Positions 1 to 51,320 of a stretch of DNA of 51,320 nucleotides are shown here, in pieces; position 1 is the first letter of the stretch, and each line of letters starts with the position of its first letter. The notes under the pieces were generated by a model. That model had not been told where the DNA came from. It did not search any database and worked only from the letters and a program-made list of their open reading frames with translations. Both the position numbers and the translations under genes were made by a program. The DNA comes from Novacetimonas hansenii JCM 7643 (GTDB taxonomy: Bacteria; Pseudomonadota; Alphaproteobacteria; Acetobacterales; Acetobacteraceae): contig NZ_BANE01000004.1 of the NCBI RefSeq assembly GCF_000964405.1, positions 1-51,320 on the forward strand, read 5' to 3'.

Positions 1-912
1 TGAAAAGGGGAAAGATCATCAGAACCTTGCAGATGTCGGTCATTATGATTGAATCCTTTTGTTGGAACCAATCGCAAGAGGAAGGTGCATTAACTGTTTT
101 GCCGTATTGTGCAAAAAATTATAATTGCGATCATTGGTCGATAAAATACGCGGGAAGACAGTAAAAAATATTCCGTCATTTTACGCACTTCCCCGGTCGA
201 TATTGAGTTGTATCCTGTATAGAAATATCAACGCAATCATGAATATTCTGGCTTGTTCGGGACAGGATGACTGTTACCCGACAGGAAGAAAACATTCCAT
301 CTGGCTTCATGCAGACAAAGAGCAAGAGAATATTATTATCAGGAGCATTATTTTTTTTTATATACGTGAAAATTCCACCTGAATTATTTGTTGCCAATTT
401 TATGTCCTGCGTGGATATGCTGGGTTCCTGAATGTGTCATATATATCCTACGTTCTAAAGAATAATTAGGAAATTTTTAAAAACTTCCTTTATTAAAATA
501 TAAAAAATCATGCAGGCGTGTATGAAATAATCCCAATATTGGGATTATTTTAGAAAGCAGACCCGAAGGAAAAAACTTAATAAAATCAGGGTAATGGATT
601 CAGATCCGATGTCGGATGGTTCCTGTTATTGGTAATCTGTTCAGGACTGATGCCCATTGGTAAAAAATATGTATCAAATGGGACAATTTTCGTGGATTAT
701 GATTTCTCTGATAGGATTTTGTTTCGGTTCTGGCACATGAAATAATCCATTCATCAAGTGCGGTATGTCGTATTTTTTATCACCGTATCCTGATCTTTGG
801 CATTGAATGGACTGAAACGCGATATATTTCATAATAAAAGAACATATTTTCATTGTATTTTATAAATTGGTAATTTTTAATGCATTTTGTTCTGAATGTT
901 GGGGTATATTTT
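1..912. other. AT-rich intergenic region with no supported gene
   Basis: No convincing protein is encoded here. An 85-codon open frame at 125-382 (+) lacks a clear ribosome binding site and resembles no family I know, so I do not call it. The one clear structure is the perfect palindrome at 525-550, listed separately. The sensor kinase on the minus strand ends at 913, so its 3' untranslated region probably extends into this stretch. Confidence 0.6.
525..550. terminator. 26-bp perfect palindrome, possible bidirectional terminator
   Basis: The 26 bases at 525-550 are identical to their own reverse complement, with the centre CCCAATATTGGG flanked by A- and T-rich arms and followed by T residues. 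As RNA it would fold to a hairpin with a tiny loop and a U-rich tail in either direction. It lies about 360 bp past the end of the minus-strand sensor kinase gene. A dimeric regulator operator is the alternative reading. Confidence 0.45.
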
Positions 913-2313
913 TTATTTACGTATATCTACAGGAAGCATGACAATACATCTCAGGCTAGGATTATTGTCGGACAGGGTGATGGTGCCTTTGTGAAGCTGA
1001 ATGATGGCTTTTACCATGCTCAGCCCAAGGCCATTGCCGTCATGTGTGCGGCTTGTATCCAGGCGGACAAAGCGGTCGAACACATGGTGCATGGCCCCCA
1101 GTGGAATGCCGGGGCCGTTATCCGCGATTTCCACGCAGATCTTGTTATCCAGTGTCTGGATGCTGGCTGTTATCATGGTTTTTTCTGGTGTATGGCGCAT
1201 GGCATTTTCAATCAGATTGGAAAAAGCCTGCCGCAGGAGAACGGGATGGCCCATGATGGTTGGGCAGGCATCCATGACTTTGGTAATCAATTCCTGACCA
1301 CGATCTTCCATAACTGGACGATAGGGATCAAGAACTGATTCCAGTAATTGGTCTGGATCAAGCAATTCCAGTTCATCATTCCATGCGCCCGATTCAAGCT
1401 GAGCCAGTTTTAGCAATGAAGAAAATATTTCCAGTGCGGCATCCAGGTCATCGATTGCAAACCCGACCTGCTCACGCATTGTATCGGCGGGAACATGTTC
1501 CAAAATGGCGCATTCCAGATTCTGACGCATACGTGACAAAGGGCGACGCATATCATGAGCAATATCATTGGATACCTGTCGCAGACTAACAATCAGTGCT
1601 TCATTTCGATCAAGCATCGCATTGAGGCTTTCCGAAAGGTGATCCAGTTCATCATGCGTTCCCCGCAGCGGAATGCGGCGTGACATATCACCCTGCATGA
1701 TGCTGCGTGCAGCCATGCTTGTGGTTTCGATCCATTTCAGGATTATACTGCTAAGAAAAAGTCCCCCCGCAATCCCGATCAGGCCGAATCCTGCAATCTC
1801 CCACAGGAGCGTTGTCCATAAGTCATGTTGCAGATGCGTCAGGGAGGATGCATCTATACCAACGAAGTAATACCCACCATCGTTGAGGATGTAACCAACC
1901 CCATAAACAATATTCTGATTCGTTTCCATGGGAAGTCGATGGGCCCATGACAGCCAGCGTTCGCCAGGAACGGGGCGCAGGTGCAGCATATTGCCAGCGA
2001 CAATATTCTGTCCTGGCCCCTGAAGCAGATAATGAAAACCGGGTTCATGTTGCACCAACCCCCTTACAACCGGGAGAAGGTGGGGAACATCGGCAATCAG
2101 GGCATCTGCAAATGTTTCATATCCTTCGTTTTGTACCTGCTGTCGTATTTCCTGACGCAGGGCAGCCTGACTGTAAAGGCCGGACATAACTGTCATGATC
2201 GTGCCGCCCAATATGAAAAGGCAGGCAAATAGTGTCACGATACGAAATGAGGCGCTGGCGATGATGCGGCGTATCTCTATAATACCAAATCTAGGCATCC
2301 TGTTAAAGTGCAT
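913..2313 (-). CDS. Two-component sensor histidine kinase (membrane bound)
   Basis: Inner-membrane histidine kinase of 466 residues. A first membrane helix lies at about 22-45, then a periplasmic sensing region, and a second helix at about 172-194. A HAMP-like linker follows, then the H-box with His253 in IAHDMRRPLSRMR, the N-box in NLIENAMRHTP, and a G1 box ADNGPGIP. All key catalytic elements are present, so it should autophosphorylate His253 and pass phosphate to the regulator encoded upstream. The start overlaps the end of that regulator gene by 11 bp; an in-frame ATG at 2298 is an alternative start. The nearby sugar porins are plausible targets, but the signal sensed cannot be read from the sequence. 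Confidence 0.9.
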   Translation of the reverse strand: MHFNRMPRFGIIEIRRIIASASFRIVTLFACLFILGGTIMTVMSGLYSQAALRQEIRQQVQNEGYETFADALIADVPHLLPVVRGLVQHEPGFHYLLQGPGQNIVAGNMLHLRPVPGERWLSWAHRLPMETNQNIVYGVGYILNDGGYYFVGIDASSLTHLQHDLWTTLLWEIAGFGLIGIAGGLFLSSIILKWIETTSMAARSIMQGDMSRRIPLRGTHDELDHLSESLNAMLDRNEALIVSLRQVSNDIAHDMRRPLSRMRQNLECAILEHVPADTMREQVGFAIDDLDAALEIFSSLLKLAQLESGAWNDELELLDPDQLLESVLDPYRPVMEDRGQELITKVMDACPTIMGHPVLLRQAFSNLIENAMRHTPEKTMITASIQTLDNKICVEIADNGPGIPLGAMHHVFDRFVRLDTSRTHDGNGLGLSMVKAIIQLHKGTITLSDNNPSLRCIVMLPVDIRK

Positions 2314-3013
2314 CCTCAGGCGGCGTCATGATATAGCCACGGCCTTTTACTGTGTGGATGACGGGCGCCGCATTCCGCCCCAGTTTTTCGCGCAGGCGAC
2401 TAAGGTGGGTTTCCACGATGTTGGTGCGGACGGGAAAATCCATGTTCCATACGTATTTCAGCAGCGTCTGACGCGAAAGAACAGTGCGTGGATTGCGCAT
2501 AAAAAATTCCAGAAGGTTCATTTCCTGCGGCTGTAGCAGAACTTTCCTGCCATTTCGTGTAACGGAACGCGCAAGCAGATCCAGTTCGATATCTGCTATA
2601 CGAATAAGCAGCGCATGATGGGTCAGTCTGGTACGCCGCAGAAGTACCTGAATGCGTGCTGCAAGTTCCCGCACGGCGAATGGCTTGACCATATAATCAT
2701 CCGCTCCCTGTCGCAGACCGCCGACGCGGCTGGGAACACTATCCATGGTTGTAAGAAAAATAATCGGCGTTGCCATGCCATCCCCGCGCAAACGGGTCAG
2801 GATGGACAGGCCATCCATTCCCGGCAGCATCCTGTCCAGAAGAATAACATCCCATCGGCATTGCTGCGCCAGGCGCAGTCCTTCATGTCCATCTGACGCT
2901 GTATGAACGACGATATTTTCAGGCAACAGCCCTTCGCTGACGTAACGGGTCGTATTTTGGTCATCCTCCACAAGCAGGACATGTACTGGGGATTCCTGAT
3001 TACGAGAGTTCAT
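2303..3013 (-). CDS. OmpR-family response regulator
   Basis: DNA-binding response regulator of 236 residues. The N-terminal receiver domain has the acidic pair in LLVEDD, the phosphoacceptor Asp60 in VILLDRMLPGMDG, the switch Thr in FLTTMD and Lys110 in MVKPF. The C-terminal winged helix (about 125-230) ends with the typical VKGRGYIM hairpin. It forms an operon with the downstream kinase gene, which it overlaps. It is transcribed away from the OprB porin gene at 3458, leaving a shared 444-bp intergenic region where it could act. Confidence 0.92.
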   Translation of the reverse strand: MNSRNQESPVHVLLVEDDQNTTRYVSEGLLPENIVVHTASDGHEGLRLAQQCRWDVILLDRMLPGMDGLSILTRLRGDGMATPIIFLTTMDSVPSRVGGLRQGADDYMVKPFAVRELAARIQVLLRRTRLTHHALLIRIADIELDLLARSVTRNGRKVLLQPQEMNLLEFFMRNPRTVLSRQTLLKYVWNMDFPVRTNIVETHLSRLREKLGRNAAPVIHTVKGRGYIMTPPEDAL

Positions 3014-3457
3014 TTGATGACTTCACTGTGTGATTAGGTTAAAAAGCAATGCATCATGGGTATTCAGCCGGGTGGAATGCGTATTGTCATCAATATTTCA
3101 AGAATTAAGGCAGGTGTTGATGAAGCGGCCTATGTCATGGTTGGGTATGATGCCGGATAACAGGATATCAGGGCATAAAGATTGAGCATGAGAACGAATT
3201 GAATTTCATATATAATATATGGGGTTGCCATGGAGAACAAGATTGCGCCTGGCATATTGGGGCTTTTTCATAAAGAGAATATTGACTGATAATGATGGGG
3301 AGAGAATATATTATAGAAAATTAAGTGGTTGAAATAACATATTTTTTGCAAATGCTCCCTTTGGGTGGCTGTAGTTCAGGACGGTCAGGGTTGATATTTC
3401 AGGGAGTGACATTTATAAAATAATGAATATTGTGAAATATATTATATTTATATCTGA
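3014..3457. other. Divergent promoter region between regulator and porin genes
   Basis: This AT-rich intergenic stretch lies between the start of the response regulator gene (minus) and the start of the first OprB porin gene (plus). It must hold promoters for both directions. I found no clear inverted repeat or terminator in it and no supported small gene. Confidence 0.5.
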
Positions 3458-4825
3458 GTGTGCATAAATAAATTGTCGTATATATGGAAAATCAGGCTCT
3501 TTCGTTTATTGCCATATATAATGACTCTCGCGATGATGACTTCCTCCGCATATGCACAAACGGTTCCCATCAGCGTATTAAGCGCAGGTGTTACGCCGCA
3601 ACAGAATATCCCTGATCATATTGACCCGCATACCCATCTTTCGGGTGACTGGGGTGGATTGCGGAACTGGCTGCTCAGGCAGGGGGTTGATATCCGCATA
3701 TCCGATACGAACGAATTATGGTCTGATCCTGTGGGGGGCGCGCAGGCATCAAATAACTATATTGGCTCCACGGCCATTGAAATGGTGACGGATCTGCATC
3801 TGTTGACAGGTCTGCCGTTGGGAACGTTCGATATCAGTGCCATGGAGATTCGTGGACGACCATTCAGTAATGTCCCTTTGTATGTTTTTAACCAGACCTC
3901 GAATATCGAAGCTGATGATAACGGTCGATTATATGAATTATGGTACAGCCAGAAATTCATGGGGGAACGACTGGCATTCCGTATTGGCAAGCTGGACCTT
4001 GGGCATGATTTCATGGTCAGCAGCGTTGGACTGAATTTCCTGAATGCTTCCTTTTCCTGGCCCATCATGCCTGATAATGACCTGTATGATCAGGGGCCTG
4101 TATCACCCGTGACGACGCCGGCGATACGGCTGCGCTATACCCTGTCTCCACGATGGAATTTTTTGGTTGCGGCTGCTGATGATAATCCCATTGGTGCCCC
4201 TTTCATTAATGTAAGGGACCCGTGGAATCAGAACCGCGATCCCGGCGGGACACGATTTAATTTCGATACAGGTGCGCTTTTCTTTGGGGAGATGCAATAC
4301 CGGCGGGACATATTGGGGCGGGCAGGTACATATAAAATTGGTGGTTATTTTGATACCGGTCGATTTCCAGATCAGGCTGATTTTACAAAAAGCCATAAAA
4401 CAAACTGGGCCATTTATGCCCTTGGCGATCAGACCCTGCAGCATTTGGGCAGAGTGACGGAACTCGATGCTTTCATCCGTGGGAACTGGACTGCGGATAG
4501 GGACCGCAACCAGATTGTTTATGCGGTTGATGGGGGAATGGTTCTGAAGGGACCGTTTCAACGTGAAGGCGATGTCGTGGGGCTTGGAGCCGGCCTGGGC
4601 GCGGCTAGCCCCGATCTGGCACGGGCTGACCGGCGTTCCGGCCAACCCGCACAGGGAACCGAATATCATCTGGAACTGACCTATCAAATCCAGGTTACGC
4701 CATGGTTCATGCTTCAGCCTGATATTCAGGGTATCGTGTCACCCAGTGGCGGTATTCTCGATAGTAAGGGCCTGCGTGTGCATGACGAAGCTATTTTCGG
4801 GCTACACAGCAGTGTAACATTCTGA
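3458..4825 (+). CDS. oprB: Carbohydrate-selective porin, OprB family
   Basis: Outer-membrane porin of 455 residues, a normal length for OprB proteins, which let glucose and other sugars diffuse into the periplasm. The N terminus has a basic stretch, a hydrophobic core and a probable signal-peptidase site after SSAYA (about residue 33). The mature part shows family hallmarks: SGDWGGLRNWLLRQGVDI, a TNELW segment, repeated amphipathic beta-strand segments with aromatic residues, and a terminal Phe. The start is GTG at 3458; TTG at 3473 is equally possible, and neither has a clear ribosome binding site. It is divergent from a two-component system and convergent with a second OprB gene. Confidence 0.9.
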   Translation: MCINKLSYIWKIRLFRLLPYIMTLAMMTSSAYAQTVPISVLSAGVTPQQNIPDHIDPHTHLSGDWGGLRNWLLRQGVDIRISDTNELWSDPVGGAQASNNYIGSTAIEMVTDLHLLTGLPLGTFDISAMEIRGRPFSNVPLYVFNQTSNIEADDNGRLYELWYSQKFMGERLAFRIGKLDLGHDFMVSSVGLNFLNASFSWPIMPDNDLYDQGPVSPVTTPAIRLRYTLSPRWNFLVAAADDNPIGAPFINVRDPWNQNRDPGGTRFNFDTGALFFGEMQYRRDILGRAGTYKIGGYFDTGRFPDQADFTKSHKTNWAIYALGDQTLQHLGRVTELDAFIRGNWTADRDRNQIVYAVDGGMVLKGPFQREGDVVGLGAGLGAASPDLARADRRSGQPAQGTEYHLELTYQIQVTPWFMLQPDIQGIVSPSGGILDSKGLRVHDEAIFGLHSSVTF

Positions 4826-4857
4826 AGCAACGGAAAATGCAGGCATTTCCTGTTGCT
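4826..4857. terminator. Hairpin between the two convergent porin genes
   Basis: An inverted repeat begins immediately after the stop codon of the first porin gene: AGCAACGGAAA pairs with TTTCCTGTTGCT, with one bulged base and a loop of about nine. It lies in the 100-bp space between two convergent genes and could serve as terminator for the plus-strand gene. There is no strong T tract, so Rho-independent function is uncertain. Confidence 0.5.
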
Positions 4858-4925
4858 GTCCTGCGTGACATGTACCAGGAAAACCCGGTTCGTGTGCATG
4901 CATCATCACGTTTGATCTTATCCAG

Positions 4926-6542
4926 TTAGAAGTTAACGTTTGTATGCAGGCCGAAAACGGCTTCGTTTCCGATGGCGCGTGCTGGATGGGATGGGTCGCC
5001 CGCACCGCCCATGGGGTGCAGGACATACTGAAAATCAGGTTGCACAACCATCCATGGCATGACCTGAGCCTGATAGGTCAGTTCAAGATGGTTTTCATTC
5101 CCTTGCACTATTGTGCCGCGCATGCGGTCATAGGCGCGTAATCCCGATGTCGCCCGGCCCATCCCCCAACCGAACCCCAAGGTGTCATTGACCCTGTTGG
5201 GAAAGGGGGCCTTCAGATTCAGACCTGCATCAATGGCGAAGCTTATGGCATTGCGATCGCCACGATTTCCCGTCGCCCGTACAAATATACCCAACGAGCG
5301 TGATGCATCAGGGGCAGGGCGCCAGATCAACTGATCTATTATTCCGTAAATCAGCCAGTTCCCCCGATCCTGTCGCGGTGTGCCACCATCTGTGCCAAGA
5401 GATTGCCCCTGCGTGTTGTAACGGTAATCTGGAAATCGTCCTGTGTCGTAATAGCCACCAAGCTTATAGATGCCGGGCAAGCCGGACTGCCTGCTGGTCA
5501 GTCCGCGGTCACCAGATTGTGGATTCAGGGCATATTGAAGTTCAGTTATCAGCAAGGCGCCGGTCCCCATACTAAACCGGGTACCGTTGTTATCAATCAC
5601 TGTCTGGCTTATGGCGATGCTCTGATTTGCGTTCGGGCGCGGAGATGAACTGTTCGATGGATTGTTGTCAGTTTCTGACGGATTGTCATCTGCTGCCGCA
5701 AACATGACCGTATAGTTCCCTTTGGGTCGATAGCGCAGACGGATCGCAGGTGAGGCGAGGGGCCATGAAGGGCCACCACCGTAAAGGTTGACCGATGGTC
5801 CCATCGGCCAGCCGAAATTGGCATTCAGATAAAGGGCTGCGTAATCACTGATCAGGAATTCCGTGTCGAGATCCTGCTGACCTAGCTTGATATCCAGCGC
5901 GCCCCGTAGAAAGGATTGCTGGTACCACAGCTCAAACAGGCGGGTGGAGCGGCCAGCTTCAAATCCGCTGATGGGATTGAAATCGGCCAGACGGTCCTGG
6001 GTAATGGGGCGTCCCCGAATCTGCAGGGCGCTTATGTTGAAAGTTCCCCCCTTCAGGCCCATCAGTTTTTCCAGATCTGCCGTCAGTGTTGGCATGGTCA
6101 CGCCGATATAGGCCGGACCAGTGTCCGATCCCCTGCCATTGCCATTGCCACTGCTGCTGGCAATCCCGCCCGTAATATTACCCCATAGCTCGTTTGTATC
6201 CTGAATGTTCAAGGCTATGCCATAGCGGCCTAGCCATGGGCGCAGCCCCCCGACGGTCCCAAGCAGGTTACTGCCCCCACCATAGGGGGTGTCGCGATTC
6301 TGGCTGTTGGTGAGTGTATCGACCTGCCACGAATTACGTGCGGTTGCCGGGTCGATCTGTGCCAGGAACGGCACAGATCGACCAAGCATGGCCTGTCCGT
6401 CCATGAGGGGAGTTTGGGTATAACCGGTATCGGGGGCGAAAGCGAAGAAACCTGCGACAAGCATGCCATGACATAGCCAATGGAAATATCCAGGACTGGA
6501 AACTTCTGGTATTTTGCAGGATGTCAGTTCGCATACTTGCAA
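4926..6542 (-). CDS. oprB: Carbohydrate-selective porin, OprB family (second copy)
   Basis: A longer OprB-family porin of up to 538 residues. It has the same architecture as the first: GTVGGLRPWLGRYGIALNIQ followed by DTNELWGN, a conserved IRGRPIT element, and a C-terminal strand ending in Phe. The two share aligned motifs throughout but are clearly diverged, and this one has extra loop sequence, including an Asn/Ser-rich stretch around residues 285-305 that suggests an enlarged surface or eyelet loop. The start is uncertain: the open frame begins with TTG at 6542, but the first part looks unlike a signal peptide. ATG at 6464 precedes a hydrophobic core that could be one. Confidence 0.88.
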   Translation of the reverse strand: MQVCELTSCKIPEVSSPGYFHWLCHGMLVAGFFAFAPDTGYTQTPLMDGQAMLGRSVPFLAQIDPATARNSWQVDTLTNSQNRDTPYGGGSNLLGTVGGLRPWLGRYGIALNIQDTNELWGNITGGIASSSGNGNGRGSDTGPAYIGVTMPTLTADLEKLMGLKGGTFNISALQIRGRPITQDRLADFNPISGFEAGRSTRLFELWYQQSFLRGALDIKLGQQDLDTEFLISDYAALYLNANFGWPMGPSVNLYGGGPSWPLASPAIRLRYRPKGNYTVMFAAADDNPSETDNNPSNSSSPRPNANQSIAISQTVIDNNGTRFSMGTGALLITELQYALNPQSGDRGLTSRQSGLPGIYKLGGYYDTGRFPDYRYNTQGQSLGTDGGTPRQDRGNWLIYGIIDQLIWRPAPDASRSLGIFVRATGNRGDRNAISFAIDAGLNLKAPFPNRVNDTLGFGWGMGRATSGLRAYDRMRGTIVQGNENHLELTYQAQVMPWMVVQPDFQYVLHPMGGAGDPSHPARAIGNEAVFGLHTNVNF

Positions 6543-6881
6543 GTGATTCTCATATTCTTATGCAAAAATATTGCAACCAAAGACGTTATTATACAGACAG
6601 AACATCCTGCGCAATATGACGTTTTTGCTAAATTTTAAATAATTGAACGGCTTTTATTATTTATTATTTTCAAATATAATAAAAATAAACTTAAAAATTA
6701 TTTTTTTTTGAAGAATGTATATATTCCGAAATATTGTTGCGCGGTTGTCTTCTTGTGCGATGCCGCCGTGCCATGTCTTGCGCCTGTTCAGGTTCGCGTC
6801 ATGTTGGCCTGTTATACGATCAATGGCCACCGGTTCGGTGGTCTGGACAGATCGTATCACGGAAGGCTGGGCATATAAATC
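6543..6881. other. AT-rich upstream region of porin and metal-efflux block
   Basis: This intergenic stretch separates the minus-strand porin from the plus-strand metal-efflux gene block, so it should contain promoters for both. It includes long A/T runs (about 6640-6710). Several short open frames overlap it, but none has a good ribosome binding site or recognisable similarity. I could not identify a defined metal-regulator operator. Confidence 0.5.
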
Positions 6882-7364
6882 ATGCAATGGATGGTACGTT
6901 ACGGGCTGCCGGTCCTGATGATGATCAGCATGTGTGGTTGTGTCGCCCATGCCGAAACGGCGGCGGATACGGACGATATATGCCGCAATGTGGAACAGGG
7001 TGTGCGCCTGCATGTTGATGGTGCCTATGGCGGTTATCCACATTCTGTCCTGCGCGATGCGGTGCTGGACAGCGTAACCTGCCCATCAGGTGAAGGGGAA
7101 TTGCGTGCGTTTCATCGCATTGCCACGCCGCCACCTCACATGAGGATCGCAGTAACGCGCCCCATGGGACAGGGGCAGCAGGGATCGCTGTCTGTCATGC
7201 TGTTTTCCCAGGGGCGTTTCGTCATCGGGGAACGGATGTCGCTTTCGGTGTTTTCGCGCAGCCAGTCTCCTTTTTCAGTGAAGGCAGATATCAACCTAGC
7301 GACGACACGCCTGTGGAACGACTTTGCCGCACGGATCGAACGTGGTGGGCCTGTTATTCCATGA
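6882..7364 (+). CDS. Small secreted protein at the head of the metal-efflux operon
   Basis: A 160-residue protein I do not recognise. The N terminus has a hydrophobic core and a probable cleavage site after CVAHA near residue 24, so the mature product should be periplasmic. It has two Cys residues (in DDIC and VTCPSG) that could form a disulfide. The body is polar, with a run of hydrophobic beta-type segments. It lies directly upstream of the outer membrane factor gene, 22 bp before its preferred start, and is probably co-transcribed with the efflux genes. A periplasmic accessory role is inferred from position only. Confidence 0.65.
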   Translation: MQWMVRYGLPVLMMISMCGCVAHAETAADTDDICRNVEQGVRLHVDGAYGGYPHSVLRDAVLDSVTCPSGEGELRAFHRIATPPPHMRIAVTRPMGQGQQGSLSVMLFSQGRFVIGERMSLSVFSRSQSPFSVKADINLATTRLWNDFAARIERGGPVIP

Positions 7365-7386
7365 TGGAAGGGAACTGACAGGCCCA

Positions 7387-8625
7387 ATGCGTCCAAAGCT
7401 GTTTATAGCCGCGGTTTTTTCCGTCATATGGGCCAATCCCGTGATGGCGATGCCGGGACCTGACACATCATTTCATGAAGCAGTCAGCATGGCCTGGGCC
7501 ATAGATCCTGTCCGTACGGAATTGCAGGTTGGGCACCATTCTGCCCGTGCCCGCGCCAACGCGGCGGGGTCATGGTTTGCAGGTGGCCCGACCCTGTCGG
7601 GTGAATATATGGATGACCATATGCTGGGCAGTAATGAAGGATACACAACCTATCAGGGTGGTGTGTCTGTGCCGCTATGGTTGCCCGGCCAGGGAAGTGC
7701 CACGCAAAAGGTCGCAAACGCGGAAGCTGCATCTCTGGACGAACAGCTCAATGTTGAACATATGGCGTTGTCCATTCGCGTGCTTGATGCTGGTGCCGCG
7801 GTTCTGATGGCGCGTGCCCGGGTGGATGTCGCCCATACATTGTACGATGCGACGGCCCGCATGGCTGGCAGCGCCACACGTGCAGTACATGGCGGCGAAC
7901 TGGCCTCTGTCGATGGGCAGATGGCACAGGCTGCCATGGAAAATGCCCGTAATGAACTGGCACTGGCGCAGGAGGAGGCCGCGAATGCAGCCGCTTCTCT
8001 GGAGGTGTTGCTCGGCCATCCGGCGGTGCCGGATCTGGGTCGTTATGGGGGGGACGATGTTGCGCATGCCCGTTTCATCGCACCACGTGACATGGAAGAT
8101 AACGATCCCCGTATCAAGGTGGCACACCGTAATGTGGAGGCCGCAGAGGCCAACATGAAGCTGGCGCGTCGCTCGTTCATGCCCAACCCTGAAATCGGCG
8201 TCGATGCGATCCATGAAAAGCAGTACGGCAGCCCGTGGGATGACCGTGTGGGACTGAATTTCAGTATCCCCCTGCCCAGTGAGGTCCGTAATACCCCCAT
8301 CATGTCCGAAGCCCGCAACCGGCTGGCCACGGCCAGCAGTCAGGAAATACAGGCGCGACGTATGATACATCTGGAGATGACGCGGGTGCGTGAACGCCTG
8401 ATTGCCGCCACCACGGCACGGCGGGCAACGCAGCTTGCCGCAGAAAACATGGAAAAGCGTGCGGCAGCGCAGGAACGGGCCTGGCGCGTGGGGGAAAGCG
8501 GCCTGGACATCGCACTTCAGGCCCGCCAGGCCGCCGCCAATACCCGACTGGTCAGTCAGAGGGCAGAGGTAGAGTGGCATGTCGCCACCATCCGTATGTT
8601 GATTGCAACTGGTGTGATGCCATGA
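7387..8625 (+). CDS. czcC: TolC/CzcC-type outer membrane efflux protein
   Basis: Outer membrane factor of 412 residues that would form the exit duct of the tripartite metal pump. I chose ATG 7387 because it gives a clean signal peptide (MRPKLFIAAVFSVIWANPVM, cleaved near AMA); a longer open frame upstream would overlap the previous gene. Two repeated coiled, Ala-rich helical stretches with intervening beta segments (for example GVSVPLWLPGQG and LNFSIPLPSEV) are typical of the family. The stop codon overlaps the adaptor start in ATGA, indicating translational coupling. The symbol is by family analogy; the substrate is not proven. Confidence 0.85.
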   Translation: MRPKLFIAAVFSVIWANPVMAMPGPDTSFHEAVSMAWAIDPVRTELQVGHHSARARANAAGSWFAGGPTLSGEYMDDHMLGSNEGYTTYQGGVSVPLWLPGQGSATQKVANAEAASLDEQLNVEHMALSIRVLDAGAAVLMARARVDVAHTLYDATARMAGSATRAVHGGELASVDGQMAQAAMENARNELALAQEEAANAAASLEVLLGHPAVPDLGRYGGDDVAHARFIAPRDMEDNDPRIKVAHRNVEAAEANMKLARRSFMPNPEIGVDAIHEKQYGSPWDDRVGLNFSIPLPSEVRNTPIMSEARNRLATASSQEIQARRMIHLEMTRVRERLIAATTARRATQLAAENMEKRAAAQERAWRVGESGLDIALQARQAAANTRLVSQRAEVEWHVATIRMLIATGVMP

Positions 8626-9773
8626 AGCATCTGCCGACTGCCCTGCTGTTTGTGGGCCTGTCCTGCATGTCGGCGCACGCTGAACAGGTGGCGTTGCCAC
8701 CGGTTGTGAAACTGGATGCCGCAGCCGTGCCCAATGAAGGCATCAGCGTCGTTCTGGCCGTGTCCGGCACGATTGCCGCCACGCAACCCGTCATAAGCCG
8801 GGTCATGCCCGACACGGCACGGGTTGTGCATATTCACCCCGCCGGAACAGGCAAGGTGCTGACCATTCTTGTGCAACCGGGAAGCGTTGTGCATCGCGGG
8901 CAGGCGCTGCTGCGTTATCAGGATCACTCCTTGCATGTCGCGCGCCTGCAGGCGGTTCAGATGCGCGCGGCACTTGCGGCTGCCATCGCGGCCCGTGCCG
9001 ATGCGGCAGGTGCGGTGCAGCGCGCAAGGGCGCTGGTGGGTGAAAGCGTATCCATGGCCGAACTGCGCCGCAGGCAGGATGCGCTGGCGCAGGCGGATGC
9101 AACCCTGCGTGCCCGTCAGGCGGATGTTGGCACACTGGGCCATCGTTTTGCGGAGGAGTTCAATTCTTCTTCCGAGCAGGGCGGCCAGAGCGGGGAGGAC
9201 GAGACCTCGACCCTGATTTCCCCAGTTGATGGCATGGTACAGGCGATTGGTACATCCGTGGCGGGCGATGTGGACCCCACCATTGATGTGGCCACGGTCG
9301 CGGATCTGTCCATTGTGTGGCTCGTCTCCGACATCCCTCCTGACCAGGCCGTCAGGGTCGCACCGGGGGGGCAGCAGGTAACACAGGTGGCAGGTCGTCC
9401 TCTGCTCTCCCATATTGATACGGTCGATGGCATGGCCAGCCCGTTGACGGGGCTGGTCCGGGTTATCAGCAATGTAGCCAATCCTACAGGCGTGCTGGTT
9501 CCCGGTATGGTGCTGGATGCCACGTTGGCACAGCATGACGCTGTGACGGGCATTATCGTTCCATCAGAGGCGGTTCAGCGGATTAACGGGCAAAACGTCG
9601 TGTTCGTGCGCATGGACCAGACCGATTACCGACCCGCCGTGGTCGATGTCGCGTTAGATGACGGAACGCAGGCCGTGCTGCGGTCCGGCCTGAAGGCGGG
9701 GGAGACTGTCGTGGGGCATGGCAGTTTCGCCCTGCGGTCGGTCATCGGTCTTGCCGGGATGGATGCGGACTGA
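8622..9773 (+). CDS. czcB: RND efflux periplasmic adaptor (CzcB-type membrane fusion protein)
   Basis: Periplasmic adaptor of 383 residues linking the inner-membrane pump to the outer membrane factor. ATG 8622 overlaps the preceding stop and provides a signal peptide with cleavage after MSAHA. The lipoyl/barrel-sandwich half motif VQPGSVVHRGQALLRYQD is followed by an Ala-rich helical hairpin (about 105-175). The second half motif LISPVDGMVQAIGTSVAGD and C-terminal beta-barrel and membrane-proximal domains come next. No His-rich metal-binding N-terminal extension is seen. The stop overlaps the pump gene start (TGATG). Confidence 0.88.
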   Translation: MKHLPTALLFVGLSCMSAHAEQVALPPVVKLDAAAVPNEGISVVLAVSGTIAATQPVISRVMPDTARVVHIHPAGTGKVLTILVQPGSVVHRGQALLRYQDHSLHVARLQAVQMRAALAAAIAARADAAGAVQRARALVGESVSMAELRRRQDALAQADATLRARQADVGTLGHRFAEEFNSSSEQGGQSGEDETSTLISPVDGMVQAIGTSVAGDVDPTIDVATVADLSIVWLVSDIPPDQAVRVAPGGQQVTQVAGRPLLSHIDTVDGMASPLTGLVRVISNVANPTGVLVPGMVLDATLAQHDAVTGIIVPSEAVQRINGQNVVFVRMDQTDYRPAVVDVALDDGTQAVLRSGLKAGETVVGHGSFALRSVIGLAGMDAD

Positions 9774-12700
9774 TGGCGCGCAGATACCTTGAGGCCCTGT
9801 TACAGGCACGTATGCTGGTTCTGGGGGGGCTGGGCCTGGTGCTGGCGGCAGGCATCATGGCGGTGTCAGGCCTGCCGGTGGAGGCCGTGCCCGACATTTC
9901 GCCAAAGCAGGTGCTTGTCTCGGTCGTGGCGCCCGGCCTTGCGACGGAGGAAGTGGAAAAACTCATCACCTTCCCCGTGGAGGCCAGCATGACCGGGATT
10001 CCCGGCATGACCGACCTGCGCTCAGTCTCCCGCGGGGGGGTATCGGTGGTGTATGTGCAGTTCGCAGATGAAACCGATATCAATCTTGACCGCACCCGTG
10101 TGAACGAGCGCATACAGCAGGCGCGTGCGAACATATCCGTACCAGGCATTAGCGTCAGCATGGGACCGCTGGCGACCGGCATGGGTGAGATCATGCAGTT
10201 CCAGATCCGTGGTCCGGGGCGTTCGCTTATGGAACTCAACCGCATCATGAACTGGACCGTGGTGCCGCAGATGCGTCTTGTTCCCGGTGTGGTGGATGTC
10301 AATGTCAATGGTGGGGCGGAAGAAACCTATCAGGTGACATTGGACCCTGCGCGGTTGATTGGCGGCAACCTGTCGCTGGGCGAGGTTTATCGCGCGGTGG
10401 ATGCCGCCAATGCGGCGTCCGGTGGTGGATGGATCACGCATCATGCCGAACAGCAGAGCGTGGTCGGACGTGGGCTGGTCGGCAGTCTTGCGGATTTCGG
10501 CAACATTGCCGTGCGAACCAACGCCGATGGTTCCGTCGTGCGGTTACGTGATCTCGGACGCATCACCACGGCCCCCCGTACCCGGCTGGGTGCTGTCACA
10601 CGCGATGGGCAGGGGGAGATTGTGATCGGTGTGGTGATGATGGAAAGCGGGGCCAGTTCCAATGCCACCCTGGCCGCGATAGGGCGCGCCCTGCCGGGTA
10701 TCAGGCAGGCGTTGCCCGCAGGTGTGACGCTGGACCCCTATTACACGCGCGCCACCCTTACGGGACAGACCATCGCCACTGTTCGCGACAATCTGCTGAT
10801 GGGGGCGGTACTGGTGGTGGGGGTGCTGGTGGTGGTGATCGGCAGTTGGCAGGCGGCACTGGTCATTGCCTCGGTCATTCCAGTGGCGCTTGTCTGCGCT
10901 ATGGCTGGCATGCGGCAGTTTGGCATCTCGGCCAACCTGCTCAGCCTTGGCGCCATTGATTTTGGCATGATCGTCGATGGTTCACTTGTTGTGATCGAAC
11001 ATGTCCTGTCGCGGCGCGAGGAGGAGCCGGAGGCGCAATTCGTCCCATTGGTGGTTTCGTCCGTGCAGCAGGTCATGCGCCCGGTCGGGTTCGCCATACT
11101 TGTCATCATCATGGTCTACTTGCCCATCCTGACATTGCAGGGGATTGAGGGACATATGTTCCGTCCCATGGCACAGACGGTCATCATGGCGCTGCTTGCA
11201 TCGTTGGCGTACTGCTTCGTCTGTATCCCCGTGCTGGCCGCCCTTGCGCTGGGGGGCGTGCGGCCTGTGGGCGATACACGGCTGATTGCGTGGCTCCGCC
11301 GGCCCTATACCCATATGGTGACATGGGGGGAGATGCATCCACGTATCCTGTTTGGCGGCACGATTGCGGTCCTGGTTATGTCAGCATTGCTGGCCACACG
11401 ATTGGGGGGGGAGTTCATACCCCAGCTTGACGAAGGTGCGCTGGCGGTTACGACGACGCGGCTTCCCTCGGCTTCGCTCGATACCGTGTTGGTGTCGGTC
11501 ACGAAGCAGGAGCAGATCCTGCGTCGGTTTCCCGAAGTCCGCTCCGTGGTCAGCAATACTGGCACATCGGCCATCCCGACCGATCCTATGGGCGTGAACG
11601 AAACCGATAGCTTCATCTTTCTCAACCCGCCTGCCACCTGGAAAACCGCCCGCACGCAGGCGGGGCTTGTGGCGGCGATGGACGATGCCCTGCGGCGTGA
11701 ACTGCCCGATGCGCTCTATTCATGGAGCCAGCCGGTCCAGATGCGTATGGATGATCTGCTGTCAGGCGTGCGTACCCAGATTGCTGTGTCGATCTTTGGC
11801 GATGATCTTGCCACGCTGGCTGATCTGGGTGATCGGGTGGTGGCCGCCATGTCGGGTGTAAAGGGGGCGGCGGACGTGGCGGCGGCGGGTGATGGCACCG
11901 TGCCGCTGATCGTGGCTGATATAGACCGTACACAGGCTGCCAGCCGGAATGTGGCGATACAGGACATCCTGGATACGGTGGAGGCGATCGGGGGACACAT
12001 TGGCGCAAGGCCGGTGATCGTCGATAACGCCATCATCAGCACACAGGTCCGCCTTGATCCCCATGCCGCCCGGTCTGCATCGGCGATTGGCGCGCTGCAG
12101 GTCCGGCGGATGGACGGGCAGGGGAATGTGCTGCTCTCCCAGGTGGCGCATGTGCATGAAGTCGATGGACCGCCGCGCATAAGTCGCGACCGGGTGCGCC
12201 GGCGGATGGTGGTGCAGGCCAACGTGCGTGGGCGGGATCTTGCCTCCTACGTGGCTGAAGCACAGGCCCGCGTGGCACGGGATGTGAAGTTGCCCGCAGG
12301 CTATACGATGCAGTGGGATGGGCAGTTCCGTAACCTGCAATCGGCGGTACTGCGGTTGGAAATCGTGTTGCCGATTGCACTGTGCCTGATTTTTGCACTG
12401 CTGGTGGTGGCCTTTGGTGCAGTACGGCCCGCATTGCTGGTGTTTGTCAACCTGCCGGTGGCGGCAACCGGCGGTATTGTGGCACTGACATTGCGCGGCC
12501 TGCCGTTCAGCATTTCGGCCGGGATTGGTTTTATTGCGCTGTTTGGTGTGGCCATCCTTAACGGTGTGGTGCTGGTCAGTGAGATCGCGGCCCTGCGGGG
12601 GCAGGGGATGGCTGTGGTACAGGCGGCGTTCGCGGCTGCGGAATCCCGTTTCCGTCCCGTCATGGCGACGGCGCTGGTGGCAAGCCTTGGCTTTTTTCCC

Positions 12701-12847
12701 ATGGCGTTTTCCGAAAGCGCAGGGGCTGAGGTCGAGCGTCCATTGGCCAGTGTGGTTATTGGTGGGCTGGTGACATCTACGGTGCTTACGCTTCTGGTGT
12801 TGCCATCGCTCTATGCACGGGTCATGCGGGAAAAGGTTCAGGGTTGA
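9773..12847 (+). CDS. czcA: Heavy-metal RND efflux permease (CzcA/HME family)
   Basis: Inner-membrane proton-driven pump of 1024 residues, full length for the heavy-metal efflux RND family. The N-terminal helix is followed by VEAVPDISPKQVLVSVVAPG, a family signature. The fourth helix carries the proton-relay motif GAIDFGMIVDGSLVVIEH, with the two Asp and one Glu typical of the Co/Zn/Cd/Ni subgroup rather than the copper/silver CusA type. The second half repeats the topology, with large periplasmic loops and the final helices near 990-1015. It lies inside a translationally coupled cluster with its adaptor and regulators. The exact metal cannot be deduced from sequence. Confidence 0.93.
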   Translation: MARRYLEALLQARMLVLGGLGLVLAAGIMAVSGLPVEAVPDISPKQVLVSVVAPGLATEEVEKLITFPVEASMTGIPGMTDLRSVSRGGVSVVYVQFADETDINLDRTRVNERIQQARANISVPGISVSMGPLATGMGEIMQFQIRGPGRSLMELNRIMNWTVVPQMRLVPGVVDVNVNGGAEETYQVTLDPARLIGGNLSLGEVYRAVDAANAASGGGWITHHAEQQSVVGRGLVGSLADFGNIAVRTNADGSVVRLRDLGRITTAPRTRLGAVTRDGQGEIVIGVVMMESGASSNATLAAIGRALPGIRQALPAGVTLDPYYTRATLTGQTIATVRDNLLMGAVLVVGVLVVVIGSWQAALVIASVIPVALVCAMAGMRQFGISANLLSLGAIDFGMIVDGSLVVIEHVLSRREEEPEAQFVPLVVSSVQQVMRPVGFAILVIIMVYLPILTLQGIEGHMFRPMAQTVIMALLASLAYCFVCIPVLAALALGGVRPVGDTRLIAWLRRPYTHMVTWGEMHPRILFGGTIAVLVMSALLATRLGGEFIPQLDEGALAVTTTRLPSASLDTVLVSVTKQEQILRRFPEVRSVVSNTGTSAIPTDPMGVNETDSFIFLNPPATWKTARTQAGLVAAMDDALRRELPDALYSWSQPVQMRMDDLLSGVRTQIAVSIFGDDLATLADLGDRVVAAMSGVKGAADVAAAGDGTVPLIVADIDRTQAASRNVAIQDILDTVEAIGGHIGARPVIVDNAIISTQVRLDPHAARSASAIGALQVRRMDGQGNVLLSQVAHVHEVDGPPRISRDRVRRRMVVQANVRGRDLASYVAEAQARVARDVKLPAGYTMQWDGQFRNLQSAVLRLEIVLPIALCLIFALLVVAFGAVRPALLVFVNLPVAATGGIVALTLRGLPFSISAGIGFIALFGVAILNGVVLVSEIAALRGQGMAVVQAAFAAAESRFRPVMATALVASLGFFPMAFSESAGAEVERPLASVVIGGLVTSTVLTLLVLPSLYARVMREKVQG

Positions 12848-13518
12848 TGCGTATTCTTATCGTCGAAGATGAACATGATCTTGGGGCGGCGGTGCAGGAG
12901 CGCGTGCGGCTTGATGGGCATGCGGTTGACTGGTTCATGACATTGGAGGACGCACGCGCGGCGATTGCGACCGTAGATTATGATTTCATGCTGCTTGACC
13001 TTGGCCTGCCGGATGGAAACGGGCGTGACCTGCTGCGTGACATCCGCAGGACGTCATCCGATATCGCCATCCTGATCACCACTGCGGAAGACCAGATCAG
13101 TGACCGCATTGCCGGCCTGTCCGAAGGCGCAGATGATTATATCGTCAAACCCTATGACCTCAATGAACTTGTGGCCCGCATTGCGGCCGTGGCGCGGCGT
13201 TATGCCGCCCCGCGTCAACGGGGGCATTGCCGTATTGGCGAGATTGCAATTGATCGGGAAAGCCGTTCTGTATCGCGCGATGGGCGGGTGCTGGATCTGA
13301 CCGCACGTGAGTGGGCGATCATGGAACTGCTATCGCGCAATCCTGGCCGGATCTATTCACGCCAACAGATTGATACGGTCCTGTATGCACTGGATCAGGA
13401 CGTGGAGAGCAACACGGTCGAAGTGTTCATAAGCCGCCTTCGTCGCAAAGTGGGCAATACGACCATTCGTACGATACGTGGTCGGGGGTACTGCCTGGGT
13501 GAAAAGGGCAACCAATGA
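12844..13518 (+). CDS. OmpR-family response regulator of the metal-efflux operon
   Basis: Response regulator of 224 residues. The receiver domain has the acidic pair in IVEDEHD, phosphoacceptor Asp51 in FMLLDLGLPDGNG, Thr79 in LITTAED and Lys101 in IVKPYD. The winged-helix domain ends in IRTIRGRGYCL. The start overlaps the pump gene stop by 4 bp and the stop overlaps the kinase start by 4 bp, so pump and regulator are translated together. It resembles the QseB/PmrA type. By position it most likely controls the efflux operon in response to metal. Confidence 0.92.
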   Translation: MMRILIVEDEHDLGAAVQERVRLDGHAVDWFMTLEDARAAIATVDYDFMLLDLGLPDGNGRDLLRDIRRTSSDIAILITTAEDQISDRIAGLSEGADDYIVKPYDLNELVARIAAVARRYAAPRQRGHCRIGEIAIDRESRSVSRDGRVLDLTAREWAIMELLSRNPGRIYSRQQIDTVLYALDQDVESNTVEVFISRLRRKVGNTTIRTIRGRGYCLGEKGNQ

Positions 13519-14870
13519 AACGTTGGAGCCTGTCGACACGAATCGTCAGCGGCGTACTGCTGGTCGTCATACTGGGTCTGCTGTTGCTGAGTGCCGCTGT
13601 AGGCGGGTTCACCCGCTATGAGGTGACTGAACGGCTGGACAACTCGCTTCAGGAGGTTGCCGAACGTCTTCAGGCGGCTGTGGCCACTCGGTCGCATGAT
13701 TTGAGTAATGGTTCTTCCATCGCCTGGCTGCCGGAAGTTGGCCCGCGTACGTTGGCCTATCAGGTGATGGATGGATCCGGTCACGTCGTACTGCGTTCGC
13801 AAAATGCGCCGCAGGACCCCTTTGTCAGAGGAGGGCAAACCGGCTTTGCGAATGTGCCGCATTTCCGCGTTTACATGGCAGCTCCCATTACTGGGCAATA
13901 TCGTGTCATCGTGGGGGAGCCAATGTTTCATCGGCGGGAAGCCATGCGGCGGGCGATGCTGATTTCCATTGTCCCGATGGTGGTTTTCCTGCCCGTTATC
14001 TGGTGGCTGGTACGCCTGATCGTGCGTCGCGCCATGCGCCCGCTGGACCGGTTGCATGACGAAATGCGTGCACGCGGCAGTGGCAATCTGCAACCTATTC
14101 CACCGCTTGATCTGCCTATCGAACTGATTTCCATACAAAGTGCGGTTAATACATTGCTGGCACGGCTGGAAACGGCCCTGTCTACCGAACGGGCTTTTGC
14201 CGCAAGTGCCGCGCATGAACTGCGCAATCCGCTTGCCGCTCTTCTGGCACAGGTGCAGATGATGGGACGGGTCCTGCCCGCTGGGTCTGAAGCAGGTAAA
14301 AGGGTGGATATCATTGTTGACCGTACCCGCCATCTGGGACGGACAGTAGAAAAATTACTCCAGTTTTCGCGTGCTTCTGCCGGTGTTGCTTTTCGGCGTG
14401 ACCGTTTTGACCTGTTGTCGGTGCTGCATGTACTGGTGGACGATCTGGAACATAACCTGTCCGATGGCCGGAGGCTTGTCCTGACGACAAATGGCATTGG
14501 CCATGTGTTCGTTCGCGGGGATATGGACGCAACAGGCATCCTGATACGCAACCTGCTTGAAAACGCATTACTGCATGGCAATCCCGCTGCACCCGTGGTG
14601 GTCGTGGTTGGTCCTGATGGTAGTATTGATATCGCCAATGACTGTACCGCTCTTGCGCCGGATACCCTGGCACGACTGACAAGCCCGTTCGTGCGGGGCA
14701 GTACCGTGGCCCATGGCAGCGGGCTTGGCCTGGCCATTGCCAGCAATATCGCCGGGCAGATGGATGCCAGCCTGCTATTGTTCTCGCCCCTTGCCGGTTC
14801 AGCACGGGGGCTTCGGGTTTCCTTACGTTTTCCCAATGCAGAGGTCATGACCATTCCTGATGATATGTGA
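13515..14870 (+). CDS. Sensor histidine kinase of the metal-efflux operon
   Basis: Membrane histidine kinase of 451 residues, with membrane helices at about 9-31 and 146-168 around a short periplasmic sensor region. The H-box has His234 in ASAAHELRNPLAALLAQ, and the N-box is in IRNLLENALLHG. The G1 box is degenerate: it reads IANDCTALAPD, with Cys where Gly is usual, while the G2 box GSGLGLAIA is intact. Similar relaxed G1 boxes occur in QseC-like kinases, so activity is still likely. It is coupled to the response regulator by a 4-bp overlap and probably senses periplasmic metal or its consequences. Confidence 0.9.
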   Translation: MKRWSLSTRIVSGVLLVVILGLLLLSAAVGGFTRYEVTERLDNSLQEVAERLQAAVATRSHDLSNGSSIAWLPEVGPRTLAYQVMDGSGHVVLRSQNAPQDPFVRGGQTGFANVPHFRVYMAAPITGQYRVIVGEPMFHRREAMRRAMLISIVPMVVFLPVIWWLVRLIVRRAMRPLDRLHDEMRARGSGNLQPIPPLDLPIELISIQSAVNTLLARLETALSTERAFAASAAHELRNPLAALLAQVQMMGRVLPAGSEAGKRVDIIVDRTRHLGRTVEKLLQFSRASAGVAFRRDRFDLLSVLHVLVDDLEHNLSDGRRLVLTTNGIGHVFVRGDMDATGILIRNLLENALLHGNPAAPVVVVVGPDGSIDIANDCTALAPDTLARLTSPFVRGSTVAHGSGLGLAIASNIAGQMDASLLLFSPLAGSARGLRVSLRFPNAEVMTIPDDM

Positions 14871-14919
14871 AGGGATCGCGTTCAGGTTCGCGTCATGTTT
14901 GCAAGATAAGGTTGTCGGG

Positions 14920-15489
14920 ATGAACCAGAAAACCCCATTTGCTGTCGTGCGGTATGATAAACTGACCATCCTGTTTCATTGGGTCTGTGCTTTTATTGTC
15001 ATATTGCAGTTCGTGAGTGCCAATATATGGGGTCTTTTCCGTAATCCGCCGCATCATCATCTGGTCGTACTCCACCTGACAGCAGGCATGGTGCTGAGTG
15101 TCCTATTTCCTATACGTATGATCTGGCGCATGGGATGGGGGCGTCATATCCGCGCCGCTGACCGCTGGTTGGACTGTATAATGGCGCGTGGCGTGGAATA
15201 CAGTCTGTACGGGCTGGTGATACTGGAAATTGCCCTGGGGTATTTGTGGCGATGGGGAAACGGACAGCCCATGAGCTTCCTGACCCTGCAGATAAGGCCA
15301 CCATTCGAAAAATTTTCAGCTTCAACGATTTATCTGCTGCACCGTCTGCATCAGTGCAATGGTTGGCTGATCACGGCGTTGGCGATGGGGCACGCACTGG
15401 CTGCGTGTTTTCATTACTTCATTCTTCGGGACCATGTCCTTCAAAGAATGCTGATGACAGAGGATAGATTAGATGAATATGGAAAATAA
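14920..15489 (+). CDS. Cytochrome b561 family membrane protein
   Basis: A di-heme b-type membrane electron carrier of 189 residues. ATG 14920 is preferred because it gives the typical start with RYDKLTILFHW; the open frame extends 20 codons further upstream. Four hydrophobic helices carry His residues suited to heme binding: LFHWVC in helix 1, VVLHLTAG in helix 2, and LHRLHQ plus GHALAACFHY near helices 3 and 4. It starts 49 bp after the metal sensor kinase gene and overlaps the next gene by 17 bp, so it belongs to the same transcription unit. A link between respiratory electrons and metal handling is inferred from this position. Confidence 0.85.
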   Translation: MNQKTPFAVVRYDKLTILFHWVCAFIVILQFVSANIWGLFRNPPHHHLVVLHLTAGMVLSVLFPIRMIWRMGWGRHIRAADRWLDCIMARGVEYSLYGLVILEIALGYLWRWGNGQPMSFLTLQIRPPFEKFSASTIYLLHRLHQCNGWLITALAMGHALAACFHYFILRDHVLQRMLMTEDRLDEYGK

Positions 15490-16186
15490 TACTGCGCGTC
15501 GTCCCCAGGAAATCCACGCGACATCGCGGCTGGGCTGGTTGCGGGCTGCTGTTCTGGGGGCAAATGATGGTATCTTGTCAACATCAAGCCTGATTATTGG
15601 CGTTGCCAGTGCGCATGCAACACAGGCCAGCATTCTGTTGGCAGGAATTTCCAGTCTGGTTGCAGGGGCCATGTCAATGGCCGCAGGGGAATATGTCTCT
15701 GTCAGTTCGCAGGCAGATACAGAGAAAGCCGACCTTGCACGTGAAAAAAACGAACTTGGTACCAGTTGGGATGCCGAGGTTGGTGAATTGGCCAGTATAT
15801 ATAGACAACGCGGCTTGGACGACCTTCTGGCGCGCAAGGTTGCTCTTCAACTGATGAAACATGATGCGTTGGGTGCTCATGCCCGCGATGAACTTGGAAT
15901 TTCCGAGGCAACGGCAGCGCGTCCGGTACAGGCGGCTTTCGCATCGGCTGGTGCATTCTCATCTGGTGCCATATTGCCTGTGTTGGCAGCCCTGCTGTCA
16001 CCGGCTGCAGTAGTATCATGGACAGTTTCTGCCGTATCGCTGACGGGCTTAGCCGTGTTGGGATTTGTGGGAGCCCGCGCAGGTGGCGCCGAACCCTGGC
16101 GTCCGGCAATGCGGGTTATTTTTTGGGGTATCATCGCCATGGTAGTGACGGCTGGTATCGGTCAGATATTTGGGGTTCAGGGATAG
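15473..16186 (+). CDS. VIT1/CCC1-family metal transporter
   Basis: Membrane protein of 237 residues in the VIT/CCC1 family, known for Fe(II) and Mn(II) transport. The first helix segment shows RAAVLGANDGILSTSSLIIG, and the second SSLVAGAMSMAAGEYVSVSS, both hallmark motifs. Three further hydrophobic helices follow at about 150-235. The middle part (about 85-150), rich in Glu, Lys and Arg, corresponds to the cytoplasmic metal-binding helices. GAGGA lies 8 bases upstream of ATG 15473. The 17-bp overlap with the b561 gene ties it to the efflux operon. Direction of transport is not evident. Confidence 0.9.
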   Translation: MNMENNTARRPQEIHATSRLGWLRAAVLGANDGILSTSSLIIGVASAHATQASILLAGISSLVAGAMSMAAGEYVSVSSQADTEKADLAREKNELGTSWDAEVGELASIYRQRGLDDLLARKVALQLMKHDALGAHARDELGISEATAARPVQAAFASAGAFSSGAILPVLAALLSPAAVVSWTVSAVSLTGLAVLGFVGARAGGAEPWRPAMRVIFWGIIAMVVTAGIGQIFGVQG

Positions 16187-16394
16187 ATATTATAAAAAAT
16201 ATATTAAATTAATATATGATATGTAAATTCATGTTTGTTTCGATATTTATATTCAGGTCAATTACCTGCGTGCTGTGTATTTTATTCGTTGTTCGAGTTT
16301 ATTTTTTGAATAAAAAACGTTGATATTTCGATGAATTTCCATTGGAAGGCAGTGTTTAATGCTGCCACAGTACACACATCAATGCAGCATAATT

Positions 16395-16510
16395 TCCGAT
16401 AACAAAATATTCATTCATGATACTTTGGCCAAGATTGATATGGCACGAATGTATGGTCGTGGCCTGTGCAGTCAGTCGTTAGCTGAGAGGCTGCCTGCAG
16501 GTTCAACCCT
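16395..16510 (+). pseudogene. IS630-type transposase fragment
   Basis: The plus-strand translation around IFIHDTLAKIDMARMYGRG resembles the catalytic segment of IS630-family transposases, which usually read like FIDETWAKTNMARTYGRAPRG, followed by a ProHisGly-type element (here RLPAGSTLRW). The catalytic Asp-Glu pair has decayed to HisAsp and no flanking transposase sequence is legible. I recognised this by motif memory, not by alignment. Confidence 0.5.
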
Positions 16511-16670
16511 GCGGTGGTTATCTGTGTTGCCAGACCGACAACATAGGGAAGATAGGTCTTTCGGCGTCAGAAGGTTAACCTGTTAACTGTCCTTCGAAAA
16601 ATTTGGAGTTGGGGGTTGCTGGGTATTATGATTTTTAGAGAATTTTTGAAAAGTTATTCTTAATAACCTC

Positions 16671-16795
16671 CTGGAATTATAAAAATTTTGGCGAATATTT
16701 TTCTAAAAATATTCAGAATATTCCACCTTTTTGAAAAAAGTCGACATCTAAAAACTTTTCTTTTTTCATAAATAATTTGTTTTTAAACAGTCTTT
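16671..16795 (+). repeat. Dispersed intergenic repeat, copy 1
   Basis: About 125 bp of AT-rich sequence that reappears in reverse orientation at 40820-40950. Shared blocks in the same order include GGAATTATAAA, GAATATTTTTCTAA, a CCAC-TTTTTTGA segment, AAAAACTTTTCTT and TTTGTTTT-AACAGTCT. Identity is roughly two thirds by eye. It lies among transposase remnants. Similar AT-rich repeats are, to my recollection, common between genes in this bacterial group, but I could not count copies outside the window. Confidence 0.6.
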
Positions 16796-16825
16796 TATGA
16801 TGTTTAAAGGTGTTCCAAGATTGAT

Positions 16826-16975
16826 ATGGATCGCTTCATACTGACAGATGCCCAATGAGCGAAAATAAAACTGCTGTGCTTTGGCAAGACGATGGATCGT
16901 GGCCGTAGCGAGAAGATTGACAGATTTTTTGCTGCCATGGGCCATCTCGTGGGTGCTCTCATCAGTCTACGATAA
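16826..16975 (+). pseudogene. IS5-type transposase N-terminal remnant with internal stop
   Basis: Plus-strand translation reads MDRFILTDAQ, then a TGA stop where Trp is usual, then AKIKLLCFGKTMDRGRSE. This matches the N-terminal pattern of IS5-family transposases (MDRF-LTDAQWAKIEP-C-GK-D-GRSG). The sequence then degenerates with no C-terminal part adjacent. It is a dead insertion sequence fragment. Confidence 0.7.
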
Positions 16976-17070
16976 TTTTCAAAAAGCTTTTTAAATACCC
17001 CTTAAAAACTGAATTTTCTCTAGTTGAAAGGCGGTTCCCACGACAATTCATGAATAATATTTATGCTTTA

Positions 17071-17095
17071 ATGAAATAAAATCATTTTTATTCAT
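17071..17095. promoter_or_regulatory. Imperfect inverted repeat upstream of mesX
   Basis: ATGAAATAAAA, a TCA spacer and TTTTTATTCAT form an imperfect inverted repeat about 130 bp before the mesX start. A second small palindrome, TTCATGAA, lies at 17047-17054. LysR-type regulators such as MetR bind interrupted dyads with TGAA/TTCA ends, so this is a candidate operator for the MetR-like gene at 20049. The exact MetR consensus spacing is not present. Confidence 0.3.
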
Positions 17096-17223
17096 GGTGT
17101 AATTAAGGCATATAGCATGAACCAATCTTAATCGCATTTATAGTGAAGGTTACCATCATGCAGAATTAGGAATTTTTAATATAGTATAAAAATATTATTT
17201 TTCTCTGAAGTGGGAGTGTAATA

Positions 17224-18183
17224 ATGAAAAATAATTATAAGTTCAGTATTGATCGAATTTGTTTTGATGAAAACTATCAACCATCCGATAGAACGCGCCT
17301 TACAACCAATTTCGCAAACCTGGCGAGAGGGGAGTGCCGTCAGGAAAACCTGCGTAATGTTCTGTTGATGATAAATAATCGTTTCAATGATCTGGCACAT
17401 TGGGATAACCCAGATAGGGATCGCTATTCAGTTGAACTCGAAATAGTCTCTGTCAGTATGGATATAAATTCTCCTGATAAGGAAATTAGTTTCCCGTTGA
17501 TTGAAGTTCTAAATACAACAATCATCGATAAAAAGGAAAGCAAGCGAATAGACGGTCTGGTAGGGAATAGTTTTTCTTCGTATGTGCGAGATTATGATTT
17601 TAGTGTTTTTCTGCCAAAATATAATAAAGATAAAGCAAAGTTTAGTGTCCCAAATAATTACGGAGATTTACACGGGAATATTTTTAAAAATTTTATTAAT
17701 TCAAATTTATATAAGGAAAATTTTAAAAAACTTCCTGTCATATGCCTTAGTGTCTCAACCAATAGAACGTATCATAGAACAGGAAATCATCATCCTATCC
17801 TGGGTTTTGAATATCAGCAGCATGAATTTTCTCTGACTGATCAATATTTCGGAAAAATGGGTATGGAGGTTCGATATTTTATGCCACGTAACAGTATGGC
17901 CCCGTTGGCATTCTATTTTTGTGGGGATTTGCTGTCTGATTACTCTGGGCTTGAGCTGATTGCTACTATCAGTACGATGGAGTCCTTTCAGAAGGTTTAT
18001 CGTCCTGAAATTTATAATGCCAATTCTGCAGCATCCGATTGCTATCAGCCAAGTTTGAAGAACCAGGATTATTCTATCACCAGAATTATTTATGACCGTG
18101 AGGAGCGCAGCCAATTGGCAACGGCACAGGGGATATATACTGAAGAGCATTTCATAAAACCGTACCAAGATTTTCTTGCATAA
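17224..18183 (+). CDS. mesX: MesX, DUF1852 protein, partner of methionine synthase MesD
   Basis: Cytosolic protein of 319 residues matching DUF1852. The family start is recognisable in DENYQPSDRTRLTTNFANLA followed by RGECRQENLRN and the WDNPDRDRYSVELEIVSV segment. The C-terminal part KMGMEVRYFMPRNSMAPLAF is also conserved. DUF1852 proteins have been named MesX, a putative oxygenase needed together with the core-MetE protein MesD for oxygen-dependent, folate-independent methionine synthesis. The gene is 51 bp upstream of mesD on the same strand. GGGAG lies 7 bases before ATG. Codons are more AT-rich than in neighbouring operons, hinting at a different history. Confidence 0.85.
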   Translation: MKNNYKFSIDRICFDENYQPSDRTRLTTNFANLARGECRQENLRNVLLMINNRFNDLAHWDNPDRDRYSVELEIVSVSMDINSPDKEISFPLIEVLNTTIIDKKESKRIDGLVGNSFSSYVRDYDFSVFLPKYNKDKAKFSVPNNYGDLHGNIFKNFINSNLYKENFKKLPVICLSVSTNRTYHRTGNHHPILGFEYQQHEFSLTDQYFGKMGMEVRYFMPRNSMAPLAFYFCGDLLSDYSGLELIATISTMESFQKVYRPEIYNANSAASDCYQPSLKNQDYSITRIIYDREERSQLATAQGIYTEEHFIKPYQDFLA

Positions 18184-18234
18184 GGCTCTATCAGCGACAT
18201 TTCCGGATCAATCAGAAATACAAGGTTATTCTTT

Positions 18235-19263
18235 ATGAAAATACTTCTCCCCACTTCAACGGCTGGTAGCCTGCCTAAGCCATCCTGGCTTGCCAAGCCC
18301 AAGACACTTTGGTCACCCTGGCAATTACAGGGAAACCAACTGATCGAAGGGAAGCAGGATGCGCTGCGTCTGGCGCTGGATGATCAGGATCGAGCTGGGA
18401 TTGATATCGTCAGTGATGGTGAACAGACTCGTCAGCATTTTGTCACGACGTTTATTGAACATCTTAGCGGTGTAGATTTTGAAAATCGTCAGACGGTAAA
18501 AATTCGCAATCGTTACGAAGCAAGTGTACCGTCTGTTGTAGGTGCCGTGACACGAGAAAAGCCTGTTTTTGTCGAGGATGTGAGGTTTTTGCGTACCTTG
18601 ACGCACAAACCCATTAAGTGGGCATTACCTGGTCCTATGACCATGATTGATACGCTTTATGATGCGCATTACAAAAGTCGTGAGAAGCTGGCGTGGGAAT
18701 TTGCTAAAATCCTGAATCAGGAAGCCAAAGAGTTGGTGGCGGCAGGGGTGGACATCATCCAGTTTGATGAACCTGCATTTAATGTATTTTTTAATGAAGT
18801 GAATGATTGGGGTATTGCCACATTAGAAAGAGCGATTGAAGGACTTGAGTGTGAAACTGCGGTCCATATCTGCTATGGCTATGGCATAAAGGCGAATATT
18901 GACTGGAAAAATGCTCTGGGGAACGAGTGGCGCCAATATGAGGAGATCTTTCCGAAATTGCAAAAATCCAGTATTGACCTGATTTCTCTGGAATGTCAGA
19001 ATTCCCGCGTTCCAATGGATCTGATTGAACTTGTTCGTGGGAAAAAGGTGATGGTCGGTGCCATTGATGTGGCATCAAATATCATTGAAACACCTGAAAA
19101 AGTTGCTGATCTTCTGCGACGGGCACTTCAATTTGTCGATGTGGACAAACTTTATCCCTGCACGAATTGTGGTATGGCCCCTTTGTCGCGCGACGTGGCC
19201 CGAAGCAAGCTCAATGCTTTGGGGGCCGGCGTAGAAATCGTCCGTAGAGAACTTTCTGCCTGA
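18235..19263 (+). CDS. mesD: MesD, core-MetE type methionine synthase
   Basis: Cytosolic enzyme of 342 residues corresponding only to the C-terminal catalytic barrel of cobalamin-independent methionine synthase; full MetE is about 750 residues. The zinc site that activates homocysteine is complete: His and Cys in AVHICYGYG, Glu in ISLECQNSRVP and Cys in YPCTNCGMAPL. The conserved substrate motif IIQFDEPAFN is also present. With no N-terminal folate-binding half and mesX directly upstream, it best fits the MesD family, whose methyl donor is not methyl-tetrahydrofolate. AAGG sits 8 bases before ATG. Confidence 0.85.
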   Translation: MKILLPTSTAGSLPKPSWLAKPKTLWSPWQLQGNQLIEGKQDALRLALDDQDRAGIDIVSDGEQTRQHFVTTFIEHLSGVDFENRQTVKIRNRYEASVPSVVGAVTREKPVFVEDVRFLRTLTHKPIKWALPGPMTMIDTLYDAHYKSREKLAWEFAKILNQEAKELVAAGVDIIQFDEPAFNVFFNEVNDWGIATLERAIEGLECETAVHICYGYGIKANIDWKNALGNEWRQYEEIFPKLQKSSIDLISLECQNSRVPMDLIELVRGKKVMVGAIDVASNIIETPEKVADLLRRALQFVDVDKLYPCTNCGMAPLSRDVARSKLNALGAGVEIVRRELSA

Positions 19264-20048
19264 TATGCAGGTGGATTAGTATTCCGGTGAGGATGCGCAG
19301 CGATGCGGATATATGTTCTATCTCGTTTTACGAGAAGGTTTTTATATATGAATGATATTAGAATGTTCGGAAGTGTGAGTAGTAGATAAAGTGTTTTCGA
19401 TCTATCTATTATTGTTTCATAGTCATTGTGATGATGCGAAATATTCTTGGTAAAGATATATAAGCATCGTGCACATGAATGTCTGGGCAGCACTTTGTCT
19501 GGCGTTACGGAGTCAAGGAAGCATGTGACACGGATATGCTGATGGGCGTATTCCCCGCTGCTACTCATGATAGGGTTTATCAGGCTCGATCAGCGGGAAT
19601 GGCCAATCGCTGCATATAATGGCATATATATGCTTGCGTGTTGTACTGATGTTGACCAGATGGGGGACAGTGACATGCGCATAGACATAACACTGTAGGA
19701 CAAGAGAGTAGCCCGCAGATCATCGTGCGCCAGATACCACATGCATAGCTTATCTATTTAAAAGAGGATGCAGGAAATCCGTATGTCTGAATTGCATGAT
19801 AGTGAATTTTCTCTTTTGCTAGGAAGTTAGCTTTTGCGTGTGCGTATCATAAAAAAAGCGACATATGATGCGCAGCCCATCCGCCTCAGGCAGTTGGTTG
19901 ATTTCGTGTTCAGAGCTCTGGTAGGAGGAGGATGCATTAATAAAAATCATGCAGAGATGTTCAGACCGCGTGATAGAAGTTTATATAAATGAATTAAAAT
20001 GATATATTCTGATGATTATATGAATTCTGTGCATTTATGGAGTGAAGC
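19264..20048. other. 785-bp AT-rich intergenic region between mesD and metR
   Basis: No supported gene is found here. A minus-strand open frame overlapping the end of mesD lacks any recognisable feature. The region presumably carries the mesD terminator and the promoter of the MetR-like gene. TGAATT elements occur close to that gene's start. A GC-richer patch at about 19850-19940 may be a worn fragment of an older coding sequence, but I cannot name it. Confidence 0.45.
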
Positions 20049-20948
20049 ATGGGTGTTCTGGAGCGCCATCATCTGACCATCATTCAGGAGGTCGCACGGG
20101 AGGGCTCGTTAACGGCAGCCGGAATGCGTCTGCATTTGACCCAACCGGCGCTCAGTCATGCTATCCGCAAGATCGAAAACCAGCTTGATGTAAAAATCTG
20201 GCGACGGGAAGGGCGGTCTCTTGTGCTCACTCAGGCAGGTGAATGGCTGTTGTCATTGGCAAACCGCCTGCTTCCACAATTTGAACTGGCGGAAAAACGT
20301 CTTGAACAGTTCAGTAATGGAGAACGCGGTACGCTTCGTATCGGTATGGAGTGCCATCCCTGCTATCAATGGCTTCTGAAGGTTGTATCACCTTATCTGG
20401 AAAGATGGCCCAGAGTGGATGTGGATGTACGTCAAAAGTTCCAGTTTGGAGGAATTGGCGCGTTATTCAGCAATGAAATTGATATTCTGGTTACGCCTGA
20501 CCCTCTTTATAAACCTGGCTTGAAATTTACGCCGGTTTTTGATTATGAACTTGTGCTGGCTGTTGGTCCTGACCACCCTTTGCGGAATACAAAGTTTATA
20601 GCGCCGGAGCAGCTTGCGGATGAAACATTGATTACCTATCCCGTGCCATCCGAACGGCTTGATATCTACACGCAATTTCTACAACCTGCGGGTATTGCCC
20701 CACGTCAACAAAAGCAGATTGAAACGACAGACATCATGCTTGTCATGGTGGCCCATGGACGGGGTGTTGCTGCACTTCCGCGCTGGCTTGTAAAAGAATA
20801 TACTACACGCTTTAAACTTTATCCTGTAAGGCTTGGTAAAAAGGGTATTGCGAAACAGATATTCCTGGGTCATCGGGAAACCGATGAGGAAATTCATTAT
20901 CTGCGGAACTTTATTGAGTTCGCGGCCTCGCCTCATTCAAAAAGTTAG
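20049..20948 (+). CDS. metR: MetR-like LysR-family transcriptional regulator
   Basis: LysR-type regulator of 299 residues. The winged helix-turn-helix occupies about residues 5-65 (EGSLTAAGMRLHLTQPALSH). The effector domain contains IGMECHPCYQWLLKVVSPYL, closely parallel to the Glu-Cys-His segment of E. coli MetR, and later ITYPVPSERLDIYTQFLQPA, which also matches MetR well. MetR proteins bind homocysteine as co-activator and control methionine synthesis genes. Its position downstream of mesX-mesD makes that operon the obvious target. GGAG lies 6 bases before ATG. The call as MetR is stronger than a generic LysR call because of these segments. Confidence 0.8.
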   Translation: MGVLERHHLTIIQEVAREGSLTAAGMRLHLTQPALSHAIRKIENQLDVKIWRREGRSLVLTQAGEWLLSLANRLLPQFELAEKRLEQFSNGERGTLRIGMECHPCYQWLLKVVSPYLERWPRVDVDVRQKFQFGGIGALFSNEIDILVTPDPLYKPGLKFTPVFDYELVLAVGPDHPLRNTKFIAPEQLADETLITYPVPSERLDIYTQFLQPAGIAPRQQKQIETTDIMLVMVAHGRGVAALPRWLVKEYTTRFKLYPVRLGKKGIAKQIFLGHRETDEEIHYLRNFIEFAASPHSKS

Positions 20949-20996
20949 GATGCTTTCGTAAAGGCCATCACAATAATATTTTGGTCATATAATATC

Positions 20997-21017
20997 GGAG
21001 GAGATATTATCTCCTCC
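20997..21017. terminator. Hairpin terminator between metR and pirin genes
   Basis: A perfect 9-bp inverted repeat, GGAGGAGAT with ATCTCCTCC around a 3-base loop, lies between two convergent genes (ends at 20948 and 21035). It is suitably placed to terminate both. The downstream T tract is weak on either side. Confidence 0.65.
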
Positions 21018-21034
21018 TTCGCTATTTCCAGAAT

Positions 21035-21736
21035 TTATGGCGCCGTATCAACAAGGATAACTTCAGCGTCTGCAAGTGCGCTAACCTTGACAATATCAGT
21101 GCCTGAGATTGCAGCGCCATCGCGCTCTCCAATGGTTTTGCCCTCAATCTTCACACAGCCTTTAGCGACAACGAGGTATCCAAGCCTTTCAATACCAAGA
21201 TGGTATTCGATGGTCTCGTTTTTTGTCAGCGTTGCGCCCAGTACGCGCGCCTCGGTATGAATGGGAAGGGCATCACCGTCGTTCTGGTACCCTGATGCCA
21301 GAGTGATGAATTTCCCTGCCCGGTCGTCTTTTGGAAAGGAGCGTGTGCCCCAGGATGGTGCATGACCGGCACGGTTCGGGAGAATCCAGATCTGGAAAAG
21401 GCGGGTGGCCACATCTTCCAGATTATGTTCACTGTGCCTGATCCCTGTACCTGCGGACATGACCTGGACATCGCCTGCTACAGTACGACCCTTGTTACCA
21501 AGGCTATCCTGATGTGTAATCGCTCCTTCGCGCACATAGGTGATGATTTCCATGTTCTCATGCGGGTGCATGCCAAAGCCTGTGCCGGGTGCTATGATAT
21601 CATCATTCCAGACCCGCAGTGCGCCCCAGTTCATGCGCGTGGGATCATAATAATTGGCAAAAGAAAAATGATGCCTTGCATCCAGCCACCCATGGCTGGC
21701 GTGGCCGAGTTTGTCGTAAGGACGAACTTCAATCAT
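21035..21736 (-). CDS. Pirin-family bicupin protein
   Basis: Cytosolic cupin protein of 233 residues, close to bacterial pirins such as YhhW/YhaK, several of which have quercetin 2,3-dioxygenase activity. The metal-binding motif is visible as GFGMHPHENMEIITYV with a later GIRHSEHN, supplying the His and Glu ligands. A second cupin fold without ligands forms the C-terminal half. ATG 21736 is chosen over TTG 21757 because GGGGA precedes it at a suitable distance and the protein then begins IEVRPYDKLGHA, as usual in the family. It is divergent from a LysR regulator that may control it. Confidence 0.88.
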   Translation of the reverse strand: MIEVRPYDKLGHASHGWLDARHHFSFANYYDPTRMNWGALRVWNDDIIAPGTGFGMHPHENMEIITYVREGAITHQDSLGNKGRTVAGDVQVMSAGTGIRHSEHNLEDVATRLFQIWILPNRAGHAPSWGTRSFPKDDRAGKFITLASGYQNDGDALPIHTEARVLGATLTKNETIEYHLGIERLGYLVVAKGCVKIEGKTIGERDGAAISGTDIVKVSALADAEVILVDTAP

Positions 21737-21916
21737 GATCTGTTTTCCCCGGATCAATCGAGTGAGTTATCTAGGGCAGATTATCTATGGGCAGGCAGGC
21801 GGTATATGGCAATCAGAGAAAGGCATCGTTTCTATTTTTGATGCCCAAAAGGGCGACAGGCATAATGAAAATAAGATATAGAAATTATTGACATTAATCA
21901 TTCCAGAGATTTTGTT

Positions 21917-22837
21917 ATGCGCCTTCCTGATTTTGAAGCATGGGCCATTTTTGCAAAAGTGGCTGAGTTTGGCTCGTTTGCCAGGGCCGCAGAGGAGGTG
22001 CAGCTCTCAAAACCCACTGTTTCCAAAGCTATAGGACGTCTGGAACAGGCGCTTGGGGTTGCACTTTTCAACCGCAATTCGCGTCATATCTCCCTTACGG
22101 AAATGGGACGGATGTTGCTGGGACACGCTAATCGTATTTTGGCTGAAGCAGAGGCGGCGGAAACAGAAGCCAGGGGAGGCACACAACGTCCATCGGGCCT
22201 TATCAGGATTGCAGCGCCCATGACATTTGGCATTGGGCATCTTTCACCTGTTTTGCCCGCGTTTCTTGCGAAATATCCGGACATTGATATTACAGTCGAT
22301 TTCAGTGACGCACTTGTCGACCTTGTCGCCGAGGGATACGACGTTGCACTGCGTATTGCCTCTCTTGCAGATTCTTCATTGCGGGCCCGTAAGCTATGCG
22401 AAGTTCGACTTTTGCTAGTTGCAAGTCCCGAGTATCTGGACCGGGTGGGGCGTCCTGATCATCCTCGTGATCTGGAGACACATAAAAGTTTTGTCTATAC
22501 CAATACATCCGCACCTGGAAAGGTTCGGCTTCGACAGGTCAATAATGGGAATGAATTTGTCCTGACACAAACCCCCCGTTTCCGTGCGGATAATGCAGAG
22601 GCTTTCCTACCTGCTCTTGCGGCTGGATTGGGCTTTGGTCTGTTCCCTGAATTCATGGTGGGCGAGGGGCTGGCTTCCAACAGGTTTGAGCGGATATTGC
22701 CAGATTGGGAAGCACCCGCCATTGCACTGTATCTTGTCACACCGTCCAGTTCGTTAAGACCGGTGCGAGTGACAGCCCTGCTTGACTATCTGGTGGAATG
22801 TTTTGGACAGACCGGATGGTTGGGATATGCAAAATAG
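21917..22837 (+). CDS. LysR-family transcriptional regulator
   Basis: DNA-binding regulator of 306 residues. The N-terminal helix-turn-helix reads EFGSFARAAEEVQLSKPTVS followed by KAIGRLEQALGV, and the effector-binding domain includes IRIAAPMTFGIGHLSPVLPAF. This is the large group of LysR regulators usually found beside a divergently transcribed oxidoreductase or pirin. The 180-bp gap to the pirin gene holds both promoters, so regulation of pirin is likely. The effector is unknown. Confidence 0.88.
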   Translation: MRLPDFEAWAIFAKVAEFGSFARAAEEVQLSKPTVSKAIGRLEQALGVALFNRNSRHISLTEMGRMLLGHANRILAEAEAAETEARGGTQRPSGLIRIAAPMTFGIGHLSPVLPAFLAKYPDIDITVDFSDALVDLVAEGYDVALRIASLADSSLRARKLCEVRLLLVASPEYLDRVGRPDHPRDLETHKSFVYTNTSAPGKVRLRQVNNGNEFVLTQTPRFRADNAEAFLPALAAGLGFGLFPEFMVGEGLASNRFERILPDWEAPAIALYLVTPSSSLRPVRVTALLDYLVECFGQTGWLGYAK

Positions 22838-22887
22838 CCCTTTCTTCTCGATGATTACCTCATCGAGATCGGTGCAGATGTAGAAGG

Positions 22888-23240
22888 TTAAAAGTACTGG
22901 TCATCTGTCTGCATTGAGTTTATCCAGATCATGGCGATGAATACATGGAGCGTTTTCTTGCATCGCAGGGCGATTCTGCGGAAGCGTTTGATTTTACTGG
23001 AGGAATATTCGACCTGATGGCGCTTTCTTATAGGGCTCCAACTCATCGGGGCATGGTGGCGCGGCTGGGCCTGATCTGGCAAGGTTCGGACAGAAGCAGA
23101 TGTAGAGGACTGATACCAACTGGAATGCCCTCAACATAACCCTGGCAACAGGAAGGAATGCGCGCTGCCGGTGTCCTGCGACACGGTATGTGGGACAGGG
23201 ATATCATGAATCTATTGCTGCTGTATGGCGGCAATCAGCG
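22888..23240 (-). pseudogene. IS5-type transposase C-terminal remnant, frameshifted
   Basis: On the minus strand the frame ending at 22888 reads EYSSSKIKRFRRIALRCKKT followed by LHVFIAMIWINSMQ. This is the typical end of IS5-family transposases, in which a catalytic Glu helix is followed by KRFRRIALR. Upstream sequence at 23043-23234 continues in another frame and contains stops. No terminal inverted repeats were found. It could be the other end of the same kind of element as the fragment at 16826-16975, although the two lie 6 kb apart and in opposite orientation. Confidence 0.65.
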
Positions 23241-23255
23241 CAAGTGAGTGTGCAT

Positions 23256-23822
23256 TCAGCCACTATGCGCTGTAACATTGATATTCACATCTACTTCAAG
23301 TGCAACCCACTGGCCTGTACTCCACGGGCCAATGCCGACATTGAATGCCGAGCGGACAAGCTGGAGATGGCCTTTGGCATGTGCGTCGGAGCCTGAGATG
23401 TCGATGGTAAGAGGAAGGGTCACGGGTTTACTCACTCCCTTGATCGTCAATGTACCTTCGGCGTCATAAACGTTGCCACCTTTGGCTTTGAAGTCCTTCA
23501 CTTCGAAAATAGCCATTGGGAACGCCTTGACGTCAAACCAGTCGTGACCGGGTAGGGCGCCATCACGTTGGCTGTCACTGGTTGTGATACTTGCCATATC
23601 GATGATGATCTTTGCATGGCCTGCTTCCGGGAAGGCTGGATCAAACGAGATCGTGCCGTTATATTTCTCGAAATGACCTTCAAATGTCTTGCCGGTCTGC
23701 GTACCGGAGAACCCCAGTGTGCCGCTCCCTGATACGAGCGTCCAATCTGCAGCAAAGGTTGGCGTTGAGAAAAAGAGGCCAACAGCAGCGGAAACGGGTA
23801 GAAAGATATGAGGAGCCTTCAT
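23256..23822 (-). CDS. yceI: YceI-family periplasmic lipid-binding protein
   Basis: Secreted protein of 188 residues with a signal peptide cleaved near PTFAA (about residue 25). The fold is an eight-stranded lipocalin-like barrel that binds isoprenoid lipids in characterised relatives. Family motifs include GTLGFSGTQTGKTFEGHFEK, then ISFDPAFPEAGHAKIIIDMA and the later GTLTIKGVSKPVTLPL. The start codon overlaps the stop of the upstream cytochrome b561 gene (ATGA), so the two are translationally coupled. Confidence 0.9.
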   Translation of the reverse strand: MKAPHIFLPVSAAVGLFFSTPTFAADWTLVSGSGTLGFSGTQTGKTFEGHFEKYNGTISFDPAFPEAGHAKIIIDMASITTSDSQRDGALPGHDWFDVKAFPMAIFEVKDFKAKGGNVYDAEGTLTIKGVSKPVTLPLTIDISGSDAHAKGHLQLVRSAFNVGIGPWSTGQWVALEVDVNINVTAHSG

Positions 23823-24439
23823 GGGTTTTCTCTCTTCTTGCGTGTTATGGAGAGCATGTAAAAGGGCGGCAGCATCTGGCGAAGAACATGATCATGCAGT
23901 ACGAACTGATGCCTGAAAGAGGCTGCGACATGCAGTAAGATCAGCGCAAGTAACCCCCATGAAGCCCAGTGGTGAAGTAATTTCAAGATTGCTTCGACAG
24001 GTGCCTTGTCAGGTAGGGTTGAAAAGATTGGAAGATCCGGCCATGGCACTGTTCCAAACAGCACTGTAGGAATGCCCAGAACCGAAACCGATACCATTGC
24101 CCAGCCACTCAGGGGGAGGAGAACCTGCAGACTGTAGAGGGCAAGATGTGCCAGATGCGCGGCTGTCTTTTCCCCCTGTGGCATCTCGTTCGGCAGGTGG
24201 GGCGCCCTGTGGCTCAGTCTCCACCCGATACGAAGCAGGATCAGGAACATCATGCTGATGCCAATGGATTTATGTAACTGATAGAGCTGGAACACACGTA
24301 TCGGATCAAGGTGGAGGTGGTCCATGACCAGACCCATTGCGATCAACGTCAGTATTCCCAGCGCGATCAGCCAGTGAAGGATAATCGCCACTGTGGAATA
24401 CCGTGTGGTCCCGCTCGCTGTGCGTGCAGGCATCGACAT
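23819..24439 (-). CDS. yceJ: Cytochrome b561 (YceJ-like)
   Basis: Inner-membrane b-type cytochrome of 207 residues from ATG 24439 (ATG 24433 is an alternative). Four membrane helices hold paired His residues: ILHWLIALG in helix 1, YQLHKSIG in helix 2, and LLHHWASWG and LLHVAASFRHQF in helices 3 and 4. It sits between two YceI genes, 4 bp after one and overlapping the other. The yceJ-yceI arrangement is widespread; a quinone or isoprenoid link has been suggested for the family but is unproven. Confidence 0.88.
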   Translation of the reverse strand: MSMPARTASGTTRYSTVAIILHWLIALGILTLIAMGLVMDHLHLDPIRVFQLYQLHKSIGISMMFLILLRIGWRLSHRAPHLPNEMPQGEKTAAHLAHLALYSLQVLLPLSGWAMVSVSVLGIPTVLFGTVPWPDLPIFSTLPDKAPVEAILKLLHHWASWGLLALILLHVAASFRHQFVLHDHVLRQMLPPFYMLSITRKKRENP

Positions 24440-24443
24440 GATG

Positions 24444-25061
24444 TCAGCCCTGCTTTTCAAAAGCACCGTTAATGCGTAACTGCACCTCATCCGACACATA
24501 GGGCACGTACATCTTCACGCCGAAGTCGCTGCGTTTGAGGGTGCCGGTGGCTTCAAACCCAGTGGTATATTTCTTGTCCAGCGCATTTATACCTGCACCG
24601 ATGAAATGCACTTTGAGGGTTTCGGGCTTCGTGACGCCATGCAGCGTCAGGTTGCCGGTGACGAGTGCATCATTCCGGCCAGTGACATGGATGGATGTGG
24701 ATTCAAATGTGGCATTGGGAAACTTCGCGGCATCGAACCACTGCGTTCCCTTGAGTTCATCATTCAGCTTGCTGCTGGTTGTCTGTACGGAATCGACAGG
24801 AATGGTAACAGATAGTTTGGACGTGGTCGGGTTTTTGGGATCCAGTATCAGTGTGCCCGAGACATTGGAGAATATACCAAGATAGTTTGTAAACCCGAAA
24901 TGTAGCACGGAAAAACCAACCTGTGTATGGCCGGGTTCGACATCATAGGTGCCGGACTGTGCCTGTGCGGCGCTGGTTACAACCTGCGCAGAGGCCGTAT
25001 TGCCAGTCACCAGGGCGAAAGCGAGAGCGGTGGCGGGGAGTGAAAGAAAGCTGTAGTTCAT
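24444..25061 (-). CDS. yceI: YceI-family periplasmic lipid-binding protein (first gene of operon)
   Basis: Secreted protein of 205 residues. ATG 25061 is preferred to the longer open frame because GGAG lies 11 bases upstream and a normal signal peptide follows (MNYSFLSLPATALAFALVTG, cleaved near ASA). The barrel signature is TYDVEPGHTQVGFSVLHFGF with the later GNLTLHGVTKPETLKVHF. It differs from the second YceI gene of this operon in length and sequence, so they are old paralogues rather than a recent duplication. It is the first gene of a three-gene minus-strand operon. Confidence 0.9.
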   Translation of the reverse strand: MNYSFLSLPATALAFALVTGNTASAQVVTSAAQAQSGTYDVEPGHTQVGFSVLHFGFTNYLGIFSNVSGTLILDPKNPTTSKLSVTIPVDSVQTTSSKLNDELKGTQWFDAAKFPNATFESTSIHVTGRNDALVTGNLTLHGVTKPETLKVHFIGAGINALDKKYTTGFEATGTLKRSDFGVKMYVPYVSDEVQLRINGAFEKQG

Positions 25062-25345
25062 ATGATATAACTCCGCTTCATCATAAAATTGTCTGAAAAA
25101 CAGCTCCTTCATGCGCTCATAAGCATGCTGTGTGCTGTTTTGCTGACCCCTTCATTAACGCCGGAATTTTGTAGAAGGAATAACAACGATGGAAATATAT
25201 AGTTTCCATATTTTCCCTATGAAGCGTGGGACGAACCGGTACGTGCCTGCCCCTGTTTGCCTTTGCGATGCCCGCGACCTGCGCTGCATGCGGCCGTTAT
25301 TCTTCGTCTTGTGCCTGTTTTGGCCGGGCCGTATATACTGCGCAT

Positions 25346-26014
25346 ATGGAAGAAAAATCAGTAAATGATGCCTTCTGGCATGCGAAATGGCAACGTAACG
25401 AAATCGGTTTTCATGAACCGCAACCTAATATGTTGCTTATCGGTTATTTTTCGCAATTGCACCTCCCGACAGGGGCACGCATTTTCGTACCCCTGTGTGG
25501 AAAGAGCCTTGATATCCATTGGTTACTGGCAAGGGGATACCACGTCAGCGGTATTGAACTGAGCCACATTGCAGTCCAGCAGTTGTTTGCTGAACTTGGC
25601 CTTTCTCCCTGCATCACGCCAATGGGTGTTTTAAAGCGTTACGAAGCGGGACATCTATGTATTTTTGTTGGCGATTTCTTTGACCTGACGCCCCAGTTTC
25701 TTGGTCATGTGGATGGGGTTTATGACCGTGCGGCACTTATCGCCCTTCCTGCCCATCTGAGGCAGCGTTACGCCAAACACCTGGTGGCCATCACGAACTC
25801 AGCCCCCGAATTACTTATTTGCCTGCATTATGAGCAGTCATGTAGGGCCGGACCGCCGTTCAGTGTCGATGAAGCTGAGGTCCGGCAGCATTATGAGGGG
25901 CAGTTTTTGTTGACCCGTTTGAAAAATCATGATGTTCCCGGTGGCTTGAAAGGCATCTGTCCGGCAACGGAAACGGTCTGGAAACTTATCCCCCGTAACA
26001 GGTGTGGCCTATAG
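25346..26014 (+). CDS. tpm: Thiopurine S-methyltransferase family protein
   Basis: Cytosolic SAM-dependent methyltransferase of 222 residues, the usual length of bacterial TPMT. Landmarks are the start FWHAKWQRNEIGFHEPQPN and the SAM-binding region RIFVPLCGKSLDIHWLLARG followed by VSGIELS. Bacterial members methylate thiols and in some species selenium or tellurium compounds, giving metalloid tolerance. ATG 25346 was chosen because the protein then begins as in the family; the 40 upstream codons look unlike it, being Cys-rich. There is no strong ribosome binding site. Confidence 0.85.
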   Translation: MEEKSVNDAFWHAKWQRNEIGFHEPQPNMLLIGYFSQLHLPTGARIFVPLCGKSLDIHWLLARGYHVSGIELSHIAVQQLFAELGLSPCITPMGVLKRYEAGHLCIFVGDFFDLTPQFLGHVDGVYDRAALIALPAHLRQRYAKHLVAITNSAPELLICLHYEQSCRAGPPFSVDEAEVRQHYEGQFLLTRLKNHDVPGGLKGICPATETVWKLIPRNRCGL

Positions 26015-26036
26015 CCTGCTGCCCTGCTGCGCCAAT

Positions 26037-26100
26037 CGAACGGCCTGAACAGATCATTCCGATAATATACGGAAACCATGAAATTTCTGTCAGGCCGCTC
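26037..26100. terminator. Long inverted repeat between convergent genes
   Basis: CGGCCTGA near 26041 pairs with TCAGGCCG near 26096, and a smaller inner repeat (TTCCG with CGGAA) lies between them. It sits in the gap between the TPMT gene (ends 26014) and the acylase gene (ends 26127, opposite strand). The folded structure could end transcription from both sides, but the outer loop is long and there is no clean T tract. Confidence 0.4.
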
Positions 26101-26126
26101 CTCAAGAGATTATTTTTAGACCGTTG

Positions 26127-28331
26127 CTATTCCCCCGGCGTGTAGCGTCGCTCGACATGACCTTGCAGCTCTTCTGGGTAGAAGTAGACTTTGCGCAGAT
26201 TGCCTTCGCTATACCGTGTGGCCTGGTCAATGAAATGGCGTGAGGTCGGATCACTGCTTTCCCCACCTGTGGAGACTGCCCACGCGCGGACTTTCTGGTC
26301 GAATTCCACTACGGCGACAAAACTGTTCCCACTTGTGCCGTAATAGCGTTTTGTGCCGGGATAGCGTTTTGCCCCAAACGAGGCGAGGGATCCCCATATG
26401 GCGGACGTGAACGGCACAGGCAGACTGGGCTTGGCATCGCTGAAGTTCTGGGTCAGATCGCTGTTTATCCTCTGAAAACGGTTGAGCGTGCCCCACGGAA
26501 CCTGCCAGCATCCAAAATCGTGAACCAACCGGCTTACCGCCGAATCCAATCGTTCCAGCCTTTCCCCGTCGCTGATGCGCGTGGTCAGGTATTCATAAAG
26601 TGATCCGCCCTCTGCCTTGGCCAACGGGCGTACCCGTTCCAACAACCCATCCCCCCATAATACGGCCAGAGAAGTGGCCGTGGACTGCGCCGACCAGCGA
26701 TCATCCCATTTGCGCAGCAAGGCCACTGGTTCGGCTAGCCGTGATTTCTGTGGTGCATTGGTGGGCAGGTGTTCCCACGCGGAAACAAGTTGTGGCACCA
26801 ATATCGCAAATTCGGGAAGCCACGAATCATAGGCCGCAGTCATTAACGACTGAGCCGTGAAATCATGTCCTTCACTCAGCAACCGTGTGGCATGGATGCC
26901 TCGTGGATTTTCGCCCACCATGTCCATATAACGTGGGAAAGAGGCCCGTCGGGGGCTATCGGGACCAGATGCAGACCAGGGCCAGTCATTGGTGTTCATG
27001 ACCCAGCCACTGGATGGATTGACGACCTGCGGAAGTTCCGAAAGCGCATGTAACCCGTGCCAGTCAGTCGCCGGGTCGCTGCCATCAACGGGGCGTCGGT
27101 AATCAAATCGGTCGTTGCGACGTGGCACGAATTGCGGGTGTAAATAAGCGATCTCCCCCTTGCTGTCGGCAAAAATGGTGTTGTTTGATGAATTTGCCTG
27201 CAGCGCAGATACTTTCATGAAATGCGTGTAATCTTCTGCTTTGGTGCGCAGGAAGGACTGCTCCAGTGCTGGAACCGGTTTCCACATCAGGGCGGTGCTG
27301 ACCCATTTATTTCCGTCTGTCCGGACAATGGGGCCATGATGTGTGGCGTTAACATTGAATTCGCGCACCGCCAGTGTGCCTGATGGCATGCGGATCCGCA
27401 ATGTGACCTTGCGGGATTCGACAGGTATCGTCTTGTCGCCATAACGGTAACAGGTTTGATCGCCGCAACGGGTGATTGTTTCCGCGAATTCATCAACCAC
27501 GTCCACGCCACTCGATGTATGCATCCATCCGGCGTGAGGGTTGAAGCCCTGATAAATAAAGAATTGCCCCCAAGTGACCGCGCCATACGCATTCAGCCCC
27601 TTGTCGCTGGTCATTTGCAGTTCGGAGCGGAAGAAGAAACTGGTATGTGGGTTGATAAGCAGTAGCGCGTGACCCGCCGCCGTATGGGCGGGGGCGATCG
27701 CAATCCCGTTGGAGCCTTTCGGTTCTTGCGGTTTTATGCCGCGCTCTTCCTCGCTTGGCGCGACAGGACGTTTTTCGTAAAATTCCTGAAGCCGAGAGAG
27801 TGAGATACGCTCCACATCGCCGCCGATGCTGCCTTCGGTAAAGCTGAGCGCCATCCATGGCTCGAAATGGGTAATGACACGTGGCTTTACCTGCGGATGC
27901 GTCCGGAGATACCAGTTGAGCCCATCAGCCCATGCATCCATCAGACGTTTCAGCCACCGGGGGGAGGAGGCATAATCCGCCTGCAGGCGAACCGGATCAA
28001 CAAACATCCTTATCCGCAGATCCTGCCAGAGTGCGCTTTCTCCCTCTGCCTCTGCCAGGCGACCGAGTGAGACGAGGTAATTGGTTTCGACCCGGTTAAA
28101 GTCATCTTCTGCCTGTGCATAGCTGGCGCCGAACACGGCATCGGCATCTGTATGCCCACGTACATGGGCAATCCCCCAATCATCGCGGATGATTGTCACC
28201 CGCGTGGCTTCCTGTCGCAGGCGGCCGTACTCCTCGGGGGATGCGGCGCGCGTGCATGGGGTGGGCCCCATGAACAGGGCACCAAGAAAGAGAATACGAA
28301 AGGTTGCAACACGGGGACGCACGGTTATCAT
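26127..28331 (-). CDS. Penicillin-acylase family N-terminal nucleophile hydrolase, secreted
   Basis: Periplasmic Ntn-hydrolase of 734 residues. ATG 28331 gives a signal peptide (about 1-30); the frame runs open further upstream but overlaps the divergent gene. The alpha-chain start VTIIRDDWGIAHVRG and AQAEDDF are typical. The precursor would self-cleave before the catalytic serine, here Ser207 in EPKGSNGIAIAP, and the beta chain shows the later THHGPIV element. The family includes penicillin, aculeacin, cyclic lipopeptide and acyl-homoserine-lactone acylases. Which amide is cut cannot be told. It is divergent from a secreted amidohydrolase with about 70 bp between. Confidence 0.87.
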   Translation of the reverse strand: MITVRPRVATFRILFLGALFMGPTPCTRAASPEEYGRLRQEATRVTIIRDDWGIAHVRGHTDADAVFGASYAQAEDDFNRVETNYLVSLGRLAEAEGESALWQDLRIRMFVDPVRLQADYASSPRWLKRLMDAWADGLNWYLRTHPQVKPRVITHFEPWMALSFTEGSIGGDVERISLSRLQEFYEKRPVAPSEEERGIKPQEPKGSNGIAIAPAHTAAGHALLLINPHTSFFFRSELQMTSDKGLNAYGAVTWGQFFIYQGFNPHAGWMHTSSGVDVVDEFAETITRCGDQTCYRYGDKTIPVESRKVTLRIRMPSGTLAVREFNVNATHHGPIVRTDGNKWVSTALMWKPVPALEQSFLRTKAEDYTHFMKVSALQANSSNNTIFADSKGEIAYLHPQFVPRRNDRFDYRRPVDGSDPATDWHGLHALSELPQVVNPSSGWVMNTNDWPWSASGPDSPRRASFPRYMDMVGENPRGIHATRLLSEGHDFTAQSLMTAAYDSWLPEFAILVPQLVSAWEHLPTNAPQKSRLAEPVALLRKWDDRWSAQSTATSLAVLWGDGLLERVRPLAKAEGGSLYEYLTTRISDGERLERLDSAVSRLVHDFGCWQVPWGTLNRFQRINSDLTQNFSDAKPSLPVPFTSAIWGSLASFGAKRYPGTKRYYGTSGNSFVAVVEFDQKVRAWAVSTGGESSDPTSRHFIDQATRYSEGNLRKVYFYPEELQGHVERRYTPGE

Positions 28332-28400
28332 CGGCAAAAATCTATCCACAGGCGCAACGATATGCAAGATCGACTGACCGTCCTCATGGGAAAGGCCGTA

Positions 28401-29669
28401 ATGCGTTTCACAAAATATTTTCCAATCATTGGGCTGATGGTGACGCTCCTTGCGGTCCCGGCATTGGCCGATGACCTGCTGATCCGTCCTGCGCGGGTCT
28501 TTGACGGGGTTGATCCGCATCCCCACGAAGGTTGGTCTGTGCTGGTTCATGACACACGTATCACCGCCGTCGGCCCTGCGCTGTCCGCGCCTGCTGGCGC
28601 ACATGTGATCGATCTGCCGGGTATGACGTTGCTGCCCGGCCTGATCGAAGGACATTCACACCTGTTCCTCCATCCCTATAACGAAACGAAATGGGACGAT
28701 CAGGTTCTGCATGAATCCCTTGCGCTGCGGACTGCACGCGCAACTGTTGCGGCAAGGGCGACCCTGATGGCAGGGTTTACCACGGTGCGTGATCTGGGGA
28801 CCGAAGGGGCTGGTTATGCAGATGTGGGCCTTAAGCAGGCCATAGAGCAGGGGATTATTCCCGGTCCGCGCATGCTGGTTGCGACACGTGCGCTGGTGGC
28901 GACAGGCTCTTATGGACCAAAGGGGTTTGAACCCGGCGTCCCAATTCCGCAGGGCGCGCAGGAAGCTGATGGCCCCGACCTGGTGCGCGCGGCGCGTGAA
29001 CAGATTGCTGCTGGCGCGGATGTGGTCAAATTATATGCCGATTACCATTGGGGACCGGGTGAACCCAGTCGGCCAACCTTCCTGATGGAAGAAATGCGTG
29101 CAGCGGTGGAGGCTGCTCATTCGGCAGGACGGATTGTTGCCGCCCACGCGCATTCAGCCGAAGGCATGCGCCGCGCCGTTCTGGCAGGCGTTGATACTGT
29201 CGAACATGGATCAGAAGGGACGCCAGACGTCTTTCGTTTGATGCATGATCACGGTACGGCGCTGTGTCCCACCTTGTCTGCCATGGAAAGCATTGCCCGT
29301 TATCGTGGCTGGAACGGCGAGGAACCTGCCCCCAAAGCCGTTCAGACCAGTCGCTCAAGTTTTGCCGCTGCGCGAAAGGCAGGTGTTATTCTGTGTGTCG
29401 GTGGTGATGTTGGTGTTTTTCCCCATGGGACCAATGCGCGGGAGCTGGAGGCCATGGTTGCCGCCGGGATGCCTGCCTCTGCTGTTCTACAGGCTGCGAC
29501 GTCTGGCAATGCGCGGATATTCCATATTGACGATCAGCTTGGCGCAATACGGCCTGGCCTACTGGCCGATCTGGTCGCTGTTAGGGGGGATCCGACCCAC
29601 GATATCAAAACACTGTATGCCGTGCGCTTTGTTGCCAAAGGTGGCAGCGTTATCCGCAATGGCGAGTGA
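28401..29669 (+). CDS. Secreted metal-dependent amidohydrolase (imidazolonepropionase/prolidase-like)
   Basis: Amidohydrolase of 422 residues with a signal peptide (MRFTKYFPIIGLMVTLLAVP, cleaved near ALA). Metal ligands of the superfamily are visible: HxH in EGHSHLFLHP, a probable carbamylated Lys in DVVKLYADYH, His in IVAAHAHSAEGM and VEHGSEG, and Asp in CVGGDVGVFP. Relatives are annotated as Xaa-Pro dipeptidases or imidazolonepropionase-like and cleave dipeptides or amides. ATG 28401 has GGGAAAGG upstream and gives the clean signal peptide. The divergent arrangement with the acylase suggests joint control and perhaps successive steps on one substrate. Confidence 0.87.
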   Translation: MRFTKYFPIIGLMVTLLAVPALADDLLIRPARVFDGVDPHPHEGWSVLVHDTRITAVGPALSAPAGAHVIDLPGMTLLPGLIEGHSHLFLHPYNETKWDDQVLHESLALRTARATVAARATLMAGFTTVRDLGTEGAGYADVGLKQAIEQGIIPGPRMLVATRALVATGSYGPKGFEPGVPIPQGAQEADGPDLVRAAREQIAAGADVVKLYADYHWGPGEPSRPTFLMEEMRAAVEAAHSAGRIVAAHAHSAEGMRRAVLAGVDTVEHGSEGTPDVFRLMHDHGTALCPTLSAMESIARYRGWNGEEPAPKAVQTSRSSFAAARKAGVILCVGGDVGVFPHGTNARELEAMVAAGMPASAVLQAATSGNARIFHIDDQLGAIRPGLLADLVAVRGDPTHDIKTLYAVRFVAKGGSVIRNGE

Positions 29670-29805
29670 GGAAAAACAGGCGATTGAGGGTTGTTGGGAG
29701 TAATTGTGCACTGATAACTCCCATAACAGAATGATAATTCTGTATTGTCGCACTGATATTATTCCGTAAAGTATTCCGTGAGATAATTATCCATAAAAAT
29801 TCTAA

Positions 29806-29833
29806 ACACCACCTTAATTTTTTAAGGTGGTGT
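29806..29833. terminator. Strong bidirectional terminator hairpin
   Basis: A perfect 12-bp stem, ACACCACCTTAA with TTAAGGTGGTGT, surrounds a 4-T loop. T-rich sequence follows on the plus strand and the minus strand continues with T-rich sequence as well. It lies between the convergent amidohydrolase gene (ends 29669) and the small membrane protein gene (ends 29934). Confidence 0.8.
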
Positions 29834-29933
29834 ATTTTAAAAAAATCTATAATTATATAGATATATTTATCATACCTAAGTGTTCGTCTCATTCTCACTA
29901 AATATTTGGAAGGGGTATATCTACATGGAATGC

Positions 29934-30317
29934 CTATTCGGGCATTTTAATTTTTATGGATTTTATTAAGTGATTTTTTTTATCTATTTTCCCAAATACG
30001 CTAAAAGTACAAATCCCATCAGATGGTAGATTGAAATTTGAACAGTTACTTCCTATATATATTTTATTTTTCTCATCAATTTCATTGTAGTTAATGATAT
30101 ATGAAGTATATGTATTGACTCCTGCGGAGAGGGATGCCGTATCAACCGGGGTAAAGCGGCATGTCCTTAGATTTTCGTTCAGGTCACAATGTATCTTTCC
30201 TGTTCCGATTTCCGATAAACTAAAAGTATTGGCATATTTATAAATAAATAGCGATATGATAGAAAATAATATGAATATAAAAATAACATTTGACATAAAT
30301 TTAACTATATTTCTCAA
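29934..30317 (-). CDS. Small membrane-anchored protein of unknown function (TTG start)
   Basis: A 127-residue AT-rich gene that I do not recognise. One hydrophobic helix at about residues 8-26 follows a basic N terminus, and the rest is a polar domain with four Cys residues (in HCDLN, RTCRF, SNCSN and GICTF), suggesting a disulfide-bonded extracytoplasmic domain. The start is TTG at 30317 with an excellent GGAG site 6 bases upstream; ATG at 30296 is the alternative but lacks such a site. Lower GC than its neighbours suggests transfer. Confidence 0.6.
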   Translation of the reverse strand: MRNIVKFMSNVIFIFILFSIISLFIYKYANTFSLSEIGTGKIHCDLNENLRTCRFTPVDTASLSAGVNTYTSYIINYNEIDEKNKIYIGSNCSNFNLPSDGICTFSVFGKIDKKNHLIKSIKIKMPE

Positions 30318-30916
30318 CTTTCTCTCCTTTGTATTGTAGCTGACTGGCAGATATATTCCTCATAATAACATATTTTTTGAAATTATATATAGATCATAGC
30401 AAGGCAAATTTATCGAAGTCAGACTATGTAACTATGTAACTATGTAACTATGTAAGGTTGAGATTTTTGTAAAGTAATTGTATTTCAATACATTATATTA
30501 ATATTCTGATATTTTATATCGTATTATGTATTGTTTGATTGCTGGCGAGATAAGCTTATGATGGCCAGTTACCTACGCTAGATCTTGCTTGATGATATAC
30601 AGGACGTGCGCATCGTATCGAATATGCGGGAGTTGGTTTGAAGAGAGTTCGAAATTATATATGGTAATGCAAAAGACTGGTAAATTTCGGATTTTGTATA
30701 CCAGCCAGTTGTACTATACTATCAGACGGGTTTTATACGATGGTGGTAAAAAATAGAGCAGGTTGAAGCCCCCTGAATGCAAGGCGCTCTTCTTGTGAAT
30801 AACAGGCTGCCAAAGGCTGAATGTCGCCTGCTTCTGTCGCTCATTCTATGTTGACGCACTGTTAAATTCCCGTCGGGTCCGGGGTATGGATACGTTCATC
30901 GTGGTGGCGATACATT
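30318..30916. other. 600-bp AT-rich intergenic region with a tandem octamer
   Basis: I see no supported gene here. The notable feature is the short tandem repeat at 30423-30454, listed separately. A GC-richer patch at about 30750-30900 may be degraded coding sequence, possibly from a mobile element, but I cannot assign it. Confidence 0.45.
30423..30454. repeat. Four perfect copies of an 8-bp tandem repeat
   Basis: ACTATGTA is repeated four times without change. It is intergenic, about 110 bp upstream of the small membrane protein gene read on the minus strand. Simple repeats like this can change length by slippage and alter promoter spacing, but no such effect can be shown from one sequence. 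Confidence 0.9.
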
Positions 30917-31261
30917 TTAATGACTTATAATTTCAACCTGACCTTCCCGATTACGTGTTACTGGGGACAGCCTGATAATTGCAGCGAGGGTCAATGGCCC
31001 ATAAAAGTGTGGAAATATCTGTCCTGCCCGAGATACCTCCCACCGTAGCGATGGTCCCAATACTTCTTGGTCAATCGCAGCGAGCATGAGGCCGGATTGT
31101 CCTTTGAAATACAGATCAACGGTTGCAGTCACTTGATCCGCGGTCGACATATGTATGAATCCATCAGAAATATCCAATAAAGAGCCGGGGAAGGTTCCGT
31201 CATGTACCAGTGCGGCATATTCAGATGCGGTCAGGATTTTATAGACGATCTGTTTTTTCAT
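30917..31261 (-). CDS. DUF952 family protein
   Basis: Small cytosolic protein of 114 residues with the DUF952 pattern: VYKILTASEYAALVHDGTFP, DGFIHMSTADQV, and the end segment HFYGPLTLAAIIRL. The biochemical function of the family is not established; members are annotated only by structure, related to a glutathione S-transferase-like or ADP-ribosyl-type fold. It is a single gene with no clear operon partner. Confidence 0.85.
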   Translation of the reverse strand: MKKQIVYKILTASEYAALVHDGTFPGSLLDISDGFIHMSTADQVTATVDLYFKGQSGLMLAAIDQEVLGPSLRWEVSRAGQIFPHFYGPLTLAAIIRLSPVTRNREGQVEIISH

Positions 31262-31332
31262 AAAAAGTGCCTGTCAGGTATATTTTAAATGCCATCTGAG
31301 AAGAAATTATGAAGGACCATAAAGGGTAGATG

Positions 31333-31725
31333 TTAGAATAATAGCAAGTTTATTGAAATCCCAAACAGCACCATACTCCATAGCGTAACAAGAATAAATT
31401 TTCTCTTTATGATATTAATTGAAAGAAGGGACATAAGTGGATCATGAATATTTTTGCGTATCTTATCCGTTTTTTCCTTATATATACCATTATTTTCACA
31501 TATTCCCATAGACTCCATCAAAAAAAGGCGAAATTTACCCAATTCATCTTCTTTATACAAAGTTTTTTTGTTGATGGAGATTGTTGGTGGTCCACATCGC
31601 AATATGCGCATAATGAATAAATGATATTTACGGATTCCAAGGTATTGTGAGGCTTCCGCAGGAGAAAGAATGGATTTCCTGGGAAAGTGTATCAGGTCCG
31701 TTGTGCCATCTTGAAGCGAAGTCAT
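31333..31725 (-). CDS. Putative tail-anchored helix-turn-helix protein
   Basis: A protein of about 130 residues from ATG 31725; the frame stays open to 31815. Residues about 18-70 look like an excisionase/MerR-type HTH domain: ILSPAEASQYLGIRKYHLFI followed by a GPP turn and KKTLYKEDEL, which matches the usual wing before a final helix. The extreme C terminus is a single hydrophobic helix (FILVTLWSMVLFGISINLLL) ending one residue before the stop, so the protein would be anchored in the membrane by its tail. Function is unknown. It is divergent from the cellulose operon, about 470 bp away. Confidence 0.55.
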   Translation of the reverse strand: MTSLQDGTTDLIHFPRKSILSPAEASQYLGIRKYHLFIMRILRCGPPTISINKKTLYKEDELGKFRLFLMESMGICENNGIYKEKTDKIRKNIHDPLMSLLSINIIKRKFILVTLWSMVLFGISINLLLF

Positions 31726-31815
31726 CCGAATCTTCTTTCCTGCGTATCGTGGGGAATGCCACCTGCGGCTTTGTGGAGAGGAAGATATGATATCATTTCC
31801 GGCCTTGACCTCCAA

Positions 31816-32194
31816 TCAAGATGGCATTTCTTTCTTTTCCGAATGGATGGGGATATGGACCTGATGGTCTTTTTTTATCCAGCCAGACTGTCTGGTCACA
31901 GATCGGGCAAAAGTCCTCATGACGTATGTTTTTGTGTGTGAGTTGCAATTCAAATAGAAGCATCATGTTGTTTTCATAAAACAAGCATTGACATATATAT
32001 TATTTCAATTTAATTGGGATATATTGCAATTATCTGTGTGCTTTATTTTTTGAGTTCAGGGTATGGAACGGGATTTTCATGAGTAATAGATGCGGGTTGA
32101 TCGCTTTTTGTTTGTTAAAATCTTACAATGTAAACGTAAAATTATAGAAAATTTTCATAAAAAGCCCTGATTATCCCTTAAACCGGCATATTAA
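31816..32194. other. Upstream region of the cellulose operon
   Basis: AT-rich intergenic sequence between the HTH gene (minus) and bcsAB (plus). It should hold the bcsAB promoter in its last 150 bp. A minus-strand frame at 31793-31984 contains a CPIC motif but no known domain, and is not called. No terminator or riboswitch-like structure was recognised. Confidence 0.45.
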
Positions 32195-35100
32195 ATGCAA
32201 GATATAGTCCTGAATTCCATGATCTGGCGTATTGTAAAGTCTCCTTTTATTTCCGGCCTGCTCTTCGCTCTACTGATGGCGGTGGTCTGCCTGACATATC
32301 TTTCACCTGACCGTCAGTTTTTTGTGGCAGTGGGGGGAGGAATTCTGTTTTTTCTTGTCCGCCGACATAATGAACGATGGTCGCGCTGTTTCCTGATGAT
32401 CCTCTCGATCGTCGTATCCGGTCGTTATCTGGTCTGGCGGTTTACTTCCACCCTCGATTTTGACGGAATCTTGCAAACCGTTCTGGTTCTGGCGCTGGCT
32501 GTGGGGGAAATCTACACCACCATTCGCGTCGGGTTTACATATTTCCAGCTTGCATGGCCGCTGCGGCGACAGATTCATCCCCTGCCGGACGACATGGCCA
32601 CATGGCCGGTCATCGATGTGTATGTCCCGACCTATAATGAGGATATTTCCATTGTCAGGACAACGGTGCTCGGTTGCCTGTCGATGGACTGGCCAGCGGA
32701 TAAATTGAATGTCTATATCCTTGACGACGGGCGGCGGCGGGTATTTCGTGATTTCGCCCGGCAGGTCGGGGCCGGTTACATCAACCGTGCGCAGAACATG
32801 CATGCCAAGGCCGGAAATCTCAATCATGCCATCGGCGTGACGACGGGTGACATCATTGCGATTTTTGACTGTGACCATGTGCCTGTGCGCGGCTTCCTCA
32901 AGAAAACCGTCGGGTGGATGCTGGCGGATCCCAATCTGGCGCTGTTGCAGACCCCGCATCATTTCTACTCGCCGGACCCTTTTCGCCGTAACATGCGCCG
33001 CGGTATGGAGGTTCCACCTGAAAGCAACCTGTTTTACGGGTTGCTGCAGGATGGGAATGATTTCTGGAATGCGACGTTTTTCTGCGGATCATGTGCGCTT
33101 TTGCGACGTAAGGCCATTGTATCGATTGACGGGTTTGCTACCGAAACCGTGACCGAGGATGCCCATACGGCCCTGCGCATGCAACGCCGGGGATGGGGAA
33201 CGGGTTATCTGCGCGAACCGCTTGCGGCAGGACTGGAGACGGAAACCCTGCTGCTTCAGATCGGGCAGCGTGTGCGCTGGGCGCGGGGGATGTTCCAGAT
33301 GCTGCGGCTGGATAATCCGATGTTCGGGCGTGGCCTGCGCCTGACGCAGCGGATCTGTTACATGGCGGCGGCTACGAACTATTTTTTCGCCATCCCGCGC
33401 ATGATGTTTCTGCTGGCCCCACTGGCCTACCTGTTCCTGGGCGTGACCATGATTGCGGCTTCGCCGTATGAACTTGCGGTCTATGCCCTGCCGCATCTGT
33501 TTCACACCACCATGACCATGTCCCGCCTGCAGGGACGGTGGCGTTATTCCTTCTGGAGCGAGATTTACGAATCCATGCTCGCGCCGTTTCTTGTGCGTAT
33601 GACGTTCGTCACGATGCTGGCGCCCCACAAGGGCAGTTTTAATGTTACGGACAAGGGGGGGCTGCTGGACCAGGAGCGTTTCGACTGGCGCGCCTCGTAT
33701 CCCAGCGTGATCATGGCCGTCATATTGGCGGTGGGATTATGCGCGGGGATATGGGCGGCGATTGTCCATTACAATGAAACGCTTGTGTTTCGGGCAATGG
33801 CTGTCAATTCGATATGGGTGCTGTTCAGCCTGATTATCGTCCTTGGCGGTGTGGCGGCGGCACGTGAAACACGCCAGCGCCGACGTAACCATCGCGTCGT
33901 GGCGAACATTCCCTTCGAACTTACGGATGGGCAGGGGCAGGTTATCGCCTGTAATGCCGTTGATGTGTCGATGGGTGGCTGCCAGCTTCAGGTTCCGGTG
34001 CCATCATCCGATGCAGCAGGCGCGGAGGTATCGGTGCGCTGGTCCCTTGCGTCAGGGCAGGTGACGATGCGTGCCACAATCATTGCCCGACGCGAAGGGC
34101 GTGTGCATCTGAAATGGGTCATTCCGGGTCTTGCAGAAGAAAACGAGGTCGTGGGCCTTGTCTTCGGTCGCGATGATGCATGGGCGCAGTGGTCCGATTT
34201 TCAGCCAGACCACCCGCTTCGCAGCCTCTACCTGCTGGTTCTGAGCATCTGCGCGCTATTCCGTCCTGCCCGACGGACGAAGCCGCCCGCGCCGAGTGCG
34301 CCCGTGGAGGAGAAAAAGGCACCGCCGGAAGATCGGCTTCCGCCCCAGCAGCTTGTCATTCCGCCAGATCGCAATGTACGGTTATGTGGCATCGGCAAAA
34401 CGGTTGCGATCGCCGCCCTGATGGTGTGTTCGGGTGCGCTGGTCCGTGCGCAGGCGTCCCCGCCCACGGTGGATGGCGGTTCCGTTGCGGCGATTGATGA
34501 TGCGCACATGACCACGGCGGATGTGGACGAAGTTTCCCGCACGCCAGTCACGTTCACCCGCACTTTTGCGGAGATGGGGCGAACGGAGGACATGGTGCTG
34601 GGCGCGGAGGCACCGCTTTATGGCCTGACTGCCAAAGTGGGCCGTGACGCCATCGTCACATCCGCGCGGCTTGATATTTCCGGGATCTCGCACATGGGGC
34701 ATGCGGCAGGTCATCTTGCCATTGCCGTAAGCATAAATAACCAGGGCGTAGGCGTTATCTGTCCCGCCGCCGACGGGAATTTCGGGCCTGTCAGCCTGCC
34801 GGTCAGTACGATGTTCCTTGATACGCGCAACAGGATAAATTTCCGCCTGTTCATGCGCACGTCGCAGGACGCCGGGGGGGCTGTGCCTGCCTGCGGGCCG
34901 GATGCGCGTGGTCCGGTGGGGAATGTGGTACAGGTTACGGGCCAGTCCGTCAAAATCCTGATTTCACAGCAATCCACCATGACAGTGGCAACCGTAAGTC
35001 TTGTGCCGCATCGTCTGCTCTCGACACTTCCTTATCCGGTGCTGGACCCGGACGCGGCGCAGGTGATGCCGGTTACTTTTGTCCTGCCGGATATGTCAGA

Positions 35101-36664
35101 CCCCGCGCTGCTTGCATCTGCCGGGATGGTGGCATCATGGCTGGGCGTGCAGTCACAGGATCGCCGGATCCATTTCAACGTGACGGGTGCCCTACCTGCC
35201 GCAGGAAACGCGGTGGCCATCGCTGCGGGCCTGCCCGGACCATGGGGTACGCGGCCGTCGGGACCGGAACTTGCAGTTGTGCCAAATCCGCAGGACAGGT
35301 TTGGCACGATCCTGGTGGTAACAGGACGAACGATGGCAGAGGTCCGGACGGCGGCAGGGGCGTTGGTCCTTGGGGCGGAACATGATGAAATGGGCGCGCA
35401 CGCCCTTGCGCCGAGCCTGCATCCACCAGCGCGTCAGCCCTATGACGCGCCCGGATTGGTGCGTACCGACCGACCTGTTACGTTTGGGGAACTGGTATCA
35501 ACTGCTGCATTGCGTACCCATGGCCTGACGTCCAAAACCCTCAGGGTCGAGATCACGTTGCCGCCGGACCTGCGGTCGTGGCGTTCCAGGCCCTTCATGG
35601 CGCATCTGCTTCTTCGCGCACCCGAAGATGGTGTGCTGGACAGAACAAAATCCCATGTAAGTGTAACGCTGAACGATACATTTGTGCATTCCTATCCCTT
35701 GGTGCCCTGGTCGATTAACCCGTTCCGCACACGTGGGACACCGGTGGAACATGCGCTGGAACTGCCGGTATGGAAAATGTCGCAGCATAATGAACTGCGG
35801 CTGTATTTCGATGTTCAAACACGCCATCCCCTCGCTGTCGCGTCCGATGCATCAGATGATGTGGTGGAATTGGATCCTTCCTCCAGCGTGGATTTTTCAA
35901 AATCACGCCATTTTGCGGTCCTGCCTGACATCAATCTTTTTGCGACTGCCGCATTTCCTTTTTCCCGTATGGCCGATCTGTCGGAAACGACCGTCCTGGT
36001 ACCGCCGCATCCTGCCCCGGACACGGTGGGGGCATTTCTTGACATGATGGGGTTCGTGGGGGCGGTTAACCGCTATCCCGCAACCGGGTTGGATGTGCGG
36101 ACGACGGATATGCCGGTTGATGCGTCGATTACAGGCGATATCCTTGTTTTTTCCACGCAGGCGGAACTGGGTAACGGGCAGGCGGCCCTGGCGCGGGCGG
36201 GATATGTACGTGGCCGCTCCCTCCTTGGGTGGATCTGCGATCATGTCACGCCCCCTGACGGGGCTGCGGCTCCTCACACCTATAACCTTGCCGGGGGCGC
36301 CGTGGTGGCCGCGCAGTCGCCTTTCGCTGCACATCGTTCGGTGGTTGCTGTACTCGGTGCGACACCTGCTGCGCTGTCGACCATGGTGCGTGACCTGCGC
36401 GATCCCGCTGATCTTGCACGTTTTCAGGGTGATATGGTGATCCGCCATGGGGCGCGTCTGGATAATTATCGCACGGGTGGGATCTATACCGTGGGGAATA
36501 TGCCGATATGGATGCTGCCTGACTGGTATCTTGGCGGCCATCCACTGCTCTTGTGTGCACTGGCGCTGCTGGCCGCGCTGTGCGGGACATCATGCGCGAT
36601 GATGCTCCTGAGCGCGCGCAGCAGGCGACGCATATTGAATGATGACCTGACTGGCGACCTGTAA
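32195..36664 (+). CDS. bcsAB: Fused cellulose synthase BcsA-BcsB (third-operon type)
   Basis: Inner-membrane glucan polymerase of 1489 residues that makes beta-1,4-glucan from UDP-glucose and starts its export. Glycosyltransferase motifs are all present: Asp178 in ILDDGRR, FDCDH at 224-228, FFCGS at 295-299, TED at 320-322 and QRVRW at 358-362. The c-di-GMP-binding PilZ domain shows RRNHR (563-567) and DVSMGG (590-595). A hydrophobic segment at about 733-752 ending in RAQA resembles an internal signal sequence and begins the periplasmic BcsB part, which ends in a C-terminal anchor helix. Fused AB proteins are typical of acetic acid bacteria. No strong ribosome binding site is seen before ATG 32195. 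Confidence 0.95.
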   Translation: MQDIVLNSMIWRIVKSPFISGLLFALLMAVVCLTYLSPDRQFFVAVGGGILFFLVRRHNERWSRCFLMILSIVVSGRYLVWRFTSTLDFDGILQTVLVLALAVGEIYTTIRVGFTYFQLAWPLRRQIHPLPDDMATWPVIDVYVPTYNEDISIVRTTVLGCLSMDWPADKLNVYILDDGRRRVFRDFARQVGAGYINRAQNMHAKAGNLNHAIGVTTGDIIAIFDCDHVPVRGFLKKTVGWMLADPNLALLQTPHHFYSPDPFRRNMRRGMEVPPESNLFYGLLQDGNDFWNATFFCGSCALLRRKAIVSIDGFATETVTEDAHTALRMQRRGWGTGYLREPLAAGLETETLLLQIGQRVRWARGMFQMLRLDNPMFGRGLRLTQRICYMAAATNYFFAIPRMMFLLAPLAYLFLGVTMIAASPYELAVYALPHLFHTTMTMSRLQGRWRYSFWSEIYESMLAPFLVRMTFVTMLAPHKGSFNVTDKGGLLDQERFDWRASYPSVIMAVILAVGLCAGIWAAIVHYNETLVFRAMAVNSIWVLFSLIIVLGGVAAARETRQRRRNHRVVANIPFELTDGQGQVIACNAVDVSMGGCQLQVPVPSSDAAGAEVSVRWSLASGQVTMRATIIARREGRVHLKWVIPGLAEENEVVGLVFGRDDAWAQWSDFQPDHPLRSLYLLVLSICALFRPARRTKPPAPSAPVEEKKAPPEDRLPPQQLVIPPDRNVRLCGIGKTVAIAALMVCSGALVRAQASPPTVDGGSVAAIDDAHMTTADVDEVSRTPVTFTRTFAEMGRTEDMVLGAEAPLYGLTAKVGRDAIVTSARLDISGISHMGHAAGHLAIAVSINNQGVGVICPAADGNFGPVSLPVSTMFLDTRNRINFRLFMRTSQDAGGAVPACGPDARGPVGNVVQVTGQSVKILISQQSTMTVATVSLVPHRLLSTLPYPVLDPDAAQVMPVTFVLPDMSDPALLASAGMVASWLGVQSQDRRIHFNVTGALPAAGNAVAIAAGLPGPWGTRPSGPELAVVPNPQDRFGTILVVTGRTMAEVRTAAGALVLGAEHDEMGAHALAPSLHPPARQPYDAPGLVRTDRPVTFGELVSTAALRTHGLTSKTLRVEITLPPDLRSWRSRPFMAHLLLRAPEDGVLDRTKSHVSVTLNDTFVHSYPLVPWSINPFRTRGTPVEHALELPVWKMSQHNELRLYFDVQTRHPLAVASDASDDVVELDPSSSVDFSKSRHFAVLPDINLFATAAFPFSRMADLSETTVLVPPHPAPDTVGAFLDMMGFVGAVNRYPATGLDVRTTDMPVDASITGDILVFSTQAELGNGQAALARAGYVRGRSLLGWICDHVTPPDGAAAPHTYNLAGGAVVAAQSPFAAHRSVVAVLGATPAALSTMVRDLRDPADLARFQGDMVIRHGARLDNYRTGGIYTVGNMPIWMLPDWYLGGHPLLLCALALLAALCGTSCAMMLLSARSRRRILNDDLTGDL

Positions 36665-36680
36665 CAGAAGGAAACCGACC

Positions 36681-39600
36681 ATGTATGATGGGCCTTCTGT
36701 GCCTTGCCGTCTTTTCCTGCCCGATATCCGCCGTACCGGGGCATGGATATGGAGGGGGCTTGCCCTTGTCGGGGCGGTCAGCCTTTGCAGGCCGGTGTCC
36801 TCCCTCTGCGCGCAGACGCCCGTGCGTTATGCGGAAAATATCCTCAATGAGCAGATAGAGGAGGGAGCATTCTGGATCCATCATGGCGATGACGCACATG
36901 CCCTTCATGCGCTTCAGCGTGCATTGCGGATCGAGCCGGATAATATCGAGGCCCGTTTGATGCTTGGTGCGGTGCAGGTCCATCATGGCGACCTGATCGC
37001 GGCGCGTGCCACATTGCAGATCCTGCAGGCGCAGCAGGGGACAGATGCGCAGGTCGCGGCCCTGCGTGGCTGGATCGGGCAGGAGCCGATTGATCCGGGG
37101 GCGCTGGCGAATGCCCGTGCCGTTGCGGATCGTGGTAAGCCGTTGCAGGCAACCCTTGCCTATCGCACGGTTTTCCGGGCGGCGCATCCATTGCCGGAAC
37201 AGGAACTGGAATATGACCGGGTTCTGGCAGGTTCCCTTTTGGGATATGGCGAGGCGATCCAGCGCCTGCGCGCGCTGGGTGCAATCTTTCCACATGACCT
37301 TGAGGTGCGCATGGCCCTTGCGCAGGCGTTGAGTTATCGGGCCGCGTCCCGCCCGGACGCGATCGAGGACATGCGTGTGCTGGCCACGTCCCCCACGACA
37401 CCGGATTTTATCCGTGACGAGGTGATGCAGTCATGGCGCAAAACACTGGAATGGATGGGAACAGACCCGCAGGCCGAACCTTATTATCGCGAATGGTTGT
37501 CCCTGCATCCAGATGATGGCGAAATGCGTCGCCGTCTGGCAACAGTGGAGGCCGCGCGGGCACAGGCGGAACGACTGGCGTTGGTGGGGGCAGGGTACCA
37601 CGCGCTGTCGCATGGGGAACTGGATCAGGCAGAAAGTGATTTCCATAATTCCATGCAGTCCGATCCCCCCCATGCCGAGGCTCTGGAGGGGCTGGGTCTA
37701 GTGGCGCAGCGCCGGGGGGATTTGAAATCGGCGCGTAATTTCCTGACGCAGGCCCTGAACCTTGCGCCCGGTAATGCAGGGATTCGTGATGCCCTTGCAG
37801 GGCTTGATGCGCCGGGCGGTGATCCGCAACTGGCCCGCCTGTGGGCATTGGTGGCGCATCATGAATATGAAGAGGCATGGGCCATGTTACCTGCTGTGGA
37901 AAAGGACCATGGCAGGATTGTCGATACGCTCAGGGTCCGCGCCATCATTGAACAGTCGCGTCACCAGCTTGGCGATGCAGAGGCCGCCTGGCGCGGGGTG
38001 CTGCGCCTTGTTCCCGGCGACATGCCCGCAGCAGCATCCCTGTCCGATGTGCTGGTGGAGGAAGGTAAGATCCATGAAGCCGAAGGTTGGATCGCACGTC
38101 TGAAAGCCGCGCGTTATCCCGGCGTCACGGCATTGGAATCCGGGGTGCTTGGCGCCATGGCGGAGGCCGAGACGGACCCGCGCAAGCGCATCGTACTGCT
38201 GGAACAGGCATTGCGTGATGCCCCGCATAATGGCTGGCTGCGCCTGCATCTTGCGCAGGCATGGTGGGTGCAGGGGCAGCCGACACGCGCGCGGAACCTG
38301 ATGGCGGTCCTGTGCGATCCCCTGCCGAAAATGAATGGGGACGTACAGGCCTGTTTCATCTTCGCCCTGCAGGATCAGGATATGCCACGTGCCGATGCGC
38401 TTCTGGCGCGCCTGCCACCTGCGGATATCACTGCACAGATGTCTGATGGCGTGGCGCAGGTCATGCTGTGGCACCAGATCCGTGTTCTGCCGACAGACGA
38501 CGCGCGCGCGATTCCCATGTTGGAACGAATGCCCGTTGTGCCCGACCCCGAAGGAACGCATGCGCGGCTGGTGGTGGATGCAATGCTTAAACGCCATGCC
38601 CCTACCGAGGCGACAGCAGGCGTGCTGCATCGTGCCCTGACGCAAAGCACGGGACATGTCAGTGTGAATCAGAGCCTGTCTTATGCCGGTATGTTCATGC
38701 AGATTGGCGATCCCGTGGCGGCGCAGCAACTGCTTGATGCGCTTCCGTCCATCACGCAGGGAAGGCGTCTTACCCCCGCACAGGTCCGGGACCTGGGTGA
38801 AATGGAAAAAAGCCTTGCGATCGCACGTGCGGACCGCGCCGATCTGGACGGGCATCCCGACATGGCGCGGCGCCTGCTTGACCCACTATTGGCACAGACG
38901 CCAGATGATGCGGACCTGCTCCTTGCGCGGGGCCGTGTGGAAGCCGCGTTGCGCCAGCCCGGTCAGGCCATGGTTTATGACCGCAAGGCTTTGGCGCTCC
39001 GTCCGGAAGACAGGATGGCGGAGGCGGCCTTTGCACGTGACGGCCTTGCAAGTGGCCATGAACACATGGCGTTGGAGATGGCGCACAAACTGGCGGCCGG
39101 GCATCCGCAATGGGGCGATACGTGGGAGATACAGGCCGAGATTGACGGCCTGCATGGGCATGACCTTCGCCGCCTGCGCGATGTGCGGCACGCGCGGATG
39201 CTGGACTGTACGCCCACGCAAAATGAGGATGATTCCACCGGTCATGGTACGCATATCGATATAGGCTGCGCCCCGTATCACGTGCATGCCGGGGATGAAT
39301 GGCCCGACATAAGCACAGGGTTCGTGCCCGACATGGGGGCGACGATGCCAGAGATTTATCATTATGACCCGCATCTGACCCCTGTGCAGGCGCTCGACCG
39401 ACAAAGCGATTATCTATCCCGCGCCCTGTCACCGCAGGCAGACGGGAATATCGAAATCCGCGATCGTTCAGGGCAGTCGGGACTGGGCCATATGACTGTG
39501 GTCAACATGCCCATGACAGCCACATTGCCGCTGTCCTCTACGCAAAATCAGTTGTTTGTTTCGGTAATGCCAAGTGTGCTGATGTCGGGCGATCCGCTGT

Positions 39601-40487
39601 CCTCCACCACCACGGCGCGACAGTATGGCAGTGTTGCCAGCAATGGTGTGCGTCCGGGATTCCGCGTGGCACCGGCTGTGGCCGGTGTGGCGTTATCTGT
39701 GCATTACCAGCGTCGGTGGCTGTCGGCTGATGTCGGGTCAACACCGTTGGGATTTGCGACATCCAACGTTCTGGGGGGAATCGAACTGACCCCACACCTG
39801 ACACATGACCTGACCCTGCGCCTAACGGGGGAACGTCGGGCGGTGACAGACAGCCTTGTGGCCTATTCTGGCGCGCGGGACCCGGGAACCGGACGTGTGT
39901 GGGGCGGCGTGACCCGCAACAGGGGGCATGGACAACTGGAGTGGTCGCAGCCGGGATACAATCTCTATGCTGGCGGCGGGTATGCGGTCATGCAGGGCAC
40001 GAACACGGTGGCCAACCACGAAGCCGAAGCAGGTGCGGGTGGCTCCGCCCTCGTGTGGCACCGCCATGATGCCCAACATCTGCGGCTTGGGCTGGACCTG
40101 GTCTATTTCGGATATCGCCGCAATTCGTATTTCTTTACGTGGGGGCAGGGGGGCTACTTCTCTCCGCATGCGTTCATGGCGGCGCTGATGCCGCTGACCT
40201 ATGACGGGCATGCGGGGCGATGGACATGGATGTTCAAGGGGGAAGGGGGATATCAGCACTATACCGAGAATGCGACCGCGATGTTCCCGCTGGGTGAAGG
40301 GGGGATCGCGGCCCGGCAGAAATATGCCGGCCAGTCCACGGGAGGATTGGCTGGTAATGTGCAGGCTCGGGCGATCTATCAGCTCACCCCGTCTTTCCGC
40401 CTTGGGGTGGAGGGCGGATATTCCCGTTCAGGAAGCTGGGATGAAGTCCATGGGATGATTATGCTGCATTACGCGCCGGGGCATTAG
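36681..40487 (+). CDS. bcsC: Cellulose synthase outer membrane export protein BcsC
   Basis: Export protein of 1268 residues. The N terminus has a long basic region and a hydrophobic signal sequence ending near SSLCAQ (about residue 45). A TPR superhelix follows over about 50-870, with repeats such as HALQRALRIEPDNIEARLML and SARNFLTQALNLAPGN, and would bind periplasmic peptidoglycan or the nascent chain. From about 930 on, the C-terminal BcsC beta-barrel has aromatic-rich strands (for example GGYFSPHAFMAALMPLTYDG). It starts 16 bp after bcsAB with AAGGAAA upstream. bcsD, bcsX and bcsY are absent, so this matches the short bcs3-type operon. Confidence 0.94.
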   Translation: MYDGPSVPCRLFLPDIRRTGAWIWRGLALVGAVSLCRPVSSLCAQTPVRYAENILNEQIEEGAFWIHHGDDAHALHALQRALRIEPDNIEARLMLGAVQVHHGDLIAARATLQILQAQQGTDAQVAALRGWIGQEPIDPGALANARAVADRGKPLQATLAYRTVFRAAHPLPEQELEYDRVLAGSLLGYGEAIQRLRALGAIFPHDLEVRMALAQALSYRAASRPDAIEDMRVLATSPTTPDFIRDEVMQSWRKTLEWMGTDPQAEPYYREWLSLHPDDGEMRRRLATVEAARAQAERLALVGAGYHALSHGELDQAESDFHNSMQSDPPHAEALEGLGLVAQRRGDLKSARNFLTQALNLAPGNAGIRDALAGLDAPGGDPQLARLWALVAHHEYEEAWAMLPAVEKDHGRIVDTLRVRAIIEQSRHQLGDAEAAWRGVLRLVPGDMPAAASLSDVLVEEGKIHEAEGWIARLKAARYPGVTALESGVLGAMAEAETDPRKRIVLLEQALRDAPHNGWLRLHLAQAWWVQGQPTRARNLMAVLCDPLPKMNGDVQACFIFALQDQDMPRADALLARLPPADITAQMSDGVAQVMLWHQIRVLPTDDARAIPMLERMPVVPDPEGTHARLVVDAMLKRHAPTEATAGVLHRALTQSTGHVSVNQSLSYAGMFMQIGDPVAAQQLLDALPSITQGRRLTPAQVRDLGEMEKSLAIARADRADLDGHPDMARRLLDPLLAQTPDDADLLLARGRVEAALRQPGQAMVYDRKALALRPEDRMAEAAFARDGLASGHEHMALEMAHKLAAGHPQWGDTWEIQAEIDGLHGHDLRRLRDVRHARMLDCTPTQNEDDSTGHGTHIDIGCAPYHVHAGDEWPDISTGFVPDMGATMPEIYHYDPHLTPVQALDRQSDYLSRALSPQADGNIEIRDRSGQSGLGHMTVVNMPMTATLPLSSTQNQLFVSVMPSVLMSGDPLSSTTTARQYGSVASNGVRPGFRVAPAVAGVALSVHYQRRWLSADVGSTPLGFATSNVLGGIELTPHLTHDLTLRLTGERRAVTDSLVAYSGARDPGTGRVWGGVTRNRGHGQLEWSQPGYNLYAGGGYAVMQGTNTVANHEAEAGAGGSALVWHRHDAQHLRLGLDLVYFGYRRNSYFFTWGQGGYFSPHAFMAALMPLTYDGHAGRWTWMFKGEGGYQHYTENATAMFPLGEGGIAARQKYAGQSTGGLAGNVQARAIYQLTPSFRLGVEGGYSRSGSWDEVHGMIMLHYAPGH

Positions 40488-40541
40488 GAAAGGGTATCAG
40501 GGCCGGATGCGTCTTACGCGATAGGCGTGGCGGCATGATTT

Positions 40542-40697
40542 TTACCTGCGTCCCGGTGCGCCATACTGGCTGCCGTAACCACCACGATGATAACCGTCAT
40601 GCCAGTAAACGGGATGGCGATCACGATGGGCGGCATGGCAGCCAGCGATGGAAAGGCCAAGAGCCATGATGACGAAGATATTGAATGGGCGCATCAT
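40542..40697 (-). CDS. Small lipoprotein, Gly/His/Tyr rich
   Basis: A lipoprotein of about 51 residues. The signal peptide MMRPFNIFVIMALGLSIAGC ends in a clear lipobox (SIAG then Cys), so the Cys should be lipidated. The mature peptide is short and rich in His, Tyr, Gly and Arg (RDRHPVYWHDGYHRGGYGSQ). AGGA lies 6 bases before ATG 40697, supporting this start over the longer open frame. It is encoded opposite and downstream of bcsC. Small entericidin-like or envelope lipoproteins are common, and a specific role cannot be assigned. Confidence 0.65.
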   Translation of the reverse strand: MMRPFNIFVIMALGLSIAGCHAAHRDRHPVYWHDGYHRGGYGSQYGAPGRR

Positions 40698-40819
40698 AAG
40701 ATGTCCTGACTGGATAGATGTTTGGAACGTGCAGGATCGCAAAAGGTTCGGCATGTTCCGGGGACTGCCGGGATAAGTAACTTTTTAAAAAGTAGCAAAA
40801 TGTGATATTTGCCGCTTAG

Positions 40820-40950
40820 AGACTGTTAGAAAACAAATCATTAATAAAAAACAAGAAAAGTTTTTGGGTGCTGCCTTTTGATCGAAAAAAGTGGCATCTT
40901 CTGAAGCTTTGTTAGAAAAATATCCACCAAAACCTTTATAATTTCAGTAT
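40820..40950 (-). repeat. Dispersed intergenic repeat, copy 2 (inverted)
   Basis: The reverse complement of this stretch matches 16671-16795 block by block: GAAATTATAAA, GGATATTTTTCTAA, a CCACTTTTTTCGA segment, AAAAACTTTTCTTG and TTTGTTTTCTAACAGTCT. The copies lie 24 kb apart in opposite orientation, both in intergenic sequence. Confidence 0.6.
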
Positions 40951-41014
40951 GTTATTGAGTCTGACTTTTTGAACGGCTGCTTATATCCCAATGACTAGAC
41001 ACATCAAAACTACA

Positions 41015-41044
41015 CTGCCCGGCAGGGTTGGGCCTGCCGGGCAG
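41015..41044 (-). terminator. Strong hairpin terminator after the FkbM gene
   Basis: A perfect 12-bp GC-rich stem, CTGCCCGGCAGG with CCTGCCGGGCAG, surrounds a 6-base loop. It lies 15 bp past the stop of the minus-strand FkbM gene, and the minus strand continues with TGTAGTTTTG, a weak T tract. It also blocks read-through from the bcs side. Confidence 0.8.
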
Positions 41045-41059
41045 TCTGCTTATTCTCCC

Positions 41060-41908
41060 TTATTTTCGTGATAGAAGGATGTTGCCGCGACTACGTGCCT
41101 TGCGGCGATATCCGGCTTTAGCCAACCTGCCCATCAGGTCTGATTGCCAACGATCACGTTCACTGTATTCAATGATAATATGACCGGGTAGCAGGCCGAC
41201 AGGTGCGGTATCCAGAAAGGGCAGTAAGGCCCTATCCTCATATCCTTCAATATCGATCTTCAACACATCAACATGATTTACTTGGGCGTCTGTCAGGATA
41301 TCAAGCAAGGGTCGAATACGAACGGTTTCTCCTTCACCCTGACCAATGCTACCACTCCCATAATCCATATTGGTCTGGATCAGGGTGCCGGGCTCATCCC
41401 TTTTACCTACGGCTGCCTTGACCAAAAAAGCTTTGATCCCGTTAAGGGCCATGTTGGTGGAAAGTCTTTCAAAGACAATGCCATTGGGCTCAATGGCGAT
41501 GATCCTGGCCTTTTTGGTGGCAGCAAACAGGGAAAAGAACCCCATATTTGCCCCGATATCAACGAAGGTACCACCAGTAGGCAGGCATTTGTCCAGCCAT
41601 CGCCATTCTTTGGCATTGTAGCAGTTTCCGCAGACCGCTGACTTGGCATCAGTCTGGTTATCCTGTGGATAGAACCGAACTTTCAATCCGAACAGATATG
41701 AATCCACAGGGCCTTTACATTCCTGCTTGAACCTTTCGACAAAGGGGCGTCGAAAACGCATATATCCAAACAGGGTATCGAAAAATACCGTGCGTATCCG
41801 TTTCTGTATTTTGGTTGGGGGATAAGTTCCGAAGGGAAGTATGTTTATGTTATGTTCCTGAATGGGCACAACAAATGGCGGTGATTCCGCCACCTTTTGA
41901 AGTATCAT
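41060..41908 (-). CDS. FkbM family methyltransferase
   Basis: SAM-dependent methyltransferase of 282 residues. Landmarks are motif I FVDIGANMGFFSLFAA, the acidic ribose-binding IIAIEPNG and the family segment VDVLKIDIEGYEDRALLPFL. FkbM enzymes O-methylate sugars or other small molecules, and near polysaccharide genes they often act on glycans, so a target in a cell-surface polymer is plausible here. A Cys-rich insertion (AVCGNCYN) lies just before motif I. ATG 41908 has no good ribosome binding site and is preceded by an unusual repeat structure (41919-42125) that may control it. Confidence 0.87.
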   Translation of the reverse strand: MILQKVAESPPFVVPIQEHNINILPFGTYPPTKIQKRIRTVFFDTLFGYMRFRRPFVERFKQECKGPVDSYLFGLKVRFYPQDNQTDAKSAVCGNCYNAKEWRWLDKCLPTGGTFVDIGANMGFFSLFAATKKARIIAIEPNGIVFERLSTNMALNGIKAFLVKAAVGKRDEPGTLIQTNMDYGSGSIGQGEGETVRIRPLLDILTDAQVNHVDVLKIDIEGYEDRALLPFLDTAPVGLLPGHIIIEYSERDRWQSDLMGRLAKAGYRRKARSRGNILLSRK

Positions 41909-41918
41909 TATTCACCAT

Positions 41919-42125
41919 GTTTCATCGCCCTACGACAGGCGTGCTTGCACATCAACGCCTTTTGGCGTCGGGTGGGTCGTAGCGTGTGAAACAAGGTGAA
42001 CTCACGCCCTACCTATTCCCCAGACGATAAACAGCACATACTGTTCACCGCTGGACCATAGTCCGGGTGTTGTATTCGGCAGGCCACCCGACATAGGGGC
42101 CTCCTTGTTTCAACGGCGCTACGAC
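41919..42125 (-). promoter_or_regulatory. Three-repeat RNA-like element upstream of the FkbM gene
   Basis: Read on the minus strand, three related elements occur in order. C (42125-42107) is GTCGTAGCGCCGTTGAAAC, B (41992-41976) is GTTTCACACGCTACGAC, and A (41936-41919) is GTCGTAGGGCGATGAAAC. B is inverted relative to C and A. C can pair with B over 9 plus 10 bp (extended by AAGG/CCTT) and B can pair with A over 7 plus 6 bp, so the two hairpins are mutually exclusive. Between B and A lies a small inner hairpin, GACGCC-AAAA-GGCGTT. The C-B loop holds a 30-codon ORF. A cis-regulatory leader or a small mobile element are both possible. Confidence 0.5.
42002..42094 (-). CDS. Putative 30-residue leader peptide
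   Basis: The ORF encodes MSGGLPNTTPGLWSSGEQYV followed by LFIVWGIGRA. It has a near-perfect AGGAGG ribosome binding site 5 bases before ATG, one of the best in the window. It lies entirely inside the loop of the C-B hairpin, and part of its ribosome binding site falls in the stem. I do not recognise the peptide. Translation of it could decide which hairpin forms and so affect the FkbM gene downstream. Confidence 0.4.
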   Translation of the reverse strand: MSGGLPNTTPGLWSSGEQYVLFIVWGIGRA

Positions 42126-42844
42126 ACGCCACCTCACACTATAGCACATGTAGGGTTGCACTACTACAGTCAAATCTAAGACACTGATTTAAAACAATAT
42201 TACAAAAATATAGCCTAATTTTTTAGCAGCTATCATGAATATGTATGGGGGATGTTTGATCGGTGTTCATGCCAATGAACTACGGCGCGGACCTCACTGA
42301 TGAACAGTGGGATTGAGCAGGCATGACATTCCAAGGACAGGGTCAGGCGCTTGCCCAAGGGAAATAAACATGCATCGGCATCATTGATGCCATCATGTAT
42401 ATGGTAACGCATTGCTGTAAATGATGTGGGGTGTCCACGCATTTCCTGTCGTAGCACACGGTCTGTAAAATACGGGTGATGGCGAACTGTCTATTACACC
42501 TTATGTAATATGGTGATAAAAGCTGCCGATGTGGAGGTGCAACCCGCAATATGTGTAATTAACAGCCGTGGCATCGAACAGGAAAATCCGCCAATGCCGA
42601 GATCAAAAATTTTTGGAAATTTTCAGACCCTGATTGAATATTTTACCTTGTTTTGATAATTTTCCAAATAGGCGACAGGATCATGGTCGGTGATCTTATA
42701 TGCTGGCATTGGGGCGGTCATGAGTGATGGAAATCAGGACAGGTCTGCACAAAAAGTATTTTGTAAAAATCCGAAAAATTCATACCTGTCATGGTATATT
42801 TTGCAACCGGATTTCCAGATCCTCTCCTTGGCAGGTAAAAATAT
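42126..42844. other. Intergenic region without supported genes
   Basis: Between the structured element and the DUF2075 gene there are overlapping minus-strand frames of 68 and 74 codons (42233-42549) in different frames, with no recognisable domain and weak ribosome binding sites. They may be decayed coding sequence. The last 200 bp are AT-rich and should contain the promoter of the gene at 42845. Confidence 0.4.
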
Positions 42845-44104
42845 ATGATTAAGCCTCTCCTTTCCCGTAAGGACAGCGCAGTGTCGCGTCTTGCGCCTAC
42901 GATGGCATTAACACAGGGACAGGATGCCCTGATGGCGGAGGTGCTGTCTTTCTGTCGCGCCCATCAGGCGGATGACCACGCGGTGTTTGTGATTGAGGGG
43001 GATGCGGGTACTGGAAAAAGCCTGCTGCTTAATACCCTGTTTACCGCGATACAGCAGGCGGCACGGGGGCAGGATATTCATGATCCGCTCTATGGCACCC
43101 ATAATTTCCTGTTGGTCAATCATCCGGAAATGATCAAGCTTTACCGTAATATTTCACAAAATCAGACTGCACTACGTAAAAAAGATTTCGAACGTCCGAC
43201 AACCTTCATAAACCGTGCATATGGTGGGGCGCGACGTGCCGACATAGTTTTGGTGGATGAAGCCCACCTGCTGTTGACCCGCAGCGATCCTTATAACCGT
43301 TTTCGCCAGAATAACCAGCTTGAGGAAATTATCCGCCATGCGCATGTCGTGGTGATTATCTTTGATGCTCATCAGGTTCTGAAATTCAAGAGTCTATGGG
43401 ATGGTGCCTCCCTTGCGCGATTGCTGTCGGGCGTTCCGGTCGTGACACGGCGATTGGAACATCAGTTTCGTATGCATGCCCACACGGATGTCATGCAGTG
43501 GATACGTGCGCTGCGGGATGGCATCCTGCGACCACTGCCCGCACCGCAAACGTTTGATTTCCGTGTTTTTGATGATGCACAGGACATGTATGACGCCATC
43601 AGGCAACGGGACATGCAATATGGTATGTGTCGGATGCTGGCGACCTATGATTATCCCTACATACTGAATGGACAGGATCATTTCATTACAGAAGGGCGTT
43701 TTCACCTGCGTTGGGATCGTGCCATGCCGCAGGCCCGCCTGCCGTGGGCGGAACGGCCCGATACGATTGACGAAGTGGGGTCGGTCTATACCATCCAAGG
43801 GTTCGACCTTAATTATGCTGGTGTCATCCTTGGGCCGTCTGTCACCTATGACCGCGCGACGGATCGTATCGTGATCGACCCCTCCCGTTACGAGGACCGT
43901 GCGGCCTTTACCGGTCGGGACGGGGTGGAGAACCCGGCAAAGGTCATGGTACGGATCATTCTCAATTCAATCAACGTCCTGATGACCCGTGGGGTAAGGG
44001 GGCTGTATATTTACGCAAGCGAACCAGGACTACATGCCCGTCTGGCGCGATTGTGGGAGGAACGGCAGGTTTCTGATGCACCCCAATCTGGGGAATGTTT
44101 ATAA
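42845..44104 (+). CDS. DUF2075 helicase-like P-loop ATPase
   Basis: Cytosolic protein of 419 residues in the DUF2075 (superfamily 1 helicase-like) family. Walker A is VIEGDAGTGKSLLLNTL, Walker B is IVLVDEAHLLL, and a sensor region with DAHQVL and EHQFRMHAHT follows. Helicase-type motif V is SVYTIQGFDLNYAGVILG and motif VI is INVLMTRGVRGLYIY. The family is thought to act on nucleic acids and often appears beside restriction or other defence genes, but here it stands alone with no nuclease partner. AGG lies upstream of ATG 42845. Confidence 0.85.
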   Translation: MIKPLLSRKDSAVSRLAPTMALTQGQDALMAEVLSFCRAHQADDHAVFVIEGDAGTGKSLLLNTLFTAIQQAARGQDIHDPLYGTHNFLLVNHPEMIKLYRNISQNQTALRKKDFERPTTFINRAYGGARRADIVLVDEAHLLLTRSDPYNRFRQNNQLEEIIRHAHVVVIIFDAHQVLKFKSLWDGASLARLLSGVPVVTRRLEHQFRMHAHTDVMQWIRALRDGILRPLPAPQTFDFRVFDDAQDMYDAIRQRDMQYGMCRMLATYDYPYILNGQDHFITEGRFHLRWDRAMPQARLPWAERPDTIDEVGSVYTIQGFDLNYAGVILGPSVTYDRATDRIVIDPSRYEDRAAFTGRDGVENPAKVMVRIILNSINVLMTRGVRGLYIYASEPGLHARLARLWEERQVSDAPQSGECL

Positions 44105-44116
44105 TATATACCATGT

Positions 44117-46411
44117 TCAGCGTTTCGGCGTGGCCTGCATGACAAAGCGCAGTTCTCCTCCTTTGAGGATATCTTCGTGTCGCAGATGCAGAAGGTCCTG
44201 TGTCCTGCCATTGAGGGTCACGGACGCAACATAAGGATGGCCAGCATCCAGCCCATCCGCCACCATGGTAAAGATGCGTCCGTTGGGCAGATGAATAACC
44301 GCCTTGGGAACGAACGGCCGACCGATGGTGTAATCATTGCTGCCTGGTGCAACGGGATAAAAGCCCAGCGCGGTGAACAGGTACCATGCCGATGTCTGCC
44401 CCAGGTCGTCGTTACCAGCCAATCCGTCGGGGCGGGCATTATACTGGCTGTCCATGATCTGTTGCAGACGCTGCTGTGTTTTCCATGGCGCACCGGCATA
44501 GTCATAAAGATAGGCGATATGGTGGCCTGGTTCGTTGCCATGCGCATACCATCCGATCAGCCCGCTGATATCCTCAACATTTTTGAATCGGGCAGGATCG
44601 ACTTTCGTATCAAACAGTTCGTCGAGCCTGGTGGTGAATTTCTCATTCCCTCCCATTGTCGCAATCAGGCCGGGCACGTCTTGTGGCACGTACCACAGAT
44701 ATTGCCAGGCATTGCCCTCGGTATAATCGCTGCCATAGGCTGCGGCGGCAGGGTCGAAGGGAGTGTGGAATTCCCCTGTGCTCAACCGGGCCCGGAGGAA
44801 CCCGGTCTGTGAATCCCATTCATTGTGCCAGTTACGGGCGCGTTTTTCAAAGGTCTCGGCAATGCGTGTCCTGCCCATCGCACGTGCCATCCGCGCAAGC
44901 GACCAGTCATCATAGGCATATTCCAATGTCTTTGACCCGGCTTCGGCTTCCCGGTCGATCGGGACATAACCAAGCTTCATGTAATCTGTCAGGTCGCCGT
45001 AAACGGGTGATGTGGCAGATGCAACCATCGCATCGAGTGCGGCATCCGCGTTAAACCCCCGCACCCCTGCCAAATAGGCGTCTGCGATGATCGGCACGGC
45101 GTGATATCCGGTCATGCACCATGTTTCCAGCCCCTGATAGGACCAGATCGGCAGCACGCCAACCGGGCTGGCCTGTTGCGCCGCAAGAAGGGAGCGCACG
45201 AACTGTGAACTCATATCTGGACGCAGCAGCGCCATGAGCGGCTGTTGCGCGCGATATACGTCCCATGTGGACCATGTGGAGTAGAAGCCAAAGCCACGCG
45301 CCTTATGGACTTCCTGATCCGGGCCGCGATAATCCCCGTTGGCATCCATGCTCAGGGTAGGGGCAAGCATCGCGTGGTAAAGCGCGGTATAGAACTGTGT
45401 GCGTTGATCAGTTGAGCCTGAGACGTCAATGACCGAAAGTGCCCGGTTCCATGCGGTTGTGGCATCGGCACGGCGCGCATCGAAATCCCAGCCTCTGCCC
45501 TCGGCCTCTAGGTTGGCGATGGCATTTGTCTCGCTGATGGGAGAGATTGCGACCTTCACCCCAAGTGGCGTGGAGAGAGTGCCGAAATCGAATACAGCCT
45601 CGACAGCGCGGCCATTCTGCTCATCGGGGTCAACGGGGGCATTCCCTGGTCCACGGAACCCGTGATAGGTCAGGTTGGTTTCGCGATTATAAAGGGTCCG
45701 CGCGACCATCGGACGTGAAAAGCGCATTGCAAAACATGTGGTCCGCCCCGGTGCCCACCCACGTGTGGTGCGACAGCCCGACACGGTTCCGTCTGAACGC
45801 ACGCGCAGGCGCGTCCACAGCACTTTTCCCGGATAGTCATAGATGCTGGGGCGCAGGTCCAGCAGGATATGTGCGGGTTTGTCCGTGGGAAAGGTATAAC
45901 GATGCCACCCTACCCGCAATCCGGCCGTCAGTTCAGCACGGACACCATAATCATCCAGCGTTACGGAATAAGATCCGGGATGTTCCTCCTCGGTCGCATG
46001 GCGAAAGCGTGAGCGATAGCCACTTAGGGGCTTGGCCGGATCGCCGGGTTCCATGCGGACATCGCCTGCAATGGGCATCAGCAGCCAGTCGCCAAGGTCG
46101 GAATGCCCCGCGCCAGAGAAGTGGGTCTGTGAAAATCCCATGATGGTGGGGTCATTATACTGGTATCCCCCGGCCCAGTCATAGGCATGGTGGAATTCCG
46201 GCATCGCGGTGTCGGGAGAAGGCTGGATCATGCCGAATGGAATGCTTGCCCCGGGGAAGGTATGTCCGGCGCCGCCCGTACCGATGCGCGGGTCCACCAT
46301 GTCGGCGGGCGAGGGGGCATGCTGCATGCTGGCATGCCCGCTGCATGGGAAAATGAAGGCGGTAGCCGCCAGCATGACGGGCAGGCCGTACAGGATCGGG
46401 CGGCGTTTCAT
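44117..46411 (-). CDS. GH92 family alpha-mannosidase, secreted
   Basis: Periplasmic or secreted glycoside hydrolase of 764 residues. ATG 46411 gives a signal peptide (MKRRPILYGLPVMLAATAFI, cleaved near GHA). The GH92 opening DPRIGTGGAGHTFPGASIPF followed by GMIQPSPDT is unmistakable. The conserved segment SDYTEGNAWQYLWYVPQD carries the proposed catalytic Glu, and GNDDLGQTSAWYLF carries the conserved Asp pair. Family enzymes are Ca2+-dependent inverting exo-alpha-mannosidases, mostly alpha-1,2, acting on yeast mannan or N-glycans. It is divergent from a hybrid sensor kinase, suggesting regulation by a glycan signal. It ends 12 bp from the convergent DUF2075 gene. Confidence 0.92.
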   Translation of the reverse strand: MKRRPILYGLPVMLAATAFIFPCSGHASMQHAPSPADMVDPRIGTGGAGHTFPGASIPFGMIQPSPDTAMPEFHHAYDWAGGYQYNDPTIMGFSQTHFSGAGHSDLGDWLLMPIAGDVRMEPGDPAKPLSGYRSRFRHATEEEHPGSYSVTLDDYGVRAELTAGLRVGWHRYTFPTDKPAHILLDLRPSIYDYPGKVLWTRLRVRSDGTVSGCRTTRGWAPGRTTCFAMRFSRPMVARTLYNRETNLTYHGFRGPGNAPVDPDEQNGRAVEAVFDFGTLSTPLGVKVAISPISETNAIANLEAEGRGWDFDARRADATTAWNRALSVIDVSGSTDQRTQFYTALYHAMLAPTLSMDANGDYRGPDQEVHKARGFGFYSTWSTWDVYRAQQPLMALLRPDMSSQFVRSLLAAQQASPVGVLPIWSYQGLETWCMTGYHAVPIIADAYLAGVRGFNADAALDAMVASATSPVYGDLTDYMKLGYVPIDREAEAGSKTLEYAYDDWSLARMARAMGRTRIAETFEKRARNWHNEWDSQTGFLRARLSTGEFHTPFDPAAAAYGSDYTEGNAWQYLWYVPQDVPGLIATMGGNEKFTTRLDELFDTKVDPARFKNVEDISGLIGWYAHGNEPGHHIAYLYDYAGAPWKTQQRLQQIMDSQYNARPDGLAGNDDLGQTSAWYLFTALGFYPVAPGSNDYTIGRPFVPKAVIHLPNGRIFTMVADGLDAGHPYVASVTLNGRTQDLLHLRHEDILKGGELRFVMQATPKR

Positions 46412-46558
46412 GAATGCATCCTGTCTTGGCTGTGGATCATTACGGACACGGCATTTTACATGACATGGTGGCGGTGTCATCCCGCGTCCTGAAGGGGGCT
46501 GGTTCCGGCGGAAAACATCCTGCCCCGTCATACCGGTTTCCGCGACAGGTTCCTTCAA

Positions 46559-46631
46559 CGGGATGAATTGTCAACCCACGTTGACAAACTCACTTTTTTT
46601 TCGATTGTCACGCTTGTGCGCCGGGGGCAAA
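46559..46631. promoter_or_regulatory. Conserved regulatory module, copy 1
   Basis: The module holds a perfect inverted repeat TTGTCAAC-CCAC-GTTGACAA (46568-46587), a further half site TTGTCAC at 46605-46611 and GGGCAAA ending at 46631. The same elements occur with identical spacing at 50578-50650. It lies between the GH92 mannosidase gene and the hybrid kinase gene. It probably binds a regulator, most simply the response regulator encoded at 49819. Confidence 0.65.
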
Positions 46632-46969
46632 TTATGACCATACTGCATAACTCCTACACAACCATGAAAACAGTAGCGTCAGCACCATGTAATTACAAAT
46701 TGCCATGACAAGGGAAACCTGATCAGAAAGCGTTGCCAGAGATATATGTCGAATGTCGGGTGCGTCTGTCATGTATGTGCCGGCAATCGGGATTGTAATA
46801 TCTCTGCATCAGGCCATGGCCGCGGATCGCGGGATATATGTGTGGTTTTTACAAATACGCTCCGTAATAAAGAAATATTTAATTTTACCCCAGGATTTCT
46901 GTGTCCTTGCGGTTTTTTTCTGATGCATGGGCAGGCGATGGCGCCCCGCACTGCACCGGCAAAGGGGAC

Positions 46970-49822
46970 ATGATGCATTTCCAGCGTCTTCCAGGTGGCC
47001 GGGGCTGGCATTTCTGGTCGATATTGATTTTTTTGGTATCGATTGGTCTGGTTGCAGGCGTTCATATTTCCGGCGCCGTGGCAGAGGATCTTTATCGGGC
47101 GGTTGTAGGCAATGGCGTCATTGACCTCAGGCAATGGGATGCACGGCACACCATTGCCCTGGATGGTGACTGGCAGGTTTTCTGCAGGTTGGATGGGGCA
47201 CATCTGTCCATGCCTTCAGGGGATGCGCTGGTGCCGGATGCAACGCTCCACGTGCCCGGCCTGTGGAACACCACCAACATCTGTCGGCGGGTTAATGATA
47301 ATCGACCTGCCGGGTTTGGGGCACTTACCTACCGCATGGTGGTGCGTCTGCCACAGAACGTACCGCAACTGACGCTCCAGATTCCGCAGATCCTGTCGGC
47401 ATCGCGCGTGTGGGTGGATGGGCATGTGGTGTCCCAATCAGGGGTGCCGGGCCTGCATGCGGGTGATGAAACGCCGCGCACCCTGCTGAACCAGTACGTG
47501 TCGATTGAACCGGGGCATTCCACGCTTACCCTTGCTGTGGAGGTTTCGAATCATTTCCATTTCGAGGGTGGGATCCTTGGCCCCGTTCTGGTCGGTGGGC
47601 ATGATGACCTTCGGCAGGCGCTTGAATTCCGGCTTGTCTTTGACGCCGGGGTGTTGGGTGCCCTCCTGATCCTTGCCTTCTATATCGCCGCTTTTGGTGT
47701 CACGACCCATTCACGTGGATGGGGCTGGCTTCTTGTACTGATCATCTTCCTTGCCGCGCGTCTGGGCTGCACCAGCGGCCTGCTGGCACGGATGTTTCCT
47801 TCGCTGTCTGCTACATTCCTGTATCGGCTGGAATACCTGACCATTTACATGTCATGGCCGATCTATTTCCGGTTGCTGTGGGAGTTTTTTCCGGGGTGTC
47901 TGCATCGTTTCGCGGGGCGGTTTATACAGGTTTCGGCCGCGATGGGATGCCTGCTGACGATCCTGACCCCTGTGGCGCTGTTTACCCGGTTTCGCGATGT
48001 CTCCATCCTGTTTTTGATATGTTCCGCCTGGTACTACACATGGTGTGTTATCAGGGCGATCCGTAACAAGGAAAGCAGTGCTGAAATCCTTGGCCTTGGC
48101 GTCGTGATCTTCATTACCTGCGTCCTGCATGATGGCATGATGTATGCCCACTGGTGGCGGTATGGAACCGACCTTGCGCCACTTGGCGGGCTGATGCTGC
48201 TATTTTTCCATATCATTATCCTTGGACAGCGTTTCGTGGCGTCACTCAGCCATGTGCGTATCCTTTCGAATGACCTGGCCCTTTTGAATGCCAGCCTTGA
48301 GGCGCAGGTCTCTGAACGCACGCAGCAGATTGAACTTACGTTGGCCGAATTGCATCGCGCCAAGGACCGGGCGGAAAACGATGCGCGCAACAAGGGGCGT
48401 TTCCTTGCGCATCTGAGCCACGAGGTAAGAACACCGCTGAATGCCATATTCGGCATGACAAGCCTGATGCTGCGCGATAGCCCGCGAGAGGACCAGAGAC
48501 GCAGGCTTGAACTCATGCGCTTCGAGGGGGCAGGGCTTGTGCGGCTTCTGGATGACGTACTCGATATGGCCAGCCTTGAGACTACCCGGATCGAGATTGT
48601 CCATGTGCCCTTCAATCTGGAGGATCTGTGCACGCAGTTTGCGGATGTCATGGTGGAACGCTGTGCGGAAAAGGGATTGGCGTTTACACATGAATTCGAT
48701 CCCCTGCCGACGACGATATCGGGTGATCCGACACGGCTGCACCAGCTTTTGGGCAATGTCCTCGATAATGCGCTGAAGTTCACACAAACAGGTTCTATCA
48801 GGTTTGTTGTCCGGGCGGAGCACTGCGGCCCGGGTGTGTGGGAGATCGCATTCGAACTGACCAACACCGGTCCCGGAATCCCGCCACATGTGCTGAACCG
48901 TGTCTTTGATGAATTTGTACGTGGCCCGGATACGGAATTCGTACCGGGATCAGGCCTGGGCCTTGCCATTGTCAGCCGACTTGCCGTTGCAATGGGGGGG
49001 CGCGTTTCACTGGACAATATTGATGGTGGCAGCAGGTTCACCTTTACCTTACCCCTTGGCGAGGTCGGTGCGATCCCGGTTGCGACCACGCAGGGCGCGT
49101 TGATACCGCGTGTCGGCCTGTCGGTCCTGCTGGTGGAAGATACGCCGGAAAACCGGCTGGTCATGCTGGAAATGCTCGTCCCTTACGGAATGGATATTGC
49201 TGTTGCCGCCTCCGGGGCGGAGGCGCGTGCGCAACTCGAAAGTGGATATTTTGACGTGATGCTGCTCGACATGGTGTTGCCCGACATGCAGGGGGAGGAT
49301 CTGGCACGATATGTCCGTGCAAGTGCCGACGCCACGACAGCAGCAATGCCGATCATTGCCGTGACGGCAAATGTCATGGGGCCGGATATCATGCGTTATC
49401 GGGCAAGCGGCATTAGTGATACCGTTGCCAAACCTGTTTCCTTCGATGTGCTTTTGTCCACTATCGCTACTTTGTGTGGGGGGGGCATGCGCAAGGGGGG
49501 CGAAACTTCGGATGCCGGTTTTTCCATCGCGGCTGAAATGCCTGTCTTTGCCGCTGCATGTCGGGAGTGCCTGTCGGAAATACGCGACGCCATGGCCCGG
49601 GAGGATGGGGAGTGTATACGGCGCGTGGCCCATCGGATGCGTGGCAGTGCGCCTGTCTTTGGGTTCGCGGGTCTTGGGCGTATTGCGATGGACGTTGAAA
49701 AGGTGCTGTGCGCGGACCCGGCGCGCCTGGATGTCGCGCATCACCTGATGGCGGCGCTGGAGGCGACGATTGCGCGTTTTAATCCTGCCGAACAGACCAT
49801 TTCCAGAAAAGTTGTCACATGA
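46970..49822 (+). CDS. 7TMR-DISM hybrid sensor histidine kinase with receiver and Hpt domains
   Basis: Inner-membrane hybrid kinase of 950 residues. ATG 46970 (or 46973) follows AAAGGGG. A signal helix at about 10-33 leads into a periplasmic carbohydrate-binding-like DISMED2 domain (VIDLRQWDARHTIALDGDWQ; about 45-200). Seven membrane helices follow (about 220-420), then a coiled linker. The H-box has His484 in AHLSHEVRTPLNAIFGM, and the ATPase domain has GPGIPP and GSGLGLAIV. The receiver has Asp767 in MLLDMVLPDMQG, and the Hpt domain has His888 in VAHRMRGSAP. It is thus a complete phosphorelay ending in Hpt, coupled by ATGA overlap to its output regulator. The extracellular domain and GH92 neighbour suggest glycan sensing. 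Confidence 0.92.
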   Translation: MMHFQRLPGGRGWHFWSILIFLVSIGLVAGVHISGAVAEDLYRAVVGNGVIDLRQWDARHTIALDGDWQVFCRLDGAHLSMPSGDALVPDATLHVPGLWNTTNICRRVNDNRPAGFGALTYRMVVRLPQNVPQLTLQIPQILSASRVWVDGHVVSQSGVPGLHAGDETPRTLLNQYVSIEPGHSTLTLAVEVSNHFHFEGGILGPVLVGGHDDLRQALEFRLVFDAGVLGALLILAFYIAAFGVTTHSRGWGWLLVLIIFLAARLGCTSGLLARMFPSLSATFLYRLEYLTIYMSWPIYFRLLWEFFPGCLHRFAGRFIQVSAAMGCLLTILTPVALFTRFRDVSILFLICSAWYYTWCVIRAIRNKESSAEILGLGVVIFITCVLHDGMMYAHWWRYGTDLAPLGGLMLLFFHIIILGQRFVASLSHVRILSNDLALLNASLEAQVSERTQQIELTLAELHRAKDRAENDARNKGRFLAHLSHEVRTPLNAIFGMTSLMLRDSPREDQRRRLELMRFEGAGLVRLLDDVLDMASLETTRIEIVHVPFNLEDLCTQFADVMVERCAEKGLAFTHEFDPLPTTISGDPTRLHQLLGNVLDNALKFTQTGSIRFVVRAEHCGPGVWEIAFELTNTGPGIPPHVLNRVFDEFVRGPDTEFVPGSGLGLAIVSRLAVAMGGRVSLDNIDGGSRFTFTLPLGEVGAIPVATTQGALIPRVGLSVLLVEDTPENRLVMLEMLVPYGMDIAVAASGAEARAQLESGYFDVMLLDMVLPDMQGEDLARYVRASADATTAAMPIIAVTANVMGPDIMRYRASGISDTVAKPVSFDVLLSTIATLCGGGMRKGGETSDAGFSIAAEMPVFAAACRECLSEIRDAMAREDGECIRRVAHRMRGSAPVFGFAGLGRIAMDVEKVLCADPARLDVAHHLMAALEATIARFNPAEQTISRKVVT

Positions 49823-50535
49823 AACACGATGGTCCCATATCTGAGGCACAAGCGATCCTGCTTGTCGAGGATGCCCCGGAATTACAAGGTGTGATGCGGC
49901 GTTATCTGGAACGGTGCGGCTACCGGGTTACGGTTGCGGGCAGTGTTGCGGAAATGCAGGAAAAATGGGGTGCCAGCCTGCCTGATCTCGTGCTGTGTGA
50001 TATTAACCTGCCTGATGGTGACAGCCGGGAGGCCGCGCGCAGGTTGCGCATACATGACCATGCCGCGCTGATTTTTGTCACCGCCCGCGACGAGGTTTCT
50101 GACCGTATCCAGGCGCTTGACGATGGTGGTGATGATTATGTGGTCAAACCGGTCGTCCTTGACGAACTCGCGGCAAGGGTGCGTAGCGTCCTGCGGCGCA
50201 GGGGCAGCAGGTCTTCCTTCCTGATGGTAGGGAACTGGCGCCTTGACCTTGTGCGCAAGCAGCTTGTCTCCCCCGGTGGGGAACAGGCAGTCATGACGGG
50301 GGGGGAATTTTCGCTGTTGATGGCCATGGCTGTATCGGTCGGGAATGTCGTGTCGCGTGACGTGTTGCTGGAGGCCATCGGCAGGCGGGATGACCGTGAT
50401 GTTACCGTCCGCACGGTCGATACGTTGATAACGCGGTTACGTCGTAAAATACCACCGGCCTCCACGGCGCGGGACCTGCCACGCCCCGTGATCCGTACAG
50501 TGCGGCGCAGCGGATATCGTCTCGACCTTGTTTAA
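49819..50535 (+). CDS. OmpR-family response regulator, phosphorelay output
   Basis: Response regulator of 238 residues. The receiver has LLVEDAPE, phosphoacceptor Asp61 in LVLCDINLPDGDSR, Thr in IFVTARDE and Lys in YVVKPV. The C-terminal winged helix ends in VIRTVRRSGYRLDLV. Its start overlaps the hybrid kinase stop by 4 bp, so it should receive phosphate from the Hpt His of that kinase. Candidate binding sites are the two conserved modules at 46559 and 50578, which flank this sensor-regulator pair. Confidence 0.92.
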   Translation: MKHDGPISEAQAILLVEDAPELQGVMRRYLERCGYRVTVAGSVAEMQEKWGASLPDLVLCDINLPDGDSREAARRLRIHDHAALIFVTARDEVSDRIQALDDGGDDYVVKPVVLDELAARVRSVLRRRGSRSSFLMVGNWRLDLVRKQLVSPGGEQAVMTGGEFSLLMAMAVSVGNVVSRDVLLEAIGRRDDRDVTVRTVDTLITRLRRKIPPASTARDLPRPVIRTVRRSGYRLDLV

Positions 50536-50577
50536 AAAACATTCGATATATCCGTTCACTATGCAAAGTTATCTGAT

Positions 50578-50650
50578 CGGAATGACTTGTTAACGCAGGT
50601 TGACAAAATCATCGTCTTTCCGGTTGTCACCACCCTCTGTCGCGGGCAAA
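50578..50650. promoter_or_regulatory. Conserved regulatory module, copy 2
   Basis: The inverted repeat TTGTTAAC-GCAG-GTTGACAA at 50587-50606 has 7 of 8 pairs, the half site TTGTCAC is at 50624-50630 and GGGCAAA ends at 50650. By my count about 45 of 64 positions match the first module from the inverted repeat on, with no gaps. It lies upstream of the autotransporter-like gene starting at 51031. Confidence 0.65.
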
Positions 50651-50911
50651 CTTCGGGATGTGAACTGACAGGATATCTGCGCCGTAAAACAGGATGCCAC
50701 CGGATATGCCCGGTGATCCCGGAATGACAGGGGTATGGAATATGGGATTGAAAAACTTTTTAAAAATATAAGAAAAATAAATTCATGAAATATCGGGTTT
50801 TTGAAAATAGATGCCGATTGCATGTCTGATATGGGGACCAGATCGGTGATGTCCCATGTATGTGCATGTTTTTCACAAACCTTTTCCTGTCAGGGAATTA
50901 TCTGAATTTAT

Positions 50912-51004
50912 GTCCCGAAATCAGGGACTGCGCCGGACGTAAATCGTTCCGATATTGCAACGTAATATCGTTGGAAATGTGTGTTTTCCCCCTATCATTT
51001 CCAA
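50912..51004. promoter_or_regulatory. Three consecutive inverted repeats before the autotransporter-like gene
   Basis: In order: GTCCC/GGGAC at 50912-50927; CGATATT/AATATCG at 50950-50970 with a 7-base spacer; and TTGGAAAT/ATTTCCAA at 50971-51004 with an 18-base loop. They fill the 120 bp before ATG 51031. They may be regulator-binding dyads or hairpins in the 5' untranslated RNA. Confidence 0.45.
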
Positions 51005-51030
51005 TGCAATGCCACCCAGGATTTGTCTTG

Positions 51031-51320
51031 ATGCATAACAGCCCCCTTCCTGCTCGGGTCACCCGTTTTCCTGCGGGTGGCAACCCACACTCCTATCCGC
51101 GTTTGCAGCATGTTCTGCGTGCAGGCACCAGTCTGTCGCGTGCTGTTTCATCTTCGCCGTGGTCGGTTGCCGTGCTGGCGGCCTTGATCAGTACGGGCGT
51201 GCCCCATGTGGCGATGGGACAGAGTGCTGGCGGGGTGGTGGCGTCGGCTGGATATGGCGGCGTGGGCGGTGCCGGTAATGGTGGGGGCGGCGCTGGTGGC
51301 GGTTGGCCCGCAACTTCGCT
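51031..51320 (+). CDS. Autotransporter-like surface protein, N-terminal part only
   Basis: The frame is open from ATG 51031 to the window edge (96 codons). It begins with a long basic leader (MHNSPLPARVTRFPAGGNPH onward) and a hydrophobic core SPWSVAVLAALISTGVPHVA ending in MGQ, resembling the extended signal peptides of autotransporters and large adhesins. The mature start is highly glycine-rich (GYGGVGGAGNGGGGAGGGWP). AGGA lies upstream of ATG. The passenger and any beta-barrel domain are outside the window, so the family is inferred from the leader and composition only. Confidence 0.6.
   Translation, partial: MHNSPLPARVTRFPAGGNPHSYPRLQHVLRAGTSLSRAVSSSPWSVAVLAALISTGVPHVAMGQSAGGVVASAGYGGVGGAGNGGGGAGGGWPATS

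Follow-up and report, generated by a model that had tools for sequence, protein, structure and literature searches.

The window analysed here, a 51,320-nt stretch of contig NZ_BANE01000004.1 from Novacetimonas hansenii JCM 7643, carries on its minus strand a gene coding for an FkbM-type methyltransferase of 282 amino acids (41060..41908; Pfam Methyltransf_21, PF05050, 44.1 bits, E 3.3e-11). Other neighbours of the element described below are genes coding for a cellulose synthase operon protein C (window 36681-40487), a Schlafen-type helicase protein (42845-44104) and a family 92 glycosyl hydrolase (44117-46558). Examination of the region upstream of the FkbM gene revealed all three repeat copies reported in the first-pass annotation, lying on the minus strand in the order C, inverted B and A. 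Site C (42103..42125, minus strand) is the counterpart of the a1b1 site of phage C4 systems and consists of a1, GTCGTAG, within a hairpin loop (42125-42119), and b1, TGAAACAAGG (42112-42103). Repeat B, as read from the sequence, is composed of CCTTGTTTCA and CTACGAC, within 42000-41975. Site A (41911..41936, minus strand), the counterpart of a2b2, is complementary to B; it carries a2, again GTCGTAG within a hairpin loop (41936-41930), and b2, TGAAACATGGTGAA (41924-41911), which covers the ribosome-binding region of the FkbM gene, the start codon of which follows directly at 41908. A weak terminator-like hairpin (41894-41877, minus strand) is present inside the first codons of the gene.

The pairing of B with C was borne out by 9 + 10 bp and that of B with A by 7 + 7 bp, with 6 bp more past one mismatch, slightly above the 13 bp first described for it. 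The proposal that B has C and A as alternative partners and cannot pair with both is likewise supported, the pairing being conserved in other loci. A repeat finder listed a single 14-nt inverted pair, C against B. The 241-nt minus-strand sequence folds at -106.7 kcal/mol; 200 shuffles averaged -79.3 (sd 4.8), and none of them was as low (z -5.7). Upstream of C, the sequence reads as a promoter-like extended -10 box, TGCTATAGT (42138..42146, minus strand), from which a transcription start near 42131 is predicted. In the matching upstream stretch of 52 elements, TGnTATnnT was found in 26 and TGnTAnnnT in 35, both counts being given without a shuffled control. A sigma-70 scanner did not list this box and listed 42236-42207 instead, at chance level.

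The first-pass annotation had read these features as an attenuator or translational switch in which a ribosome on a 30-codon ORF (42094-42002, minus strand) breaks the C:B stem and frees B for A. The ORF and the AGGAGG upstream of it both exist, and so does the mutually exclusive pairing. Among 52 distinct elements, the codon at the ORF start position is ATG in 29, TTG in 12 and another in 11 (CTG in eight of these), an ORF length of 30 codons occurs in 2 and one of 28-32 codons in 4, and a stop is met after 16 codons in 18 of the 41 elements with ATG or TTG. In such a mechanism, moreover, repression would have to come from the pairing of B with A, the peptide acting as the sensor, and the elements have no peptide in common that could sense anything. 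Reading of a leader peptide by a ribosome was rejected because the ORF is not conserved, and we consider this explanation the most improbable of those weighed here. What stands of the switch is its likely output, the translation of FkbM. Conserved pairing and a conserved ORF had both been expected of copies elsewhere; the pairing proved to be conserved, the 30-codon ORF did not. The ORF is thus judged not to be a gene and appears from the comparison of elements to be a by-product, the structured RNA being what is conserved; the start MSGGLPN is shared because the RNA core is conserved.

This core (41963..42092, minus strand) has the features of a C4-type, sRNA-Xcc1-like RNA, based on a match to Rfam family RF02221, on a consensus fold and on our covariance model R1, and would yield a predicted mature RNA of about 130 nt with an inferred 5' end. 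The consensus fold, built from 38 elements, comprises a P1 stem of 9 bp, P2, an inner hairpin, P3 with 5 bp and a loop containing the guide b', the unpaired guide a' and finally the closing strand of P1. In the window, the strands of P1 are GUCGGGUGG on the 5' side (42084..42092) and CCACCCGAC on the 3' side (41967..41975), the latter pairing in 99.8% of alignment cells. P1 is followed by GCCA (41963..41966), similar to the end of a tRNA acceptor stem. The P3 hairpin (41982..42007) has the stem GCGUG (42007-42003) with CACGC (41986-41982), all five pairs of which are changed on both sides among the elements, and carries b', UUCACCUUGUUUCA (42000-41987), in its loop. The guide a', UACGAC (41976..41981), is unpaired in the C4-like fold and can pair with C. 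The closing strand of P1 may instead pair with the bases directly after it, CGACGCC with GGCGTTG (window 41975-41950), and a hairpin of this type was seen by eye at the equivalent place in several loci.

Changes on both sides were found at 13 of the 32 pairs of the consensus fold, and G-U pairs occur in P1, P2 and P3. In P1 the variation, G-U included, is one-sided only, and the 5' strand of this stem is constant partly by choice, the elements of the 52-set having been found through the motif GTCGGGTGGCC. The expression used for this set also demanded R, Y and C after P1. When the count was repeated with nothing demanded after P1, RCCA followed the stem in 51 of 56 elements; RCC follows it in 23 of 28 other alphaproteobacterial loci, and in only 22 of 66 sRNA-Xcc1 loci. 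The 52-set count skipped seven matches, among them L112 and L117, which have no flank; four of the skipped loci, including L115, L134 and L140, are elements by stem pairing. Alignment A4 contains 50 of the 52 elements (L025 was left out, as was L110, which has no clear C and scores 9.3), and alignment A5 and the covariance model R1 contain 38.

A search of the window with the Rfam model of sRNA-Xcc1 (RF02221) gave 36 bits and an E-value of 1.3e-4, below the curated cut-off of 53. In the reverse search, R1 matched 12 of 19 sRNA-Xcc1 sources at E<=0.001, the best at 4.2e-9; with the threshold relaxed to E<=1, the number was 15 of 19. The genome of the window has a second match to sRNA-Xcc1, L163 (G000:C445:29372-29455, minus strand), which is marginal (E 0.156). 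The Rfam C4 model (RF01695), which scores 68.8 bits on phage P1 itself, gave no match at E<=1 in 41800-42400 and no C4 match at E<=5 in ten sRNA-Xcc1 loci and more of that kind; the C4 of phage P1 was matched neither by RF02221 (E<=1) nor by R1.

In a nucleotide search, 22 of the 299 family genomes had a match, the genome of the window included. R1 had matches in 41 of 397 genomes of the family and, among 385 genomes of the class, in 24, of which two belong to the same family. RF02221 matched 57 of 398 genomes sampled over the phylum. A pattern scan of named genomes returned 60 stretches, nearly all of them from Acetobacteraceae such as Acetobacter, Gluconacetobacter, Komagataeibacter, Novacetimonas and Gluconobacter, with one stretch each from Ancylobacter, Novosphingobium, Brevundimonas and an unclassified Rhodospirillales genome. 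Ten plasmid records carry the element, none covering more than 80% of the query. A phage origin of the window copy was considered and rejected, as no match was found among 50,697 phage records and the element was absent from viral contigs by exact pattern. In L006/L130 (Gluconacetobacter entanii) the element ends after the first half of the core, and in L045 (24-1251) an sRNA-Xcc1-type RNA follows a CRISPR array at a distance of about 250 bp.

A check of covariation, as suggested with the first-pass annotation, was run on 50 sequences: the C:a' helix (six a1:a' pairs) is paired in 98.0% of cells and has a covariation score of 0.692 as compared to 0.152 (sd 0.024) in shuffles, while slid versions pair in at most 56%. 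Two of the five measures applied to C:a' were not above shuffles, namely both-sided changes (equalled or exceeded by 118 of 500 shuffles) and pair types (by 470 of 500). The match of a' and b' to their target, in order, was then expressed as a two-segment score and compared with that of partners permuted 10,000 times; this score replaced duplex energy because a and b are separated sites. The 66 sRNA-Xcc1 loci used are picked rows above the family cut-off (30 returned as loci and 36 fetched), weaker rows being left out, and a held-out set comprised 28 other alphaproteobacterial loci found by R1 from the core alone.

For site C, the mean score was 17.48 in 24 Acetobacteraceae loci (permuted 10.75, highest 12.95), 14.48 in the 66 sRNA-Xcc1 loci (permuted 10.78, highest 11.54) and 15.49 in the held-out loci (permuted 10.46, highest 11.84), and the partner from the same locus ranked first in 20, 44 and 25 cases, respectively. 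The corresponding values for site A were 12.94 (permuted 11.2, highest 12.55; first rank in 6 of 24), 12.53 (permuted 10.28, highest 10.88; first rank in 21 of 66) and 11.69 (permuted 10.33, highest 11.16; first rank in 8 of 28). The window locus itself ranks third of 24 for A because its close relatives have the guide in common. When plain duplex energies were used, the means were also beyond all 5,000 permutations; A ranked first in only 7 of 24 Acetobacteraceae and 2 of 66 sRNA-Xcc1 loci. These permutation results are strong and carry no formal probability, because related sequences sit in the sets. Comparison of the loci thus shows, at the level of sequence, that C, B and A vary from one locus to another and yet correspond to each other within each.

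A clear adjacent A (score of at least 12.9, within 130 nt) was found for 19 of the 52 Acetobacteraceae elements. About 60% of the elements are without one; these keep C and B, and some of them are on plasmids and some in tandem about 400 bp apart. Among the latter are the tandem copies L013/L028 (G175) and those of G276 and G755, spaced by about 390-420 bp, and behind each copy comes a small ORF, of one type in all of them, coding for about 80-90 amino acids. A similar array of five sRNA-Xcc1 copies about 380 bp apart is described from Xylella in the available excerpt of PMC12189769. A search for targets of the copies without A, made with one pattern in 5 genomes, gave matches in 5 of 5, with many matches for a control pattern too, so that the pattern was too loose. 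At the loci with a strong A, the position of the site relative to downstream genes was examined by counting ATG-started ORFs of at least 30 codons beginning -3 to +12 nt from the end of b2. A ends beside such an ORF in 14 of 19 Acetobacteraceae loci (9.4% of control windows) and in 28 of 32 sRNA-Xcc1 loci (10.3% of control windows).

The genes that follow are diverse. Besides FkbM, those of Acetobacteraceae code for glycosyltransferases of families 25 and 8 and for SHOCT and bacterial PH-domain proteins, two of the seven scanned proteins having no Pfam match. From sRNA-Xcc1 loci, 26 of 30 downstream ORFs were scanned (set A3, four ORFs of 30 codons being left out); they include SymE (5), Bro-N (2), P22_AR_N (1), Rha (1) and KilA-N (1) proteins as well as several PHROG antirepressor families, and the rest had no Pfam family at the threshold used. 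As SymE is a type I toxin family, the module and its downstream gene could form a type I toxin-antitoxin pair in which the gene is harmful unless silenced. The downstream genes, with methyltransferase, glycosyltransferases, PH and SHOCT proteins among them, are too varied for this to apply throughout; it may hold for some loci only, and as a general explanation it is improbable. A role as the guide of an RNA-guided nuclease or recombinase was rejected, the scanned downstream proteins having no one common family. As sRNA-Xcc1 is integron-borne in Xanthomonas, an integron attC site was also considered; it was rejected, no attC core site being recognised by eye.

Pairwise comparisons show that the unit formed by C, the core with B, and A is exchanged between accessory genes. 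The modules of L008 and L009 are 91.7% identical and have unrelated genes behind them; conversely, the first 300 nt of the FkbM genes of the window locus (L001) and L023 are 88.8% alike, while their modules are only 65.6% alike, with C, B and A differing between the two loci and matched inside each. In L023 (1695-2400) the FkbM frame is apparently shifted near its start, and this copy may be decayed. Such exchange would also be expected of a mobile DNA element or recombination site, the main alternative of the first-pass annotation, for which the pairing would reflect DNA hairpins and A and C would be flanking direct repeats; the presence of the element on plasmids and, as judged by eye, often near transposase-like ORFs is in line with it. 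A bare transposable element is not supported as the main reading, since the compensatory changes, together with G-U pairs in all three stems, point to RNA, and it is further opposed by the RCCA that flanks P1, by the placement of A at start codons and by kinship to an RNA family with a northern-confirmed member (excerpt of PMC2996969). No sharp end was seen either, the similarity of L007 and L008 (86.7% over 140 nt) running on upstream of the promoter. We regard a DNA element as very improbable, only slightly less so than the leader peptide.

Equilibrium folding suggests what C may do at the 5' end of the transcript. The P1 stem has a probability above 0.5 in 51 of 52 cores folded alone and in 1 of 52 folded with a 41-nt leader that includes C, and a' is paired to the leader in 50 of 52 when the leader is present. 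With leaders of other loci, the mean P1 probability exceeds 0.5 in 16 of 52, so that in this model the effect of the leader on P1 is specific in part and not wholly. In sRNA-Xcc1 loci, P1 is predicted to form in 64 of 65 without leader and in 11 of 65 with a 110-nt leader. In phage P1 the leader barely changes the stem (0.98 as compared to 0.96), and because it makes so little difference there, the gate would be a feature of the sRNA-Xcc1 side. Pairing with C and the C4-like fold are thus predicted to be mutually exclusive.

C might alternatively be a feedback target rather than a gate, hit in trans by the mature RNA on the next transcript, which would limit the synthesis of the RNA itself. 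Copies that lack a clear A still retain C, and a terminator-like hairpin, seen by eye, separates C from the core in sRNA-Xcc1 loci and in phage P1, where C and core may be separate RNAs. Against this, C of Acetobacteraceae lies about 10 nt from the core and the pairing in cis is predicted to be very strong. Feedback is unlikely, though less so than the other alternatives, and is compatible with our main reading of A, the two not being exclusive.

Taken together, we propose, with a probability of roughly 0.8, that the element is a self-gated antisense module of the C4 type that blocks translation of the FkbM gene behind it. The three-way matching, the fold, the position of A and the exchange between genes come from sequence comparison; use of the promoter, cutting by RNase P, gating by C and the repression itself are inferred. 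The promoter just upstream would give a transcript beginning at C, a second copy of the target located at the RNA's own 5' end. As long as it is attached, C would pair with both guides and destroy P1, keeping the RNA off. Cleavage between site C and P1, with RNase P the probable enzyme as reported for the C4 of phage P1, would switch the RNA on, and displacement of C would be an alternative way to do so. The core freed of C would adopt the P1-P2-P3 fold, exposing b' in the loop of P3 and a' as an unpaired stretch of six bases, and both guides could pair with A and block FkbM translation, either in cis, within one transcript, or in trans, by the processed RNA.

The C-B-A scheme gives many copies one specific target, the ribosome-binding region of the next gene. 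It would widen the reach of C4-type control beyond phage antirepressors to accessory genes of bacteria, in this case that of an FkbM methyltransferase of acetic acid bacteria, and would provide a naturally occurring scaffold whose target is specified by two short, exchangeable segments. More tentatively, and with slightly less than even confidence, we suggest that sRNA-Xcc1 and its relatives in Alphaproteobacteria make up a single widespread class of antisense modules, self-gated and reprogrammable, that serve as portable silencers before acquired genes and in which the scaffold is fixed, guides, leader copy and target change together, and the leader copy acts as a switch that unfolds the scaffold. 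If so, the silenced acquired genes would code for surface-modifying enzymes, SymE toxins and phage antirepressors.

In the available excerpts of the literature (PMC2996969, PMC12189769, PMC12444791), sRNA-Xcc1 is treated as an RNA linked to virulence, with many predicted targets and with symE as a neighbour, the mechanism being left open. The excerpts name sRNA-Xcc1 and C4 antisense together only as separate families; an earlier statement of the link, for example in the sRNA-Xcc1 study of 2011 or the C4 studies of 1990 and 1995, is possible. Among the papers listed for acetic acid bacteria, none names either RNA. A Xanthomonas member of sRNA-Xcc1 is supported as a small RNA by northern blot and RACE (excerpt of PMC2996969). 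The window RNA resembles this family (RF02221) in a similarity detectable in both directions, in the same fold and in the C-B-A scheme found in the 66 loci as a set, but has a larger P2 arm (about 130 nt as compared to about 87 nt), the RCCA after P1 and a leader without terminator.

The order in the phage P1 record is a1, b1, c4, a2, b2 and then icd, and the two-segment score recovers its sites at 14.3 upstream and 18.2 downstream. As in C4 of phages P1 and P7 (RF01695; c4-a1b1, RF03163), where the antisense RNA carries b' and then a', the window has an a1b1 site upstream and an a2b2 site at a gene start, both matching a' and b'; as in the Rfam C4 structure, P1 encloses two hairpins, with b' in a loop and a' unpaired before P1 closes. 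In contrast to C4, the P1 stem has 9 bp instead of about 17, no terminator lies between C and core, the leader is predicted to unfold P1, and the regulated gene is FkbM rather than icd/ant. According to excerpts, RNase P releases C4 from a longer transcript by cleaving at the 5' end of P1, the b' of C4 partly covers ribosome-binding sites and its a' provides specificity (PMC5320573), and full repression of ant requires C4 (PMC8198154, PMC12197685). The C4-like Group 1 sRNAs of Acinetobacter baumannii are similar in having many chromosomal copies and a variable a' loop and in being cut from longer transcripts; unlike the window RNA they match the Rfam C4 motif, and the excerpt gives no matched adjacent target for them (PMC5320573). 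SymE/SymR and P22 sar/ant likewise involve an antisense RNA that silences a toxin or antirepressor gene (excerpts of PMC12444791, PMC12197685). SymR is a cis-encoded RNA of symE (excerpt of PMC12444791), whereas the window RNA lies upstream of its gene, in the same direction, and has separated guides. Judged from these sequence relationships, the window RNA is a distant relative of sRNA-Xcc1 by homology, C4-like in its layout, and by analogy it should work like C4.
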